64,000 nucleotides of DNA from Halobaculum marinum. Lineage in GTDB: Archaea > Halobacteriota > Halobacteria > Halobacteriales > Haloferacaceae. The stretch lies in contig NZ_CP119989.1 in NCBI RefSeq assembly GCF_029338555.1, positions 1,426,001 to 1,490,000 of the forward strand. The letters run 5' to 3'. The position numbers and the translations under genes are program-made. Positions within the stretch are counted from its first letter, which is position 1. The number at the start of each line of letters is the position of its first letter. The notes beneath the pieces were generated by a model. It worked only from the letters and a program-made list of their open reading frames with translations. It searched no databases and was not told where the DNA came from. This document shows positions 1 to 64,000 of this stretch, piece after piece.

Positions 1-861
1 ACATGGATCGTCCGACACGTCGACGTGCAACTCGTCGTCGACCCGCACCCGAAGCGACTCGCCGTCGTGGACGATGGTGACCCGAAACTCGTACGGGTCC
101 GTCTCGACGGCGTCGACCTCCCAGTTGTCGACGTACGACGGCAGATCCCACAGCGGGAGCGTCGACGCGTCGATACCCCATCGCCAGTAGAAGGAGATCA
201 CCGCGGGATGGTGGAGCAATCGGACTTCGAGCGGGGCGAACAGGCGAAGTCGACACCGCTGACACGTCGCGGCGCAGATGTACGAGTTCGCTCGCTCGCT
301 TTGTTCGATGCTGCGGTCCGTCGTCCCACCGCACGTGGAACAGGTCCCTTCGAGGGCGGTCGCGTACTCCTGGTGAACGCGGCGATTACACGAGTGGAGT
401 GTCTCGATACTCGTTCGCCCCCGCGATTGGGCGGGGGGAAGATCGTACGTCACGATCCGGCCACTACACGACCGACACTCGACGACGAGAAACGGATCTC
501 GGTATTCCGCGGACAGGACCGTCGCGTCACAGTACGGGCAGGTGCCTTCGATCGTGGTCGGTTCGAACGACGGTCGATCCGAATACGTCCCGGAGTGAAC
601 GGCTCGAACGACCCGATCGCCGGCCTGAGTCAACGCGTACCCGTTCTCCACGTCGCGAACGAAGATTCCGGTGAGCGTATCCAAGTGGTACGATAGCTGG
701 GAGGTACTGTCGACGTCGACGGCGTCGTATATCTCGGAGAAGGACAGTTCCCGATCACCCGCTTCCGTCGCTTCGGCGAGCACGTGGAGTATTTCGAGGC
801 GCAGTTCGCTGCCGAGCGCACTGAACGCCTCCTCCGGCGTGACCCCGTTATCGCTGCTCAT
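1..861 (-). CDS. ArsR-like winged-helix regulator with zinc ribbon (3' partial)
   Basis: The frame is open for 287 codons from ATG 861 to the window edge with no stop, so the C terminus lies outside. Residues 8-75 look like an ArsR-type winged helix: an EAFSALGSELRLEIL start, then a recognition-helix region ending STSQLSYHLDTL. After it come CPYC (about 108-111) and CRSC pairs, then CSTCGG (about 176-181) and CQRC, fitting one or two zinc ribbons. A conserved haloarchaeal regulator family has this plan (established knowledge); it probably binds DNA, ligand unknown. Codon use is less GC-extreme than in genes further right. No operon partner is visible; 365 bases separate it from the next gene. 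Confidence 0.8.
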   Translation of the reverse strand, partial: MSSDNGVTPEEAFSALGSELRLEILHVLAEATEAGDRELSFSEIYDAVDVDSTSQLSYHLDTLTGIFVRDVENGYALTQAGDRVVRAVHSGTYSDRPSFEPTTIEGTCPYCDATVLSAEYRDPFLVVECRSCSGRIVTYDLPPAQSRGRTSIETLHSCNRRVHQEYATALEGTCSTCGGTTDRSIEQSERANSYICAATCQRCRLRLFAPLEVRLLHHPAVISFYWRWGIDASTLPLWDLPSYVDNWEVDAVETDPYEFRVTIVHDGESLRVRVDDELHVDVSDDPC

Positions 862-1226
862 TCATCTGGGTGCCCGGTCGTGGTGGGGTGCCCTAAGCGT
901 TGATAGCACGTGGTGCGGGAATCGGTCGGCCAGTCGACATCTGTGGTGCCCTGTCTCCGACTCACTCGGTGCAGAGAACGACGAGTCCCGGAGCGGCCCT
1001 GGCGACCGATTCGAAGCCGCCGGAGTCAGTGACTGTACGGCCAGGAATCGGCGCCGCCTTCGGTTGGTGCCTCTATCTGGCTACAGAGGGAGTTCGCACC
1101 GCCGCCACGCCGCGCACTCCGTCGGCTACCTACTCTCCCGCTGGTTCACCGTGTTCAGGTCTCGAACCCACGGTACTGTCGTTGCGTATGTTTCCGCTGT
1201 TCCACGTATCTGAGGTGTGAGTGGGG
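862..1226. other. Intergenic region, no gene supported
   Basis: This 365-base stretch separates the window-edge regulator from the end of the LysE-type gene. Short open frames occur on both strands, but none has a haloarchaeal amino-acid profile (they are rich in Arg, Ser and Cys, poor in Asp and Glu) or a TATA-spaced start. It must contain the promoter of the 861 gene; I see no clear TATA box, only a weak CTTAGG-like element near 890. No tRNA or terminator was recognised. Confidence 0.5.
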
Positions 1227-1811
1227 TTAGAGCGCACCCCAGAGAGCGAGCACCCCGAACCCGACGATGACGGCACCCGCCAGTTGGTTCACTCGACGCA
1301 TGAGTGAGCGAGTGAACCGTGAACGGAAGCGGCTCACACCGGCACTCAGGGCGAGCCACCAGAGCGCCGAGCCGAGGAAGACACCGCCAACTAACACGGC
1401 GGCGTCGGCGTAGTCTCCCGACACGCCGACTCCCAATCCCGTGAAGATGCCGACGAAGGCGATGATGGTTACCGGGTTCGTTACCGTCAGCAGGAACGTC
1501 GACCCGTAGTCTCTGGCGAGCCCCTGCACGTCCGAGGTGGCCACTGCTGTCTCCGCTGGCTCGGAACGGAACGACCGGACACCGAGATACAACAGGAGGA
1601 GTCCGCCTCCGATTCGAATTCCCGTCCGGTAGTCGAGCAGGAGCGACGACAGCACCGTGATCCCGAACCCGGCAATCGACCCGTACACGGCGTCCGCAGA
1701 CGCGGCTCCGAGTCCACTGACGAACCCCGAGCGTCGGCCCTTAGAGAGCGTTCGCTGGATACACAGAACTCCGATTGGGCCGACCGGGGCCGCAATCGAG
1801 AATCCCAGCAC
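1227..1811 (-). CDS. LysE/RhtB-family exporter (5' end uncertain)
   Basis: The translated 194 residues are almost entirely hydrophobic segments, with the family's N-terminal signature GFSIAAPVGPIGVL, SRF/RSF loops and about six membrane helices. LysE/RhtB proteins export amino acids or their analogues across the cytoplasmic membrane; the substrate cannot be read from sequence. The GTG at 1811 leaves out part of the expected first helix: in-frame codons upstream read ILIQGIV, which fits the family, but no ATG, GTG or TTG occurs there before a stop. An ATG at 1857, well placed after a TATA-like element near 1891-1896, is in a different frame. The gene may therefore use an unusual start or carry a 5' frameshift. 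Confidence 0.75.
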   Translation of the reverse strand: MLGFSIAAPVGPIGVLCIQRTLSKGRRSGFVSGLGAASADAVYGSIAGFGITVLSSLLLDYRTGIRIGGGLLLLYLGVRSFRSEPAETAVATSDVQGLARDYGSTFLLTVTNPVTIIAFVGIFTGLGVGVSGDYADAAVLVGGVFLGSALWWLALSAGVSRFRSRFTRSLMRRVNQLAGAVIVGFGVLALWGAL

Positions 1812-1917
1812 GATACCCTGAATCAGGATGCCGATTGTCGTGGTCGTTAATACGCATCACCTCACGGCTACTCGGACGGAGCTCCCGTCTAAATACATTC
1901 CGTGGGCGCGGTATGTG

Positions 1918-2229
1918 CTACCGATTCTCTCGCTGCTCGACCTTGTTCAACTCGATGAGCAGCCGGAAGATGGCCTTCACGAGGTTCGAGTCCACCTCGA
2001 AGCGCTCGGCGTTCGCGCCCGCCCGATCCATCACCGCCTGCTCCTGCGTCTCGTCGGTCGTCGGCAGGTCGCGCCGGTCCTTCACGCCGGCGATGGTGTC
2101 GGCGACGTACGTCCGTCGCGCGATCAACTCCACCAGATCGCGGTCGATCTCGGCGATCTCCTCGCGCAGTTCGTCCAGGCTCATCCCCTCCAACTCGGTC
2201 GCCGTCTCGTCGGTGTCCTCGTAGCTCAT
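1918..2229 (-). CDS. aroQ: Chorismate mutase, AroQ type
   Basis: A 103-residue all-helical protein of normal AroQ size. The core reads MSLDELREEIAEIDRDLVEL-IARR, then a second helix region with KDR, and a C-terminal helix ending LLIELNKVEQ. It should convert chorismate to prephenate in Phe/Tyr synthesis in the cytoplasm. The Arg of the first helix and the Arg/Lys of the IARR and KDR segments are the expected active-site cations. It lies 37 bases downstream of the shikimate kinase gene on the same strand, so the two are probably co-transcribed; both act in the chorismate branch. ATG 2229 is the only good start. Confidence 0.93.
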   Translation of the reverse strand: MSYEDTDETATELEGMSLDELREEIAEIDRDLVELIARRTYVADTIAGVKDRRDLPTTDETQEQAVMDRAGANAERFEVDSNLVKAIFRLLIELNKVEQRENR

Positions 2230-2266
2230 GGTGTCGTTGTCGATGTCGTGTTCGTGTCCGTGGCCG

Positions 2267-3142
2267 TCACAGCACCCGCGCGCCGCGCTTGCGCGTCTCG
2301 ACCAGTCGCGTCGCGCCGTCGCGGTCGGCCCACTGCTCCTCGACCACCGCCAGGTCCGAACGGTCGCCGACCGCGACGACGCTCGGGCCGGTGCCAGACA
2401 GCGAGACGCCGTCGCAGTGTGCCATCGCCGCCACCGCGGGCTCTGCCGAGAAGCCCAGCGCCGCCGAGAAGGCGAGGCCGTTCACCGTCATCGCGCGGGC
2501 GTAGTCGCCGTCGAGCGCGAGGTCGGTCGCCAACTCGGCCATCGGCGCGACCTGCTCGCACGCGCTGGCGTCGGCGTCCGCCGAGTAGGCGCGCTCCGGC
2601 GGCGTCCACACGAGCGCGTGCTCGGCGAACGGGTCGTCGCGCGCGAGCAGTTCGTCCTCGGTGTTGTCCGTGACGGTGACGCCCCCAAGCATCGAGGCGG
2701 AGGCGTCGTCGAACGCCCCGGTGACGGTGACGCCGGCTTCGCGCGCCGCACGGACGCCGACCCGACACGCCTCCGTCTTCGTCACGTCGGCGTCGGGGTC
2801 GTTCGCGACCTCCAGGCCGAGCGCCGACAGCGCCGCCACCACCGCCGCGTTGGCCGCGGCGCTGGAACTCTTGAGTCCCGCCGCCGTCGGCACCTCGCTC
2901 GTCGTCTCGACGACGCCGCCCTCGTCGGTGCCGTAGCGGTCGACGACGCGCTCGACGCACCGCTCGATCAGCGTCGTGTCGCCGTCCGGGGCGCCCGCGA
3001 TGGTGCCAGAGACGGTCGCCGCGTCGGGGTCGAGTCGCACCGTCGCGGTCGTCTCGAAGTCCAGCGCGAACGCCGATCCTCGACCCGTCGCTAACGCGTT
3101 GACGACGGTGCCGGCTCCGGGCGCGGCGGCGCGTCCCTCCAT
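2267..3142 (-). CDS. aroK: Shikimate kinase, archaeal GHMP type
   Basis: Archaeal shikimate kinase belongs to the GHMP superfamily, unrelated to the bacterial P-loop enzyme; it phosphorylates shikimate with ATP. The 291-residue reading from ATG 3142 starts MEGRAAAPGAGTVVNALATG, as family members do. It contains the GHMP ATP-binding motif PTAAGLKSSSAAAN at about 85-98 and the C-terminal LSGTGPSVVAVGD motif. The frame stays open to 3280, but the extra 46 residues are repeat-derived intergenic sequence, so 3142 is preferred. It is the first gene of a likely two-gene aroK-aroQ unit; upstream lies the repeat/palindrome region. Confidence 0.93.
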   Translation of the reverse strand: MEGRAAAPGAGTVVNALATGRGSAFALDFETTATVRLDPDAATVSGTIAGAPDGDTTLIERCVERVVDRYGTDEGGVVETTSEVPTAAGLKSSSAAANAAVVAALSALGLEVANDPDADVTKTEACRVGVRAAREAGVTVTGAFDDASASMLGGVTVTDNTEDELLARDDPFAEHALVWTPPERAYSADADASACEQVAPMAELATDLALDGDYARAMTVNGLAFSAALGFSAEPAVAAMAHCDGVSLSGTGPSVVAVGDRSDLAVVEEQWADRDGATRLVETRKRGARVL

Positions 3143-3276
3143 GAGCGAATCGGCGCGTTCGCCGAGGTTCAAACTGGCGGTCGCGTCAAGCGTGCCGGGA
3201 CCGCGGTCGCTCCATCCGGTCGTTGCTTTAGTGACAGTCGGATCTGTGGGCGGCTCGGCCCTTCGGACCTCGCCGT

Positions 3277-3299
3277 TCACGAGACCGCAGGTCTCGTGA
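3277..3299. repeat. Perfect palindrome 1, 10-bp arms
   Basis: TCACGAGACC is followed by GCA and then GGTCTCGTGA, a perfect 10-base inverted repeat with a 3-base loop. It lies between the two 60-base repeats, four bases from a second palindrome. It could be a hairpin in RNA, a protein site or part of a small repetitive element; the sequence alone does not decide. Confidence 0.8.
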
Positions 3300-3302
3300 G
3301 CG

Positions 3303-3325
3303 CGAAAATCGTGACACGATTTTCG
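3303..3325. repeat. Perfect palindrome 2, 11-bp arms
   Basis: CGAAAATCGTG, a single A, then CACGATTTTCG: a perfect 11-base inverted repeat with a one-base centre. It is unusually AT-rich for this chromosome. The tight centre favours a dimeric protein site or a cruciform/repeat element rather than a stable RNA hairpin loop. Confidence 0.8.
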
Positions 3326-3478
3326 AACGCCGTGTTGTCGCGGCCTCCCTCGCTCCCTCCGGTCGTTGCATCAGTCTCAGTCGGATCTGTGGGCGGCTCG
3401 GCCCTTCGGACCTCGCCGCCGTGTTGTCGCGGCCTCGGTCGCTCACTGCGTTCGCTCTCTCGGCCGCGCTCTCGCCGC

Positions 3479-3486
3479 GCTTATTC
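3479..3486 (+). promoter_or_regulatory. TATA box for the 3510 gene
   Basis: GCTTATTC is centred about 28 bases before ATG 3510, the spacing expected for a leaderless or near-leaderless haloarchaeal transcript. It supports 3510 over the upstream in-frame ATG at 3366, which lies inside the repeat cluster. Confidence 0.6.
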
Positions 3487-3509
3487 GCCTCCCCACCACA
3501 CTACCACCT

Positions 3510-3950
3510 ATGAGCGCCCCCCACCGCAACGACATCGCCCCCGCGAGCGTCTCGGTCGCCCTCCGCGAGGAGGGCGTCGAGGTCGAGTACCTCGACGGAC
3601 GGGTGACCTTCTACCACGGCGTCCCGCAGGTCGTCAAGGACACCCTCACGACGCCGCCGGGCAAGGAGACGCACGTCCTCGTCACCGACCCCACCGAGAC
3701 GGAGGGCGTCCTCCTGTACGTGAACGACCTGAAGACCCACGACGACATCCTCGAACAGACCGGTGTCGGGCGCGTCATCCTCGGCGAGAACGAGGAGGAG
3801 GAACTGTTCCCCGGCGTCGTCGCCCGCCGGCCGGGCGGCCAGCGCACCGAGATCGAGGCCGACCCCGAGGTCGCCGGCGGGCGCGTGTTCGCGTTCGTCG
3901 AGGACGACTGGGGCGAGGACAGTTACGAGTTCGTCGCCGCGGAGGAGTGA
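3510..3950 (+). CDS. DUF5796-like haloarchaeal protein
   Basis: A 146-residue acidic soluble protein with no signal peptide or membrane segment. The sequence SVSVALREEGVEVEYLDGR, then VTFYHGVPQ, HVLVTDPTETEGV and TGVGRVILGE, resembles what I know as DUF5796, a family confined to halophilic archaea; its function is unknown. The start is set by the TATA spacing. Two bases separate it from the next gene on the same strand, so the two are probably one transcript. Family assignment is from recall of the sequence pattern. Confidence 0.75.
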   Translation: MSAPHRNDIAPASVSVALREEGVEVEYLDGRVTFYHGVPQVVKDTLTTPPGKETHVLVTDPTETEGVLLYVNDLKTHDDILEQTGVGRVILGENEEEELFPGVVARRPGGQRTEIEADPEVAGGRVFAFVEDDWGEDSYEFVAAEE

Positions 3951-3951
3951 G

Positions 3952-4185
3952 ATGAGCCTCCGCAAAGCGTGGCGCGACCTCGACCGCGCGACCGTGGGCG
4001 CCGCGCCGGACCGCTACGGCGTGTACGAGTTGGGTGACGCCGACGGCGAGTCCATCGGCTACGCGGTCGGTGTCCTCCGAGACGAACTGAAAGAGGAGTT
4101 GGCGTACGGCGACGCGGTCAAGGTCCGGTGGACGGTCGCCGAGTCGCGCGAGCACGCAGAGCGACTCGTCGACGACTACTTCTGA
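3952..4185 (+). CDS. Small conserved haloarchaeal protein, function unknown
   Basis: A 77-residue soluble protein starting MSLRKAWRDLDRATVG. It contains YGVYELGD and a central GYAVGVLRDELKEEL segment, and ends ERLVDDYF. The spaced hydrophobics suggest a small alpha/beta fold, somewhat like GIY-YIG or short nuclease-like domains (PDRYGVYELGD resembles the start of a GIY-YIG strand), but no catalytic residue set can be confirmed. It begins one base after the stop of the 3510 gene, so translation is probably coupled. I do not recognise a characterised function. Confidence 0.7.
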   Translation: MSLRKAWRDLDRATVGAAPDRYGVYELGDADGESIGYAVGVLRDELKEELAYGDAVKVRWTVAESREHAERLVDDYF

Positions 4186-4226
4186 CCGTCGACGCCACAG
4201 CCGGCGGCGAGCGCGCGTGACCCCCG

Positions 4227-4361
4227 CTACTGCAGGTACGACGGGTCCTCGGCGTCGCAGTGTTCCTCGTGCTGTTCGGCGTCGTCCGGGTCGTCGAACA
4301 GCAGGCCGCACGCGTCGCACTGGTACCACGTCATGTCGTCACGCTCCGTTGCCGTGACCAT
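4227..4361 (-). CDS. Mini zinc-finger protein
   Basis: A 44-residue protein whose core is CDACGLLFDDPDDAEQHEEHC, a CxxC...HxxxHC pattern close to a C2H2 finger. It is below the size of most gene calls but has the acidic composition of haloarchaeal proteins. Tiny zinc-finger proteins of this kind are common in haloarchaea, and some act as regulators (established knowledge); no target is visible here. ATG 4361 gives MVTATERDDM...; an internal ATG at 4334 (MTWYQC) is an alternative and would give 35 residues. Confidence 0.75.
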   Translation of the reverse strand: MVTATERDDMTWYQCDACGLLFDDPDDAEQHEEHCDAEDPSYLQ

Positions 4362-4444
4362 AGGTAACACTCGTCGGTGCGGAGGTATATCGCTACCGGC
4401 GGCGCGAGTGTCGGACATCCCCGGCCCGTTCGGGCGGCGTCGAC

Positions 4445-4897
4445 TCAGAAGTCGGGGAGGTCGTCGGGCGCCTCGAACTCGCTCTCCCAGTCGACGTACT
4501 CCTCCTTCAGCACCTCGCACACGACCTGCCCGAACTCGGTGAGTGCGGCGTTGATGCCCGACACCTGTCCCCAACTCACGAGGTCCGGGTGGAGGTCGCG
4601 CTCCTTCCAGTCCTCGGGGATGCCGGGCGCATGGTAGCCGACGCGGTCGGCGAAGTCGTCCCAGAAGAAGTCGAACCCGGCGAACAGCTCCAGTTCCTCG
4701 GCGATGCGCCACGTCTCGGCGTCCACGTCGGCGTCGGCCGACCACCGGTCGAACGCTTCCGCCCACGCGCCTTCGCTGAGGAACGCCTCCAACTCCTCGC
4801 GGTGGTACTCGTCGCCGCCGACCTCGGTGTCGTCGTACTGGCTGGGGTCGACGGTGGCGAGCGTCGGCGGCGGGGGTGCGTCAACGTCGAGGCTCAT
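4445..4897 (-). CDS. Uncharacterised acidic haloarchaeal protein
   Basis: A 150-residue acidic protein starting MSLDVDAPPPPTLATVDPSQY, with many aromatic residues (FDFFWDDF, YHAPGIPEDW). There is no signal peptide, membrane helix or metal motif. I do not recognise the family. The in-frame ATG at 4924 would add nine basic residues (PPPRLRRG) unlike the rest, so 4897 is preferred. It diverges from the HtrA-like gene at 4996, with a 98-base gap holding both promoters. Confidence 0.7.
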   Translation of the reverse strand: MSLDVDAPPPPTLATVDPSQYDDTEVGGDEYHREELEAFLSEGAWAEAFDRWSADADVDAETWRIAEELELFAGFDFFWDDFADRVGYHAPGIPEDWKERDLHPDLVSWGQVSGINAALTEFGQVVCEVLKEEYVDWESEFEAPDDLPDF

Positions 4898-4995
4898 ACC
4901 TCGTCGTAGCCGTGGGGGCGGCAAATGCCTGCTGGCGGCGACGACGCGACCCCCAGAACGCCGGAGTTATTCGCGCGACGACCGTACCGTGGGCC

Positions 4996-6117
4996 ATGCC
5001 AACACGACGAGACCTCCTCGCGGGCCTCGCGAGCGCCGGCGCCGTCGGCGCCGCGGGGTGTGTGCAGGTGGGGTCGACCGACCGGGCTCCCGCCGCGGCT
5101 GGGAGCGACGCGGCGGATACGGGGGGCACGAACGACGCGAGTGCCGAGGCTGCACAGCTGTCCGGGTCGGCGACCGAGACTGAGGTGTACCGCTCGACGA
5201 TCGAATCGGTCGTCGGCGTCCTCAACTACGGGCGCAACGGGCCACAGGGGAGCGGGTCCGGGTTCGTCGCGGGCGACGGCTACGTCGTGACGAACCAGCA
5301 CGTCGTCGCGGGGGCGACCGAGACGAAACTCCGGTTCCAGGGGAACGTCTGGCGCGACGCCGAGGTCGTCGGCACCGACGCCTACTCCGATCTGGCGGTC
5401 CTGCGCGCGGAGAACACCCCCGAGTCGGCCACCCCGCTATCGTGGGTCGACACCGATCCCGAACCGCCGGTCGGCACGCCGGTCATGGCGATCGGCTCGC
5501 CGTACGGCTTCAGCGGCTCCGCCTCGACTGGGATCATCTCCGGCGTCGACCGGGTGCTCTCGGCGCCGAACAACTTCACCGTCGCCGACTCCGTCCAGAC
5601 GGACGCCGCACTCAACCCGGGCAACTCGGGCGGCCCGCTCGTCACCTTCGACGGGGACGTGGCGGCGGTGGCCGCCCGCGGCGGCGGCGACAACCTCGGC
5701 TTCGGCGTCTCCGCGGCGCTCTCGAAGCGCGTCGTCCCCGCGCTCGCGAGCGACGGGGAGTACGACCACTCGTTCATGGGCGTCCGACTGGTCGAGGTGT
5801 CGCCCGCCATCGCCGAGGCGTACGACCTCGACGACGTGGGCGGCGTGCTCATCGTGCAGGTGATGGACGGCGGTCCCGCCGACGGCACACTGCTGGGTAC
5901 CGACGGGAGCACCACCGTCGACGGCGTCTCGGTCCCCACCGGCGGCGACATCGTGGTCGGAATCGGCGGCACCGACGTCGACGTGCAGGCGGACCTCTCG
6001 AACTACCTCGCGCTAGAGACCGCTCCCGGCGACGCCGTCCAGTTCACCATGCTCCGCGACGGGACGGAGACGACCGTCGAGTTCGAACTCGGCGAGCGCC
6101 CCGACCCGACACGCTGA
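4996..6117 (+). CDS. HtrA/DegP-like serine protease, Tat lipoprotein
   Basis: The 373-residue protein starts MPTRRDLLAG with a twin-arginine signal, and AAGC at 19-22 is a lipobox, so it is probably folded before export and anchored outside the membrane. A chymotrypsin-like domain follows with the triad His102 (TNQHVV), Asp132 (YSDLAV) and Ser211 (NPGNSGGP). The C-terminal 100 residues (GVRLVEVSPAIAEAYDL ... GGDIVVGIGG) form one PDZ domain. HtrA proteases degrade or hold misfolded exported proteins (established knowledge); this one would act at the cell surface. It converges with the transducer gene, the stops being only six bases apart. Confidence 0.92.
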   Translation: MPTRRDLLAGLASAGAVGAAGCVQVGSTDRAPAAAGSDAADTGGTNDASAEAAQLSGSATETEVYRSTIESVVGVLNYGRNGPQGSGSGFVAGDGYVVTNQHVVAGATETKLRFQGNVWRDAEVVGTDAYSDLAVLRAENTPESATPLSWVDTDPEPPVGTPVMAIGSPYGFSGSASTGIISGVDRVLSAPNNFTVADSVQTDAALNPGNSGGPLVTFDGDVAAVAARGGGDNLGFGVSAALSKRVVPALASDGEYDHSFMGVRLVEVSPAIAEAYDLDDVGGVLIVQVMDGGPADGTLLGTDGSTTVDGVSVPTGGDIVVGIGGTDVDVQADLSNYLALETAPGDAVQFTMLRDGTETTVEFELGERPDPTR

Positions 6118-6123
6118 GGTCGG

Positions 6124-8526
6124 TTACCGGCTGTCGCCGTCGGTGTCACCCTCGGCGGCGGTGTCGCTCCCGCCGTCGGTCGCGGTCGCCCCTTCGTCGC
6201 CGAACTCGAACCCGTGCTGGTGGCCGCTATTCGCGTCACTCGTGGCCGCCGTGTCCGTCTCGAAACTGCCGGCGAGGTCGCGGAGGTCCTCCGCACGGCG
6301 GGCGAGGCGTTCGACCTCGCCGCTCACCTGGTCCAGCGACGCCGACTGTTCGGTCGCGGCAGCCGACACAGACTCCGCCTCGGCGGCCGTCTCCTCGCTG
6401 ACGCTGGCGACCTCCTCGGACATCGTGACGACCTCCTCGGCGGTGGCCGCCTGGTCGTCGGCGGCCGTCGAGATGGACTGGACGCCGTCGTTGGCCTCCT
6501 CGACGGCCTCGACGACGTCGCCCAGTGCGCCCAGGCCCGCCTCGATGGTCTCGCTCCCCTCGTCGACGCGCTCGCGGGTCTCCTCGATGTCGGCGACCGC
6601 CTCCTCAGTCGACGACTGGACGGCGTCGATCCGGTCGGCGACGCGACCGGTCGCCTCGCGCGTCTCCGTCGCCAGTTGTTTCACCTCCTCGGCGACGACG
6701 GCGAACCCTTCGCCTTCGGCGCCCGCTCGCGCCGCCTCGATGGAGGCGTTGAGCGCGAGCGTGTTCGTCTGCTCGGCGATGTCGTCGATCAGCTCCACGA
6801 TGTCGTTGATCTCGGCGACTTCCGACTCCAGGCCGCGCACCACGTCGGCGGTCTCCTCGGTGTGTTCCTCGATGGTCTCCATCTCCGCGACCGCCTCGTC
6901 GGCGAGGACGGCGCCGCGCTCGCCCCGTTCGGCGGCGTCGCCGGAGACGGACGCCACCTGGTCGGCGGTGGCGGCGACCTCCTCGACGGCCGCCGAGAGG
7001 TCGGCCATTTCCCCGGTGACCTCCCGGAGGTGCTCGACCTGTTTCTCCGCGCCGGCGGCGATTTCGTCGGTCGAATCGGCGACCGTGCCCGCCGCGCGCT
7101 CGGCCTCGCTGACGCCGGCGTCCGCCTCATCGCTGGCGACGGCCACCTCGCCGGCGACCCGGTCGACGCGACCGACGGCCGCCTCCAACTCGTCCATCAT
7201 CTCGTTGAACTCCGCGGCGACGCGCGCCATCGCGGGGTCGTCCGCGTCGGCGTCGAGGCGGACGGTGAGGTCCCCATCGGCGGCCCGAGCCATCTCGGCG
7301 CCGTACGCGTCGGCGGTCGCCGCCAGCGCCTCGTTCGTCGCCTCCATCTCGACGATGAGCGACTCCAGGTCCGAGCGCATCGCCGCCAGCGACTCGCCCA
7401 GGTCGCCAGGCACGTCCCGCTCCAGCACGGGCGCGTCGAACTCGTTGTCGGCGATCACCGTCGCCTGCGCGGCGGCCGTCGCGAGGTAGCCGCGCACTTC
7501 GTCGAAGGCGTCCTGCACGGCGCCGACCTCGTCGATCCGGTCGTCGTCGTCGCCGGCGGCGGCGTCGGCGTTGCCCGCCGCGAGCGCCTCCGCACGGGTG
7601 GCGAGGTCGTGCAGCGTCCGCGAGGTGGACCGGCCCATCGTCGCCCCGATGACGACGAAGCCGAACGCGGCGATGGCGATGACGGCGCCGAGCGCGAGTC
7701 TGACCTGCGTGACCAGCGCGTACGCGACCGACTGCGGCACCGACCGAATGACCACCCAGTCGGTCCCCGGAACCGGCGCGTACGCCATCGTCGCGTCCAT
7801 CGCGTCCATGTCGTGGGCGCCGGCGTGGTCGGCCCCGGCGACCAGCGCGTGGGCGTCGACGCCGCCGTCGAACTGTTCGCCCAACTGCTGCGTCTCGGAC
7901 GCGAGGTGGATCGCCGCGTCCTCGGTGTCGACGACGCGGACGGTCCCCGCCCGGTCGTCGGTCGCGCTCGCACCCACCTCCGCCGTCTCGACGGTCATCA
8001 CGAGCGCCGTGTCCGTGCCGGCGATCCAACTGGCGAACGCCATCAGGTTCGGCCCGGTGTGCTGGTACGTCGCCGAGACGACCGTCCCCGTCGGCGGCAT
8101 CGACGACAGGTCGGACGCGCCGGACTCCCACTCGATGTGCGTGAGCGTGCTTCCGACAGCCACGTCGTCGGTGCTGCGCTCGACGGTCATCGTGTCCATG
8201 TCGACGACGTGGAACGCCTCGACCGACTCCGGCAACCGCCGGTGTTCGATCTCGATGACCGTCTGGACGCCGTCGCCGGTCTCACCCTCCAACTGCTGGG
8301 AGACGAGTCGGACCGTCCGCTGGTTCTCCTCGACCCAGATCGACACCTCGCTGGCGGTGGTCTCTGCGCTCGTCGTCAGATCCCCGTGGGTCTGCTCGCT
8401 CAACGTCGCGGCAACTTGGCCCTGTAGCACCACCCCTGCGCCCGCGACGAGGACCAGCGTCGCCAGCGTCAACGCGGTAAACTTGCGTAGATACGTTCGT
8501 CTGATCGGGTCCGGAACGTAACTCAT
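6124..8526 (-). CDS. Methyl-accepting chemotaxis transducer (Htr-like)
   Basis: An 800-residue membrane receptor. Helix 1 is at about 16-37 and helix 2 at 271-297. Between them lies a 230-residue extracellular sensor, probably a dCache-like double fold. Two HAMP-like stretches follow (about 298-350 and 400-455), then a long coiled coil whose signalling hairpin IAEQTNTLALNASIEAARAG sits at about 583-602. It should pass a stimulus to CheW/CheA; the ligand is unknown. Ala/Glu-rich repeats in the coiled coil supply candidate methylation sites. No other che gene is nearby, so it is an orphan receptor. Long antisense frames here are composition shadows. Confidence 0.92.
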   Translation of the reverse strand: MSYVPDPIRRTYLRKFTALTLATLVLVAGAGVVLQGQVAATLSEQTHGDLTTSAETTASEVSIWVEENQRTVRLVSQQLEGETGDGVQTVIEIEHRRLPESVEAFHVVDMDTMTVERSTDDVAVGSTLTHIEWESGASDLSSMPPTGTVVSATYQHTGPNLMAFASWIAGTDTALVMTVETAEVGASATDDRAGTVRVVDTEDAAIHLASETQQLGEQFDGGVDAHALVAGADHAGAHDMDAMDATMAYAPVPGTDWVVIRSVPQSVAYALVTQVRLALGAVIAIAAFGFVVIGATMGRSTSRTLHDLATRAEALAAGNADAAAGDDDDRIDEVGAVQDAFDEVRGYLATAAAQATVIADNEFDAPVLERDVPGDLGESLAAMRSDLESLIVEMEATNEALAATADAYGAEMARAADGDLTVRLDADADDPAMARVAAEFNEMMDELEAAVGRVDRVAGEVAVASDEADAGVSEAERAAGTVADSTDEIAAGAEKQVEHLREVTGEMADLSAAVEEVAATADQVASVSGDAAERGERGAVLADEAVAEMETIEEHTEETADVVRGLESEVAEINDIVELIDDIAEQTNTLALNASIEAARAGAEGEGFAVVAEEVKQLATETREATGRVADRIDAVQSSTEEAVADIEETRERVDEGSETIEAGLGALGDVVEAVEEANDGVQSISTAADDQAATAEEVVTMSEEVASVSEETAAEAESVSAAATEQSASLDQVSGEVERLARRAEDLRDLAGSFETDTAATSDANSGHQHGFEFGDEGATATDGGSDTAAEGDTDGDSR

Positions 8527-8631
8527 ACGCCCCGTTTTGGAGGATAGTATTTACGCCACACCCTCCGGCTATCAAGACAGAAAACGGTCTGACCGCCGAA
8601 TGCTACCGCACCACTCTGGGCGTCGCCGTCC

Positions 8632-9144
8632 TCACTCGAGTCGCGTCGCCACGTCCTCCAACTGCGTCCGACGCTCCTCGGTCGCCTCCTGGCGGAGCGC
8701 CTCCTCCTCGGGCGTGGGGCAGTCGAGCGAGGGGACGGGGGTGGGCGTGCCGTCGTCGTCGAGCGCGACGAACGTGAGGAACGAGGTGGTCGTCTGGTGC
8801 TGTTCGCCGGTCTTGGGGTTCTCGGCGCGCACGTCGACCTTCACGTCGACGCTGGTGCGGCCGGTGTTGAACACGTACGCTTCGAGCACGGCGACCTCTG
8901 CGAGGTCGATGGGGGCGATGAAGTCGACGTGGTCCATCGACGCCGTGACGCACTGGCGGCGGGAGAAGCGCATCGCCGCGATGGCGCCGCAGATGTCCAT
9001 CCAGTGGAGCACCGCGCCCCCGAGCGCGCGTCCGAGGTTGTTCGTGTCGTTCGGGAGGATCAGTTCGGTCATCTCCGTGTAGGAGGCCGCGAGCGTCCCG
9101 TCTGCGGCTGTCTCGTCGGCGTCCGTCGGGTCCACGTCGGTCAC
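8632..9144 (-). CDS. Hotdog-fold acyl-CoA thioesterase
   Basis: The protein matches the YciA/BACH class of hotdog thioesterases, which hydrolyse acyl-CoA to free acid and CoA in the cytoplasm. Key segments are LPNDTNNLGRALGGAVLHWMD (Asn and Asp typical of the active site), SMDHVDFIAPID and TSVDVKVDVRAENPKTGE. The C-terminal 40 residues are charged and probably helical. Starts at GTG 9144 (170 residues) and ATG 9072 (146 residues, MTELILPND) are both possible; the further TTG at 9174 is unlikely. I give 9144 because homologues usually carry a short acidic leader. It diverges from the small 9235 gene. Confidence 0.85.
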   Translation of the reverse strand: MTDVDPTDADETAADGTLAASYTEMTELILPNDTNNLGRALGGAVLHWMDICGAIAAMRFSRRQCVTASMDHVDFIAPIDLAEVAVLEAYVFNTGRTSVDVKVDVRAENPKTGEQHQTTTSFLTFVALDDDGTPTPVPSLDCPTPEEEALRQEATEERRTQLEDVATRLE

Positions 9145-9234
9145 GTCGCCTCGTTGCGCCGCGGATGGTATCAACCCTGCCGGTCCGCGGGAACGGCCGA
9201 ACGCTTCACGGGGGTGCCTCCCGTAGCGTGTGCC

Positions 9235-9417
9235 GTGATCACGAATCGCGAGATCTCCTCGCCGGCGCTGGTCGACGAGGCGCTCGACGAGGTCGTCGAG
9301 TCAGCACGTGAGAACGGCATTCCGGCGGCGGAGTTGGCGAGAGTGTTCGACGAACGGGCCGCAGAACTGCGGAGAAACGGCGACTCGACCGACCTCGCGT
9401 CCGAGTCTCAGCGGTAG
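9235..9417 (+). CDS. Small hypothetical protein
   Basis: A 60-residue acidic, mostly helical protein read from GTG 9235: MITNREISSPALVDEALDEV, then VESARENGIPAAELARVFDERAAEL. The composition fits a real haloarchaeal gene, while the upstream extension of this frame is antisense to the thioesterase. No motif identifies a function. Its last 10 bases overlap the 3' end of the convergent nuclease-family gene. Confidence 0.6.
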   Translation: MITNREISSPALVDEALDEVVESARENGIPAAELARVFDERAAELRRNGDSTDLASESQR

Positions 9418-9932
9418 CGGTACTCGTCGTCGGTGTCGGACGACTCCGACCGACCGGTGTCACGAGGGCCCGTGTCCGGCGGCGACCGCTCGGAGTCGTC
9501 GTCGAGTTCCACCGTCTCGGGCGGTTGCCCGGCGGTGTCGATCACCTCGTCGCTGACGCGGATCGGACACTCTACCCTGACCGCGAGCGCGATGGCGTCG
9601 CTCGGGCGCGCGTCGAAGACGAACTGCTCCGGCTCGCCGTTCTCGTAGCGCTCGGCGGTGAGCTTCCCGTAGAAGGTGCCGTCGGCGAGGTCGTCGATGC
9701 GCACGGAGTCGAGTGCGCCGCCGAACTCGGTCACCATGTCGACGAGCAGGTCGTGCGTCAGCGGCCGGTCGAACTGCTCGCCCGCCAGTCCCCCCCGGAT
9801 CGAGCGCGCCTGGTCGGCGGTCACGAAGATCGGGAGGTACTCACCGCGCGCGCGGAGGACGACCGCGGGCACCTCCTCACCGTTGGGCCCCGCTCCCACC
9901 CCGATGCCGGCGACTTCGGCCTCGTGGTCCAT
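9408..9932 (-). CDS. Bifunctional nuclease family protein (DUF151)
   Basis: A 174-residue protein with the BFN/DUF151 core: VPAVVLRARGEYLPIFV, QARSIRGGLAG, RPLTHDLLVDMVTEFGG, then FVFDARPSDAIALAVRVECPIRVSDEV. The last segment is the family hallmark. Plant and bacterial members have been reported to have nuclease activity or regulatory roles; the archaeal role is unknown. The C-terminal 35 residues are acidic and low complexity. ATG 9932 is chosen over 9956 because the core begins at MDHEAEV. It overlaps the convergent 9235 gene by 10 bases. Confidence 0.88.
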   Translation of the reverse strand: MDHEAEVAGIGVGAGPNGEEVPAVVLRARGEYLPIFVTADQARSIRGGLAGEQFDRPLTHDLLVDMVTEFGGALDSVRIDDLADGTFYGKLTAERYENGEPEQFVFDARPSDAIALAVRVECPIRVSDEVIDTAGQPPETVELDDDSERSPPDTGPRDTGRSESSDTDDEYRYR

Positions 9933-10059
9933 ACGCGTCACACGCGGGCCGAGCATGAATACCTACCGCGGGCTCCCGGTCCGTGCCGTTCGTCGTTCGC
10001 CGGTCGTGTTCGCCCAGACGGAGTGTCGCTCGTGTCGGTCACGTGGGACTCCGACAGGC

Positions 10060-10066
10060 GTATACC
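10060..10066 (+). promoter_or_regulatory. TATA box before the minigene/TraB unit
   Basis: GTATACC is centred about 26 bases before ATG 10089. The spacing predicts a leaderless transcript beginning at or next to the minigene ATG rather than at the TraB GTG 38 bases further on. Confidence 0.55.
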
Positions 10067-10088
10067 GGTCGGCCGGAAAGACGCGGCA

Positions 10089-10130
10089 ATGAGTTTCGGA
10101 ACCGAGTCGCACGCGGGGGGCCGCGCGTGA
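10089..10130 (+). CDS. Candidate 13-codon leader minigene
   Basis: ATG 10089 opens a 13-residue frame (MSFGTESHAGGRA) ending at TGA 10128-10130. The TATA box at 10060-10066 places the start of transcription at this ATG, so a ribosome would begin here. The stop overlaps the GTG of the TraB gene in a GTGA arrangement, as in translationally coupled genes. The peptide itself has no recognisable motif. It may be a leader that delivers ribosomes to the TraB start, or a former N terminus separated by a frameshift. Inference from position only. Confidence 0.4.
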   Translation: MSFGTESHAGGRA

Positions 10131-11905
10131 GCCGCGATCCGGACGCGGTGGACCGCGCCGCCGCGGAGGCAACCGACGCCGCCGACGCTCCCGCGCCGGG
10201 CGGAGGGCCGCGTCCGTCCAACGAACGCGGTGAGGGGAGCGTCCGCGTCGTCGGGACCGCCCACGTCTCGGAGGCGTCCGTCCGCGAAGTCGAGGAGACC
10301 GTCGCCGAGGAGCGCCCCGACATCGTCGCCGTCGAACTCGACGAGGGGCGCTACCGGCAGATGAAGGGGGAGACGCCGGACGACCTCGATCCCGGCGACC
10401 TGCTGAGGGGGAACACCGTCTTCCAGTTCCTCGCGTACTGGATGCTGTCGTACGTCCAGACGCGGATGGGCGACCGCTTCGACATCGACCCCGGCGCAGA
10501 GTTGCTCGCGGCTGTCGACACCGCCGAAGACCTCGGCATCTCCGTCGCCTTGGTCGACCGCGACATCCAGACGACGATCCAGCGCTTCTGGGCGCGCCTC
10601 TCCGTGATGGAGAAGCTCCGGATGGTCGGAGCGCTCGCGTTCGGCGTCACCGACCCGCGCGTCGCCGGCATCACGTTCGGACTCGTCGTCGGCATCCTGC
10701 TGGGCCCCGCCATCGGCCTGTTCGGCGGGAGCGTCGGCATCACCGGCGCCGTCCTCACGCGCGTCGCGGTCGGCGCCCTCGCCGGCGCCGTCGCGGGCTA
10801 CCTCGCGTTCCGGGCCGCCGCCGCCTCGCTCGGCGGTGACGCCGGCGCAGACGCACCGAGCGAGGTGACCACCCTCGGCGTCGGCGCGGTCGTCGCCGTC
10901 GTCGTCGGCGCCGCCGTCGCCGTGACCGGTGTCGGCGTCTCCCCGGTCGCGGGCCTGCTCTCGGACACCGTCCTCCGGGCGGTGGGGAGCCTCGCGCTCG
11001 GCCTCCTGGCTGGACTGGCCGTCGGTGCGGTTGCCGCGCTCGCCATCGACGCGCTGGGCATCGAGGCCGCGACGGACGCCGACGACCTGGAGGGGTTCGA
11101 CCCGGACGAACTCACCGACGCCGACGTGGTGACGGCGATGATGGAGGAGTTCCGGCAGTTCTCCCCGGGCGGCGCCGAGGCGCTCATCGACGAGCGCGAC
11201 GCGTACATCGCCCACCAGTTGGTCGGCCTCCGCAACGAGGGGTACGACGTGGTGGCAATCGTCGGCGCGGGCCACCGCGCGGGCATCGAGGGGTACTTGG
11301 AGGCGCCTGAGACGCTGCCGCCGATGGACTCGCTGGTCGGCACGGCCAAGTCGGGGGGAATCCCGTGGGGGAAACTCGCCGCCTTCGGCATCTCCGCCGC
11401 GTTCATCGCCTTCTTCGTGCTGCTGGCGATGGCGGGTGTCCGCAACGAGCAACTGCTCACGCTGTTCGCGGCGTGGTTCCTGATCAACGGCGTGTTCGCC
11501 GCGGGGCTCGCCAAACTGGCGGGTGCGCGCTGGCGGTCGGCGGGCGTCGGCGGCGCCGTCGCGTGGATGACCTCGGTGAATCCCCTGCTCGCGCCGGGGT
11601 GGTTCACGGGCTACATGGAACTCCGGCACCTCACGGTGAACGTCTCCGACATCGGCACGCTGAACGAACTGCTGTCGGACGAGTCGCGACCGATCCGGGC
11701 AATCGTCTCCGACATGCTCGACGTGCCGCTGTTTCGCCTCATCGTCGTCGTCGCGGCGACGAACGTCGGGAGTCTGATCGCGTCGGTGCTGTTCGCCGCG
11801 TACGTCGTCCCCGCGTTCGCGGGGAGCATCGACGCCAGCATCACCGACTTGATGATCCAGGGTGCGCGCGAGTCCGCTCGGATCATCTGGGGGGCCGTCG
11901 CGTGA
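10127..11905 (+). CDS. TraB/PrgY-family membrane protein
   Basis: Read from GTG 10127 the protein has 592 residues. The N-terminal TraB domain carries VRVVGTAHVSEASVREVEETV and DIVAVELDEGRYRQM, and a later segment VVAIVGAGHRAGIEGYL, the GTxH / E...R / GxGH signature of the TraB/GumN/TIKI fold. Membrane helices interrupt and follow it (about 190-330 and 435-590). PrgY/TraB proteins limit peptide pheromone activity in enterococci and TIKI proteins are metalloproteases (established knowledge); the archaeal role is unknown. It overlaps both the upstream minigene and the downstream site-2-protease gene by GTGA, so it probably sits in a coupled unit. Confidence 0.88.
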   Translation: MSRDPDAVDRAAAEATDAADAPAPGGGPRPSNERGEGSVRVVGTAHVSEASVREVEETVAEERPDIVAVELDEGRYRQMKGETPDDLDPGDLLRGNTVFQFLAYWMLSYVQTRMGDRFDIDPGAELLAAVDTAEDLGISVALVDRDIQTTIQRFWARLSVMEKLRMVGALAFGVTDPRVAGITFGLVVGILLGPAIGLFGGSVGITGAVLTRVAVGALAGAVAGYLAFRAAAASLGGDAGADAPSEVTTLGVGAVVAVVVGAAVAVTGVGVSPVAGLLSDTVLRAVGSLALGLLAGLAVGAVAALAIDALGIEAATDADDLEGFDPDELTDADVVTAMMEEFRQFSPGGAEALIDERDAYIAHQLVGLRNEGYDVVAIVGAGHRAGIEGYLEAPETLPPMDSLVGTAKSGGIPWGKLAAFGISAAFIAFFVLLAMAGVRNEQLLTLFAAWFLINGVFAAGLAKLAGARWRSAGVGGAVAWMTSVNPLLAPGWFTGYMELRHLTVNVSDIGTLNELLSDESRPIRAIVSDMLDVPLFRLIVVVAATNVGSLIASVLFAAYVVPAFAGSIDASITDLMIQGARESARIIWGAVA

Positions 11906-12594
11906 GGCGCGGCGACGCGGCGACGGACGGCGGCACCGCCGCCGGCTACGCGGTCGCCGCTCGCCGACTCACGTTCTCCTCGCGCGAACTCCGCGACTTC
12001 GCACTCGCGTGGGTGGCGCTGTCGGTCGCGTTCACCGTCTTCTTCGCGGGCGGTGGCACCGTCGTGATCAACAACCTCCGACTGGGCGCCTACGGCACCC
12101 TCGGTGGCCTGTTCTTCGTGAGTCTCGCCACCGCAGGCGTCGCGTTTCTCCTCCACGAACTCGCACACAAGGTGGTGGCCGTCCGCTACGGCCAGCGCGC
12201 CGCGTTCCGCGCCGACTACGGAATGCTGTTCCTGGCCGTCGTCGCCGCCACCGCGGGCTTCCTGTTCGCCGCTCCCGGCGCCGTCCACCACGCTGGGCGG
12301 ATCACGAAGCGCGAGAACGGGCTCATCGCGCTGGCTGGACCAGTCGTGAACCTGGTACTGGCAGTCGTGTTCGCCCCGCTGCTCGTCGTCGGACTCGCGG
12401 GGTTCTCGTCGCTGGCGCTCACCGTCGGCACGTACGGCGTCGCGGTGAACCTGCTGTTGGCGGCGTTCAACCTCATCCCGTTCGGCCCGCTCGACGGTGC
12501 GACCGTCCGGGAGTGGTCGACCGCGGTGTGGCTCGCGGCGTTCGTTCCGAGTGCGGTGCTGGCGGCCGGGTTCGCGCTGGTGTTGTTGTTCTGA
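11902..12594 (+). CDS. Site-2-protease-like M50 metallopeptidase
   Basis: The GTG at 11902 overlaps the TraB stop (GTGA). The 230-residue protein has about six membrane helices, a zinc motif HELAHK at about 87-92 in a helix, and a second motif NLIPFGPLDG near 190-199 carrying the Asp ligand. Both are required of S2P/M50 intramembrane proteases, which cut membrane-spanning segments of regulators or signal peptides. There is no PDZ domain, as in short archaeal members. The tight coupling to a TraB-family protein suggests the two act together in membrane proteolysis, though this is inference. Confidence 0.88.
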   Translation: MRRGDAATDGGTAAGYAVAARRLTFSSRELRDFALAWVALSVAFTVFFAGGGTVVINNLRLGAYGTLGGLFFVSLATAGVAFLLHELAHKVVAVRYGQRAAFRADYGMLFLAVVAATAGFLFAAPGAVHHAGRITKRENGLIALAGPVVNLVLAVVFAPLLVVGLAGFSSLALTVGTYGVAVNLLLAAFNLIPFGPLDGATVREWSTAVWLAAFVPSAVLAAGFALVLLF

Positions 12595-12679
12595 CCCGGC
12601 AGTCCCGGTCGCTCCCCGCGGTCGCTCCCTCGACCGCGCTGTCGGTGTGCTTTTGCTCCCGCCGCTACCCCGCTCACAC

Positions 12680-13696
12680 ATGACCGAGGAGGGCGCCGAC
12701 GAGACCGACCACGACGGAACCGACGAGGAAGAGGGACTGACGTACGCCGACGCGGGCGTCGACATCGACGCAAGCGAGGCGGCGACGGCGGCGCTCGTCT
12801 CGGCGGTCGGCGACGTCGGCGCCGAGGGGAGCGACTACGCCGGCCTGCTCGACATCGGCGACCGCTACCTCGCGCTCGCCACCGACGGCGTCGGCACCAA
12901 ACTGCTCGTCGCCGAGGCGCTGGGCGACTACTCGACGGTCGGCATCGACTGCATCGCGATGAACGCCAACGACCTCGTCGCCGCGGGCGTCGACCCGGTC
13001 GCGTTCGTCGACTACCTCGCGGTCGACGAACCCGACGAGACGTTCTCCGAGCAGGTCGGCGCCGGACTCCGGGAGGGGGCCGAGCGCGCCGGCGTCGCGC
13101 TCGTCGGCGGCGAGACCGCGGTGATGCCCGAAGTGATCAACGGACTCGACCTCGCGGGCACCTGCGCGGGCCTCGTCGCGAAAGACGCCGTGTTCGACGG
13201 GCACGCCGAACCGGGCGACGCGCTCGTCGGGTGGGAGTCGTCGGGTATCCACTCGAACGGGCTGACGCTCGCTCGCGAGGCCGCGACGCGCGACCACGAC
13301 TACACCGACCCGTGCCCGTTCGACGGCTACGACACCGTCGGCGCGGCGCTGCTGGAGCCGACGCGTATCTACGCGGACCTGCTCGACCCGATGCGCGAGC
13401 ACGGCGTGCGCGGCGCCGCGCACGTCACCGGCGGCGGCTGGACGAACCTCGAACGCCTCGGCGACAACCACTACGACGTGACCGACCCGTGGCCGGTCCA
13501 GCCCGTGTTCGAGTTCGTGCAGGAGCAGGGGAACGTCAGCGACGAGGAGATGCACCGGACGTTCAACATGGGGACGGGCTTCGTGGCCACCGTCGACCCC
13601 GACCGTGCGGAGTCGCTGGCAACGGAGACGGACGGCAAGGTGATCGGTACCGTCGCCGAGGGTGACGGCGTCGCGATCCGCGGTCTGGAGCTGTAA
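12680..13696 (+). CDS. purM: Phosphoribosylformylglycinamidine cyclo-ligase
   Basis: The 338-residue protein closes the imidazole ring to give AIR in purine synthesis, using ATP. It has LTYADAGVDID at the N terminus, the ATP-binding TDGVGTKLLVA, DCIAMNANDLVAAG, LVGGETAVMPE and SSGIHSNGLTLAR, all PurM signatures, and a C-terminal HVTGGGWTNLERL. An acidic 18-residue leader precedes the core. ATG 12680 is supported because earlier in-frame sequence is Arg/Pro-rich and overlaps the previous gene. A T-rich element lies about 30 bases upstream. No other pur gene is adjacent. Confidence 0.96.
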   Translation: MTEEGADETDHDGTDEEEGLTYADAGVDIDASEAATAALVSAVGDVGAEGSDYAGLLDIGDRYLALATDGVGTKLLVAEALGDYSTVGIDCIAMNANDLVAAGVDPVAFVDYLAVDEPDETFSEQVGAGLREGAERAGVALVGGETAVMPEVINGLDLAGTCAGLVAKDAVFDGHAEPGDALVGWESSGIHSNGLTLAREAATRDHDYTDPCPFDGYDTVGAALLEPTRIYADLLDPMREHGVRGAAHVTGGGWTNLERLGDNHYDVTDPWPVQPVFEFVQEQGNVSDEEMHRTFNMGTGFVATVDPDRAESLATETDGKVIGTVAEGDGVAIRGLEL

Positions 13697-13752
13697 GGCC
13701 GACCCGCCCGCACGTCGTACCTCTCTTGTTCGGGGCGGTCCAACTGCCGCCC

Positions 13753-14499
13753 ATGACCGAGGACATCGCGCTCGTCGGCGACCTCGTCGCCCGCGAGCGG
13801 CGGAGCGAGCGCCTTGCGCTCCACGCCGCCGAACTCGACCGCACGTACAGCTACTTCGACCTCTGTAACACCGCGTGCAAGGTCGGCAACGTCCTCAGCC
13901 ACCGCGGCGTCCGCGAGGGCGACCGCCTCGTCGTCGACCCGGTCCCTCTACCGGAGTCGGTGCTCACGTTCCTCGGTGCCGGTCTGCTCGGGGCCGTCAC
14001 GGAGTTCGACGCCGACCCCGGCCGCGAGTGCGACGCCCGTGCGGTCGTCGTCCCGGCGGACCGCGAGGCCGAGTTCGACCTCCCCGGCGGGTCGAAGCTG
14101 ATCTGCTTCGGCGGCGACCCCGAGCGCCCGGACACGACCCACTGGGAGCAGGAGGTGTGGAGCGAGAACCCCGCGTTCCCACCGACGTTCCACGACTCCG
14201 GGGACCCGGTGTTGCGCGACCCGGACGCCGACCGAACGTACTCGCACGCCGAGTTGCTCGACGGTGCTGGCGAGGCGGTCGACGCGCTCGCGATCGACGC
14301 GGACTCGCGGGTGGCGGTTCGTGCACCGCTGTCTGACCCGCGAACGGTCGCGGCGGGCGTGCTCGCGCCGCTGCTCGCGGGCGGCGCGGTGGCGTTGCCG
14401 AACGGCGACGACCCCATCGACGCGACGGCGGCGGTCGTAGCTGAGAACGGCGACGCGGCGGAAGAACGGGTGCTCGCGGTCGACGCGGTGTCGCTCTAA
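13753..14499 (+). CDS. Truncated AMP-ligase-like protein, probably non-catalytic
   Basis: A 248-residue acidic protein resembling the N-terminal part of acyl-CoA/acetyl-CoA synthetases: RTYSYFDLCNTACKVGNVLSHRGVREGDRLVV and VAAGVLAPLLAGGAVALP match the fold. The phosphate-binding SSGTTGTPKG motif and the C-terminal lysine domain are absent, and the frame is intact, so it cannot adenylate by the usual mechanism. A TYSHAELLDGAGEAVDAL segment repeats the N-terminal TYSYFDL pattern. It converges with and overlaps acs by the four bases CTAA. It may be a regulatory or scaffold relative of the ligase, or a decaying paralogue; intact reading argues for some function. Confidence 0.7.
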   Translation: MTEDIALVGDLVARERRSERLALHAAELDRTYSYFDLCNTACKVGNVLSHRGVREGDRLVVDPVPLPESVLTFLGAGLLGAVTEFDADPGRECDARAVVVPADREAEFDLPGGSKLICFGGDPERPDTTHWEQEVWSENPAFPPTFHDSGDPVLRDPDADRTYSHAELLDGAGEAVDALAIDADSRVAVRAPLSDPRTVAAGVLAPLLAGGAVALPNGDDPIDATAAVVAENGDAAEERVLAVDAVSL

Positions 14500-16517
14500 C
14501 TCGCCTCCTTCAGCGCCTCCAGCGCTTCGGGGTTCTCCATCGACGAGAGGTCGCCGGGGTCCTCGCCCTCGTAGACGGAGGCGATAGCGCGGCGGATGAT
14601 CTTCCCCGACTGCGTCTTGGGGAACGCGTCGACGAACAGGATCTCACGGGGGCGGAACGGCTTGCCGTGCTCTTCGCCGACGAGCGCTCGGAGGTCTTCC
14701 TTCAGTTCCTCGGACGGCTTTACGCCGGGTTCGAGGACGACGTACGCGACGACCGCGGTGCCCGTCGTGTCGTCGTCGACGCCGACCGCCGCGGCCTGGT
14801 TGACGGCGTCGTGGTCAATGAGGACGCCTTCGATTTCGGCGGGGCCGACCTTCCGCCCGGCGACGTTGAGCGTGTCGTCGGCGCGCCCGTGGAGGAACCA
14901 GAAGCCGTCGTCGTCCTTCTGGGCCCAGTCGCCGTGGTTCCACATCGGCGGGTCCGTGAACTTCGACCAGTACTCCTCCAGGTAGCGCTCGTCGCCCGAC
15001 CAGAGGCTCTTGGTCATGCTCGGACAGGAGTCGCGCGCGACGAGGTAGCCGCGCTCGTGGGTGTCGGCGATGCTCTCGCCGCCCTCGTCGACGATGTCGA
15101 TGTCCATCCCCAGTCCCGGACCGCCGAGCGTGCACGGCTTGAGGGGCTGGTCGGGCATCGGCATGAGGAAACAGCCACAGATCTCTGTGCCGCCGGAGAT
15201 GTTGACGATGGGCGCCTCGCCGCCGCCGACGTGCTCGTAGAACCACAGCCAGGACTCGGGGTCCCACGGCTCGCCGGTCGACCCGAGGATGCGGAGACTG
15301 GAGAGGTCGTGCCCCTCGACGTGTTCGTCGCCGTACTTCCGCAGTGCGCGGATCGCGGTCGGCGAGATGCCGAACTGTGTCACGTCGTGGCGGTCGATCA
15401 TCTCCCAGAAGCGGTCCGGCTTGGGGTGGTCGGGCGCACCCTCGTACATGAGGATCGTCCCACCGAACGTGTGGTTCCCGATGAGCGTCCACGGACCCAT
15501 CATCCAGCCGATGTCGGACACCCACCAGAACACGTCGTCGGGCTGCTGGTCGAAGCCGAAGTGGATCTCCTTGGCACACTGCAGTTGGACGCCGGCGTGG
15601 GTGTGGACGATGCCCTTCGGCGTCCCGGTCGTCCCCGAGGAGTACAGCAGCATCGACTCCTGGTCGCTGGGGAGTGCCTTCGTGTCGTACTCCGAGGACT
15701 GCTCGGCGACCGAGTCAGCCCACCACTCGTCGCGGTCGTCGGTCCACGGCGTCTCGACGTCGCTCCCCGAGTCGCTCCCATCCAGGCGGTCGTACACGAC
15801 CACGTCCTCGACGTGACCGACCTCGTCGATGGCCTCGTCGGCGGCGCCCTTCAGCGTCACCTCGCTGCCGCGGCGGTAGAAGCCGTCCGCCGTGAACAGC
15901 ACTGCACACCCGGAGTCGTCGATGCGAGTCGCGGTCGCGTCGACGCCGAACCCCGAGAAGATGGGGACCGCGATGGCGCCGACCTTGAAACAGCCGTAGA
16001 GGATGCTCATCACCTCGGGCACCATCGGCATGTAGAGGCCGACCGTGTCGCCCGTCTCGACGCCGACCGACTCCAGGTAGTTCGCGACCCGGTTGCTCTG
16101 TGCGTGGAGGTCGCCGAACGTCACCTCGCGCGTGTCGCCGGGTTCGCCCTCCCAGACGCACGCCACGTCGTCACGGGTGTCGCCGGCGGCGTGACGGTCG
16201 AGGACGTTGTGTGCGACGTTGATCTCGCCGCCCGGATACCAGTCGGTGAACTGTGGTCCGTCGGCGTCGTCGCGGACGGCGTCGTAGTCGGTGTAGAACT
16301 CGACATCGAGGTAGTCGACGAGTTCGTCCCAGAACCAGTCGACGCCGGAGGCCGGTTCTCCGTCGACCTCGGTCGTCGTGCGCTCGATCAACGCCTCGTA
16401 GTCGTCGATGCCGTACGCGCGCTCGAACGCGCGGACGTTCGTCGCCTCGGCGAACGCCTCGCTTGGCTCGTGGACCACGGTGTCCGTGTCGACCGCTGTG
16501 GCCGGGTCGTCGCTCAT
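14496..16517 (-). CDS. acs: AMP-forming acetyl-CoA synthetase family
   Basis: A 673-residue ligase of the ANL superfamily: acyl-CoA formation from acid, ATP and CoA via an acyl-AMP. YSSGTTGTPKG is at about 292-302, and the GSTGEPWDPESW, GRADDTLNVAGRKVGPAE and PKTQSGKIIRR motifs follow, with catalytic Lys639. The W near 414 in GEPWDPESWLWFY is typical of acetate/propionate enzymes, so acetyl- or propionyl-CoA synthetase is likely. ATG 16517 is chosen over 16544: it lies about 35 bases from a good TATA box and begins MSDDPA. The long opposite-strand frame across it is a shadow. Confidence 0.93.
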   Translation of the reverse strand: MSDDPATAVDTDTVVHEPSEAFAEATNVRAFERAYGIDDYEALIERTTTEVDGEPASGVDWFWDELVDYLDVEFYTDYDAVRDDADGPQFTDWYPGGEINVAHNVLDRHAAGDTRDDVACVWEGEPGDTREVTFGDLHAQSNRVANYLESVGVETGDTVGLYMPMVPEVMSILYGCFKVGAIAVPIFSGFGVDATATRIDDSGCAVLFTADGFYRRGSEVTLKGAADEAIDEVGHVEDVVVYDRLDGSDSGSDVETPWTDDRDEWWADSVAEQSSEYDTKALPSDQESMLLYSSGTTGTPKGIVHTHAGVQLQCAKEIHFGFDQQPDDVFWWVSDIGWMMGPWTLIGNHTFGGTILMYEGAPDHPKPDRFWEMIDRHDVTQFGISPTAIRALRKYGDEHVEGHDLSSLRILGSTGEPWDPESWLWFYEHVGGGEAPIVNISGGTEICGCFLMPMPDQPLKPCTLGGPGLGMDIDIVDEGGESIADTHERGYLVARDSCPSMTKSLWSGDERYLEEYWSKFTDPPMWNHGDWAQKDDDGFWFLHGRADDTLNVAGRKVGPAEIEGVLIDHDAVNQAAAVGVDDDTTGTAVVAYVVLEPGVKPSEELKEDLRALVGEEHGKPFRPREILFVDAFPKTQSGKIIRRAIASVYEGEDPGDLSSMENPEALEALKEAS

Positions 16518-16548
16518 GTGCGGCGGTTTTTGCGGCGACGCCAAGTAG

Positions 16549-16555
16549 TTTTATA
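16549..16555 (-). promoter_or_regulatory. TATA box of acs
   Basis: Read on the minus strand this is TATAAAA, the strongest TATA match in the area. It lies 35 bases before ATG 16517, implying a short untranslated leader, and argues against the 16544 start, which would fall upstream of the transcription start. Confidence 0.7.
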
Positions 16556-16634
16556 CCATTCCGGCGGTCGCGACCCGGACGGCCCCGCCCCCTGCCGCGA
16601 CAAGAGCGAAGTACCGCCGCCGACAGCGGCCGGT

Positions 16635-17429
16635 ATGCCCGACGACACAGACGCCTTCGACCCTGCCACCGCGTTCGACCTCTCCGGTCGCGTCGCCGTC
16701 GTCACCGGCGGGACGCGCGGCATCGGTCGCGCCATCGCGCTCGGCCTCGCGAACGCCGGCGCCGACGTGGTGCCGACGAGCCGAACCGCCGCCGACGTGG
16801 ACGACGCCGTCGCGGCCGTCGAATCCCGTGGGGTCGACTCGCTCGCGGTGCCGACGGACGTGACCGACACCGACGACGTGACCGACCTGTTCGCGGCCGT
16901 CGAGTCCGAGTTCGGCGGCGTCGACGTCGTCGTCAACAACGCCGGCGTCAACCCGGAGGGCGCGCTCGGGCCGCCGGAGGCGACGACCGAGGAGGCGGAG
17001 GAGTTCGTCCTCGACGTGAACCTCCGCGGCGCGCTGCGGTGTGCGCGCGCCGCCGCCGAGTCGCTGGCCGCGAGCGGCGGCGGGAACCTGATCAACGTCG
17101 CCTCCGTCGGCGGCCTGGTCGGCCTCCCGCGCCAACACCCGTACGTCGCCTCGAAACACGGACTCGTCGGCGTGACGAAGTCGATGGCGCTCGACTGGGC
17201 GCCCGACGTGCGCGTCAACGCCGTCGCCCCGGGCTACGTCCTCACCGACCTGACGGCGGACATCGAGGGAAACGACCGGCTGATGGCGTCGATCCGCGAC
17301 CGGACGCCGCTGGCGCGGTTCGCCGAGCCCGAAGAGGTCGCCGGGCCGGTGGTGTTCCTCGCGAGCGACGCCGCGAGCTACGTCACGGGCGCGTGTCTGA
17401 GTGTGGACGGCGGGTGGACGGCACGGTAG
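16635..17429 (+). CDS. SDR-family oxidoreductase (FabG-like)
   Basis: A 264-residue classical short-chain dehydrogenase. The nucleotide motif TGGTRGIG is at 24-31, NNAG at 101-104, and the catalytic Ser157, Tyr170 and Lys174 (YVASK) are all present. It ends with YVTGACLSVDGGW, usual for FabG-like enzymes. It reduces or oxidises a carbonyl/alcohol with NAD(P); substrate unknown. Candidates include 3-oxoacyl reductase and sugar dehydrogenase. It diverges from acs with 117 bases between starts, but co-regulation is not shown. Confidence 0.9.
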   Translation: MPDDTDAFDPATAFDLSGRVAVVTGGTRGIGRAIALGLANAGADVVPTSRTAADVDDAVAAVESRGVDSLAVPTDVTDTDDVTDLFAAVESEFGGVDVVVNNAGVNPEGALGPPEATTEEAEEFVLDVNLRGALRCARAAAESLAASGGGNLINVASVGGLVGLPRQHPYVASKHGLVGVTKSMALDWAPDVRVNAVAPGYVLTDLTADIEGNDRLMASIRDRTPLARFAEPEEVAGPVVFLASDAASYVTGACLSVDGGWTAR

Positions 17430-17513
17430 TCGGGTCGGCACGCCCGTGTCGGTGTTACTGCCAGCCGGGAACTCGCCCCACCGACTTTCTCTCGGGTGGT
17501 CGTTGCCTGTCGC

Positions 17514-17792
17514 ATGGGAGAACTCGAGACCGAGGCGGAACAGACGCGCGCGGAGGTCGCGACGTACCTCCGCGACCTCGCCGACCAACTCGACGCCGAC
17601 GGCCCGGTGACACTCGACCTCGGCGGCACCGAGGTGCGGGTGGACCCGACCGACCCCGTGACGTTCAAACTGGAGGGTGAGTCTGACTGGTCGCCCGGCG
17701 ACGCGACGGCGAAACAGAGCGTCGAGTTCGAGTTGGTGTGGTGGCGCGACGTCGAGGGCGCCGACGAGGCGGCGCTGGACGTGCGGTCGTAG
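17514..17792 (+). CDS. Amphi-Trp domain protein
   Basis: A 92-residue protein with the layout of the amphi-Trp family found in haloarchaea: a helix EAEQTRAEVATYLRDLADQLD, a strand pair PVTLDLGGTEVRVDPTDPVTFKLEG and a terminal SVEFELVWWRD. The conserved tryptophans in the last strand give the family its name. Function is unknown; small, soluble, probably cytoplasmic. ATG 17514 is preferred to 17496 because the family start is MGELETEAEQ. Confidence 0.85.
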   Translation: MGELETEAEQTRAEVATYLRDLADQLDADGPVTLDLGGTEVRVDPTDPVTFKLEGESDWSPGDATAKQSVEFELVWWRDVEGADEAALDVRS

Positions 17793-17873
17793 CGGTGGGG
17801 GCGACCGGTCGACCGTGGTGAAGCGGTGGGGGCCTCCACAAACGGTAACTCCCGCCCCTACGTATCGCCCGTC

Positions 17874-18461
17874 ATGTACGTCCGCGACGCCAGGAACCGA
17901 GACGAGGCGTGGCTGCTCGACCGCATCGAGGAGATGGGCCTCGACGAGCGGGCGTTTCGCTCGCGCGACTACGTTATCGCGGTCGAGGAGGGCTCCAACA
18001 CCCGGGCGGGGTTCGGGCGCCTGCGCATCCACAAGACCGACGACGGCGACTACATCGAGTTGACCGGTATCGGCGTGTTGGAGTCGTGGCGCGGCCAGGG
18101 CGTCGGCGCCCACGTCGTCGAGCGACTCGTCGAGAAGGCCGGCGACGACGAGTTCGACGACATCTACTGTTTCACGCCGACTGCGTCGTACCTCGAACAG
18201 TTCGGATTCGCCGCGGTCGACGACGACGAGGTGCCCGACGCGCTCGCCGAACGCCTCGCCGTCGTCGAGGGGGACAACGCCGACCCGGTGACGCCGATGC
18301 GGCTCCCCCGCGAGGCGTTCGTCATGCCCGACCGTCTCCGCGAGCGGTTCAAGCACGCGACCGCCGAGGGCGACGCCGCCGAACCGGCCATCGAGGAGAC
18401 GGCCGAGGACTTCGGCATCGACCCGGAGGAGGCGACGTACAAGTACGACACCGGGCGGTAG
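17874..18461 (+). CDS. GNAT-family N-acetyltransferase
   Basis: A 195-residue protein with a GNAT acetyl-CoA-binding stretch: YIELTGIGVLESWRGQGVGAHVVERLV, where the RGQGVG loop is the pyrophosphate-binding motif. YCFTPTASYLEQFGF fits the fourth motif. The last 60 residues form a charged C-terminal extension with KYDTGR at the end. The acceptor is unknown; GNAT enzymes acetylate amines on proteins, peptides, tRNA or small molecules. It starts 81 bases after the amphi-Trp gene and may share its promoter. ATG 17874 begins with MYVRDA, like family members. Confidence 0.87.
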   Translation: MYVRDARNRDEAWLLDRIEEMGLDERAFRSRDYVIAVEEGSNTRAGFGRLRIHKTDDGDYIELTGIGVLESWRGQGVGAHVVERLVEKAGDDEFDDIYCFTPTASYLEQFGFAAVDDDEVPDALAERLAVVEGDNADPVTPMRLPREAFVMPDRLRERFKHATAEGDAAEPAIEETAEDFGIDPEEATYKYDTGR

Positions 18462-18539
18462 CGATCCGACCGTGACTCCGCCGACGCGGTCGCCGTCACA
18501 GTCTGTCGCCCGAACGAGCGGTGCCGCCAGTTCCGGGCG

Positions 18540-19433
18540 ATGACCCTCGACCCGCCCGCCGACTCGTCTGCCCAGCCGACCGCCGAGGGCGACGAGCGCA
18601 CACCGACCGGCCCCGAGGGCCGCGGGTGGCGCGGGGTGGTCGCGTTCCTCCTGCTCGCGTTCGGCTGGTCGTGGGGGGTCTGGGGGCCGCAGGCGCTCGC
18701 CGCCGAAGGGGTGATCCGCGCGGCACCGACGCTCCCCGCCGTCGGGGCGTTCGGCCCGACTGTCGCCGCGTTCGTCCTCGTCGCGTACGCCGACGGGTGG
18801 TCCGGGGTCCGCCGTCTCGCGGCGCGAGCGGTTCGTGTGGACTTCCCGAGGCGGTGGCTCGCACCCGCGCTGTTGCTCGCGCCCGCACTCGTGGTGCTCG
18901 CGCTGGGCGTCGCGTTCGCGACCGACACGGCCCCGTCGTTCCCGTGGGCCGGCAGCCCCGTCGTGCTCCCGGTCGCGTTCGTGTTCGTGCTCCTGCTCGG
19001 TGGTCCCGTCCAAGAGGAGTTCGGCTGGCGAGGCTACCTGCTGGACCCGCTGCAGGAACGACTCTCCGCGCTCGGCGGCGGCGTCGCCGTCGGACTGATC
19101 TGGGCGCTGTGGCACGTCCCGCTGTTCTACGTCCCGAGTGAGACGATCTACTACCGGCGTTCGTTCGTCGGGTTTGCCGTCTCGATCACGCTACTGTCGG
19201 TCCTCCTCACGTGGCTGTACAACAACACGAACGGGAGTCTGCTCCCGGCGCTCCTCTTGCACGCGACGTGGAACTGGTCGCAGGTGATGTTCCCGGTGCT
19301 CGACTCCGATCCCGCGAGCCTCGCGATGGTCGTCCTGCTGGCCGTGACGACGGTGGGGGTGGTCGGCTACTGGGGCCCGAGTCGGCTGACCCGTTTGCCC
19401 GCCCTCCCGGCCGACTTGCGTCCCGGGCGGTAG
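18540..19433 (+). CDS. CPBP-family intramembrane protease (CAAX/Abi)
   Basis: A 297-residue membrane protein with about eight helices. The CPBP motifs are present: EEFGWRG at 159-165 (EExxxR), WHVPLF with His192, and LLHATWNW near 248-255. Relatives include Rce1-type CAAX proteases and bacterial Abi proteins, some of which protect against self-made bacteriocins. In haloarchaea the substrate is unknown. The N-terminal 28 residues are hydrophilic and acidic. No bacteriocin-like gene is beside it. Confidence 0.9.
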   Translation: MTLDPPADSSAQPTAEGDERTPTGPEGRGWRGVVAFLLLAFGWSWGVWGPQALAAEGVIRAAPTLPAVGAFGPTVAAFVLVAYADGWSGVRRLAARAVRVDFPRRWLAPALLLAPALVVLALGVAFATDTAPSFPWAGSPVVLPVAFVFVLLLGGPVQEEFGWRGYLLDPLQERLSALGGGVAVGLIWALWHVPLFYVPSETIYYRRSFVGFAVSITLLSVLLTWLYNNTNGSLLPALLLHATWNWSQVMFPVLDSDPASLAMVVLLAVTTVGVVGYWGPSRLTRLPALPADLRPGR

Positions 19434-19535
19434 CGTGTGGAGACGACTCGGCGTCGAGACGAGCGTGTTCGGACGTGTCGATAGTCGTTGAGCGTTCCTC
19501 CGACTGGGGGGAGGAGTCAGCGGTCCGAGTGCCGC

Positions 19536-19796
19536 TCAGGTCCGGCCTTCGAGGAAGTCCGTCGAGAACACCAAGTACGCGAGCACCGAGCAGAAGAGGA
19601 TCGGCGGGAGGATGGCGAACCCCCACAGCGGGTCGATCCCCCAGAACAGCAGCAGCAGCACGTCGGCGATACCGATCGCGAGGAACGGGATCACCGCGAC
19701 GACCGCCCAGAACCGGCTCCGTCCGCCCTCCTCGTCCTCGGCCTCCTCGGCCGCGAACTCTCCTGACTCGCCGCCGTCGCGGGCGCTCGTCGCCAT
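19536..19796 (-). CDS. Small two-helix membrane protein
   Basis: An 86-residue protein with an acidic N-terminal 30 residues and two membrane helices: FWAVVAVIPFLAIGIADVLLLLF and PLWGFAILPPILFCSVLAYLV. The loop between them holds WGIDPLWG. I do not recognise the family. The in-frame ATG at 19844 would add 16 residues; 19796 begins MATSARDGGES and is favoured by composition. It lies 61 bases downstream of a second small membrane-protein gene on the same strand, with which it is probably co-transcribed. Confidence 0.75.
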   Translation of the reverse strand: MATSARDGGESGEFAAEEAEDEEGGRSRFWAVVAVIPFLAIGIADVLLLLFWGIDPLWGFAILPPILFCSVLAYLVFSTDFLEGRT

Positions 19797-19857
19797 ACCC
19801 GACCTCGGATCCGCGGCCACAAAAGGGGCCCGCTCGGCGGCCACGCGCGCCTCCGGA

Positions 19858-20181
19858 TCAGTTCACGGCGTCGTCGTCGAACCGGGAGGCGACCGTCACC
19901 AACCCGAACAGCGTCCCGAGGACCGCCAGCGAGAGGACCGCCCCGTACAGCGCCATCGCCGCCGGCGACCCCGGGAGCGTGACGGCGCCGAACACCGTGA
20001 CCGCGGGGACGGCGTTGTTCGCGGCGACGACGTAGCCCGCTGCCGCGGCGAACAGCGTCACCGCCGCCGCCGCGCCGACGAGGTACGGGCGACCCGACGC
20101 CTCGGTCGTCTCCGCCTCGCCCTCGATCAACCCCTCCTCGTCGCCGTCGGCGTCGTCTGTCGCCGTCGCGGATTCGCGCAC
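19858..20181 (-). CDS. Small membrane protein, function unknown
   Basis: Read from GTG 20181 this is a 107-residue protein: acidic N terminus (about 30 residues), helix YLVGAAAAVTLFAAAAGYVVA, then a loop and helix AMALYGAVLSLAVLGTLFGLV, ending SRFDDDAVN. The frame extends to 20259 but the added residues are Arg/Pro-rich and intergenic in character. Its two-helix plan resembles the neighbour at 19536. Small pairs like this are common accessory membrane genes in haloarchaea; I assign no function. It diverges from the cytidine deaminase gene. Confidence 0.7.
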   Translation of the reverse strand: MRESATATDDADGDEEGLIEGEAETTEASGRPYLVGAAAAVTLFAAAAGYVVAANNAVPAVTVFGAVTLPGSPAAMALYGAVLSLAVLGTLFGLVTVASRFDDDAVN

Positions 20182-20290
20182 GACCGGATTTGGGTCGCAC
20201 TCCACAAGGCGCTGTCGGGGGCGGATCGTCGGTCGTCGGGGCGGCGCCACACGACCCACGATTAAGTGCGCGCGCCGGGTTCGTCGGAGT

Positions 20291-20731
20291 ATGACAGACG
20301 ACTCCGCCGTCCCCGCGGCCGACCCGCTCGTCGCCGCCGCCCGCGAGGCGTTCGCCGACGCGTACGTCCCCTACTCCGAGTACCCCGTCGGCGCCGCCAT
20401 CCGCACCGCCGACGGCACCGTGTTCGTCGGCTGCAACATCGAGAACGCCAACTACTCCAACTCGCTGCACGCCGAGGAGGTCGCCATCGGCGAGGCGGTG
20501 AAGAACGGTCACACGGAGTTCGACCGTCTCGCGGTCGCCTCCGACGCCCGCGACGGCGTCACCCCGTGTGGGATGTGTCGCCAGACGCTCGCGGAGTTCT
20601 GTGACGCCGACCTGGAGGTCGTCTGCGACGAGGGCGACGGCGTGTCGACGTACACGCTCGGAGAGTTGCTCCCCGACACGATCAGTCTCCAGACACTCAC
20701 CGACGCGGAGGAACAGCGGAGACAGCGGTAG
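20291..20731 (+). CDS. cdd: Cytidine deaminase
   Basis: A 146-residue enzyme of the short cytidine-deaminase size, converting (deoxy)cytidine to (deoxy)uridine. Zinc motifs are HAEE with His60 and Glu62, and PCGMCRQ with Cys93 and Cys96. GCNIENANYS (47-56) binds nucleoside. Short tetrameric enzymes usually have Cys in place of the histidine, so the His-Cys-Cys set is worth noting. It feeds pyrimidine salvage and fits with the uridine phosphorylase gene 2 kb downstream. It converges with the methyltransferase gene, nine bases apart. Confidence 0.94.
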   Translation: MTDDSAVPAADPLVAAAREAFADAYVPYSEYPVGAAIRTADGTVFVGCNIENANYSNSLHAEEVAIGEAVKNGHTEFDRLAVASDARDGVTPCGMCRQTLAEFCDADLEVVCDEGDGVSTYTLGELLPDTISLQTLTDAEEQRRQR

Positions 20732-20740
20732 TCGGTCCGG

Positions 20741-21373
20741 TCACTCGCGCCGACGTGCGCCGACGAGGAACGCCGGCGACCGAGACCCGCGGCGCTCGAA
20801 GATAGCGTCGGACACGAACGCCAGATCCCACCCGCGCTCGGGCCGGAACAGGTCGCGGAGGTCCGCGCGCGAGAGCGACGCCCACGTCGCTGGCACCCCG
20901 TCCCCGCGCGCGTCACACAGGAGGAAGTACCACCCGCTCGGACGGAGTGTCCGCCTGACCGCCTCGACCGCGAGGCGCTGTTCGCGCGGCCCCAGACAGT
21001 GGAGCATCCCCGAGTCGACGACCGTGTCGGGCCGGAGACCGAGGTCGGCCAACCGGAGCGCGTCCCACACGATGAACCGCGCGGGCACCCGGCGCCACCG
21101 GGCCTTCTCGCGGGCCTGTCGGATCGCCGTCGGCGCCACGTCGACGCCGAGCACCTCGTGGCCGTGTCGCGCGAGGAACAGCGACAGTTCGCCGGTGCCG
21201 CAGCCGACTTCGATCACCCGGCGGCCGATCCGCCCCGCCTCCTCGAGGCGGACGAACGCCCGTTGGGGCCGCCCGATGTCCCAGTTGGGCGGCGCGCCGT
21301 GGTAGGAGGCGTCGAAGCCGTACGCGGCGGCGGGGTTGGCGTAGTCCAGTCCGGAGTAGACAGGCGGAGCCAC
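20741..21373 (-). CDS. SAM-dependent methyltransferase, class I
   Basis: A 210-residue Rossmann methyltransferase: motif I is VIEVGCGTGELSLFLA at about 53-68, with GVDVAP as the acidic loop after the second strand and VVDSGMLHCL as motif IV. The N-terminal MAPPVYSGLDYANPAAAYGFDASYHGAPPNWDIG shapes the substrate side and resembles a group of small-molecule (thiopurine/tellurite-like) methyltransferases. The acceptor is unknown. It lies 51 bases downstream of the serine hydrolase gene on the same strand, so they may share a transcript. Confidence 0.88.
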   Translation of the reverse strand: MAPPVYSGLDYANPAAAYGFDASYHGAPPNWDIGRPQRAFVRLEEAGRIGRRVIEVGCGTGELSLFLARHGHEVLGVDVAPTAIRQAREKARWRRVPARFIVWDALRLADLGLRPDTVVDSGMLHCLGPREQRLAVEAVRRTLRPSGWYFLLCDARGDGVPATWASLSRADLRDLFRPERGWDLAFVSDAIFERRGSRSPAFLVGARRRE

Positions 21374-21424
21374 GCCGAGACGGACGCGGGTGACCGGCTT
21401 AGTTCCGGGCGACGGTTCTCTCGC

Positions 21425-22567
21425 TCAGACGCCGTCGAGCAGTCGCGCGAACACGCGGTCCTGGTTCGGCATGTCCGCCCGGTCGGCGTAGTCGTCGGCC
21501 AACTCCAGCCACCGGAGCACGACCACGAGGTCGTGTTCCGGGTCGACCCAGACGACGTTCTGCCCGTGGCCGAGCATCGCGTACGCCGACGATGGCGCCG
21601 ACGGCCACAGCGCGTTGTCGGTGTTGAGCCACAACAGGAAGCCGTAGTTCGGGTTCGCGTCACACGGCGCCGTCGCGCGGTCGACCCAGTCCGCCGAGAG
21701 GAGTCGGTCGTCGCCCCACCGGCCCCCGTTGAGCAAGAGGTGGCCCGCCCGAGCGAGGTCGCGCGCGGAGCCCCAGAAGCCGCCGCCCCAGTGCCCGCCG
21801 CCGGAGACGGACTGCATCGGTCGCCCCTCGACCTCGACGCTGGAGTTGTGGTAGCCGTGCCACTCCCACGTCCGCGTCGCGCCCGCGGGGTCCATCACCT
21901 CGTGCGCCAGGACGCGGGGGAGCGGCTTCGCCCACAGTCGCAACAGCGACAGCGCGAGGCGGTTGATCCGCACGTCGTTGTACTCCCAGTGGGTGCCCGG
22001 CGCCTCCAGGTCGCGGTGCTCGCCCTTGCCGGGGCCGCCGGTCTTGCCGACGCCGCGGTTGCGGTCGATGGTGTCGGGTCGGTCGAACAGCGTCCCCTCC
22101 CACTCGCTCGTCTGGTCGAGCAGGTGGCGCCACGTGATGGGTGCGTTCTGCTCGCTCGCGAATCCGCCGTCGCTCGCGTGGCTCGGGTGGTCGGTGACGC
22201 GCTCGTCCAACTCGAACAGCCCGCGGTCCCACGCGACGCCGGCGACGATGGAGAGGAACGACTTCGCCACCGAGAACGAGTGGTCGACCCGTCGGGTGTC
22301 GCCCCACTCGGCGACGAGTCGCCCCTCCTTGAGGATCAGCCCCGCGGGGCCGCCGCGCCGGTCGGGCATCGGGCCGAGCGTGTACCCCAACTCGCCCTCG
22401 GACTCGTCCCACGGCTCCTGGTTCGAGAAGTCGTATGCGACCTGCTCGGGCAGGGTGCCGTGCGTCAGGTGGAACTCGACGGCGTCGCGGACGGCGTCGG
22501 GGTCGAGGCCAGCGTCTGCGGGGGCGACCGACTCGAACCCCTCGTCGCCGGCGGCGGGGAACTGCAT
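21425..22567 (-). CDS. Serine hydrolase, beta-lactamase/PBP fold
   Basis: A 380-residue penicillin-binding-fold enzyme: SFSVAKS places the nucleophile Ser99 and Lys102 (SxxK), and YND at 196-198 is the second motif (YxN). A C-terminal GHGQN (near 340) stands where KTG usually is, as in esterase-type members. Archaea lack peptidoglycan, so it is more likely an esterase, amidase or D-peptidase than a cell-wall enzyme. No signal peptide is seen, so it is probably cytoplasmic. It precedes the methyltransferase gene on the same strand. Confidence 0.87.
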   Translation of the reverse strand: MQFPAAGDEGFESVAPADAGLDPDAVRDAVEFHLTHGTLPEQVAYDFSNQEPWDESEGELGYTLGPMPDRRGGPAGLILKEGRLVAEWGDTRRVDHSFSVAKSFLSIVAGVAWDRGLFELDERVTDHPSHASDGGFASEQNAPITWRHLLDQTSEWEGTLFDRPDTIDRNRGVGKTGGPGKGEHRDLEAPGTHWEYNDVRINRLALSLLRLWAKPLPRVLAHEVMDPAGATRTWEWHGYHNSSVEVEGRPMQSVSGGGHWGGGFWGSARDLARAGHLLLNGGRWGDDRLLSADWVDRATAPCDANPNYGFLLWLNTDNALWPSAPSSAYAMLGHGQNVVWVDPEHDLVVVLRWLELADDYADRADMPNQDRVFARLLDGV

Positions 22568-22666
22568 GGGTCGCGGTCCGCGTGTGCCGTCAAAAAGCGC
22601 CGGGAGTCGGCGACTGGTGCCGCAGAAACGAGCGAACTACAAGGCGGCTTCCAGTAGTTCCGGAAC

Positions 22667-23503
22667 ATGAGTGATCACGGCCCCAGCGACGACAGCGAGG
22701 ACCCGAACGCGGAGGTTCAGTACCACATCGAGGTCGGCCCCGACGATGTGGCCGACACCGTCCTCCTCCCGGGCAACCCCGAGCGCGTCGACAAGGTGAC
22801 CGCGCTGTGGGACGACCACGCAGAGAAGGCGTACCACCGTGAGTACCGCACCGCGACCGGGACGTACGACGGCGAACCGATCTCGGTCACGTCGACGGGT
22901 ATCGGCTCTCCCTCCGCCGCTATCGCGGTCGAGGAACTCGCCCGTGCGGGCGTGGACACCTTCATCCGCGTCGGCTCCTGTGGCGCCATCCAAGAGGAGA
23001 TGGACATCGGCGACCTCGTCATCACCTCCGGCGCCGTCCGCCAAGAGGGGACGAGCAAGGAGTACGTCCGCGAGGACTACCCCGCGACCGCCGACCACGA
23101 GGTCGTCTCCGCACTCGTGGCCGCCGCCGAACGCCTCGGCTACGACTACCACGTCGGCATCACCATGTCTGCCGACTCCTTCTACGCCGGGCAGGGGCGC
23201 CCCGGGTTCGAAGGGTTCCGCGCCGCCGGTGCCGACGACCTCGTCGACGAACTCAGAGAGGCGAACGTGAAGAACATCGAGATGGAGGCCGCCGCCATCA
23301 CGACCATCGCGAACGTGTACGGCCTGCGCGCCGGCGCCGTCTGCACGGTGTACGCCAACCGCGTCACCGGCGAGTTCCGCACCGAGGGCGAGTCGCGGGC
23401 CGCCGAGTGCGCCAGCCTCGCGGCGGCGCTCCTCGCGCGGATGGACGAGGTGAAGCGCGAGGCGGGCGTCGACCGCTGGCACGCCGGCCTGTCGCTGGAG
23501 TAG
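22667..23503 (+). CDS. udp: Uridine phosphorylase-like nucleoside phosphorylase
   Basis: A 278-residue PNP/UDP-family enzyme that splits a nucleoside with phosphate to ribose-1-phosphate and base. The motifs are LLPGNPERV, STGIGSPSAAIAVEELA (the family signature), IRVGSCGAIQ and NIEMEAAAI, where the Met-Glu grips ribose. Size and the GSCGA segment fit uridine phosphorylase, but other bases are possible. It pairs functionally with cytidine deaminase for pyrimidine salvage. It diverges from the serine hydrolase with 99 bases between. Confidence 0.92.
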   Translation: MSDHGPSDDSEDPNAEVQYHIEVGPDDVADTVLLPGNPERVDKVTALWDDHAEKAYHREYRTATGTYDGEPISVTSTGIGSPSAAIAVEELARAGVDTFIRVGSCGAIQEEMDIGDLVITSGAVRQEGTSKEYVREDYPATADHEVVSALVAAAERLGYDYHVGITMSADSFYAGQGRPGFEGFRAAGADDLVDELREANVKNIEMEAAAITTIANVYGLRAGAVCTVYANRVTGEFRTEGESRAAECASLAAALLARMDEVKREAGVDRWHAGLSLE

Positions 23504-23591
23504 GCGGGTCGCGGGTCCACCACGGTCGACCCCCGACAGATCGGGAGGTTGCGCCTCCGGACGCGTCCGTTGCTGGCGGTTTCAACACGCC

Positions 23592-23597
23592 TTTATC
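23592..23597 (+). promoter_or_regulatory. TATA box for the 23620 gene
   Basis: TTTATC begins 28 bases before ATG 23620, giving leaderless spacing and fixing that start against the long upstream extension of the frame. Confidence 0.65.
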
Positions 23598-23619
23598 CTC
23601 CCCCTCGGAAACCGCAGCC

Positions 23620-24870
23620 ATGAGCCAACAGGTCGTCGTCGTCGGTGCCGGGTACGCCGGTGCCGGGACGGTGAAAGCGTTCGAGGACGCGATCGAACCG
23701 GGCGAGGCAGAACTGACGTGGGTGTCCGACACCGACTACCACCTCGTCCTCCACGAGTCCCACCGGGTCATCCGCAAGCCCGAGGTGGAGTCGAAGGTCG
23801 CCATCCCGGTCGACGAGATCAAAGCCGACGACACGAACTTCGTGAAGGGCCGCGTCGTCGAGGTCGACACCGACGACCAGGTCCTCCACACCCGCGGTGG
23901 CGAGGAGGTCGAGTACGACTACCTCCTGCTGGCGGTCGGGTCGGCGACGGCGTTCTTCGGCATCCCCGGCCTCCGCGAGCACGCGCTCACGCTCAAGAGC
24001 CTCGACGACGCCCGCGAGATCCACCAGGCGGTCAAGAGCGCCGGGCAGGAGGCGACGACGACCGACCCCGCGAAGGTGCTCGTCGGCGGTGCCGGCCTCT
24101 CGGGCATCCAGTCCGCCGGTGAGATCGCGGAGTTCCGCGACGACAACAAGGCGCCCATCGACATCGAACTCGTCGAGGGGCTGGACTCGGTGTTCCCGAA
24201 CAACGACCCCGAGGTGCAGGGTGCGATCCGCAAGCGCCTCGACAACAAGGACATCGCCGTCTCCACCGGCGAGTTCATCTCGAAGGTCGACGAGAACGCC
24301 GTCTACCTCGGCGGCGCCGAAGAGGAGTACTACGGCGAGGACGGCGAGGGCGACGCCCCCGCCAAGGAGGACATCGACTTCGCCGACGACCTCGTGATGG
24401 ACTACGACGTGCTCCTGTGGACGGGCGGGATCACGGGCCAAGAGGAGGTCGACGACTTCCACGTCGACGCCGACGACCGCTCCGGTCGCGTGTACGCCGA
24501 GTCCACGTTCGAGACGAGCGCCGACAACGTGTTCGCCATCGGCGACACCGCGCTCGTCGACCAGGGCGACGAGGAGGTCGCCCCGCCGACGGCGCAGGCC
24601 GCCTGGCAGGCCGCCGAGGTCGCCGGCGAGAACCTCGCGCGCGCCGTCCGCGGCGCCCCGCTCAAGTCGTGGCAACACGAGGACAAGGGGACGCTCATCT
24701 CCATCGGCGACGAGGCGGTCGCACACGACGTGAAGGGCCCCGGCTTCTCGGTGCCGGTCAACACCTTCGGCGGTCCTGCCGCCAAGGCGCTGAAGAAGGG
24801 CGTCGCGAGCCGCTGGATCGCCGACGTCGCCGGCTACGGGCGCGCGCTCAACGCCTGGAGCGACATGTGA
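23620..24870 (+). CDS. NDH-2-like FAD/NAD(P)H oxidoreductase
   Basis: A 416-residue two-dinucleotide-fold flavoprotein. The N-terminal VVVVGAGYAGAGTVKAF binds FAD, VLVGGAGLSGIQSAGEIAE (around 156-174) binds NAD(P)H, and FAIGDTALV near 305 is the second FAD motif. This is the plan of type II NADH dehydrogenases and sulfide:quinone reductases; the Cys pairs needed for sulfide oxidation are not seen, so NADH:quinone oxidation is likelier. The C-terminal 50 residues may form the amphipathic membrane anchor. Leaderless start by TATA spacing. No operon partner. Confidence 0.87.
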   Translation: MSQQVVVVGAGYAGAGTVKAFEDAIEPGEAELTWVSDTDYHLVLHESHRVIRKPEVESKVAIPVDEIKADDTNFVKGRVVEVDTDDQVLHTRGGEEVEYDYLLLAVGSATAFFGIPGLREHALTLKSLDDAREIHQAVKSAGQEATTTDPAKVLVGGAGLSGIQSAGEIAEFRDDNKAPIDIELVEGLDSVFPNNDPEVQGAIRKRLDNKDIAVSTGEFISKVDENAVYLGGAEEEYYGEDGEGDAPAKEDIDFADDLVMDYDVLLWTGGITGQEEVDDFHVDADDRSGRVYAESTFETSADNVFAIGDTALVDQGDEEVAPPTAQAAWQAAEVAGENLARAVRGAPLKSWQHEDKGTLISIGDEAVAHDVKGPGFSVPVNTFGGPAAKALKKGVASRWIADVAGYGRALNAWSDM

Positions 24871-25046
24871 ACCGGGCGGCGTAACCCTCTCAACCGAACC
24901 TGGTTCTTCTCTCTTGGTCGACCGTCGCCGTGAGCGGTCGCACTGCTATCCAGTCACAATTGGCGCCGCCGCTGCGGGGGCAGCGGTCGCAGAATCGTCC
25001 GTGACGCGGACACGTGCCCGCGGGGTTCGTGCTCGACCGTCGCCGA

Positions 25047-25580
25047 TCAGTGCTCGGGCGGTTCGCTGGGCGCCTCCATGCCGTCGATCTTCAGGATCAG
25101 CACCGACGCGGTGTCGTCTTTCCCGTCGACGGTGCCGTCGATGACGAGCTTCGACAGCGGTGTCGGGCCGACGCTGACGGCGTCGCCCTCGTGGAAGTTC
25201 CGGACCGACCCCTGCAGGTGGATCTCCGCGCGGCACAGCTCGGGGTGGTGGACGGACGTGAGGTTGATCTCCTGGACGTTCACGTTCTCCAGGCGCTCGT
25301 CGTTGTGGAACAGCGGCGTCGACGCCGGTTCGTCCAGACTCTGGAGGTCGAGTGCCTCGAACGCGTTCGCGGTCGGCTTGTACCCGCCTTTCGGCCCAGG
25401 TACGCCCTCGACCAACTGCAGCGCCTTCAGGCTCTGCATCTGGTTGCGGATCGTGCCGGCGTTGCGACCGACGGCGTCGGCGATGGTCTCGCCTTTCACC
25501 GCGTCTTCCTCCTCGCGGTAGAGGTTCACCAGTTCGTTGAGGATCTTCCGTTGACTGTCGGTGAGCTCGATGGACGACAT
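25047..25580 (-). CDS. Winged-helix regulator with C-terminal ligand domain
   Basis: A 177-residue protein. Residues 1-70 are a winged helix (ELTDSQRKILNELVNLYREE ... IADAVGRNAGTIRNQMQSLKALQLVEGVPGPKGGYKPT), close to the Rrf2/TrmB-like group. The remaining 100 residues (VNVQEINLTSVHHPELCRAEIHLQGSV) form a beta-rich domain. ATG 25580 is fixed by a TATA box at 25606-25613. It diverges from the epimerase-like gene across 167 bases and could control it, though no operator is obvious. A single His-His-Cys cluster (SVHHPELC) might bind metal. Haloarchaeal homologues are annotated only as HTH proteins. Confidence 0.85.
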   Translation of the reverse strand: MSSIELTDSQRKILNELVNLYREEEDAVKGETIADAVGRNAGTIRNQMQSLKALQLVEGVPGPKGGYKPTANAFEALDLQSLDEPASTPLFHNDERLENVNVQEINLTSVHHPELCRAEIHLQGSVRNFHEGDAVSVGPTPLSKLVIDGTVDGKDDTASVLILKIDGMEAPSEPPEH

Positions 25581-25605
25581 TTGTTCACGGTTTTCCGGGA
25601 ACCTG

Positions 25606-25613
25606 CTTAAAAC
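25606..25613 (-). promoter_or_regulatory. TATA box of the HTH regulator
   Basis: On the minus strand this reads GTTTTAAG, about 28 bases before ATG 25580. It excludes the in-frame start at 25760. Confidence 0.6.
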
Positions 25614-25747
25614 CACGGACCCAGGCTCGGGTGTGCTGGGCACCCTCCCTGTTGCAGTCGGCGAGTTCGGCCGACTGGTAGACACGTCTCCCGTTGCCAC
25701 CGGCGCCCGACCGATACGACTTTTTGACCGCAACAGACAGTCGTGGT

Positions 25748-26671
25748 ATGAACGACACACGCGTGCTCGTGACTGGGGGGGCGGGGTTCATCGGGTCGAA
25801 CCTCGCGAACACGCTCGCCGAGGCCGGAAACGACGTCCTCGCGCTGGACAACGGCTACCTCGGGACTGCAGAGAATCTCGCCGACGACGTGGAGTACGTC
25901 GAGGCGGACGTGTTGGACGACGACCTGCCGACCGACGTGGACGTGGTGTTCCACCTCGCGGCGCTGTCCTCGCGGCAGATGCTCGAAGAGAACCCGCGGC
26001 AGGGCGCCCGCGTCAACATCGAGGGGTTCGTCAACGTCGTCGAACAGGCCCACGCCGACGGCTGTGACACGGTGGTGTACGCGTCCACCTCGTCCATCTA
26101 CGGGAGTCAGACCGACCCGTGTCCCGAGGACATGGCAGTGGAGGCGTCGACGGGGTACGACGCCTCGATGATGGGTCGAGAGCGCTACGCCGAGTACTAC
26201 AATGACTTCTACGACGACCTGACGCTCGCCGGGATGCGCTTCTTCTCGGTGTACCAGGGGTACGGCGGCAACGAGGAGCACAAAGGCGAGTACGCCAACA
26301 CCGTCTCGCAGTTCGCCGCTCAGATCGCAGACGGCGAGGCGCCCGTGCTGTGGAGCGACGGCTCGCAGACGCGCGACTTCACCCACGTCACGGACATCGT
26401 CCAGGGGCTGATCCTCGCGGCCGAGCACGAGTTGGCCGGCGTGTACAACCTCGGCACCGGCGAGAGCTACTCGTTCAACGAGATGGTCGACATGATCAAC
26501 GAGGTGCTCGGCACCGACGTCGAACCGGAGTACGAACCGGTCCCCATCGACAACTACGTGTTCCACACGAAGGCCGACGCCTCCAAGTTCAAGACGGCCA
26601 CCGGCTGGGAGCCCACGGTCGAGTTCGCAGACGGCGTGCGCGAGGTGTGTGCGCCGTACCTCGACGACTGA
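25748..26671 (+). CDS. NAD-dependent epimerase/dehydratase, atypical SDR
   Basis: A 307-residue extended SDR. VLVTGGAGFIGSNLA at 6-20 binds NAD, HLAALSS at 69-75 and YASTSSIYG at 111-119 match sugar-nucleotide epimerases, and GVYNLGTGESYSFNEM sits near the C terminus. Such enzymes act on UDP- or dTDP-sugars for glycans. The catalytic YxxxK is YDASM here: Tyr137 is present but Met141 replaces the near-invariant Lys. The reading ATG ATG GGT confirms no lysine in the next codons. It may be a modified enzyme or non-catalytic. It diverges from an HTH gene and is followed 49 bases later by arginase. Confidence 0.85.
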   Translation: MNDTRVLVTGGAGFIGSNLANTLAEAGNDVLALDNGYLGTAENLADDVEYVEADVLDDDLPTDVDVVFHLAALSSRQMLEENPRQGARVNIEGFVNVVEQAHADGCDTVVYASTSSIYGSQTDPCPEDMAVEASTGYDASMMGRERYAEYYNDFYDDLTLAGMRFFSVYQGYGGNEEHKGEYANTVSQFAAQIADGEAPVLWSDGSQTRDFTHVTDIVQGLILAAEHELAGVYNLGTGESYSFNEMVDMINEVLGTDVEPEYEPVPIDNYVFHTKADASKFKTATGWEPTVEFADGVREVCAPYLDD

Positions 26672-26720
26672 CCGACAGAAAATCCCACTTTTCAAGCACC
26701 GGGGCGCCGCCCGTAACGGT

Positions 26721-27623
26721 ATGACCGTCCGCATCATCGGTGTCCCCACCGACTACGGGCAGGACCGACGTGGCGTGGACATGGGGCCGTCGGCCATCCG
26801 CTACGGCGGGTTGGCCGAGGCGCTGGCGTCCGCCGGGGTCGAGGCCGTCGACGACGGCGACCTCGCGGTGCCGCGCGCAGAAGAGCGCGACCCGGACTCC
26901 CGACAGCCCAGCGAGGGCAACGCCAAGTTCCTCCGCGAGACCGAGGAGGTGACGACGGCGCTCGCCGACCGCGTCGCCGACGCCGTCGCGGCCGACGAGA
27001 CGCCGCTCGTGCTCGGCGGGGACCACTCCGTCGCCATCGGCTCGCTCAAAGGGAGCGCCCGCGACGCCGAGATTGGCGCCGTCTGGTTCGACGCCCACGG
27101 CGACTACAACACGCCGACCACCTCGCCGTCGGGGAACGTCCACGGGATGCCGCTGGCGGCGGCGCTCGGCTACGACGACTGGGCGGGCGTCGAGTGGGCG
27201 AACGCGCCGGGACTTCGCGAGGAGAACGTCGCGTACGTCGGCTTGCGCGCGCTCGACGACACCGAGCGAGCCGCGATCCGCGACTCCGAGATGACGGCGT
27301 ACACGATGTCCGACATCGACGAGCGCGGCATCACCGACGTCGTCGGAGCCGCCCTGTCTGTCGCCGCCGACGGCGTCGACGGCGTCCACGTCAGCCTCGA
27401 CATGGACTGGCTCGACCCGGGGATCGCTCCCGGCGTCGGGACGCCCGTCCGCGGCGGCGTCACCTACCGCGAGGCCCACCACGCGATGGAGTTGGTCGCC
27501 GACGCCGACGCCGTCCGGTCGATGGAGGTCGTCGAGGTGAACCCCGTGCTCGACGAGTCCAACGAGACGGCGTCGCTGGCGACGGAACTGGCCGCCAGCG
27601 CGTTCGGCAAGCGGATCCTCTGA
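26721..27623 (+). CDS. rocF: Arginase
   Basis: A 300-residue ureohydrolase. The N-terminal RRGVDMGPSAIRYGG is the arginase signature; the manganese ligands are His102 (GGDHS), Asp124/His126/Asp128 (DAHGD) and Asp227/Asp229 (SLDMDWLDPG). It should cleave arginine to ornithine and urea, feeding arginine catabolism. Length and the GVDMGPSAIR motif favour arginase over agmatinase or formimidoylglutamase, but substrate tests would settle it. ATG 26721 is favoured over 26649, whose added residues are basic and overlap the previous gene. The following 202 bases before gyrA show nothing. Confidence 0.88.
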   Translation: MTVRIIGVPTDYGQDRRGVDMGPSAIRYGGLAEALASAGVEAVDDGDLAVPRAEERDPDSRQPSEGNAKFLRETEEVTTALADRVADAVAADETPLVLGGDHSVAIGSLKGSARDAEIGAVWFDAHGDYNTPTTSPSGNVHGMPLAAALGYDDWAGVEWANAPGLREENVAYVGLRALDDTERAAIRDSEMTAYTMSDIDERGITDVVGAALSVAADGVDGVHVSLDMDWLDPGIAPGVGTPVRGGVTYREAHHAMELVADADAVRSMEVVEVNPVLDESNETASLATELAASAFGKRIL

Positions 27624-27825
27624 GGCCGTTCGGCCGTTCGGATCCGAGCGCGCAGGTATCCGGCTGTGTCGTGTAGCGACCAGCCCCCGCTGTGGACGGG
27701 CGTGCTGCCGGGATGACGCACCCTCGGGGAACCATCTCCTTGGGACGCGGTGCTCCCGCGTTCTCTGCGCAGTTAGCTCCTCGAAAAACCGACTGCCAGC
27801 CGTGCGGCTGGGAGCGCTCCGACGC

Positions 27826-30369
27826 CTACTCGGCGTCGTCGGCCGCCTCGCCCTCTTCGTCGGCGTCGTCACCGTCGGTCGACGCGGCGTCGTCGGCCGT
27901 CCGCTCGCCGGAGACGCGCTCGGCGGTGAGCACGTCGACGGCAGCGACGGTGTCGCCCTCGTCCAGATCCATCACGGTGACGCCCATCGTGTTGCGCCCG
28001 ATGGTCGAGATGTCCTCGACGCGGGTGCGCATGATCTGGCCCTCGGCGCTCATGGCGAACAGGTGGTCGCCGTAGGTCACCGTCTCCAGCGCGCAGACGG
28101 GACCGTTTCGGTCGTTCGTCTTGATGTCGATCAGCCCCTTCCCGTTGCGGCTCTGCTTGCGGTACTGGTCGAGGTCGGTGCGCTTCCCGTAGCCGTGTTC
28201 GGTCACGGTGAGCACCCAGTTGTGGTGTTCTTCGTCGATGGCCGCGAGGCCGGCGACGCGGTCGTCACCCTCCAAGTTGATGCCGCGGACACCGCGGGCG
28301 GTGCGACCCATCGCGCGCACCTCGTCCTCGTCGAAGCGGATCGCCATCCCGTCGCGGGTGCCGATCACCAGGTGGCGGTCGCCGTCGGTCACCTGCACGT
28401 CGGCGAGCGCGTCGCCCTCCTCCAGGCTGATGGCACGGATCCCCGTCGAGAGGATGTTGTCGAACTCGTCGCCGGCGGTGCGCTTCACGTAGCCGCCCTC
28501 GGTGACCATCGTGAGGTACTCGTCGCCGGTGAGGTCGTCCGTGTTGACGACCGCCGTCAACTCCTCGTCGTCGTCGAGGTCGAGCACGTTCACCGCCGAC
28601 TTCCCGCGGGCGGTGCGGCCCATCTCGGGCACCTGGTACGTCTTGAGCTGGTAGACGCGGCCCTTGTCGGTGAAGCACAGCAGGTAGTCGTGCGTCGACG
28701 CGACGAACACCGAGGAGACGCGGTCGCCCTCCTTCAGGTCGGTGCCGATGATCCCCTTTCCGCCGCGGTTTTGCGCGCGGAAGTCGGCGGCGGGCATCCG
28801 CTTGATGTAGTCGTCCTCCGAGAGCACGACGACCGACTCCTCCTCCGGGATGAGGTCCTCGTGGGTGACGGAGCCGGTGTCCTCGACGAAGCCGGTGCGA
28901 CGCTCGTCGTCGTACTTGTCTTTGATCTCGCGGAGTTCGTCTTTGATGACGTCGAGCAGTTCCTGCTCGGAGTCGAGGATCTCGTTGAGGCGCTCGATGG
29001 TCGCCTGTACGTCCTCGTACTCGTCTTCGATCTCGGCGGCCTCCATCGACGTGAGCGACCCGAGCTGCATCCGGACGATGTGTTCGGCCTGCTCCTCGCT
29101 GAAGTCGTAGGCGTTTCGGAGCGCCGTCTTCGCGGCGTCGCGGTCCTCGCTCTCGCGGATGGTCTCGACCACGCTCTCGACGTTTTCGAGTGCGGTCAGC
29201 CGTCCCTCGAGGATGTGTGCGCGGGCTTCGGCCTCGTCGAGGTCGAACTGCGAGCGCCGGGTGACGACCTCCTTGCGGTGGTCGATGTAGTGCTCCAGCG
29301 TCTCCTTCAGCGTGAGCACTTTCGGCTGGCCGTCGACCAGCGCGAGGTTGATCACGCCGAACGTCGACTCGAGGTGGTGTTCCAGCAGTTGGTTCTTCAC
29401 CACGTCGACGTTCGCACCGCGCTTCAACTCGATGACGACGCGGACGCCCTCGCGGTCGGACTCGTCGCGCAGGTCCGAGACGCCCTCGATGAGACCCTCG
29501 TTCACGTCGTTCGCGATGCGCTCGACGATGCGGGCCTTGTTCTCCTGGTACGGCAGTTCGGTGACGACGATCCGCTGGCGGTCGTTCCCGAACTCCTCGA
29601 TGTCCATCTCTGCGCGGACGCGCACGCGACCGCGCCCGGTCGTGTACGCCTTGCGGACGGAGTTGCGCCCGACGATGTTGGCGCCCGTGGGGAAGTCCGG
29701 CCCCTTCACGTGCTCCATCAGGTCCGCGACCGTCGCGTCGGGGTCGTCGATCAGTTCGATGGTCGCGTCGATCACCTCACCGAGGTTGTGCGGCGGCACC
29801 TTCGTCGACATCCCGACCGCGATACCGGTCGAGCCGTTGACGAGGAGGTTCGGGTACGCCGCCGGGAGCACGTCCGGCTCAGTCAGGCGGTCGTCGTAGT
29901 TCGCGGAGAAGTCGACGGTGTCCTTCTCGATGTCCGCGAGCAACTCTTCGGCGATATCGGCCATGCGTGCCTCCGTGTACCGCGGCGCCGCGGCGGGGTC
30001 GCCGTCCATCGACCCGAAGTTCCCCTGCCCGTCGACGAGCGGGTAGCGCATGGAGAACTCCTGGGCCATGTTGACCAGCGTGTCGTAGATGGCCTGGTCG
30101 CCGTGGGGGTGGTAGTCACCCATCGTCTCGCCGACCACCGAGGAGGACTTCCGGTGGCTGGTGTTGGAGGTGACCCCCATCTCGTGCATCGCGTAGAGGA
30201 TGCGCCGGTGGACGGGCTTGAGGCCGTCACGGACGTCGGGCAGCGCCCGCCCCGCGATGACGGACATCGCGTAGTCGATGTACGACTGCTCCATCTCGTC
30301 CTCGATGCGGACGCGGTCGATCTGGGCCGCGCGGACGTCCTGCGGGTCGACTGGCGGTTCCGAGCTCAT
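27826..30369 (-). CDS. gyrA: DNA gyrase subunit A
   Basis: An 847-residue type IIA topoisomerase subunit, introducing negative supercoils with GyrB. The catalytic Tyr131 is in [32 protein letters not shown] and [13 protein letters not shown] form the DNA gate and quinolone-determining region, where Gln92 occupies the usual Ser position. The C-terminal wrapping domain has a GyrA-box variant NRGGKGIIG and propeller repeats ([23 protein letters not shown]), and an acidic tail. It follows gyrB on the same strand by 58 bases, a gyrBA operon. Haloarchaeal gyrase was probably acquired from bacteria (established knowledge). Confidence 0.98.
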
Positions 30370-30427
30370 CGGTACTCCTCCGTCTCGTGGTAGTGTCGTG
30401 TCGTCATGTGCGTCGCCTGCATCGGTG

Positions 30428-32458
<2,031 letters not shown>

Positions 32459-32521
32459 CTACCTATTGGCCACTGCGACCGACCGCTCTGTGAGCCTCGG
32501 ACGGGCCTGAACACCCGGTCA

Positions 32522-32552
32522 GCCAAACATGTCGGCGAGGTGGTTGTTTGGC
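32522..32552. repeat. 7-bp inverted repeat in gyrB/top6B control region
   Basis: GCCAAAC at 32522-32528 is mirrored by GTTTGGC at 32546-32552 with a 17-base spacer. It lies between the divergent gyrB and top6B promoters, about 65 bases upstream of the top6B TATA box. A regulator site is possible; at 7 bases per arm chance is not excluded. Confidence 0.4.
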
Positions 32553-32615
32553 GCGGTGCGCGGCGTCGTGTGCGCCGTCGGTCGCGCGTTCACTTTCACT
32601 GCGGTGAGGACACGG

Positions 32616-32621
32616 TTATAA
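32616..32621 (+). promoter_or_regulatory. TATA box of top6BA
   Basis: TTATAA lies 34 bases before ATG 32650, implying a leader of a few bases for the top6B-top6A transcript. Confidence 0.65.
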
Positions 32622-32649
32622 CCCCACGTCGGATACGACCCGTACGAGA

Positions 32650-35055
32650 ATGACGTCGTTCCAGTCGCAACTCGGCGAGGACCAGGGGATCGCCGACGAG
32701 CTGGCCGAGGGCCAGCGGGAGATCTCCATCGCCGAGTTCTTCGAGAAGAACAAGCACATGCTCGGGTTCGACTCGGGCGCTCGCGGGCTGGTCACCGCCG
32801 TGAAGGAGGCGGTCGACAACGCGCTCGACGCCTGCGAGGAGGCGGGGATCCGACCGGACATCTACGTCGAGATCCGCGAAGTTGGAGACTACTACCGACT
32901 AATCGTCGAGGACAACGGTCCTGGGATCACCAAGGCTCAACTGCCGAAGGTGTTCGGGAAGTTGCTGTACGGCTCTCGGTTCCACGCGCGCGAGCAGTCG
33001 CGCGGACAGCAGGGGATCGGTATCTCCGCCGCCGTCCTCTACTCCCAGCTCACCTCCGGCAAGCCCGCGAAGATCACCTCCCGACCGAAGGGCCAGGCCG
33101 ACGCGCAGTACTTCGAGCTGATCATCGACACCGACACGAACGAACCGGAGATCAAAGCCGAGCGCACCACGTCGTGGGACCGCTCGCACGGCACCCGGAT
33201 CGAGGTGGAGATGGAGGCGAATATGCGCGCGCGCCAGCAGCTCCACGACTACATCAAGCACACGGCGGTCGTCAACCCCCATGCGCGACTCGAACTGCGC
33301 GAGCCGGGGCTCGACGAGCCGCTGAAGTTCGAGCGCGGAACCGACCAACTGCCCGCCGAGACGAAGGAGATTCGCCCGCACCCGCACGGAGTGGAACTCG
33401 GGACGCTGATCAAGATGCTGGAGGCGACCGAGAGCTACTCCGTCTCCGGGTTCCTCCAAGAGGAGTTCACCCGCGTCGGCAAGAAGACTGCCGACAAGGT
33501 GATCGACAACTTCCGCGACCGCCACTTCGGTCGCGAACTCGGGTGGAGCGCCGACGAAGACGCCGTGGCCGCCGCTTTGACCGAGGCCGTCTCGAACAAG
33601 GGCGCGGAGGCGACGGAGTTCTTCGCGACGGAGGTCGCGAGCACGCTCGGGTCGCGCGAGCGCACCAGCCACTACGAACTCGTCGACATCGTCGACAACG
33701 TCGCCGAGGCCGCCGAGGACGACTTCGGCACCCGCTTCGGCGGCACCGTCCGCGACAACGCCGTCGCCGCGGCGTGGGAGACGATGGCCGCCTTCGACGA
33801 GGAAGAGGGCGTCGACGAACTCACCGACGACCTGTACCCGCTCGTCGACGAGGCGACCTCGACCCGGAAGGACGACGCCGTCGTCGCCGGGATGGCCGAG
33901 CGACTCGCGCGGCGCTTCGCCGCCGGCGACGAGCGCACGCGGGCGACACACAAACAGCTCAAGACGCTCGTCGACGAGGCCGCCGACGACACCGAGGAGT
34001 TCGACGACGCCACGTTCGGCGACACCGCCCGCGAGAACGTCGTCGAGGCGCTGTGGAGTCGGATGGTCACCGTCCCGGACGAGGTGCCGAAGGTCCGCGA
34101 GGCCGCCGACGACCGCGACACCGCCTCCGAACTGCTGGAGGCGATGCGCGAGACGGACATCCTCGCGCCGCCGACGGACTGTCTCGCGCCCATCACCGAC
34201 GAACTCGTCGAGGCGGGCCTGCGCAAGGAGTTCGACGCGGACTTCTACGCCGCCGCGACGCGCGACGCCGAGGTCCACGGCGGCGACCCGTTCATCGTCG
34301 AGGCCGGCATCGCCTACGGCGGCGAGTTGGAGGAGGGCGGGCAGGTCGACCTGCTCCGCTTCGCAAACCGCGTGCCACTCGTGTACCAGCGCGGCGCGTG
34401 TGCGACGACCGACGTGGTGAAACGCATCGGCTGGCGCAACTACGGCCTCGACCAGCCCGGCGGCTCGGGGATGCCGAACGGCCCTGCCGTCATCATGATC
34501 CACGTCGCCTCGACGAACGTCCCGTTCACGAGCGAGTCGAAGGACGCCCTCGCGAACATCCCGGCGATCGAAGACGAGATCGAACTCGCCGTCCGCGAGG
34601 CCGCCCGCGAACTCAAGAGCTACCTCAACAAGCGGCGCTCGATGCAGAAGCGCCGCCAGAAGCAGGACGTGCTCGGTCGGATCCTCCCGGAGATGGCCGA
34701 CAAGGTGGCGCAGGTGACCGGCCGCCAGCGCCCGAACATCGACGGCGCGATGGCGCGCATCATGAACAACGTCGGCGTCGAGCGTGAACGCGAGGGCGAC
34801 ACCGTCCGCCTCATCGTCGAGAACCACTCCGACCGCACCGAACAGCCAGACGTGACGGACATCGTCACCGCCGAACCGACGGACGTGCCCGAGGAGGCGA
34901 CCGTCGTCGACCTCGACGGCGAGTGGTTCGTGAAGTGGAACCCGACCGTGCCCGGCGGCGAGGAGGCCGTGCTCGAGTACACCGTCTCCGGCGACCCCGA
35001 GTTCGACGTGAACGTCGACGGCATCGAGACCGAGAAGCTGACCGTGAACGCCTGA
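32650..35055 (+). CDS. top6B: DNA topoisomerase VI subunit B
   Basis: An 801-residue GHKL ATPase subunit of the type IIB topoisomerase that decatenates DNA with Top6[15 protein letters not shown] (Asn57), [13 protein letters not shown] and [10 protein letters not shown] are the ATP-binding motifs; RMPQK-like KKTADKVI and the C-terminal transducer ([20 protein letters not shown]) follow. It is far longer than crenarchaeal subunits (about 530): an acidic insert at roughly 295-520 accounts for the difference and contains an internal repeat (about 340-384 and 435-480). The stop and the top6A start are one base apart, a coupled pair. Confidence 0.97.
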
Positions 35056-35056
35056 T

Positions 35057-36172
35057 ATGAGCGCAGACACACCCGAATCCGACACCCGACTGAACGAGGA
35101 GAAGGCCCGCGAACAGCTGATCGAACTCGCGGCAGAGTTCTACGACCAGTTCGACCACGGCGACATCCCCGAGATGACGCTGCCCACGCGGACGAAGAGC
35201 AACATCGTCTTCGACGAGGAGGCGGGCGTGTGGGTGTACGGCGACCGCACCTCCACCCGCTCGGCCAACTCCGTCCGGGGCGCGCGCAAGCTCCTGAAGG
35301 CGGTGTACGCCGTCGAGTTCCTCGCCCAGCAACTCGACGAGAATCGCTCGTCCACCCTGCGTGAGCTGTACTACCTCAGCGAGTCGTGGGACTCCGAGGA
35401 GGCGCAGTTCAACACCCAAGACGAGTCGAACCAGCTCATCGAGGACTTGGAGATCGTCTCGGGCGTCACCCGCGAGGACTTCCACATGCGCCCGGAGGAG
35501 TCGGGCGCGAAGGTGATGGGGCCGCTGAAGATCCGCGAGCAGACCCGCCGCGGCGACCGCGACATCCACTGCCAGGAGGACGTCGGGCAGGGGGGCTACC
35601 AGATTCCGAACAACCCCGACACGATCGAGTTCCTCGACAACGACGCCGAGTTCGTCCTCTGCGTGGAGACCGGTGGTATGCGCGACCGTCTCGTGGAGAA
35701 CGGCTTCGACGTCGACTACGACTCCATCGTCGTCCACCTCGGCGGTCAGCCCGCCCGCGCGACGCGGCGCCTCACGAAGCGCCTGCACGACGAACTCGAC
35801 CTGCCGGTCGTGGTCTTCTGTGACGGCGACCCCTGGTCGTACCGCATCTTCGGCTCCGTCGCCTACGGGTCGATCAAGTCCGCGCACCTCTCGGAGTATC
35901 TCGCGACGCCGGAGGCGAAGTACGTCGGCATCCGCCCGCAGGACATCGTCGACTACGACCTGCCGACGGACCCGCTGTCGGACTCCGACGTGAACGCCCT
36001 AGAGTCGGAACTGGAGGACCCGCGCTTCCAGACCGACTTCTGGGAGGAGCAGATCGAACTCCAACTCGACATCGAGAAGAAGGCAGAACAGCAGGCACTC
36101 GCGGCGCAGGGCCTCGACTTCGTGACCGACACCTACCTCCCCGAGCGCCTCGAGGACATGGGCATCGTCTAA
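35057..36172 (+). CDS. top6A: DNA topoisomerase VI subunit A (Spo11-like)
   Basis: A 371-residue subunit that makes the double-strand break. The catalytic tyrosine is Tyr105 or Tyr106 in [10 protein letters not shown] of the CAP domain; the TOPRIM part carries [14 protein letters not shown] and [20 protein letters not shown] (metal-binding acidic residues). It works with Top6B, immediately upstream. Spo11 of eukaryotic meiosis is its homologue (established knowledge). The stop TAA overlaps the stop of the convergent membrane-protein gene by four bases (CTAA). Confidence 0.98.
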
Positions 36173-37098
36173 CGAAGCTGCGACTCCAGTTCTCGTTCCC
36201 GTTCGCGGTCGCCGCCGCGGTCCGCCGCCGCGCCCGCTGATGACTCCCGCCGCATCCGCGCTAGCTCCGCCTCGATGTCGTCGTCGCCGAACTGGCCGGA
36301 GACCTCGTCGGCACAGGCGGCACAGTAGACGTTCTCGCCCGCGGCGGTGGTGCCGACGGGGACGCCGGCGACGTAGCGCCGCTTCGCGTACCAGCGGCGT
36401 TCGCCGTGGAAGATCCGTCGCTCGCAGGCCGCACACGCCTCTGGTGGGTTGCGGACCCGCTCGCGCTCGACCGTCTTCTCCGTGCCGAACGTCGTCACGG
36501 GCTTCACTCCCTCGCGGAGTACGCCCGGCGCGAGCATCGCCGCGACCGAGACGAGGACGAACAACAGCGCCCCGGCGACGAGCGCAGCGGTCGAGAGGCT
36601 CGCCAGCAGCGCGAAGACTACCCACGCCGCGGCCACGAACAGCGCCAGTAGCCCGGCACCGACCCCGGCCACCGTGAGGAGGTCGACCGACGGCCCCTCG
36701 TTGCTCCGTTCGACGGTGCCGTCGGCGTGGACGGTCCGGCGCGGCGCGCCGAGCGTGAAGCTGTAGGTCGCGTACAGGAGGTTCCCGAGGCCGCCAGACA
36801 GCAGGAACGCGACGACGTGGAGCGGGAGGCGACCGACGCCCCGCTTGCGGAGGACGACGCGGTCGTCGTCGTCTTCGAGGGTGGTCCACCCTTCGGCCTC
36901 ACGGTCGCTGACGTATCGACGCAGCCACGCGCGGTCTTCGTGACGCACCGTGTGCCCGCGCGCGTCGCCGCCGTCCGCCGAGACCGACCGGTCCGCGTCG
37001 TCGACGAACGCGCCACACGCCGAGCAGAACTGGTCGCCGGCGGCGACCTCCGTCCGGCAGTCTGGGCACGTCTGTGTGTCGGACGTGCGAAAGATCAT
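36169..37098 (-). CDS. Zinc-ribbon membrane protein, function unknown
   Basis: A 309-residue protein: an N-terminal zinc ribbon CPDC...CSAC at 11-30, three hydrophobic segments (about 93-115, 139-163, 166-189), then a second four-cysteine module CAAC...CAAC (about 222-265), and a charged tail. The second module resembles a treble-clef domain. I do not recognise a function; it may regulate at the membrane. The initial ATG 37098 (MIFRTS) is preceded by GGTG and GAG; the frame runs to 37128 without better start evidence. It converges with top6A with a four-base stop overlap. Confidence 0.8.
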
Positions 37099-37167
37099 CT
37101 CAGATACACCAACGCCCTCGACCCGCAAAGAGGTTGCGCGCGGATCCAGGGCTCGGCGAGTGCGCCG

Positions 37168-37944
37168 CTACTCGGCAGACTCGTCCAGCGCGACCGGCAC
37201 CGTGCGCTTCGCGACGTCGCTCGCGAAGGCGGCGGAGTCGGCTTCGAGGAACTCCAGCGTGTTGTAGTGGATCGGAACCACGAGGTCGGGGTCCATGCGC
37301 TCGGCGAGGGCGGCGGCCTCGGGGGCGCTCATGCAGACGTCGCCGGAGATGTTCGCGAGGAACAGCGACACGTCCAGTTCGGCGAACGCGTCGAGCGCGT
37401 CGGAGTCGCCGGGCCAGAACACCGAGGTGCCCTGCTCGCCGACAGTGAATCGGTAGCCGACGCCCTCCCCCTTCGGGTGCGGGACGGAGCCGTCGCGGTT
37501 CGCGTGCGGGCCGTCCGCCTCGTTGTACGCCGGCACCGACCACACGTCGCCGACGCCGTCGACGGCGACGTGGTCGGCCTCGCCGACGCGGACCACGTCG
37601 AACGGCAGGTCGTCGACCGGCTTCACGTCGCGGTCGATGTTCGCGGCGTCGACGCCCTCGAACACGACGACCGTCGCGTCGTCGGCGGCGACGCGCTCGA
37701 TGCCCTCGGAGTCGTAGTGGTGGTCGTGCGTGACGACGACGAGGTCGGCGTCCATCGGCCGGTGGTCCGTCGCGCGCGGGTGGGCCGCCTCCTTCGGGTT
37801 GCCGCCGCCGGGTGGTGTCCACTCACCGGAGAGTACGCCGTAGCGGCCCGGATCGGTGTACGCGACCGTGCCGTCAGCGCTCTCGATGCGCGCGGTGGCG
37901 TAGCCGTACCACGTGACCTGCAGGTCGTCGTGTCTGACCGTCAT
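37168..37944 (-). CDS. MBL-fold metallohydrolase, UlaG-like with altered motif
   Basis: A 258-residue beta-lactamase-fold protein: VTWYGYATARIES and YTDPGRYG at the N terminus, THDHHYDSEG as the metal motif, FWPGDSDAL and VPIHYNTLE further on. In the canonical HxHxDH set the sixth position is His; here HDHHYDS shifts the Asp and has no second His pair member at that place. It resembles the UlaG-like group (lactonases, phosphodiesterases), substrate unknown. No signal peptide. It lies 25 bases before the next small gene on the same strand, so they may be co-transcribed downstream of the ligase gene. Confidence 0.85.
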   Translation of the reverse strand: MTVRHDDLQVTWYGYATARIESADGTVAYTDPGRYGVLSGEWTPPGGGNPKEAAHPRATDHRPMDADLVVVTHDHHYDSEGIERVAADDATVVVFEGVDAANIDRDVKPVDDLPFDVVRVGEADHVAVDGVGDVWSVPAYNEADGPHANRDGSVPHPKGEGVGYRFTVGEQGTSVFWPGDSDALDAFAELDVSLFLANISGDVCMSAPEAAALAERMDPDLVVPIHYNTLEFLEADSAAFASDVAKRTVPVALDESAE

Positions 37945-37969
37945 GGGCGGCAGTCGGGGCGGGAGTCGT

Positions 37970-38173
37970 CTATAAGTACCGCTCCCCGAGCGGCCCCGCC
38001 GAGAACCCCACCGCGAACAACAGGAGGACGAACGTGAGCGCGCCGAGGCGCAGCGTCGTCGTCAGTTCGCCCCCGCCGCTCGCGACGACGACCGTGGCGA
38101 CCAGCGCCGCCAGGGTGGCGACGGTGAGGAGCACCTGCAACGGGTACTCCGTGAGGATCCGGCGTGTGTCCAT
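37970..38173 (-). CDS. Small two-helix membrane protein
   Basis: A 67-residue protein from ATG 38173: MDTRRILTEYPLQV, then helices LLTVATLAALVATVVVASG and LRLGALTFVLLLFAVGFSAG. An alternative start, GTG 38212, overlaps the DNA ligase stop (GTGA) and would give 80 residues with a hydrophilic leader. Family unknown. It follows the ligase gene directly and precedes the MBL-fold gene by 25 bases; all three are on one strand and may form an operon. Confidence 0.7.
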   Translation of the reverse strand: MDTRRILTEYPLQVLLTVATLAALVATVVVASGGGELTTTLRLGALTFVLLLFAVGFSAGPLGERYL

Positions 38174-38208
38174 GCCCGAGCGCACGACCGCCCCCGAGTA
38201 GTGTCTTG

Positions 38209-40113
38209 TCACTCGGCGCCGGTGGCGTCGCGTTCACCGTCGCCGCTTTCGTCCGCGTCGGCGCTATCGTCACCGCCGTCGGCGCCATCGTCACCGTCGC
38301 CTGCGAGTCGCCGCAACCGCGTCAGCGTGTCCGCGTCGTCGGCTCCCTTGTCCTCGCGCACCGCGAGGAATCGCGGGAATCGGAGCGCGTACCCCGAGTC
38401 GTAGGTCGGCGAGGTCTGAATCTCCTCGTAGCCGACCTCGAACACCACCTCGGGCGCGAACGTCACCGTCTGGCCGGACTCCGACCGAACGTGCGGCTCG
38501 AGCAGGTCGGTCAGGTCGGCCAGTTCCTCGTCGGTGATGCCGGTCGCGACCTTGCCGACGACGGCGTGCTCTCCACTGGCGTCGCCGGACTCGTCAGCGA
38601 CACGGACGGACACCTCGAACGTCCCGAACAACTCGGCGCGGCGCCCCTCGCCCCACTCGGCGCCGGTGACGACCAGGTCGAGCGTCTCCACGTCCGGCTT
38701 GCGCTTGAGCCACTCCTTCCCGCGGTTCCCCGGGTCGTACGTCGAGTCGGGGCGCTTCAGCATCACGCCCTCGTGGCCCGCCGCCAGCGCCTCGGCCTCG
38801 AACGCCTCGACCTCGGCAGCGTCGTCGGAGACGAGGACCTCCGAGACGCCCTCGTCGAGCACCTCCCGGAGGCGGTCGTGGCGCTCGGTCAGCGGCGCGT
38901 CGAGCAAGTCGTCGCCCGCGGCGTGGAGGCAGTCGAACGCGCGCAACTCCACGCGCACCTCCTCGCGCATCCGGTCGACGTCGTACTTGCGGCGGAAGCG
39001 CCGGAGGATCGCCTGGAACGGGAGTGGTTCGCCGTCGTCGTCGACGGCGACCGCCTCGCCGTCGAGGATCGCCGGTGCGGTCGCGTGCGCACGCACGTGT
39101 TCGACCAACTCCGGGAGCGCCGCGGTCACGTCCTCCATGTTGCGCGAGTAGATGGAGACGGGGCCGTCGTCGGGATCGCCTGCGCCGTCGGCTCCCTCGT
39201 TGTCGTCCGCGCGCTCCTCGTAGTGGATCTGGACGCGCGCACCGTCGTACTTCGTCTCTGCGACCGCCGAGCCCCACGCGTCCATCGCGTCGGCGACGGT
39301 GCCCGCCTGTGCGAGCATCGACCGGACCGGTCGCCCGACGGCCAGCGACACGTCGCGGAGGCCTGCTTCGCCCTCGTCGCGAGCGAGTTCGGCGACGCGG
39401 CCGTGGTCGTTCGTCACCTGGAGCGCCCGCTCGACGAGCGCGACCAACTCGTCGGTGCGGTCGTCCTCGTCGCGTTCCTCCGTCGGCGTCGTCACGGACG
39501 CGCCGAGGAACGCCTCCGCGGTGGCGTCGCGGAGCGCGCCGCCGCCGACGCCGATGCGCATCTCGCCGAGCACGAGTCGCGCGAGGTACGTCGCCTCCGA
39601 CGGCGTCGCTCGGTTGAACAGGCCAAACAGCGTGTCGAGTCGGAACGACTCGCTCCCGTCGCCGGTCGCCTCCGCGACCGCGACGAGTTCCTCGTACACC
39701 TCGCGAACGGTGAGGTCGTCGGCGCCGGCGTCGCCACCGCCGCCGAAGGCGGCCAGCCCGGTCTGCCCCCCGAGGTCGAGCTGGGCGGCGACGGCACCGA
39801 TCTCGCCCGTCTCGGCGAGACGGTCCTCCACGTCGTCGGCGGTCACGTTCGCACCGGCGGCACGCGCCAGCGCCTCGTGACACAGCGACGGACCCACGGA
39901 CAGTTTCCGGCCGTCCCACCCCGGGAACACCGCGCCGCGGAGGAACCGAGCGACGATGGCGAGGTCGTCCGAGTCCGTCGGGTCGCGGTCGGCCTCCGGC
40001 GACGCGTCGGGGCCCGCGGCCGCGAGCGTCTCGGCGACGAGCGCCACCGTCGCGAGGTCGCCCTCCTCGGCGGCCATCGCGTCGGCGCGCTCGGCGAACG
40101 TGGCGAACTCCAT
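38209..40113 (-). CDS. ligA: ATP-dependent DNA ligase
   Basis: A 634-residue archaeal replicative ligase that seals nicks with ATP. The adenylated Lys288 is in KYDGARVQIH (KxDG motif); SRNMED, LDGEAVA, GHEGVMLKR and EWLKRKPD are the other nucleotidyltransferase motifs. The N-terminal 280 residues form the DNA-binding domain and the last 90 the OB domain and an acidic tail. ATG 40113 is set by TATA spacing and excludes the in-frame extension to 40584. It belongs to the archaeal class recruited by PCNA; a PIP box was not found with confidence. Confidence 0.96.
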   Translation of the reverse strand: MEFATFAERADAMAAEEGDLATVALVAETLAAAGPDASPEADRDPTDSDDLAIVARFLRGAVFPGWDGRKLSVGPSLCHEALARAAGANVTADDVEDRLAETGEIGAVAAQLDLGGQTGLAAFGGGGDAGADDLTVREVYEELVAVAEATGDGSESFRLDTLFGLFNRATPSEATYLARLVLGEMRIGVGGGALRDATAEAFLGASVTTPTEERDEDDRTDELVALVERALQVTNDHGRVAELARDEGEAGLRDVSLAVGRPVRSMLAQAGTVADAMDAWGSAVAETKYDGARVQIHYEERADDNEGADGAGDPDDGPVSIYSRNMEDVTAALPELVEHVRAHATAPAILDGEAVAVDDDGEPLPFQAILRRFRRKYDVDRMREEVRVELRAFDCLHAAGDDLLDAPLTERHDRLREVLDEGVSEVLVSDDAAEVEAFEAEALAAGHEGVMLKRPDSTYDPGNRGKEWLKRKPDVETLDLVVTGAEWGEGRRAELFGTFEVSVRVADESGDASGEHAVVGKVATGITDEELADLTDLLEPHVRSESGQTVTFAPEVVFEVGYEEIQTSPTYDSGYALRFPRFLAVREDKGADDADTLTRLRRLAGDGDDGADGGDDSADADESGDGERDATGAE

Positions 40114-40136
40114 GTCCGTCCGGAGTCGGGCGGCGA

Positions 40137-40143
40137 GAATAAC
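40137..40143 (-). promoter_or_regulatory. TATA box of ligA
   Basis: On the minus strand GTTATTC, about 27 bases before ATG 40113, consistent with leaderless transcription. Confidence 0.6.
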
Positions 40144-40225
40144 TCCGACGACTCGGCGCGGTCGCCGGATCGGGTGGGCGTCTCTGGTCGGGGGTAGTCG
40201 GTCGTGCGGTGTGTCGTGCGGTCGC

Positions 40226-40735
40226 TCAGGCCAGTTCCCCGAGGTCGGCGTCCAGGTCCGCCGCCGTCGGGTCCGCCGCCTCGCGACGGATCGCCAACTG
40301 CTCGTCGAGCCACTGCTCTTGGCGGTCTGGGCCGCCGATTCCCGCCAACGGCTCGATGGTCTTCGCGCCGGCGGCGGCCATCCTGCTGAGCAGGCCGCCG
40401 CGCTCTTTGAGCGCGTCTCTGGTCGGTCGGTCGGCGAACACGACGACACGGTCGTACTCCTGTTTCCTGACGCGCGTCGCCACGTCGGCGACGACGTCCA
40501 TCGACCACCGCGCCTGTTCGGCTGGTTCCAGTTCGTCGAACTCGCGGTCGATGCCCTCGACCTCTTCGTCCGGGTCGAGTACACCGTGGCGCTCCGAGAG
40601 GACGACCCACTCGTCGCACACCAACTCCGCTAGCTCTGCCTTTTTCGAGAAGAACGCCGTCGCGTAGCGATCCCTCGCCCGTCCCCGCCCGCGGAACGGA
40701 CAGGCGCCAGCCTGTACGAGTCCGAAGGTCTCCAT
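40226..40735 (-). CDS. DUF6884-like protein
   Basis: A 169-residue soluble protein: GLVQAGACPFRGRGRARDRYATAFF, then CDEWVVLSERHGVLDPDEEV and WSMDVVADVATRVRKQEYDRVVVFAD. This matches my recollection of DUF6884, a family with a ROSSMANN-like core near phage and DNA-modification loci in bacteria; function is not established. The Cys/Arg-rich N terminus and SERHGVLDP are the conserved parts. Start 40735 is set by a TATA box 21 bases further up. It diverges from the GCS2-type gene. Confidence 0.75.
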   Translation of the reverse strand: METFGLVQAGACPFRGRGRARDRYATAFFSKKAELAELVCDEWVVLSERHGVLDPDEEVEGIDREFDELEPAEQARWSMDVVADVATRVRKQEYDRVVVFADRPTRDALKERGGLLSRMAAAGAKTIEPLAGIGGPDRQEQWLDEQLAIRREAADPTAADLDADLGELA

Positions 40736-40755
40736 ACGCGACGAACTGAGGGGAG

Positions 40756-40765
40756 TTTTATAAAT
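40756..40765. promoter_or_regulatory. TATA box (divergent region 40735/40835)
   Basis: TTTTATAAAT, an AT-rich element readable on both strands. For the minus-strand gene at 40735 it has leaderless spacing; a second element GATATATGA at 40782-40790 probably serves the plus gene at 40835 with a short leader. Confidence 0.65.
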
Positions 40766-40834
40766 CTTGATTCTCGATTCCGATATATGAGTCGGCCGAC
40801 GGGTTGAACACTGCGGCGTGACCACCGGAGGGGT

Positions 40835-42406
40835 ATGAGCGACGGTGAGCCGGACTTAGCAACGAGAGTGAGCGAGGTGTTGGAGACGGACGCCGAGGCG
40901 TTCGAGGCGCGTGCCGCTGCCGACGCCGAGACGGTGAAGGCGGAGCTTCGGGACGGCACCTTCGACAACCACCAGTCGATCGTCGGCCTCGAGTACGAGT
41001 TCTACGCCGTCTCGGAGGGGCGCTGGCGCGACGGCCGTGACGGGGGTGACGCTGACGGGTCGTCCGCGAGTGCGTCCCACCTCAGTCGGGTGCCGCGCCG
41101 ACTGCTCGAACTCATCGGCTTCGAGAAGGAGTTGGGCCTCCACAACGCCGAGATGACGACCAGTCCCCAGCCACTCAACGCCGACGGCCTCCGAGCGCAG
41201 GCCTCGGAGGTACGAGCGCGCTTGTCGGCGGCGCTAGACACCACCCGCGCAGAGGGGATGCGCCTCGTCTCCGACGGGATGTGGACGATTCCCCCGGTCG
41301 GCGAGACGGCCCGCGAGTACCTCGTCGACGCCGTCGAGGCCGACGGCGTGCGCATCGCGACGAACATGAGCGACGCCGTCCGGTACCACGCGATGGCCAA
41401 CAGCGCCGGGACCGACTCGTTCTCGGTCGACGCCCCGCACGTCGAGTTGACCGCGGGGACGGTGATGCCCGAGAGCCTCATCACCTCGATCCAGCCCCAC
41501 TACCAGGTCGCAAGCGCCGAGGACATCCCGCAGCACCACGACCTCGCGCTCCGTATCGCCGGGCCGCTGCTCGCGTTGGGCGTCAACGCCCCGTTCTTCC
41601 CGGCGGACCTGTACGCGGCAGACGCGACCGCCGAGGACGTGCTCGCGGACGGGTGGCACGAGAATCGGGTCGCCGTCTTCGAGTCCGTGCTCAACAGCGG
41701 CGGCGCGGAGAAGGTGACGTTCCCCCGAGACCTCGACAGCGTGGCGGAGGCCGTCGACCGCGTGGCAGCCGACGCGACGATGGTGCCCATGTCCGTCGCG
41801 GAGGGCGACCGCTTCGACGACGCGTTCGCCACGCTGCGGCGCAAGCACGGCACCTACTGGCGGTGGGTCCGTCCCGTGTTCGACGGCGCCACCCGGTCGG
41901 CGGCCAACGCCCGCATCGAGTTCCGGCCCATCCCCGCACAGCCCACCGTCCGCGACTCGGTGGCGTTCCTCGCGGCGTTCGCTGGACTGATGGAGAGCCT
42001 CCCGAAGCGCCGCCACCCGGTCGCCGACCTCGACTGGGAGACGGCGGAGGCGAACTTCTACGCCGCCGTCCGCGACGGCATCGGCGCCGACCTCTCGTGG
42101 GTGACGACCGACGGCGCCGAGACGACCGACCGCGCGGAACTGTTCGACGACCTCCTCTCGCACGCCGAGGCGGGGCTGGAGGACGCAGGGGTGCCCGAAG
42201 TCGAGGCGGAGTCGTACCTCAAACCGCTCCGCTGGCGCGCAGCGCACGGGACGACGCCGGCGTCGTGGAAGCGCCGCCGCGTCCGCGAGCGACTCGCCGA
42301 CGGCGACGACCTCGCGGACGCGATCAACGGGATGCAGCGCACCTACATCGAGCGCCAGCGCGACACGCTGCTCGGCGGCACGTTCGCTGACTGGGTCGAG
42401 GAGTGA
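40835..42406 (+). CDS. GCS2-family glutamate-cysteine ligase-like protein
   Basis: A 523-residue carboxylate-amine ligase. The metal/glutamate-binding core is VGLEYEFYAVSEG and LGLHNAEMTTSPQPLN, followed by DGMWTIPPVGETAREYL and AANARIEFRPIPAQPTV. GCS2-type enzymes form gamma-glutamyl amides with ATP; haloarchaea use gamma-glutamylcysteine as their main thiol (established knowledge). It is longer than the usual haloarchaeal GshA (about 360), so a related ligase with a different substrate is possible, and I leave the symbol blank. It diverges from the DUF6884-like gene across a shared promoter region. Confidence 0.82.
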   Translation: MSDGEPDLATRVSEVLETDAEAFEARAAADAETVKAELRDGTFDNHQSIVGLEYEFYAVSEGRWRDGRDGGDADGSSASASHLSRVPRRLLELIGFEKELGLHNAEMTTSPQPLNADGLRAQASEVRARLSAALDTTRAEGMRLVSDGMWTIPPVGETAREYLVDAVEADGVRIATNMSDAVRYHAMANSAGTDSFSVDAPHVELTAGTVMPESLITSIQPHYQVASAEDIPQHHDLALRIAGPLLALGVNAPFFPADLYAADATAEDVLADGWHENRVAVFESVLNSGGAEKVTFPRDLDSVAEAVDRVAADATMVPMSVAEGDRFDDAFATLRRKHGTYWRWVRPVFDGATRSAANARIEFRPIPAQPTVRDSVAFLAAFAGLMESLPKRRHPVADLDWETAEANFYAAVRDGIGADLSWVTTDGAETTDRAELFDDLLSHAEAGLEDAGVPEVEAESYLKPLRWRAAHGTTPASWKRRRVRERLADGDDLADAINGMQRTYIERQRDTLLGGTFADWVEE

Positions 42407-42454
42407 GCGCCTCCTATCGCCGTCGCCCGCTCCGCCTCGGCAACTGACGCACGG

Positions 42455-42874
42455 TCAGAAGCCGATGTGTGAGGTCGAACTCGGCCCGTCGTCGCCGTCG
42501 TCCCGCGCTCCCGCGTGGCGGAACGTGTAGTCGTCGTCGACGAGGAACACCGCGCCGTCGGCGACGGCGACCTCCACGCTCGGGAGCGTCGTTCCGGCAG
42601 CCTCGCCGTTGTCACACTCCCCCGAACACGAGTCGAACATCGAGCCGTGTTTGGGGCAGATGATCTCGCCGTCTCGCACGGCGGCGCCGCGACCGCGGTC
42701 GAGTCGTTGGTACTCGTGGGGACAGACGTTCACCCACGCGCGGACGCCCGGCGGGTCTGCACAGCGAACGAGGATCATCTCCTTGTCCTCACCGTACGGG
42801 TCGCTCGCGGTGAACAGGTACGACCCCGACTCGGGGACGTCGTCGACCGCGGCGACCCGTGTTCCGTCGGTCAT
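42455..42874 (-). CDS. Rieske [2Fe-2S] ferredoxin-like protein
   Basis: A 139-residue protein with the Rieske cluster motifs CPHEYQ (CxH, about 51-56) and CPKHGSMFD (CxxH, about 73-81), four ligands in total. The extra Cys pair in FDSCSGECDNG nearby is unusual but outside the canonical set. It lacks a membrane helix or signal, so is probably a soluble electron carrier, like dioxygenase ferredoxins; partner unknown. It stands alone between a plus-strand ligase gene and the proteasome gene. Confidence 0.9.
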   Translation of the reverse strand: MTDGTRVAAVDDVPESGSYLFTASDPYGEDKEMILVRCADPPGVRAWVNVCPHEYQRLDRGRGAAVRDGEIICPKHGSMFDSCSGECDNGEAAGTTLPSVEVAVADGAVFLVDDDYTFRHAGARDDGDDGPSSTSHIGF

Positions 42875-43000
42875 CGTTCGGCGGTCGCGGGGGCGGGTGA
42901 AAACGCTTCCCGCAGGTGGGACGGTCGCATCGCTCGTCGATTGGGAGCTGCCTGGTCAGAATCTCGATGCGACGGCGGACCGGCCGGCGCGACGGCGGTC

Positions 43001-43726
43001 TTACTCGGCGACCGCGTCGATGTCCTTGTGCTTGGTGATCTCGACGCCGTCCTCGGTGACGACGGCGACGTTGATCCCGTTGCCGGAGGCGGTGTCGCGC
43101 TCGACGGCGGACTTGATCGCGCGGGCGGCGACGCGCTTGGCCTCGTCGACCGAAAGGTCGTCGCTGTACTCCTGCTCCAGCACGCCGAGTGCGAACTGCG
43201 AGCCGGAGCCGGTGACGGTGTACTCCTCTTCGGTCATGCCACCCGCGGCGTCGATGGAGTAGACGTGGGCACCCTCGTCGTCGACGCCGCCGAGGATGGG
43301 CTGGACGATGAAGAACGCGCCCGAGCGGAGGAGGTTGCCGGTGAGCGTCGACAGCGCCTGCATGCTCATGTCCTTGCCGCGGCGAGCCTCGTACAGGTTC
43401 GTCTCGGCCTTCAGCGTCTGGATGAGGTTCTGCGCGGCGGAGACGGAGCCCGCGATGGTGAGCGCGCCCGTTGGGTGGATCTCCTCGACCTTCTGGACGT
43501 CCTTCGAGGAGACCATCCGGCCCAGCGAGGCGCGCATGTCGGTCGCCAGCACGACGCCGTCTTCGGTGCGGAGGCCGACGGTCGTCGTCCCGGTCTTCAT
43601 CTCACCCTCGCCCGTCGCCTGGGCGCGGCGCTCGTCGGCGTGGGGGAACTCCCCGAGTTCCGGCCCGAACACGGTCTCGTCGCCGCCGATCGCGTCGAGG
43701 TCCGCGAGGTCACTAGATGGTCGCAT
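43001..43726 (-). CDS. psmB: 20S proteasome beta subunit
   Basis: A 241-residue precursor. Residues 1-46 are a propeptide cleaved before Thr47 (MKTG|TTTVG), which becomes the N-terminal nucleophile. Lys79 corresponds to catalytic Lys33 of mature archaeal beta, and SVSAAQNLIQ and GSGSQFALGVLE match the family. It assembles with alpha rings and degrades unfolded proteins with PAN ATPases. ATG 43726 is chosen because the in-frame 43762 start lies at or before the TATA box. The alpha subunit is not in the window. Confidence 0.96.
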   Translation of the reverse strand: MRPSSDLADLDAIGGDETVFGPELGEFPHADERRAQATGEGEMKTGTTTVGLRTEDGVVLATDMRASLGRMVSSKDVQKVEEIHPTGALTIAGSVSAAQNLIQTLKAETNLYEARRGKDMSMQALSTLTGNLLRSGAFFIVQPILGGVDDEGAHVYSIDAAGGMTEEEYTVTGSGSQFALGVLEQEYSDDLSVDEAKRVAARAIKSAVERDTASGNGINVAVVTEDGVEITKHKDIDAVAE

Positions 43727-43751
43727 TGACTCGCGGTACGTCTCCGCCGCT

Positions 43752-43759
43752 GATAAATG
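43752..43759 (-). promoter_or_regulatory. TATA box of psmB
   Basis: On the minus strand CATTTATC, centred 29 bases before ATG 43726. It rules out the longer 43762 start. Confidence 0.65.
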
Positions 43760-43789
43760 CACCCCTTCAGGAACTCTCCGACGGCGCCG

Positions 43790-44029
43790 CTATCTCTCGG
43801 TCTCGGCGTCTGCCTCGTCGCCGCGCTCGGACTCGGTGGCGGCCTCGGCGGCGTCGACGGCGGCGTCGTAGGCGTCGTGGATCCGGGCGACGACGCCACC
43901 GATCGGGAGCCGGATCCCGACCTGACGGCTGAGGAGGACGAACGGGAACGCACAGATTCCCGCGAAGACGGTGAGGTGGTGGAGCGCGTGGAGTCCGGCG
44001 TGGCGGACGGCGCGTGCGGCTTGGGTCAT
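43790..44029 (-). CDS. Small membrane-associated protein, function unknown
   Basis: A 79-residue protein: a His-containing leader MTQAARAVRHAGLHALHHL, one hydrophobic helix TVFAGICAFPFVLLS, then an acidic helical tail rich in Ala, Asp and Glu. It reads from ATG 44029 with a TATA box 33 bases upstream. I know no function. It is the upstream neighbour of psmB on the same strand, but psmB has its own TATA box, so they are separate transcripts. Confidence 0.7.
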   Translation of the reverse strand: MTQAARAVRHAGLHALHHLTVFAGICAFPFVLLSRQVGIRLPIGGVVARIHDAYDAAVDAAEAATESERGDEADAETER

Positions 44030-44060
44030 ACCGTTGTCCGCCTTTGGCACCCTACCCGGG

Positions 44061-44066
44061 TATAAG
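44061..44066 (-). promoter_or_regulatory. TATA box of the 44029 gene
   Basis: CTTATA on the minus strand, about 35 bases before ATG 44029. Confidence 0.55.
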
Positions 44067-44113
44067 CGTGTCGGCCCGCCGGATCCGGACGATCCGTGCG
44101 CAGTCTGTCGATT

Positions 44114-44158
44114 CCAGCGGAATCGGCTCGGCGGACCGACCGGCACCGATTCCGCTGG
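44114..44158. repeat. 13-bp perfect inverted repeat
   Basis: CCAGCGGAATCGG at 44114-44126 is matched by CCGATTCCGCTGG at 44146-44158, a perfect 13-base inverted repeat with a 19-base loop. It lies in the 302 bases between two minus-strand small genes, which otherwise hold nothing I recognise. It could terminate or stabilise the 44332 transcript, or bind a regulator of the 44029 gene 50 bases downstream of it. Confidence 0.7.
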
Positions 44159-44331
44159 GTGAGACTCGCACCTTCCCGAGTGCGCACACCGACGATTCTC
44201 ATAAGTTACGGGAATCCACCGAGTCCCGTCCGGGTTCCCATCCGGGCACCGTTCGGGGTCAAGGTGGAGTCTCCAGCGTCACGAGGCCACGAAAACTGGC
44301 GTCAGCGGGGGTTCTGCGATGTGGGTCGTTC

Positions 44332-44505
44332 TCAGTCGCTGATCGCCTCTGGCGACGAGGCGTCCTCGCCGGTCGGTATCCCCTGCGAGCGGAGGTGTTT
44401 CGCCAACTCGTCGGCGGTGAGACCGGTGTGGGTCGCCGCCTGTTCCAGGGTGAGTGATGTGCCGCGATACAGGGTCGCCGCCGTTGTCAGTGCTTGCAGG
44501 GACAT
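44332..44505 (-). CDS. Small HTH-like protein
   Basis: A 57-residue protein from ATG 44505: MSLQALTTAATLYRGTSLTL, then EQAATHTGLTADELAKHLRSQGI. The second half has a helix-turn-helix spacing (QAA..TGLTADELAKHL), like the UPF0175/DUF7317-type small haloarchaeal regulators or antitoxins. The frame extends to 44547 but a TATA-like GCTATAC at 44539-44545 fits the 44505 start. No toxin partner is adjacent, so an antitoxin role is only a possibility. Confidence 0.72.
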   Translation of the reverse strand: MSLQALTTAATLYRGTSLTLEQAATHTGLTADELAKHLRSQGIPTGEDASSPEAISD

Positions 44506-44538
44506 TCGTCGGACGATCTGTTCTGACCATGGCCATAC

Positions 44539-44545
44539 GTATAGC
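44539..44545 (-). promoter_or_regulatory. TATA-like box of the small HTH gene
   Basis: GCTATAC on the minus strand, about 35 bases before ATG 44505; the nearby sequence is AT-rich for this genome. Confidence 0.5.
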
Positions 44546-44728
44546 ATTTTCGGATATTTCTGTGTCTGTCTGTTCTTCTACGCGAGGAACCGCCACACAC
44601 GTCTCGTCCATTTGCGGTGGGATTCCGATTGTCGGGGTTCGACGGTTGGAACTGTGGATCCGGCACACCCACCACCATCGTCGACGACGCGGCCCCCGGG
44701 CCGCGCGGCGGGACCGCCGAACCAACGG

Positions 44729-44735
44729 GTTATTG
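44729..44735 (+). promoter_or_regulatory. TATA box of the UPF0212 gene
   Basis: GTTATTG is centred 27 bases before ATG 44759. Confidence 0.55.
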
Positions 44736-44758
44736 TCCACAGGTCCGGGAGTGAGAGT

Positions 44759-45121
44759 ATGAGCAACTATCTCGTCGCCCTCGAGGCGGCGTGGCTGGTC
44801 CGCGACGTCGAAGCGATCGACGACGCAATCGGCGTGGCGGTGAGCGAGGCAGGTCGGCGACTCAACGAGGCGAACAAGGAGTTCGTGGACGTGGAGGTGG
44901 GCGCGACGCCGTGTCCCGCCTGCGGCGAGCCGTTCGACTCGGCGTTCATCGCCGCCTCGACCGCCCTCGTCGGCCTCATGCTGGAGATCAACGTGTTCAA
45001 CGCCGACAGCGAGGAGCACGCCACCCGCATCGCGAAAAGCGAGATCGGTGGCGCACTCCGCGACGTCCCGCTCGACGTGATCGACGTGATCGAGACGGAA
45101 GCCGACGACGAGGACGAGTAA
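44759..45121 (+). CDS. UPF0212/DUF555 family protein
   Basis: A 120-residue archaeal protein: MSNYLVALEAAWLVRDVEAIDDAIGVAVSEAGRRLN, then VEVGATPCPACGEPFDSAFIAASTALVGLMLEINVFNADSEEHA. The CPAC motif suggests a bound metal or disulfide. It is conserved across euryarchaea and its function is unknown. ATG 44759 is set by TATA spacing and excludes the long 5' extension. It has no operon partner; the following 118 bases lead to the HTH-CBS gene. Confidence 0.9.
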   Translation: MSNYLVALEAAWLVRDVEAIDDAIGVAVSEAGRRLNEANKEFVDVEVGATPCPACGEPFDSAFIAASTALVGLMLEINVFNADSEEHATRIAKSEIGGALRDVPLDVIDVIETEADDEDE

Positions 45122-45212
45122 CCCGGCGTTCGCCGACCCGTTCTGTCGATCCACCGATGGAGAGCGACCGCCACGGCGTCGGCGGCGTGGGGTGCGGATC
45201 GACCGAACGCTT

Positions 45213-45220
45213 TTTAATAA
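45213..45220 (+). promoter_or_regulatory. TATA box of the HTH-CBS gene
   Basis: TTTAATAA ends 20 bases before ATG 45240; with the preceding T run it is the most AT-rich spot in the neighbourhood and gives leaderless spacing. Confidence 0.7.
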
Positions 45221-45223
45221 CCT

Positions 45224-45237
45224 CGGGTAATCACCCG
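45224..45237. promoter_or_regulatory. Palindromic candidate operator
   Basis: CGGGT-AATC-ACCCG, a 5-base perfect inverted repeat with a 4-base centre, lies exactly between the TATA box and the ATG of the HTH-CBS gene. A dimeric repressor here would block transcription initiation; the gene's own HTH is the obvious candidate for autoregulation (inference). Confidence 0.5.
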
Positions 45238-45239
45238 GC

Positions 45240-45779
45240 ATGGAACTCCCAACGCCGCAGGACCTGCGCGAGCGGCGAACGTCGCTCGATCTCACGCAGA
45301 GCGCGCTCGCCGACCGCGCGGACGTGTCACAGCCGCTGATCGCCCGGATCGAGGGCGGGGACGTCGACCCCCGACTGTCGACGCTCCGGCGCATCGTCGA
45401 GGCGCTCGACGAGGTCGAGGGCGACGTCGTCCGCGCCGCAGACATCATGCACGAGTCGGTGATCAGCGTCGCCCCCGACCAGTCGGTCCGGGAGGCGGTC
45501 GACCTGATGGAGGGGGAGGCGTACTCGCAACTCCCCGTCATCCAGAACGGGACGCCGGTCGGCTCTATCTCCTTCTCGGACGTGAACCAGGCCGGCGAGA
45601 ACGCCGCGGATCTGCCCGTCAGCGAGGTGATGTCGGAGTCGTTCCCGCCGGTGAGCCCCGACGCGACCGTCGACGAGATCCGGAACCTGCTGGAGCACTA
45701 CAAGGCGGTCGTCGTCACAGAGAGCGGTGACGCGGTCGGTATCATCACGGAGGCGGATCTGGCGGCGCAGTTGTCCTGA
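45240..45779 (+). CDS. HTH-CBS transcriptional regulator
   Basis: A 179-residue protein. Residues 1-60 are an XRE-type HTH (QDLRERRTSLDLTQSALADRADVSQPLIARIEGGDVDPRLSTLRRI). Two CBS domains follow (ADIMHESVISVAPDQSVREAVDLM and SEVMSESFPPVSPDATVDEIRNLLEHYKAVVVTE...GIITEADL), a pair that usually senses an adenine nucleotide. It probably switches transcription with energy or SAM/nucleotide state; targets unknown. The leaderless promoter has a palindrome over the initiation site, suggesting autoregulation. Confidence 0.9.
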   Translation: MELPTPQDLRERRTSLDLTQSALADRADVSQPLIARIEGGDVDPRLSTLRRIVEALDEVEGDVVRAADIMHESVISVAPDQSVREAVDLMEGEAYSQLPVIQNGTPVGSISFSDVNQAGENAADLPVSEVMSESFPPVSPDATVDEIRNLLEHYKAVVVTESGDAVGIITEADLAAQLS

Positions 45780-45827
45780 GAACGCTAATCCCAGCGATAT
45801 CGACCGCGTAGACTGCTCCGACGCCTT

Positions 45828-46997
45828 CTATAGCGAGTTCTTGATCTTCTCGAAGAAGCCTTCGCTCACGTCGATCTCTTCGCCGCCGGCCTCCGCGAAC
45901 GTCTTGAGCGCCTCCCGCTGCTCCTCGTTCAGGTCGTCCGGCGTGACGACCTGCACGTTGACGTAGAGGTCGCCGTTCCCACGGCGCCGGAGTCGCGGCA
46001 TCCCCTTCCCCTTCAGGCGGAACGTCTCGCCACTTTGGGTGCCCGCGGGCACTTCGAACTCGACGCTGCCGTCGAGTGTCTCCAACTGCACCGTGTCGCC
46101 GAAGACGGCCTGCGGGAACGACACCGGCTCCGTGAGGTGGAGGTCGGCGCCGTCGCGCTCGAACCGGTCGTCGCCCTCGACGCGCACCTCGATGAGCAGG
46201 TCGCCGTCGCGCGCGCCGGGTTCGCCGGGGGCACCCTCGCCGTCCATCCGGAGGGTCTGTCCGTCCTGAATGCCGGCGGGCACGTCGACCGTCAGCGTCG
46301 ACTCCTCGCGGGTGATCCCCGAGCCGTCACACACTGCGCAGTCCTCGGAGTACAGTTCGCCGTCGCCCTCACACTCCGGGCAGGTGGTCGTCTGCTGGAC
46401 GCGCCCGAGCGGCGTCTGCTGGACGCGCGTCACCTGGCCGCGACCGTCACACTGCGAGCAGGTCCGAACGTCGGCGTCCTCGGGGTGGCCCTCGCCGTCG
46501 CACTCGTCACACCGGGTGGGTCGCGCGACCGTGAACTGCTTCGTGACGCCGTCGTGGGCCTCCTGGAGGTCGATGTCGAGGTTGGTACGGAGGTCCTTCC
46601 CCGGACGTGGGCCGCCGCGCCCGCGGCCGCCGCCACCGCCGAACAGGTCGTTGAAGATGTCGCCGATGCCGCCCATACCGCCGGCACCGCCGCCCATCCC
46701 CCCGAACGGGTCGCCGCCCATGCCGCCGGCGCCCGCGCCGCCGGGGCCGCCGTCGAAGCCGCCGCGCTTCTCGGCCTGCTCGAAGCGGTCGTGGCCCATC
46801 CGGTCGTACGCCGAGCGCTTCTCCTCGTCGGTGAGGACCTCCTTGGCCTTCTTCACCTGCTTGAACTTCTCCTCGGCGTCGTCGGCGTCGCTGACGTCCG
46901 GGTGGTACTCGGTCGCCTTCTGCCGGTACGCCTGTTTGATCTCGTCCTCGGAAGCGTCGCGCGACACGCCGAGCACGTCGTAGAAGTCCTCGCTCAT
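45828..46997 (-). CDS. dnaJ: Chaperone DnaJ (Hsp40)
   Basis: A 389-residue class A J-protein that stimulates DnaK ATPase and delivers clients. The J domain has the HPD motif at 32-34, followed by a Gly/Phe-rich region (about 75-115) and four zinc-binding repeats CDECDGEG, CSQCDGRG, CPECEGDG and CAVCDGSG. The C-terminal substrate and dimer domains end FEKIKNSL. It lies 195 bases downstream of dnaK on the same strand; that gap holds nothing recognised, so it probably has its own promoter or a processed transcript. Confidence 0.97.
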   Translation of the reverse strand: MSEDFYDVLGVSRDASEDEIKQAYRQKATEYHPDVSDADDAEEKFKQVKKAKEVLTDEEKRSAYDRMGHDRFEQAEKRGGFDGGPGGAGAGGMGGDPFGGMGGGAGGMGGIGDIFNDLFGGGGGRGRGGPRPGKDLRTNLDIDLQEAHDGVTKQFTVARPTRCDECDGEGHPEDADVRTCSQCDGRGQVTRVQQTPLGRVQQTTTCPECEGDGELYSEDCAVCDGSGITREESTLTVDVPAGIQDGQTLRMDGEGAPGEPGARDGDLLIEVRVEGDDRFERDGADLHLTEPVSFPQAVFGDTVQLETLDGSVEFEVPAGTQSGETFRLKGKGMPRLRRRGNGDLYVNVQVVTPDDLNEEQREALKTFAEAGGEEIDVSEGFFEKIKNSL

Positions 46998-47192
46998 TCG
47001 TTGTTCGTGGATACGTCCCTCCGGCTATTTCAATCGCGTGGCTTCCGGGACGACTGTTCGCTGAGGGACGTGTCCACACGACGAGAGCGCCGACGCTCGC
47101 GACCGTCGACGGTAGCACGCAACGAAAGAAGAACCGAAGTCCGCCCTCGTCCAGCGAACTGTTCGTCGTCCGAATGACCGACTCGTCGGCGT

Positions 47193-49103
47193 CTACGACT
47201 CCTCTTCGTCGTCCACGTCCTCGAAGTCGGCGTCGACGAACTCCTCGTCGTCGCCCTCGGCACCCGCGGCGCCCGCGCCGGGGCCACCGCCCATGCCACC
47301 CATGCCGCCGGGGCCGGCGCCGCCGGCGCCGCCCGGTCCGGCCTGGGCCTGCTGGGCCTGCTCTTGGTACATCTGCTTGCCGATCTCCTGGAGCGCGTCC
47401 GAGAGGTCCTCGGTCGCGTCTTCGAGTTCGTCGGCGTCGGCCTCCTCGTCGCCGAGCACCTCTTGGACGTTCTCGATCTCTTCGCGGATGTCGGCCTCGA
47501 GGTCGTCGTCGACGTTCTCCTCGTTCTCCTCGAGGAGCGTCTCTGCGCGCTGGACCGCGCTCTCGGCCTCGTTGCGGGCCTCGATGCGGCGGCGGCGTTC
47601 CTCGTCCTCCTCGGCGTGCTGCTCGGCCTCCTGCTGCATCTGCTCGATCTCCTCGTCGGAGAGGCCCGCGCCGCCCTCGATGGTGATCGATTCGGCGTTG
47701 CCCGAGCCCTTGTCCTCGGCCTCAACGTTGACGATACCGTTCTCGTCGATGTTGAAGCCGACCTCGATCTGCGGGGTGCCCGCGGGCGCCGGCGGGATGC
47801 CGGTCAACTGGAACTCGCCGAGCAGTTCGTTCTCCTCGGCGATCTCACGCTCGCCCTGGAACACGCGCACGTCGACGGACGTCTGGTTCGGTGCCGCCGT
47901 CGTGAAGATCTTCGACTCCTCGGTCGGGATGGTCGTGTTCTTCTCGATGAGGCGCTCGAACAGGCCGCCCTTCACCTCGATCCCCAGCGAGAGGGGCGTC
48001 ACGTCGAGCAAGACGAGGTCGTCCACGTCGCCCGAGAGCACGCCGCCCTGGATGGCCGCGCCCATCGCGACGGCTTCGTCGGGGTTGACGTTCTTCTTCG
48101 GCTCGGTACCGAGAATGTCGGTCACCTTCTCCTGCACCTGCGGCATCCGGGTGGAGCCACCGACGAGGATGACCTCGTCGATGTCGCCGGCGTCGTAGCC
48201 GGCGTCGGCCAGCGCCTGCTCGGTCGGCTCGACCGTCCGGTCGATGAGGTCCGACGTGAGGTTCTCGAACGTCGCGCGGGTGATCTCGGTCTCGAGGTGG
48301 ACCGGGCCGGAGTCGGTCGCCGTGATGAACGGGAGGTTGATACTCGCCTGCTTCCGGGAGGACAGTTCGATCTTCGCCTCCTCGGCGGCGTCCTTCAGCC
48401 GCTGGAGCGCCTGGCGGTCCTCGCGCAGGTCGATCCCGTGGTCGTTCTGGAACTCCTCGGCGAGGTGGTCGATGATCGCCTCGTCCCAGTCGTCGCCGCC
48501 GAGGTCGTTGTCCCCGTTCGTCGCGACGACCTCGTACACGCCGCCGCCCAGGTCGAGGACGCTCACGTCGAAGGTGCCGCCACCGAGGTCGTACACCATC
48601 ACGGTCTGGTCGGACTCGTCGTCGAGGCCGTACGCCATCGACGCCGCGGTCGGCTCGTTGACGATGCGCTCGACCTCGAAGCCGGCGATCTCGCCGGCGT
48701 CCTTCGTCGCCTGCCGCTGCTTGTCGTTGAAGTACGCCGGCACCGTGATGACCGCCTTCTCGACGTCGTCGCCGAGGTACTCCTCGGCGTCGCGCTTGAT
48801 CTTCTGGAGGATCATCGCCGAGATCTGCTGGGGCGTGTAGTCCTCGCCGTCGATCTCGACGGAGTAGTTCTCCTCGCCCATGTGCCGCTTGATCGACTGG
48901 ATCGTGCGGTCGGGGTTCTGGACGGCTTGGTTCTTCGCGGGTTTCCCGACGAGTCGCTCTCCGTCGTCGGTGAACGCGACCACCGACGGCGTCGTTCGGT
49001 CACCCTCGCCGTTCACGATGATCTCCGGGTCGTCCCCCTCCATCACCGCGAACGCAGAGTTCGTGGTCCCGAGGTCGATTCCGAGGATCTTGTTGGTCGC
49101 CAT
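47193..49103 (-). CDS. dnaK: Chaperone DnaK (Hsp70)
   Basis: A 636-residue Hsp70. The ATPase domain begins [20 protein letters not shown], with [19 protein letters not shown] and [11 protein letters not shown]. The substrate domain follows, with a lid and a Gly/Ala-rich C-terminal stretch ending [13 protein letters not shown]. It binds exposed hydrophobic segments and needs DnaJ and GrpE, both nearby. ATG 49103 (MATNKIL) is set by a TATA-like element 30 bases upstream; the frame to 49232 is a non-coding extension. Hsp70 is found in halophiles but not most archaea (established knowledge), implying an old transfer. Confidence 0.97.
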
Positions 49104-49130
49104 CTTGCCCCTGGATAGCGCCGCGAGTCC

Positions 49131-49137
49131 GTTAAAC
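49131..49137 (-). promoter_or_regulatory. TATA-like element of dnaK
   Basis: CGTTTAAC on the minus strand spans this position, centred about 30 bases before ATG 49103. No heat-shock motif I know of is evident in the 225-base upstream gap. Confidence 0.5.
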
Positions 49138-49328
49138 GTTACTAGACAGAGCGTACCGTGGTCCGATAGGAAGTCGACGCCTGCTTGCGATCTTCCGTCT
49201 CGCGGTGCGGCGCGAGTGGCAACGCTTATCACGAACCGCGAACGCAGCCGGCGGCGACGACGACGGGGACGGATTCACCGTCTCCTGGTGCGGCGTCGTC
49301 GACGCGCGTAGTCCGGTCGAGTCTGCGT

Positions 49329-50030
49329 TCAGCCGAGCGCCGCCGGCCCCTCGCGCAGCGCCGCGACCGCCTCGGCGACGATCTGATCGCGGTCCGGCGA
49401 GGCGAAGCACTCGTGCCCGCCGTCGTACAGTCGGATCCGGTCGGCGGGCAGACGCTCGCCGACGGCGTCGACGCCGACCAGTCCGTCGGTCAGCGTGCAG
49501 AAGGCGACTTCGTCGTCGGCGGCACGGGGGAGTGACTCCTGTGCTCGGCGTATCTCGCGGACGAACGACGGCGCCAACCCGAGCGCCTCGCGGGCGCTCG
49601 GATCCGCGAGGGCGCCGAGCGTGTCGCGGTCAGGTTCGACCGGCACTAGTTCACGACTCGTCGGCAGCGCCCCCAACACCCGAAACGGGAGCCGCTGGCT
49701 CGGGTGGAGTCCCCACCACGGACTGAGGTGGACGGCCTGCTTCGGGAGCACGCCGTCGTCGATCGCGTGGGCGGCGATGAGGCCGCCGGTGCTGTGGGAG
49801 AGCGCACGGTCGAAGTCTGGCCCGTCGGCGACGTAGTCGGCGAGGGGCCGGAGGTACTCGTCCTCGAAGCTCGTCACGTTCGTCGGAATCTCGCAGGCGT
49901 GGGTTCGGTACCCCTCGTCGGCGAGCGTGTCGAGGAGCCAGCGCGGTTCCGGCTGGTCGGCGGTGTTCCCCCAGCCCATGACGAACAGCAACGGCTCGCC
50001 GTCGTCGGGACCGTGGACGGTGAACTCCAT
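49329..50030 (-). CDS. Alpha/beta hydrolase
   Basis: A 233-residue alpha/beta-hydrolase: LLFVMGWGNTADQPEPRWLLDTLADEGYRTH at the start, the nucleophile elbow LSHSTGG (Ser near 80), a late Asp in CTLTDGLVGVDAVGE, and the final His in YDGGHECFASP. The triad is thus complete. It probably hydrolyses an ester, lactone or peptide; substrate unknown. It sits between dnaK and grpE on the same strand, 109 bases after grpE, and could share the heat-shock transcript without being a chaperone. Confidence 0.87.
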   Translation of the reverse strand: MEFTVHGPDDGEPLLFVMGWGNTADQPEPRWLLDTLADEGYRTHACEIPTNVTSFEDEYLRPLADYVADGPDFDRALSHSTGGLIAAHAIDDGVLPKQAVHLSPWWGLHPSQRLPFRVLGALPTSRELVPVEPDRDTLGALADPSAREALGLAPSFVREIRRAQESLPRAADDEVAFCTLTDGLVGVDAVGERLPADRIRLYDGGHECFASPDRDQIVAEAVAALREGPAALG

Positions 50031-50139
50031 GTGGACGCTGCACGCGCGGGCGACAAAACGGTGTGGTGCGCGAACGGCGCGGTAGGGTGCGGGCGCGGCG
50101 CGGGACTGTGTGGAGGCGCGTCGCCGCGACGGCGACCGC

Positions 50140-50736
50140 CTACTTCTCGTCGTCGCTGACGGTGACCTGCGCGGCCTCGATCACTTTGTCGGCCATCTCG
50201 TACCCCTCTTTGTACACGTCGGCGACGGTGCCCTCGGGGTGCTCGGAGTCGACGCGCATCATCACTTCGTGGCGCTCCGGGTCGACGGATTGCCCCGGTT
50301 CCGGCGAGATGATCTCGACGTTCTCCTCGCCCAGCACGCGGTCGAACGTCTCCAGCGTCGACTCGACGCCCGGGCGGATGTCGGCGTCCGCGTCCTGGTC
50401 GAGCGCGCGCACCAGGTTGTCGCGCACGTCGGTCAGCCGCGCCACGAGGTCCTCGGTCGCGCGCGCCTTCTCCTGCTCTTGGCGCTTCTTCGCGCGCTTC
50501 TTGTAGTTCTGGAAGTCAGCCTTCGTCCGCCGGAGGCTCGACTCCAACTCCTCGACGCGCTCGGCGCTCTCGGCGGCCTCGCGTTCGAGCGCGGCCACTT
50601 CCGCCGCGAGCGCGTCGTCGTACTCGGCGACCGCGTCCGCCAGCGCCGTCTCGGCGGCGCGTTCGCCGTCGCCTGCCTCCTCGTCGACGGCTCCCTCCTC
50701 CGATTCGTCGTGTCCGACGTCGGCCTCGTCGCTCAT
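50140..50736 (-). CDS. grpE: Nucleotide exchange factor GrpE
   Basis: A 198-residue GrpE: an acidic N terminus (about 50 residues), a long coiled coil (VAALEREAAESAERVEELESSLRRTKADFQNYKKRAKKRQEQE) and the beta-wing domain VEIISPEPGQSVDPERHEVMMRVDSEHPEGTVADVYKEGYEM. It drives ADP release from DnaK. ATG 50736 is set by a TATA-like element at 50759-50765; the in-frame 50847 start is excluded. With dnaK and dnaJ it completes the Hsp70 system across 5 kb, broken only by the hydrolase gene. Confidence 0.95.
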   Translation of the reverse strand: MSDEADVGHDESEEGAVDEEAGDGERAAETALADAVAEYDDALAAEVAALEREAAESAERVEELESSLRRTKADFQNYKKRAKKRQEQEKARATEDLVARLTDVRDNLVRALDQDADADIRPGVESTLETFDRVLGEENVEIISPEPGQSVDPERHEVMMRVDSEHPEGTVADVYKEGYEMADKVIEAAQVTVSDDEK

Positions 50737-50758
50737 ACCACACCGAAGCGGTCGCGCG

Positions 50759-50765
50759 GAAATAC
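50759..50765 (-). promoter_or_regulatory. TATA-like element of grpE
   Basis: GTATTTC on the minus strand, about 27 bases before ATG 50736. Confidence 0.5.
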
Positions 50766-50794
50766 GGATTGCGGATCCGGTCGTCGCGGGCGGG

Positions 50795-51007
50795 TCACTC
50801 GTCGGCGTCGGCCGCCGGGCCGCCCTCCTCGCCGTCGGCGGCCGCACGGAGGTCGTCGATCCGACTCGACAGCACCGACAGCGCGGCGTCGGCGTCGACG
50901 TACCCCTTGTCGTACTCGTCGTACACGTCGTCGGCGCCGGCGAGGAACGTCGCCACCGCCTCGTGCATCCCTCTGCCGCGACTGTCGTCGGACTCGTGGT
51001 CGGTCAC
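50795..51007 (-). CDS. Small acidic hypothetical protein
   Basis: A 70-residue protein from GTG 51007 (MTDHESDDSRGRG...) or 57 residues from ATG 50968 (MHEAVATFLAG). The middle ADDVYDEYDKGYVDADAALSVLSSRIDDLRA is helical and acidic. The neighbourhood and composition support a gene but no motif identifies it. It sits 58 bases upstream of the grpE start on the same strand and could be an upstream partner of that unit. Confidence 0.6.
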   Translation of the reverse strand: MTDHESDDSRGRGMHEAVATFLAGADDVYDEYDKGYVDADAALSVLSSRIDDLRAAADGEEGGPAADADE

Positions 51008-51146
51008 GCCCGGAGGTTCGGGCGCACGCCTTGAGTGGGTTGCGGCGACCACGTACGAGGGGACTAACGAACGGCGCGGGTCGCGTACGTCGCGGCACCG
51101 ATGTCTCGCCCGGTCCGGCGTCGTACTCTAGCCCGTCACATGAGTG

Positions 51147-51947
51147 ATGCCCGCCCGTAGCGTCGCGGCCTCGGCGCGGGAGGCCGCATCACTGCTCCGC
51201 GATGTCGTCGCCCGCGGTCGCGAGGCCGGCGTCGGCTTCCTCGCGGCCGCCGTCGCCTACTACGCACTCGTGTCCCTGGTCCCGTTGGTCGCCCTGGCGG
51301 CGCTGGCACTCGCCACCGTCGCCGGCGAGGCGGTCGCCGACCGGGTGGTCCTCGCGCTCGGCGACTCGCTGTCGGTGTCCGGCCGCGACACCGTTCGCCG
51401 AGTGTTCACTACGGCGGTCGGTCGCTCCCAAGCGACCGTCGTCGGTGCGGTCGTGCTCGTGTGGGGAGCGTCACGACTGTTCCGCGGACTCGACCGCGCC
51501 GTCGGGCGGGTGTATCGTCTCGACGACGGCGGCGGGACGGTCCGTCGCGCCCGGGACGCCGCCGTCGTGCTCGCGGCGGTGGTGACCGCCGTCGTCGCCG
51601 CCGTCGGCGTCGACCTCCTCGTCCCCGTCAGCGACCCGTCCGGGCCAGTGGGGCGCGCAACCGCCGTCACCGTCCGGGTCGCGGTCTTGTCCGGACTGCT
51701 GTTCCCGGCGTACTACGTGCTCCCAGACACCTCGCTGTCGATCCGGGAAGCACTCCCCGGGAGCGTCCTCGCGGGCGTCGGGTGGGCGGCGCTGTACGCC
51801 GCGTTCGACGCCTACGTCGCCGCCAGCGCCGGGGGCGCGCTTTCGGGCGCGCTCGGCGCCGTGGTGCTCGTGGTGACGTGGCTCTACGCCGCGTCGGTTC
51901 TCCTCCTCGCGGGCGCCGTCGTCAACGCGGTCGTCGCCGGTCACTGA
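51147..51947 (+). CDS. YihY/UPF0761-family membrane protein
   Basis: A 266-residue protein with six membrane helices. The start GVGFLAAAVAYYALVSLVPLVALAALAL, the SRLFRGLDRAVGRVYR loop and the C-terminal ALGAVVLVVTWLYAASVLLLAGAVVNAVV match YihY, once called ribonuclease BN. The ribonuclease role was shown to belong to a different gene in E. coli, so its function is unclear; a transport or lipid-related role has been suggested. ATG 51147 follows a GTG at 51144 that differs only by one residue. Confidence 0.88.
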   Translation: MPARSVAASAREAASLLRDVVARGREAGVGFLAAAVAYYALVSLVPLVALAALALATVAGEAVADRVVLALGDSLSVSGRDTVRRVFTTAVGRSQATVVGAVVLVWGASRLFRGLDRAVGRVYRLDDGGGTVRRARDAAVVLAAVVTAVVAAVGVDLLVPVSDPSGPVGRATAVTVRVAVLSGLLFPAYYVLPDTSLSIREALPGSVLAGVGWAALYAAFDAYVAASAGGALSGALGAVVLVVTWLYAASVLLLAGAVVNAVVAGH

Positions 51948-51985
51948 CCGCCGAGCGTTGCTTCTCTGTGGAGGCGACGACGGCG

Positions 51986-51993
51986 CACTTATG
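51986..51993 (+). promoter_or_regulatory. TATA box of the XPB gene
   Basis: CACTTATG is centred 28 bases before GTG 52018, giving a leaderless start there. The in-frame ATG at 51991 falls inside the box and would not be on such a transcript. Confidence 0.6.
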
Positions 51994-52017
51994 CCTCGCG
52001 CCCGGCCACCTCCGTCC

Positions 52018-53364
52018 GTGCCGTCGGTAACGCTCACCTACGAGGACGGGACGGTCCGGGTCGCCGGCGCGCCCGACGAGTCGCTCCCGGGGGTCGAGAC
52101 GGACGCTCGCTCGGCCGCCCGCCGGGCGCCCGCCCACCGCTACCCCGAGGTCCGCGACGCCCTCCACGAGCGCGGCTACGACGTGACCGACCGCGTCCTC
52201 GACGCCCCGGACCTCCCAGCGCTGTCGTCGGGGTACACCCTCCGCGACTACCAACGGGAGGCGCTCGACGCGTGGCGCGACGCGGGTCGCCGCGGCGTCC
52301 TCGAACTCCCGACGGGGAGCGGGAAGACCGTTATCGCGCTGGAGGCCATCGCCGAGGCGGGCGTCGCCGCGCTCGTCGTCGTGCCGACGGTCGACCTGCT
52401 GGAGCAGTGGCACCGCGAACTCTCCTCGACGTTCGACGTGCCGGTCGGCCGCCTGGGCGGCGGCGAACAGCAAGTCGAGGCGATAACGGTGTCAACGTAC
52501 GACTCGGCGTACCTCCGCGCCGACGAGTTGGGCGACCGCTTCGGCCTCCTCGTGTTCGACGAGGTCCACCACCTCGGCGGCGAGGGGTACCGCGATATCG
52601 CTCGCCTGTTCGCCGCTCCCGCGCGCCTCGGCCTGACGGCGACGTTCGAGCGCCCGGACGGCGCCCACGAGGCGGTCGTCGACCTCGTCGGCCCCGTGGT
52701 GTACGCGCTCGACGCCGACGACCTCGCGGGCGACCACCTCGCGGACTACGAGGTGCGCCGCGTCGAGGTCGAACTGACTGACGACGAGCGCGAACGCTAC
52801 GAGGCCGCCCAGGGAACGTTCCTCGACTACGTCCGCGACGCCGGGATCACGTTCCGCTCGGGGTCGGACTACCAAGAACTCGTGAAGCGCTCGGGGAACG
52901 ACCCCCGCGCACGCGAGGCGCTCCTGGCGAAACAGCGCGCCCGCGAGGTGATGATGAACGCCGACGCGAAGCTCGACGAACTCGCGCGGATCCTCGACCG
53001 CCACCGCGGCGAGCGTGTCATCGTGTTCACCGCCCACACGGCGCTGGTGTATCGTATCTCCGAGCGGTTCCTGATCCCCGCCATCACCGCCGAGACAGGT
53101 GTCGAGGAGCGCCGCGAGACGCTGTCTCGGTTCCGGGAGGGCACCTACTCGCGGGTCGTCGCGGCGAACGTCCTCGACGAGGGCGTCGACGTGCCGGAGG
53201 CCAGCGTCGGGGTCATCCTCTCCGGCAGCGGGTCCGAGCGGGAGTTCACCCAACGGCTCGGCCGGGTGCTCCGCCCCGGCGCCGACGGGACGAAGACGGC
53301 GACGTTGTACGAACTCGTCACCAGTGAGACCGCCGAAGAACGAGTCGCGCGGCGGCGTCGGTGA
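52018..53364 (+). CDS. xpb: XPB-like DNA helicase (Rad25)
   Basis: A 448-residue SF2 helicase. An N-terminal DNA-damage-recognition-like part is followed by Walker A LPTGSGKT at 97-104, DEVHH at 181-185 (Walker B variant), LGLTATFER motif III, and the second lobe with VIVFTAHT and QRLGRVLRPG motif VI. XPB unwinds or translocates on DNA in nucleotide excision repair. It works with Bax1, and the bax1-like gene is 550 bases downstream on the same strand. The start is GTG 52018 by TATA spacing, giving 448 rather than 468 residues. Confidence 0.9.
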   Translation: MPSVTLTYEDGTVRVAGAPDESLPGVETDARSAARRAPAHRYPEVRDALHERGYDVTDRVLDAPDLPALSSGYTLRDYQREALDAWRDAGRRGVLELPTGSGKTVIALEAIAEAGVAALVVVPTVDLLEQWHRELSSTFDVPVGRLGGGEQQVEAITVSTYDSAYLRADELGDRFGLLVFDEVHHLGGEGYRDIARLFAAPARLGLTATFERPDGAHEAVVDLVGPVVYALDADDLAGDHLADYEVRRVEVELTDDERERYEAAQGTFLDYVRDAGITFRSGSDYQELVKRSGNDPRAREALLAKQRAREVMMNADAKLDELARILDRHRGERVIVFTAHTALVYRISERFLIPAITAETGVEERRETLSRFREGTYSRVVAANVLDEGVDVPEASVGVILSGSGSEREFTQRLGRVLRPGADGTKTATLYELVTSETAEERVARRRR

Positions 53365-53379
53365 GCGACGGCGGACTGC

Positions 53380-53802
53380 TCACGACTCGGTCACGTCCAC
53401 ACGCATCGACCCCTGCCTGCTGAACTCCTCGTAGGTCAGCGACGTTTCGAGGGTGACCTCGACGCGTTCGCCCGCCGGAACCGTGATCGACTCGGAGGTG
53501 GACACCTCACGTTCGTCGTCGTCCGAGCCCGCCGTCGCGGTGACGACGACGGTGCCCGAGCGTTCCTCGCCCGCTCGGTTCTCGACGGTGACGCGGACGA
53601 GGAGCGCGCCGTCGTCTCCCTCCACGTCGAGGAAGTCCCTGATGACGAGCCCCTCCTCACCGGTGTTCGGGCCGCCCTCCGGCGAGCGCGGCGGTGTCAA
53701 CGGTCCCGAGGGCGAGGCGGGAGACGTACAGCCGGCGGTCGCGACGACGCCGCCGGCGACGGCGGCGCGGGCGAGCGACCCGAGGAGGCGACGGCGCTTC
53801 AC
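53380..53802 (-). CDS. Tat-exported small lipoprotein
   Basis: A 140-residue protein: MKRRRLLGSLARAAVAGG with a twin-arginine signal and lipobox TAGC at about 22-25, then a 40-residue Pro/Gly linker and a beta-rich domain (VRVTVENRAGEERSGTVVVTATAG ... VTLETSLTYEEF), similar to FxLYD or CARDB-like folds. It should be lipid-anchored outside the membrane. It is antisense between XPB and the Bax1 gene; no shared function is implied by sequence. Confidence 0.82.
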   Translation of the reverse strand: MKRRRLLGSLARAAVAGGVVATAGCTSPASPSGPLTPPRSPEGGPNTGEEGLVIRDFLDVEGDDGALLVRVTVENRAGEERSGTVVVTATAGSDDDEREVSTSESITVPAGERVEVTLETSLTYEEFSRQGSMRVDVTES

Positions 53803-53915
53803 ACGAGACGGGTTTCGGGGGTCCAGTATGAGCCTTGTCCATCTCGCCGGCTGATCCGCGCCGTGACCGCCGGCGCTTTACCCCCCGCCGGTCAACTCGA
53901 AGCGACCACCGAGCC

Positions 53916-55454
53916 GTGATCAGAAAGGACCTCCTCCGCGTCAGTCGTCGCGGCGGCTACCGCCCGCAGTTCGTCGCCGGGGACGACGACGCCAGGCGAC
54001 TGGCCGCTCGCGTCCTCGGCGTGTTCCAGGGCCACGTCGGCGAGCCACGCCGCGCGCTCGACGACGCGCTGGCGGCGCTCGAACGCGACGCCGACGACTT
54101 CAAACTCGTCCGGGGGTTCGCCGCGCTGCTGGAGCGGGAGGCGGCGTTCGAGACCCGTGCACCGCTGCCGCCTCGCCGGGCACGTCGGGTCGCGTTCGAA
54201 CACGCCGAGGCGGTCGGTGTCGCCGGCGACGCCGAGCGCGACGAGGCGCTCGCAGCGGCCGGGGATGCGCTCGGCGTCGACCCCGCTGTGATCGAGGCGT
54301 CGCTGTACGCCGACCGCGACGCGAACCAGGTGCTCGCCGCCTTCGACTCGCGGTGGACGCCCGACGAACTGCTCACCCAGTACGACCTCTCGCTGGCGCA
54401 GACCGCGCTGTTCGACGCGACCGAAGTCCGCGTCAGGTCGACCGACCCGAAGGCGCTCGTCTCGGCGGCCAAGCGACTCGGCCTCCTGTACGAGATTCGG
54501 GTTCTGGACGACGACGACGCCCCGACCGACCGGGTGGTCGTCGTCACCGGGCCGGACGCGTTGTTCCGTCGGACTCGCCGCTACGGCACCGCCTTCGCCC
54601 GTCTGCTCCGGACGGTCGCCGCGACCGCCAGTGAGTGGACGCTGGAGGCGGACATCGACGACCGCGGCAGGGAGTACCTGCTCGAACTCTCTCACGAGGA
54701 CGTGTCGGTACCGGGCGTCGAACCGCTCGCCGAACCGGCGTTCGACTCCGGCGTCGAGGCCGACTTCGCCGCCCGGTTTCGGGCGCTCGACCTCGACTGG
54801 GACCTCACTCGCGAACCGGAGCCGCTCCAGGTGGGCGCCAGCGTGATGATCCCCGACTTCGCGTTCGAGTACCGCCACGCCGACTTCCGCGTGTTCTTCG
54901 AGGTCATGGGCTTCTGGACGCCCGAGTACGTCGAGAAGAAACTCGACCAACTCGACCGCGTCGAGGACGTGGAGTTGGTCGTCGCCGTCGACGAGTCGCT
55001 CGGCGTCGGCGAGGAAATCGCCGCCCGCGACCACCGCGTCGTCACCTACTCCGGGACCGTTCGCGTGAAGGACGTGGTCGACGTGCTCCGCGAGTACGAG
55101 GCCGACCTCGCGAGCGAGGTGACCGATGGCCTCCCCGCCGAACTCGCACCCGACGCCGACGTGGTTCGCGTCGACGCCCTCGCCGCCGACCACGGCGTGC
55201 CGACGGAGGCGCTTGACGAGGTGGCGTTCCCCGAGCACCGTCGCCTCGGCGGCACGCTCGTCCGCCCCGCGGTGCTGGAGCGCGTCGCCGACGAGGTCGA
55301 GGCCGGGATGGCGTACGCCGAGGCGGAGTCGGTGCTTACCGACGCGGGCCTCACCGACGCGAGCGCGGCGCTGTCGGCGCTCGGCTACCGCGTCGCGTGG
55401 GAGGGGCTCGGCGGCGGGACCGTGCGAGAGAAAGACGCAGACGGCGAGTCGTAA
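53916..55454 (+). CDS. bax1: Bax1-like nuclease (DUF790), XPB partner
   Basis: A 512-residue protein from GTG 53916 (MIRKDLLRVSRRGGY). DUF790 is Bax1, a nuclease that binds archaeal XPB and incises bubble DNA (established knowledge). The N-terminal domain (about 1-130) and the C-terminal catalytic domain PDFAFEYRHADFRVFFEVMGFWTPEYVEKK (about 310-345, with Asp, Glu and Lys residues of a PD-(D/E)xK type site) are visible. XPB upstream supports the assignment. The extension to 53835 is Arg/Pro-rich and intergenic. A weak CTTTAC TATA-like element lies near 53873. Confidence 0.9.
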   Translation: MIRKDLLRVSRRGGYRPQFVAGDDDARRLAARVLGVFQGHVGEPRRALDDALAALERDADDFKLVRGFAALLEREAAFETRAPLPPRRARRVAFEHAEAVGVAGDAERDEALAAAGDALGVDPAVIEASLYADRDANQVLAAFDSRWTPDELLTQYDLSLAQTALFDATEVRVRSTDPKALVSAAKRLGLLYEIRVLDDDDAPTDRVVVVTGPDALFRRTRRYGTAFARLLRTVAATASEWTLEADIDDRGREYLLELSHEDVSVPGVEPLAEPAFDSGVEADFAARFRALDLDWDLTREPEPLQVGASVMIPDFAFEYRHADFRVFFEVMGFWTPEYVEKKLDQLDRVEDVELVVAVDESLGVGEEIAARDHRVVTYSGTVRVKDVVDVLREYEADLASEVTDGLPAELAPDADVVRVDALAADHGVPTEALDEVAFPEHRRLGGTLVRPAVLERVADEVEAGMAYAEAESVLTDAGLTDASAALSALGYRVAWEGLGGGTVREKDADGES

Positions 55455-55461
55455 TCGCGGC

Positions 55462-55995
55462 CTACAGCTCCGGCAGTTCCTCTTGGTACCCCTTCGGCAC
55501 CACCGACCGGAGTTCGTCGTACAGGTACAGCCCCACTCCGATCGGTACCTGCTCGCCCGCCAGATCGTGGGTCGCGATCAGGTAGCCCCAGTCGCCGTCC
55601 CACTCGGGGAGGTCTTGGTCGTGGCCGGCGGCGAACGCCGTCGCCTCCCCCGGCGACAACTCGATCACGTTCTCGGTCGCGAGGTGGCCCCACTTGCGCA
55701 CCGCGGTCGTCGTCGGCTTCCAGTGCTCTTGGCGCGTCCGGAGGAACGTCATCCCGACACCCTCGCGCTCCTGCGGGCTGGGGAGGTCGCCAGCGAACGC
55801 CCAGAGCTTCCCTTTCCCCTTCTCCCAGAAGGTGTGCCCCTCGAACGTCTCCGGAGGGATGCCGAAGCGCGTCTCCCACCACTCCAGCACCTCCGCGCGC
55901 GTGGCACGTCCCTCAACCTCGCGGTCGTCTGCGGTCGCGGGGAGGCGGTCGAACTGGCTCCCGTCGTTGCCGGGAGCGCCCTCGCCGTCGCTCAT
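55462..55995 (-). CDS. Small protein coupled to RsmB/NOP2-type methyltransferase
   Basis: A 177-residue protein: an acidic leader, a helical LEWWETRFGIPPETFEGHTFWEKGKGKLWAF, then strands FLRTRQEHWKPTTTAVRKWG and ENVIELSPGEATAFAAGHDQDL, ending VGLYLYDELRSVVP. This looks like the RNA-binding or PUA/C-terminal half seen fused in bacterial RsmF (the FGIP..FEGHTFWEKGKGKLW segment). Its ATG overlaps the methyltransferase stop (ATGA), so the two are translated together. I infer that it supplies RNA binding to the methyltransferase. Haloarchaeal copies have only a DUF name that I recall as 7122, unsure. Confidence 0.75.
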   Translation of the reverse strand: MSDGEGAPGNDGSQFDRLPATADDREVEGRATRAEVLEWWETRFGIPPETFEGHTFWEKGKGKLWAFAGDLPSPQEREGVGMTFLRTRQEHWKPTTTAVRKWGHLATENVIELSPGEATAFAAGHDQDLPEWDGDWGYLIATHDLAGEQVPIGVGLYLYDELRSVVPKGYQEELPEL

Positions 55996-56942
55996 GCGGC
56001 CACCTCCTCGTCGCCATCTGCCTCGCCGCCTACACGGAGCTTCGCGAGGAAGAACCCGCCCGTGTCGTTGTGGTGCGGGTAGACGCGGGTCGCGCGCGTC
56101 ACCTGCTCGTCGAACGTCTCGCCCTCCCACTCGGTGATGCCGGACACCGAGTCGAGCGGGCAGTCCCAGTCGACGACCTCGCAGTCCTCTTCGCGGAGCA
56201 CGTGGTCCAACACGGCTTCGTTCTCCTCGGGGGCGAACGTGCACGTGGAGTAGACGACGGTGCCGCCCGGGCGCGTCGCCTGCACCGCGCGCCGGAGGAT
56301 GCCCTTCTGGATGCCGGCGACCTCGCGGACGTGGTGCATCGTCCACTTCTCCAACGCGTCGGGGTTCTTCCGGATCGTCCCCTCGCACGAACACGGTGCG
56401 TCGACGAGCGTCGCGTCGAACTCGTCGAAGCCGAAGCCGTTGAGCGAGTAGTTGCGCGCGTCCTGCTGGTCGACGACGAGGTTCGTCACCCCGAGCCGTT
56501 CGGCGTTGTGGCGCAGCGCCGACAGCCGGCCGAGACTCGTGTCGTTGCCGACGAGCGTGCCCGTGTCGTCCATCATCGCGGCGAGTTGGGTCGTCTTGCT
56601 CCCCGGCGCGGCGCAGGTGTCCCACACGCGCGTCTCGGGGTCGGGGTCCAGCGCCATCGCGGGGAGACACGACACCTCCTCTTGGCCGTGGACCCAGCCG
56701 TGGGCGTACGGCCACGTCGTGCCGGGCGAGCGGTCGGCCATGCGGAACAGCCCGTCGTGCCAGTCGACGCGCTCGTAGTCGGTGCCCTCGGCGTCGAACG
56801 CGCGGGCGACGCGGTCGGCGTCGGCCGCGAGCGTGTTCACGCGGACGACCGACGGGAGCGGTCGCTCGCAGGCGGCCCGGAACGCCGCCTCGTCGTCCAC
56901 GAGGGGGACGTAGCGGTCGAGCACGCCGTCGTCGTCGTTCAT
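55992..56942 (-). CDS. RsmB/NOP2-type RNA m5C methyltransferase
   Basis: A 316-residue SAM-dependent RNA cytosine methyltransferase. VWDTCAAPGSKTTQLAAM is motif I, DAPCSCEGT holds one catalytic cysteine (TLVDAPCSC, about 192-196), and STCTFAPEENEAVL the second (STCTF). It methylates rRNA or tRNA cytosines. There is no N-terminal NusB domain and no C-terminal PUA; the next gene, overlapping by ATGA, may supply the missing RNA-binding part. ATG 56942 (MNDDDGV) is chosen over the basic extension to 57044. The cassette is divergent from a PAC2 gene. Confidence 0.92.
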   Translation of the reverse strand: MNDDDGVLDRYVPLVDDEAAFRAACERPLPSVVRVNTLAADADRVARAFDAEGTDYERVDWHDGLFRMADRSPGTTWPYAHGWVHGQEEVSCLPAMALDPDPETRVWDTCAAPGSKTTQLAAMMDDTGTLVGNDTSLGRLSALRHNAERLGVTNLVVDQQDARNYSLNGFGFDEFDATLVDAPCSCEGTIRKNPDALEKWTMHHVREVAGIQKGILRRAVQATRPGGTVVYSTCTFAPEENEAVLDHVLREEDCEVVDWDCPLDSVSGITEWEGETFDEQVTRATRVYPHHNDTGGFFLAKLRVGGEADGDEEVAA

Positions 56943-57056
56943 ACCACGGCATCCGCGTCGCCGCGGTTGTCCCTTTCGGACCGCCGGTGTCACCGGTCGG
57001 CTGGACGGCGCGTGCCGCACGTCTCCTCGGTGCGCCCCGCACACCGACGGCGTACG

Positions 57057-57062
57057 TTTATA
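57057..57062 (+). promoter_or_regulatory. TATA box of the PAC2 gene
   Basis: TTTATA lies 26 bases before ATG 57086. It excludes the earlier in-frame ATG at 57068, which would be only about 8 bases from the box. Confidence 0.7.
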
Positions 57063-57085
57063 CTACGATGCGAGCGATCCTGTGT

Positions 57086-57856
57086 ATGGGACACATCGAC
57101 GTGGTCTCCGACCGCACGTTCGAGGAACCGGTGCTCGTGGAGGGGCTCCCCGGGATCGGTCTGGTCGGCAAGATCGTCGCCGACCACCTGGTCGACGCGC
57201 TCGACATGGAGTTGTACGCGACGGTCTACTGCGAGGCACTCCCCGCGGCGGCGGCCTACACCGGCGGCGACCGCGCCGTGACGACGCCGCTGCGCCTGTA
57301 CGCCGCGCCCGAGGCGGACCTGCTGGTGCTCCAGTCGGACGTCCCCGTCTCGCCCGACGCCGCCGAGGAGTTCGGCGGCTGTATCGAGGGGTGGTTCCGC
57401 GAGGAGTCGGTGACGCCGCTGTACATCGCGGGGATGCGCCGCGATCAGGCGGGTCGTGGCGGCGGGGCGGCCGCCGGCGACGACGCCGGCGGGTCGACGC
57501 TCCGCGGGCTCGCCGTCGGCGAGGGGGCGGCGCTGTTGGACGGTATCGACGTCCCCGTCCCGGAGGCGGCGGGATTGATCTCGGGCCCGACCGGGGCGCT
57601 GCTGGCCCACGCGATGGCGAGCGACCTCCCCGCCGTCGGCATCGTCGTCGACGTCGACCCGCGGTTCCCGGATCCCGCAGCCGCCCGCGTCGTGCTGGAG
57701 TCGGTCGTCGAACCGCTCACCGGCGTCGACGTCGACGTCGACGCGCTGGAGGCGCAGGCCGAGCGCATCCGGCGCGCGAAAGAGCAGTTGGCCGTCCAGA
57801 TGCGCGAGGAGGACGACAGCGTCTCGCAGGCCCAGCGGCTCCGGATGTACCAGTAG
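57086..57856 (+). CDS. PAC2-family proteasome assembly chaperone-like protein
   Basis: A 256-residue protein: FEEPVLVEGLPGIGLVGKIVADHLVDALDME and CEALPAAAAYTGGDRAV, then VDPRFPDPAAARVVLE, matching the archaeal PAC2/PbaB type. PAC2 proteins assist 20S proteasome assembly in eukaryotes; archaeal PbaB binds proteasome subunits (established knowledge). The C-terminal helix (RRAKEQLAVQMREEDD, ending RLRMYQ) may carry an HbYX-like role, but there is no HbYX tail. The proteasome beta gene is 13 kb away, so a shared operon is not seen. Start 57086 is set by TATA spacing. Confidence 0.85.
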   Translation: MGHIDVVSDRTFEEPVLVEGLPGIGLVGKIVADHLVDALDMELYATVYCEALPAAAAYTGGDRAVTTPLRLYAAPEADLLVLQSDVPVSPDAAEEFGGCIEGWFREESVTPLYIAGMRRDQAGRGGGAAAGDDAGGSTLRGLAVGEGAALLDGIDVPVPEAAGLISGPTGALLAHAMASDLPAVGIVVDVDPRFPDPAAARVVLESVVEPLTGVDVDVDALEAQAERIRRAKEQLAVQMREEDDSVSQAQRLRMYQ

Positions 57857-57985
57857 CGTCGGTGGAGTCGCGACCACCGCCAGGGCGCGCCGAACCCGTC
57901 GTCGACACGGGTGGCGAACCCCGCGCGACCAGCCAAGGTGTGCGATGGGGAAACGCCTAACACCACCGGCCTCACCCGTTCCAGC

Positions 57986-59104
57986 ATGACGCAGTTCTCT
58001 GACCGCGTGGAGCGCATCTCCATCAGCGGGATCCGCGAGGTGTTCGAGGCCGCCGGTGCCGACGCCATCAACCTCGGGCTCGGCCAACCCGACTTCCCGA
58101 CGCCCGACCACGCCAAGCGCGCCGCCATCGACGCTATCGAAGCGGGCGACACCGACGCCTACACCGGCAACAAGGGCACGCAGGGCCTCCGCGAGGCGAT
58201 CACCGACCGCCACGAGGCCGACATGGGCGTCGCCGTCTCCCCCGACGACGTGATCGCGACCGCGGGCGGGAGCGAGGCGCTCCACCTCGCGATGGAGGCA
58301 CACGTCGACGCCGGGCAGGAGGTGCTCATCCCCGACCCCGGCTTCGTCGCGTACGACGCGCTCGCGAAGTTGGCGGGCGGCGAACCCGTCCCGGTGCCGC
58401 TGCGCGAGGACCTCACCATCGACCCCGCAGCCATCGAGGATGCCATCACCGACGACACCGCCGCGTTCGTCGTCAACTCGCCGGGCAACCCCACGGGGAC
58501 GGTCTCCGACGAGGCCGACGTGAAGGAGTTCGCCCGCATCGCCCGCGAGCACGACGTACTGTGCATCTCCGACGAGGTGTACGCGCCGTTCGTCTTCGAC
58601 GGCGAGCACCACTCGCCGTTCGAGTACGAACGCGACAACGTCGTCGTCGTCGACGCCTGCTCGAAGCGCTACTCGATGACCGGGTGGCGCCTCGGGTGGG
58701 TCACCGGGTCGAACGAGCGAGTCGAGCGGATGCTCCGCGTCCACCAGTACGTGCAGGCCTGTGCGTCCGCACCGGCCCAGTTCGCCGCCGAGGCGGCCCT
58801 CTCGGGGCCCCAGGGCGTCGTCGACGAGATGCGCGATGCCTACGAGCGCCGCCGGGATCTGGTCGTCTCGGGACTCGCCGACGCCGGTCTCGACACCCCC
58901 ACGCCGCAGGGCGCCTTCTACGCCATGCCGCGCGTCCCCGAGGGGTTCGTCGACGAGTGCATCGAGCGCGGCGTGGTCGTCGTGCCGGGCGAGGCGTTCG
59001 GCGAGCACGGCGCCGGGCACGCGCGCATCTCCTACGCCGCCGGCGAGGACGACCTCCGCGACGCACTCGAGATCATCGCCGAGGCCGCCGACGCGGTTCG
59101 GTGA
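57986..59104 (+). CDS. PLP-dependent class I/II aminotransferase
   Basis: A 372-residue fold-type I aminotransferase. GLGQPDFPTPDHAK is typical of the aspartate/aromatic group, PLP-binding Lys227 is in ACSKRYSMTGWRLGW, and VNSPGNPTGTV and SYAAGEDDL complete the set. It moves an amino group from an amino acid to a keto acid; the donor (aspartate, alanine or aromatic) cannot be told. The start codon ATG 57986 begins MTQFSDRVERIS, a typical N terminus. The next PLP enzyme begins five bases after its stop, so they are probably co-transcribed. Confidence 0.92.
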   Translation: MTQFSDRVERISISGIREVFEAAGADAINLGLGQPDFPTPDHAKRAAIDAIEAGDTDAYTGNKGTQGLREAITDRHEADMGVAVSPDDVIATAGGSEALHLAMEAHVDAGQEVLIPDPGFVAYDALAKLAGGEPVPVPLREDLTIDPAAIEDAITDDTAAFVVNSPGNPTGTVSDEADVKEFARIAREHDVLCISDEVYAPFVFDGEHHSPFEYERDNVVVVDACSKRYSMTGWRLGWVTGSNERVERMLRVHQYVQACASAPAQFAAEAALSGPQGVVDEMRDAYERRRDLVVSGLADAGLDTPTPQGAFYAMPRVPEGFVDECIERGVVVVPGEAFGEHGAGHARISYAAGEDDLRDALEIIAEAADAVR

Positions 59105-59108
59105 GCCG

Positions 59109-60263
59109 ATGACGGAGTTCACCCCGGACCTTGGCGAGCGACCCGCCTCCCTCGACGGCCTCCGCGACGCCATCCCGGCGTGCGACCGCGTCGCGTACTT
59201 CAACACGGGCGCGACCGGCCCCTCGCCGGACCGTGTGCTCGACGCCGCCGCGGCGTGGGAGCGCTTCCACAAGGTCGACGTGCTCGCCGACGCCGACCCC
59301 TACGAGGTCGCGTTCGCGGAGTACGAACGCCTCCGTGAGCGACTCGCCGAGTTCCTCGGCGTCGACGCCGACCGCCTCGGACTGGTCGAGAGCACCGCCG
59401 ACGGCCTGAGCGCCGTCGTCGCCGCCTACGACTGGGACCCGGGCGACGTGGTCGTGCGCACGGACCTCGAACACCCCGCGGGAACGCTCCCGTTCGATCG
59501 CCTCGCGCGTCGCCACGGCGTCGAGGTGCGCGTCGTCGAGGCCCCGGCGGGCCGCATCGACACCGACGCGTTCGCCGACGCGGTCGCCGACGCCGAGATG
59601 GCCTGCTTCTCGTCGCTGTCGTGGAACTACGGCACCCGCCTCCCCGTCCGCGAGCTGTGTGAGATCGCCGCCGACGCGGGAGCGTTCTCCCTCGTCGACG
59701 CGGTGCAATCGCCCGGCCAGCGCCCGCTCGAATTGCCGGAGTGGGGCGCCGACGCCGTCGCCTGCTCGGGGCACAAGTGGTGCCTCGGGCCGTGGGGGTC
59801 GGGACTCCTCGCGGTCGACCCCGCCGTCGACGACGACCTCTCCCCCGCGCAGGTGAGCTACCGGAGCGTCGACGACGCGATGGCCGACGACTACGACCTC
59901 AAGCCCGGGGGCGCCCGCTTCGAGCGCGGCACCGCCTCGCTCGCCCCGCACGTCGGCCTGCGCGAGGCCGTCGAGACGCTGGAGACCGTCGGCCTCGACG
60001 CTGTCCACGGGCGCGTGCTCGACCTCGCGGGGCGGCTGACCGACCGCCTCGACGACGACCGCCTGCTGTCGCCCGCCGAACCGGAGTCGGGACTCGTGAC
60101 GGTCGACGTGACCGACCCCGAGGCGACCGTGGACCGCCTCCACGACGAGGGGCTGGTGATCCGCGACATCCCCGACCCCCAGGCGGTCCGGGCGTCGGTG
60201 CACGCGTTCAACACCGAGGCCGAAGTCGACCGACTGGCGACCGCGCTGAACGAGGAGCCGTAG
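59109..60263 (+). CDS. Class V PLP enzyme (cysteine-desulfurase-like)
   Basis: A 384-residue class V aminotransferase-fold protein. PLP Lys223 lies in ACSGHKWCLGPWG, ESTADGL and DLEHPAGTLPFDRLA are conserved, and SLVDAVQSPGQRPLEL follows. The active-site Cys loop of SufS/IscS desulfurases is not seen, so it may be a lyase, isopenicillin-N-epimerase-like or kynureninase-type enzyme. It starts four bases after the class I aminotransferase stop, so the two are likely one operon. No substrate assignment. Confidence 0.87.
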   Translation: MTEFTPDLGERPASLDGLRDAIPACDRVAYFNTGATGPSPDRVLDAAAAWERFHKVDVLADADPYEVAFAEYERLRERLAEFLGVDADRLGLVESTADGLSAVVAAYDWDPGDVVVRTDLEHPAGTLPFDRLARRHGVEVRVVEAPAGRIDTDAFADAVADAEMACFSSLSWNYGTRLPVRELCEIAADAGAFSLVDAVQSPGQRPLELPEWGADAVACSGHKWCLGPWGSGLLAVDPAVDDDLSPAQVSYRSVDDAMADDYDLKPGGARFERGTASLAPHVGLREAVETLETVGLDAVHGRVLDLAGRLTDRLDDDRLLSPAEPESGLVTVDVTDPEATVDRLHDEGLVIRDIPDPQAVRASVHAFNTEAEVDRLATALNEEP

Positions 60264-60431
60264 GCGAGCGTCGCGGTCGCGTCGCCGCCCGTCGTGACAC
60301 TAAGTCGACTCGAACGGCCCCTCCGGGGACGCCATCGGACCGGTGACCGGAATCGAACCTGCCCGCAGGTGTGACGGTTCGGTGACTCCCCGGCAGAAAC
60401 AGCGTTGCTCGCGACGCGTGGAGTGGACGTG

Positions 60432-61160
60432 ATGAACCGGCGACAGTACGCGGCCCTGGTCGGGACGACGGCGTTGGGAGGCGCCGGCGTCGTCCGGGCA
60501 GGAGGCGCGAACACGGACGGTGGAGAAGCCGAGCGAACAGCCGACGTTCCCCGGGCACAGGAGGACCCGACGCCGACGACCACTCCCACGCCCGATTCGT
60601 CGTCGACCGGATTCGGCCCCCAGACGTTCACGGGGGCGGGAACCGGGACGACCGAGGAGTTCGACCTCCAGCGTGGCCCGATCACGGCCACCTTCTCCGT
60701 CGACGGCGACTCCGCATTCACGGCGCAGTTGCTGGCGGTCGAGGGACAGAGCTACGACGACGTGTACCTCGCGATCCTGCTCGCGCCAGCGGCGGGATCA
60801 CAGGTGGCGACGGTCAGCGTCGCGGGGCCGCACGTCCTCAACGTCGAGACCGACGGGGCGTGGGAGGTGACGCTCGCCCAACCGACGGCCACGACGGGAC
60901 AGTCGCTCCCCGTCGAGGCGTCCGGGTCGGGCCCCGCGTACGTCGACCTCGTCGCGTTCGACGGTGTGACGCGGGTGAGCGGCACCCACGAGGGGTCCTC
61001 GAACTTCATCGTCGAGACCGTGCCGCTCGACCCGGACGACTTCGGCGAACTGTTGTTCAACGAGATTGGCCAGTTCGAGGGCACGACGACCGCGCGGATC
61101 GACGGACCGTCCTACGTGAACGTGAACGCCGACGGCGACTGGACGCTGTCGTTCGAGTGA
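60432..61160 (+). CDS. Tat-exported protein with duplicated beta domain
   Basis: A 242-residue protein: a twin-arginine signal MNRRQYAALVGTTALGGAG without a lipobox cysteine, a Thr/Pro linker (PTPTTTPTPDSSST), then two similar units. Unit 1 ends GPHVLNVETDGAWEVTLAQ and unit 2 ends GPSYVNVNADGDWTLSFE, so a beta-sandwich domain has been duplicated. It is probably secreted and folded before export. Family unknown. It lies 168 bases after the class V gene; that gap has nothing recognised beyond a short hairpin-like stretch near 60358-60369. Confidence 0.75.
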   Translation: MNRRQYAALVGTTALGGAGVVRAGGANTDGGEAERTADVPRAQEDPTPTTTPTPDSSSTGFGPQTFTGAGTGTTEEFDLQRGPITATFSVDGDSAFTAQLLAVEGQSYDDVYLAILLAPAAGSQVATVSVAGPHVLNVETDGAWEVTLAQPTATTGQSLPVEASGSGPAYVDLVAFDGVTRVSGTHEGSSNFIVETVPLDPDDFGELLFNEIGQFEGTTTARIDGPSYVNVNADGDWTLSFE

Positions 61161-61191
61161 GTCTGGCGCTCGGCCGTCACCTCGTCGGTCG

Positions 61192-62373
61192 CTACGACGC
61201 GGTCGAGACGATCTTGATCACGTCGCCCTCTTCCAACTCCGTGTCCTCGCCGATCCGGCGGTCGGCCTTCGCGTCGACGGCGTGGAGGTAGCCGTCGCCG
61301 ATGTCGGTGTGGACGGTGTACGCCAGGTCCTTCGGCCCGCTCCCGCTGGGGAGGAGGAACGCGTCCGGGAGGACGTTCCCCTTCGCGTCGGTCCACTTGC
61401 TCTCGTTTTGGACGGGGAACGCCGTGATCAAATCGAGCAGCCTGTACACCGACTCGTTGAGCGCCTGCTGGACGCCGGTGCCGCCGAACTCCGCCATTAC
61501 GTCGCGGATCTGTTCGAGGCCGCGCTCTTGCTGCTCGTTCAGGTCGCCGACGATGTCGAAGTCCTCGTCGCCGGGGTCGTAGTCGATCACGCCCGCCTCG
61601 GCGGCCCGCCGCAAGGCGAGTTCGCCGTCGGCCGTCGCGGGGATCACCGGTTTGTCGGTCTCTCGGAGGCGCTCGATGTTCTCCGGCGGCGCGATGTCGG
61701 CCTTGTTCGCGACGAGGACGATGGGCTTCGTCTGGGCGCGGATGTCGGCGGCGAGCGCCTCGCGGTCCTCGTCGGTCCACTGGATCGGGTCGTCGGGGTA
61801 CTCCAGGCCCCGCAAGACGAGCGTCACGTCGTGTTCGGTCGCGCCGAACCCGGTGAGCAGGTCCGTCAACGCCTCCTCCAAGTCGAAGTCCGGCGAGCGC
61901 GACTTCCGCTCGACGGACTCCCAGTTGCGGTCGAGGATGCCCGCGAGCCACGCGTCCATCTCGGCCTCGATGAAGTCGACCTCCTCGACGGGGTCGAAGT
62001 CGCCGACCTCGACCGGTTCGCCCTCGGCGTTCGTCGCGCCCGCGGCGTCGACGACTTGGAGGATCACGTCGGCGTCGGTGAGCGCGTCGAGGAACTGGTT
62101 GCCGAGGCCCTTCCCCTCGTGGGCGCCGGGGACGAGGCCAGCCACGTCGAGCAGTTCGACCGGGACGTACCGCTTGCCGTCGTGGCAGTCCTCGTCGCCG
62201 CAGCGCTCCTCGCGCGACAGGCAGGGACAGTCGGTGCGCACGTGGGTGACGCCGCGGTTCGGGTCGATGGTCGTGAACGGGTAGTTCCCCACGTCCACGT
62301 CCGCCATCGTCGCGGCCGTGTAGAAGGTGGACTTGCCCGCGTTGGGCTTGCCCGCGAGCGCGATGGAGATCAT
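61192..62373 (-). CDS. ychF: YchF/Obg-family ribosome-associated ATPase
   Basis: A 393-residue OLA1/YchF-type P-loop protein. GKPNAGKST (8-16), PFTTIDPN, DVAGLVPGAHEGKGLGN and VANKADIAP are G1, G2, G3 and G4; the NKAD variant is typical of YchF, which prefers ATP. A Cys-rich stretch (CPCLSREERCGDEDCHDG, about 50-67) is an archaeal feature. A TGS domain near the C terminus (GDGYLHAVDAKADRRIGEDTELEEGDVIKI) completes it. It binds ribosomes or tRNA and modulates translation and redox response. ATG 62373 is fixed by the family start MISIALAG. Confidence 0.95.
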   Translation of the reverse strand: MISIALAGKPNAGKSTFYTAATMADVDVGNYPFTTIDPNRGVTHVRTDCPCLSREERCGDEDCHDGKRYVPVELLDVAGLVPGAHEGKGLGNQFLDALTDADVILQVVDAAGATNAEGEPVEVGDFDPVEEVDFIEAEMDAWLAGILDRNWESVERKSRSPDFDLEEALTDLLTGFGATEHDVTLVLRGLEYPDDPIQWTDEDREALAADIRAQTKPIVLVANKADIAPPENIERLRETDKPVIPATADGELALRRAAEAGVIDYDPGDEDFDIVGDLNEQQERGLEQIRDVMAEFGGTGVQQALNESVYRLLDLITAFPVQNESKWTDAKGNVLPDAFLLPSGSGPKDLAYTVHTDIGDGYLHAVDAKADRRIGEDTELEEGDVIKIVSTAS

Positions 62374-62481
62374 GGAGGGGAGTCCTCGGGCCCGCCGAAA
62401 GGCGCTTTCGGTCGGCCACCCCACGCGGCAGGCGCACCGGGCCCCCGGAGTTACGGCGCCGGCCCTCGATCGCCACACCGT

Positions 62482-63513
62482 ATGGTCGTCTCCGTCTCCG
62501 CCGCCGTCGACGTCGTGATCCTCGTCGTGGGTGTCGTGGCGCTGTGGGGCGGCGCACAACTGCTGGTCGGCTCGTCGGTACGCCTCGCACGCCGACTCGG
62601 GCTCTCGGATCTGCTGATCGGCGTGACCGTCGTCGCCGTCGGCACGTCGAGTCCAGAGATCGTCGTCACGCTGCGGGCGGCCCTCGCGGGCGCGGGCGAC
62701 CTGGCAGTCGGGAACGTCGTCGGCTCGAACGTGTTCAACCTCGCGGTCGTCCTGGGCGTCGTCGCCGTGGTCGGGTCGTTCCCCGTCGAGCGCCGGATCG
62801 TCCACCGCGACGGCGTCGCACTGTTGTCGGCGACGGGCGCCGCGGCGCTCGCCGTCTCAGACCTCCGCATCATCCCACTGGAGGGGGCGGTCCTGCTCGC
62901 TGGGCTGGCCGCCTACACTGTCGTCTCCATTCGGGCCGGCAGGACTCCCGACACCGAAGCCGATCCCGCGACTGCTGCGACGCCAGCGGGTGACCGTGTC
63001 GGCTCTCCACTCGCGTCTGCACCCGTGGATCTCTCGACACCGGCGCGGCGACTCGCGACCGGACCGGGCCGCGACGGGGTACTCCTCTTGCTCGGGCTCG
63101 CGGTCGTCTTGATCGGCGGCGACCTGCTGGTCGGTGCGGCCGTGGACATCGCACGAACGGCGGGCGTCTCCGAGTGGGTCATCGGCGGCACCGTCGTCGC
63201 CGCGGGCACCTCCACCCCGGAGTTCGCCGTCTCGCTCGTCGCGGTGCGGCAGGGGAGTCTCGGCGTCTCCGTCGGCAACGTCGTCGGCTCCAGCGTGTTC
63301 AACGTGCTCGGCGTCCTCGGCCTCGCGTCGTTGCTGACGCCGCTAACCGTCGGGAGCGAGGCACTGTCGAGCGTCGCGTGGCTCGTCGGGCTCACCGTCC
63401 TCGTCGTCGCAGCGCTGTGGTCTGGCCGACGGCTCTCTCGCGTCGAGGGCGTCGCACTGGCGATGTCGGAGGCAGTTCGCTGGGCCGTGAGCCTCCTTCG
63501 GGTGTTCGCCTGA
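62482..63513 (+). CDS. Na+/Ca2+ exchanger-family (CaCA) transporter
   Basis: A 343-residue membrane protein of ten or so helices, with the two alpha-repeats VGTSSPEIVVTLRA (about 52-65) and AGTSTPEFAVSLVA, each followed by GNVVGSNVFN or GNVVGSSVFN, which bind Na+ and Ca2+ in YrbG/NCX-type exchangers. The repeats are inverted halves of an ancient duplication. It exports or imports cations across the membrane; the ion cannot be told. A hydrophilic loop about 150-205 separates the halves. ATG 62482 diverges from ychF. Confidence 0.92.
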   Translation: MVVSVSAAVDVVILVVGVVALWGGAQLLVGSSVRLARRLGLSDLLIGVTVVAVGTSSPEIVVTLRAALAGAGDLAVGNVVGSNVFNLAVVLGVVAVVGSFPVERRIVHRDGVALLSATGAAALAVSDLRIIPLEGAVLLAGLAAYTVVSIRAGRTPDTEADPATAATPAGDRVGSPLASAPVDLSTPARRLATGPGRDGVLLLLGLAVVLIGGDLLVGAAVDIARTAGVSEWVIGGTVVAAGTSTPEFAVSLVAVRQGSLGVSVGNVVGSSVFNVLGVLGLASLLTPLTVGSEALSSVAWLVGLTVLVVAALWSGRRLSRVEGVALAMSEAVRWAVSLLRVFA

Positions 63514-63555
63514 CACGCGTGCGGGAGACCCCGCTGTGGGGGGCGGTGCCGTTCG

Positions 63556-63563
63556 CTTAAATA
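63556..63563 (+). promoter_or_regulatory. TATA box of the 63586 gene
   Basis: CTTAAATA is centred 26 bases before ATG 63586, giving a leaderless start. Confidence 0.65.
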
Positions 63564-63585
63564 CGGGCGTCGGCTACTCCGGGGC

Positions 63586-63780
63586 ATGACCACGCTGTCG
63601 TTCGACGAGAAAGGCGTCGACGTCGTGTACGAGGGGACCGAGTTCCGACTGGAGAAGGACCTCATCGAGGAGGCCACCGAGAAGTCCTACATGGACGTGA
63701 CCGACCACGAGGTGCTGCAGATCGTGGAGAAACGGCCGTCGCTGACGGGCGAGCCGCGACGGATCGGCGACATCGTCTGA
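63586..63780 (+). CDS. DUF5800-like small protein
   Basis: A 64-residue acidic protein: MTTLSFDEKGVDVVYEGTEFRLEKDLIEEATEKSY, then MDVTDHEVLQIVEKRPSLTGEPRRIGDIV. It resembles the haloarchaeal DUF5800 family; function unknown. It is soluble and has a leaderless promoter. It converges with the partial RNase H-like gene, whose stop is 37 bases beyond its own. Confidence 0.8.
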   Translation: MTTLSFDEKGVDVVYEGTEFRLEKDLIEEATEKSYMDVTDHEVLQIVEKRPSLTGEPRRIGDIV

Positions 63781-63816
63781 GCGACCGACCCGACAGCAGT
63801 CCGTCGACGGAGCTGC

Positions 63817-64000
63817 TCAGTTCGCGCCGAGGGTCGTCCCGATCGGATCGTCGTCCGGCACCGTCTCGCGGTGGAGTCGCCCCGCGACCACGTCGGCGAG
63901 CGTCTGGAGGTTCACGGTGTCGTCGCGGTTGTACGAGACGAGCCGCTCCAGCGCTCGTTCGTCGCCGCGCTCGTACTCGTGCCACAGCCGGACCGCGTCG
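63817..64000 (-). CDS. RNase H-like protein, C-terminal end only
   Basis: The minus-strand frame runs from the right window edge to a TGA at 63817-63819, giving the last 60 residues of a protein. It reads DAVRLWHEYERGDERALERLVSYNRDDTVNLQTLADVV, which matches the end of the YprB-type RNase H-like domain, where the conserved YNRxDxVNL carries a catalytic Asp. Such proteins are predicted 3'-5' exonucleases. The N-terminal part and the start codon lie beyond 64000. The last codon at the edge is incomplete. Confidence 0.7.
   Translation of the reverse strand, partial: DAVRLWHEYERGDERALERLVSYNRDDTVNLQTLADVVAGRLHRETVPDDDPIGTTLGAN

Follow-up and report, generated by a model that had tools for sequence, protein, structure and literature searches.

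Background

NmrA and HSCARG, which have the SDR fold, serve as sensors or scaffolds without carrying out any chemistry, and in pseudoenzymes of this type the catalytic tyrosine has been lost together with the lysine. Among sugar-nucleotide epimerases, K153M and K153A mutants of GalE were reportedly described by Swanson and Frey in about 1993, and papers on a two-base and a one-base mechanism of HldD (RfaD, the ADP-glyceromanno-heptose 6-epimerase) are said to have been published by Morrison and Tanner in 2007 and by Kowatz in 2010. Lys178 of HldD can act as a base and has reportedly been proposed as one in the active site.

The lysine of classical SDRs reduces the pKa of the tyrosine and is often part of a proton relay (PMC5039031). 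The same source describes SimC7, a functional polyketide ketoreductase that carries Ser-Ile-His and for which substrate-assisted catalysis has been proposed (PMC5039031). SimC7 is an extended SDR working without the canonical Tyr-Lys pair, so that the lysine does not define the extended SDRs at the level of the fold. Data from eugenol synthase, in which the Lys132Ala and Lys132Gln variants have 0% activity with cofactor binding little affected (PMC1991597), and from E. coli GalE, in which mutagenesis indicates that Lys153 is catalytically important (PMC6668579), argue against an easy loss of this residue. A literature search in a limited collection found no paper on methionine in place of the YxxxK lysine, which does not imply that the case is absent from print.

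An HldD-like SDR with methionine in place of the catalytic lysine

The window, that is the whole stretch of 64,000 nucleotides of the Halobaculum marinum genome analysed here, carries at positions 25748..26671 of the forward strand a CDS that translates into 307 residues followed by a stop, the frame being open with no internal stop. Its product belongs to the extended SDR fold superfamily, as indicated by a match to Pfam PF01370 (154.8 bits for a cut-off of 20.9), by a structure match to 4zrn_A (see below) and by the motif TGGAGFIG; the motifs D34, YASTSSIYG, ERYAEYY and DGSQTRDF were also located. The codons TAC GAC GCC TCG ATG at 26156-26170 correspond to Y137-D-A-S-M141. A preliminary description had presented the gene as an epimerase-like SDR with YDASM for YxxxK, an intact frame and all remaining SDR landmarks; translation and PF01370 confirm the former, and the motifs located and the open frame bear out the latter.

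When aligned with HldD and GalE of E. coli, both taken from the K-12 record, Tyr137 (26156..26158) falls opposite HldD Y140 and GalE Y149, Thr114 (26087..26089), the Ser/Thr position within YASTSSIYG, opposite HldD Ser116 and GalE Ser124, and Met141 (26168..26170) opposite the catalytic lysines HldD K144 and GalE K153. The window protein therefore has the catalytic tyrosine of canonical Ser/Thr-Tyr-Lys SDR enzymes but not their catalytic lysine, the triad being Thr-Tyr-Met. The core of the Rossmann glycine motif (G10-G16; 25775..25795) is presumably involved in NAD binding, as is usual in the family.

The best NCBIfam model for this protein is that of HldD, TIGR02197, with a score of 162.7 bits that lies far below the equivalog cut-off of 274.6. 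Overall identity with E. coli HldD is 30%, and Lys178 in the GHKG of HldD is matched by K179 of the window SDR, in which His178-Lys179 (26279..26284) form an HKG motif corresponding to His177-Lys178 of HldD. In a profile search of the genome, which is 98.9% complete, neither GmhA nor HldE was matched above its cut-off, the best matches below threshold being to TIGR02198 (42.4 bits, cut-off 345) and TIGR00441 (21.1 bits, cut-off 209.45). This argues against a true heptose epimerase, and the window SDR is therefore treated as an HldD-like protein and not as a heptose enzyme. The GalE equivalog TIGR01179 gives 117.6 bits, below its cut-off of 262.3, and the Ser-Tyr-Lys set of that group is missing. 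GalE and the two nearest relatives encoded in the same genome (L002 and L003) have a C-terminal RxGD, while the window SDR has an HldD-like PxP..Y region instead.

The AlphaFold2 model of the window SDR has a mean pLDDT of 91.3 and a pTM of 0.90, values close to those of the model of L038, a relative from Halomarina halobia with lysine at this position (pLDDT 92.4, pTM 0.91), and it is weakest at residues 172-175, directly before the HKG motif. Structure searches, including Foldseek, gave UDP-sugar 4-epimerases as best solved matches, with a fold shared over the whole chain by GalE-type enzymes such as TM0509, WbpP and Mth375; the match to the UDP-glucose 4-epimerase 4zrn_A has a Z of 38.1 and an rmsd of 2.1 over 298 aligned positions. 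Met141 lies within a helix of the model (136-154) whose start adjoins the catalytic tyrosine. On its sequence, the window SDR represents the Met form of an extended SDR family of haloarchaea that is related to HldD and GalE.

Distribution of the Met form in haloarchaea

Family members were collected by a scan of named genomes, which gave 69 loci, and by a class-wide search of 391 genomes. In the fetched loci, rows near the query have Met in column 141 and those of the following tier have Lys. When ATG was demanded at codon 141 of a degenerate pattern, 64 places matched in 62 of the 391 class genomes, distributed over 19 of 86 genera, and the reversed control pattern had no match in any of the 391. 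The 62 are separate genomes, one per species, and two of them (G142 and G074) carry two Met genes each. Among the matches listed for the family pattern, codon 141 is ATG, AAG or AAA only.

The 192 extracted proteins were reduced to 138 distinct full-length members, matches below 50% identity (L071 among them) not being considered and L031, L061, three partial or broken copies (L070, L073 and L074) and the second, short match of L037 being left out. Codon 141 in these members is ATG (64), AAG (53) or AAA (21), and the motif YDASM (60), YEASM (4) or YEASK (74); since AAG is common in the Lys rows, the change from Lys to Met is possible by a single base, AAG to ATG. All of the rows read that are at least 75% identical to the query have Met, and Lys rows are about 63-74% identical to it; these bands overlap, as Met rows extend down to 69%, and to 58% for one separate row (L168, see below). 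The close homologues thus have no lysine that would point to a local error, and the conservation of Met141 across haloarchaeal homologues, which the preliminary description had proposed to check, is borne out in 64 of 138 distinct members and 62 of 391 genomes. Within a known superfamily, a hallmark catalytic residue has really been lost here, and the loss is conserved. A search of viral contigs with the window SDR as query, sensitive to close relatives only, found no relative.

Several copies of the family are damaged, one being split over two frames (L031), one interrupted by a stop (L061) and two in pieces (L073 and L074). Broken or partial copies occur in Halolamina, Halorubrum and Halonotius and hint at copy turnover.

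That gene decay or a base-calling error explains Met141 is extremely improbable. Damaged copies such as these four would be in keeping with decay, but the 64 Met places occur in 62 genomes, with one main clade and a dN/dS of 0.22 (see below). The 62 Met genomes, the close rows that have Met only and the clade rule out a sequencing error or local mutation.

Conserved and altered positions

The columns of 63 Met rows (L168 excluded) were compared with those of 74 Lys rows. G10, G13, G16, Asp34, Asn90, Arg164 and Arg209 are invariant in the Met rows, the three glycines being so in the Lys rows as well. Tyr137 is found in 63/63 Met rows and is equally invariant in the 74 Lys rows, and position 114 is Thr in 62/63 Met rows and Ser in the remaining one. 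H178 and K179 are present in all 138 rows, whichever the form, with G180 in 133, and E-x-H-K is common to both forms of the family. The nearest relatives in the genome, L002 and L003, lack the lysine of the HKG motif and keep that of YxxxK.

The columns that best separate the two sets include L79, D138, M141, F154, S187 and W202. The Met form has L79, M141, F154, S187 and W202 whereas the Lys form, which has the same Tyr, Thr and HK and is about 63-74% identical to the window SDR, has mostly H79, K141, H154, A187 and F/Y202. In the window SDR, Leu79 (25982..25984) stands where 72 of the 74 Lys rows have His, Phe154 (26207..26209), at the end of the model helix 136-154, where 67 have His, and Trp202 (26351..26353) where 70 have Phe or Tyr, all on the forward strand. 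Columns 263, 264 and 269 were dropped as diagnostic positions because they fall in an indel region of the alignment. Besides the lysine, the Met form has lost His79 and His154, both usual in the Lys form.

At the 95% level, the 63 Met rows have not gained any fixed Lys, Arg or His that the Lys set lacks; R76 is fixed in the Met rows but already occurs in 31 of the 74 Lys rows. A compensating basic residue elsewhere was thus discarded, and with no new basic residue in the Met form the charge of the lysine is not visibly taken over in the sequence. Of the 138 distinct rows, 58 entered structure alignment A1 and 48 structure alignment A2.

Origin of the Met form

In a first tree of 97 rows, 44 Met rows were grouped on one branch (support 98/85). 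A second tree was built from 106 of the 138 family rows, less than 93% identical to each other, and two outgroup rows, with the 12 diagnostic columns masked; the YEASM rows as well as L001, L170 and L188 were kept by choice. In this tree, one clade (100/98) unites 50 Met rows; it is nested in a grade of Lys rows, contains no Lys row itself and has as its neighbour a group of 21 Lys rows, most of them from Halorubrum, that form their own clade (99/89). The stem of the Met clade has a length of 0.14 per column with the 12 columns masked. The change from Lys to Met took place on this stem, which gives a single origin for the main clade. The tree includes part of the 62 Met genomes, one of which, G116, falls outside the main clade.

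The G116 sequence (L168, 3935-4840) has Met141 and is 58% identical to the query, with a basal position and a long branch. Its background is that of the Lys form, with H79 and H154 and without L79, F154, S187 and W202, and it represents either a second, independent change to Met or a fast-evolving copy. A concerted switch of the active site (L79, M141, F154, S187, W202) was considered and set aside: it corresponds to one event on one stem that bears many other changes, and L168 lacks the four companion changes, so that epistasis is not claimed.

Within a subclade composed of L167, L169, L170 and L187, three members keep Glu138 (YEASM) with Met141, Leu79 and Trp202. This is consistent with Met141 having arisen before Asp138, a reversal being also possible. 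The same subclade has STSS(I/F)YD and a rearranged loop after the catalytic Thr, in place of STSSIYGS.

Median pairwise dN/dS values, computed for pairs with dS of 0.15-1.2, are 0.22 in the Met set (1785 pairs) and 0.24 in the Lys set (2481 pairs).

Genomic context

In the window, the SDR gene is preceded by a divergent winged-HTH (wHTH) gene (HrcA_DNA-bdg, PF03444; 25047..25580, reverse strand) and followed, 49 bases downstream, by an arginase gene (TIGR01229, 279.5 bits for a cut-off of 227.6; 26721..27623, forward strand). Two long opposite-strand ORFs come after the arginase, and we take them to be gyrA and gyrB. A pyridine nucleotide-disulphide oxidoreductase (PF07992; 23623-24867 in the window) is found beyond the wHTH gene in many loci, in either orientation.

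The slot between wHTH and arginase genes holds the Lys form in some genomes (for example L032, L038, L043 and L053) and the Met form in others, so that the place taken elsewhere by the Lys form is occupied by the Met form. The wHTH or the arginase was present within the fetched locus for 63 of the 138 proteins (37 Met, 26 Lys), another 64 being in loci of more than 4 kb with neither gene and 11 in loci too short to tell. Eight of 24 YDASM proteins outside this slot lie near a gene cluster with a GT4 glycosyltransferase representative, and a second GT4 cluster is present in seven Met loci.

A link between the divergent HTH gene and the SDR, which the preliminary description had suggested, appears weak. 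The wHTH gene occurs without the SDR as well: 98 of 99 family genomes contain a match to it, and among the 30 best wHTH loci, for which 3.5 kb were fetched, the SDR is found in 23 (8 Met, 15 Lys) and none was found in seven. In six of these seven, wHTH and arginase are still neighbours. Within the slot it is thus the SDR that varies, and the idea of a dedicated regulator is unsupported. In L210, L229, L231, L232, L233 and L237, with wHTH and arginase adjacent within the 3.5 kb, the SDR slot looks empty.

Of the 62 Met genomes, 51 gave no Lys-type match to the family pattern and the other 11 gave at least one, a count obtained by comparing two tables of exact-pattern matches by hand, in which a diverged copy would be missed. 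The nearest relatives of the window SDR in its own genome are 38-39% identical to it. That the Met form is mostly found without a Lys-type match argues against a silent subunit of a heterodimer with the Lys form, and an obligate partnership with a Lys-type paralogue is unsupported. Faced with YDASM, the preliminary description had offered a different mechanism or a catalytically silent protein; this was the right pair of options, Met141 being real and conserved, but the variant in which a silent protein is paired with a Lys-type paralogue is less well supported.

Possible function of the Met form

The Met form is probably still an enzyme. The explanation that we favour, which in our estimate has an even chance of being right, is that it descends by a Lys-to-Met change from an HldD-like sugar-nucleotide epimerase and may remain active by means of Tyr137 and K179. 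It would still bind NAD and a nucleotide sugar, the latter perhaps one used for surface glycans, and would oxidise and then re-reduce the sugar. Tyr137 would serve as the acid/base in this scheme, and the role of a second ionisable group close to the sugar would fall to K179 instead of K141. Without K141, the pKa of Tyr137 would be higher and one contact with the nicotinamide ribose would be lost, so that a slower or one-way reaction is expected; alternatively, the substrate or the bound cofactor might supply the contribution of the lysine. Because Thr, Tyr and K179 are kept, and in view of the published cases of lysine loss and of SimC7, an enzyme that is active through a modified proton path seems most likely, followed by a non-catalytic binder and then by a changed reaction. 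In favour of the first are the fixed Met141 and its single main clade, the slot shared with the Lys form, the Met genomes that mostly give no Lys-type match, the similar dN/dS of the two forms, the kept Tyr137, Thr114, H178 and K179, the epimerase fold and the GT4 neighbours of eight proteins outside the slot. Against it stand the lack of a newly fixed basic residue, the loss of His79 and His154, the effects of lysine loss in GalE and eugenol synthase, and the low model confidence just ahead of the HKG motif.

As a non-catalytic binder, the Met form would bind NAD(H) and perhaps a nucleotide sugar without doing any chemistry, and might act as a redox or sugar-nucleotide sensor or as a scaffold, a possibility that we regard as the main rival but as rather unlikely. 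It would agree with the loss of the catalytic lysine and of His79 and His154, with the presence of the NAD-motif and GSQTRD residues, and with eugenol synthase, which loses its activity along with the lysine while cofactor binding hardly changes (PMC1991597). In a pure binder, however, one would expect drift at least at the tyrosine, and the Met rows keep Tyr (63/63) and Thr/Ser (63/63), the HldD-type Lys being kept in 138/138 rows. The invariant Tyr137 also sets the Met form apart from NmrA and HSCARG. Moreover, it sits in the slot of the Lys form, mostly without a Lys-type pattern match, and the divergent HTH gene is not tied to the SDR.

Somewhat more doubtful still is a change of reaction, by which the Met form would no longer epimerise but carry out on a sugar nucleotide a half reaction (such as oxidation, reduction or dehydration) for which the lysine need not lower the pKa of the tyrosine, or rely on substrate-assisted proton transfer of the SimC7 kind, an option that partly overlaps with the explanation favoured here. 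The replacements H79L, H154F, F/Y202W and A187S on the Met stem, together with a rearranged C-terminal loop, could reflect such a change, but the stem bears many ordinary changes, so that those occurring jointly may be unconnected, and the separate Met row L168 retains H79 and H154. SimC7 does work without the Tyr-Lys pair, but differs from the window SDR, which keeps its tyrosine, in that the tyrosine is lost too (Ser-Ile-His) and the substrate is a phenolic polyketide (PMC5039031).

Returning to the active-enzyme explanation, the Met form may, tentatively and with less confidence than for the descent proposed above, be seen as a long-conserved extended SDR lineage that would perform nucleotide-sugar chemistry with Thr-Tyr and an HldD-type lysine, K179, the YxxxK lysine being gone. 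If so, the latter would be dispensable given a second lysine in the active site, and the Lys form would have been replaced by the Met form in its slot. It is taught that the tyrosine of SDRs has a fixed partner in the YxxxK lysine, and here a natural change from Lys to Met is kept in 62 of 391 genomes. Lys-type relatives in the same slot of other species are ready controls, and the Met/Lys pair makes the role of the lysine and its possible replacements directly testable. The case also cautions against calling such SDRs dead on the motif alone.
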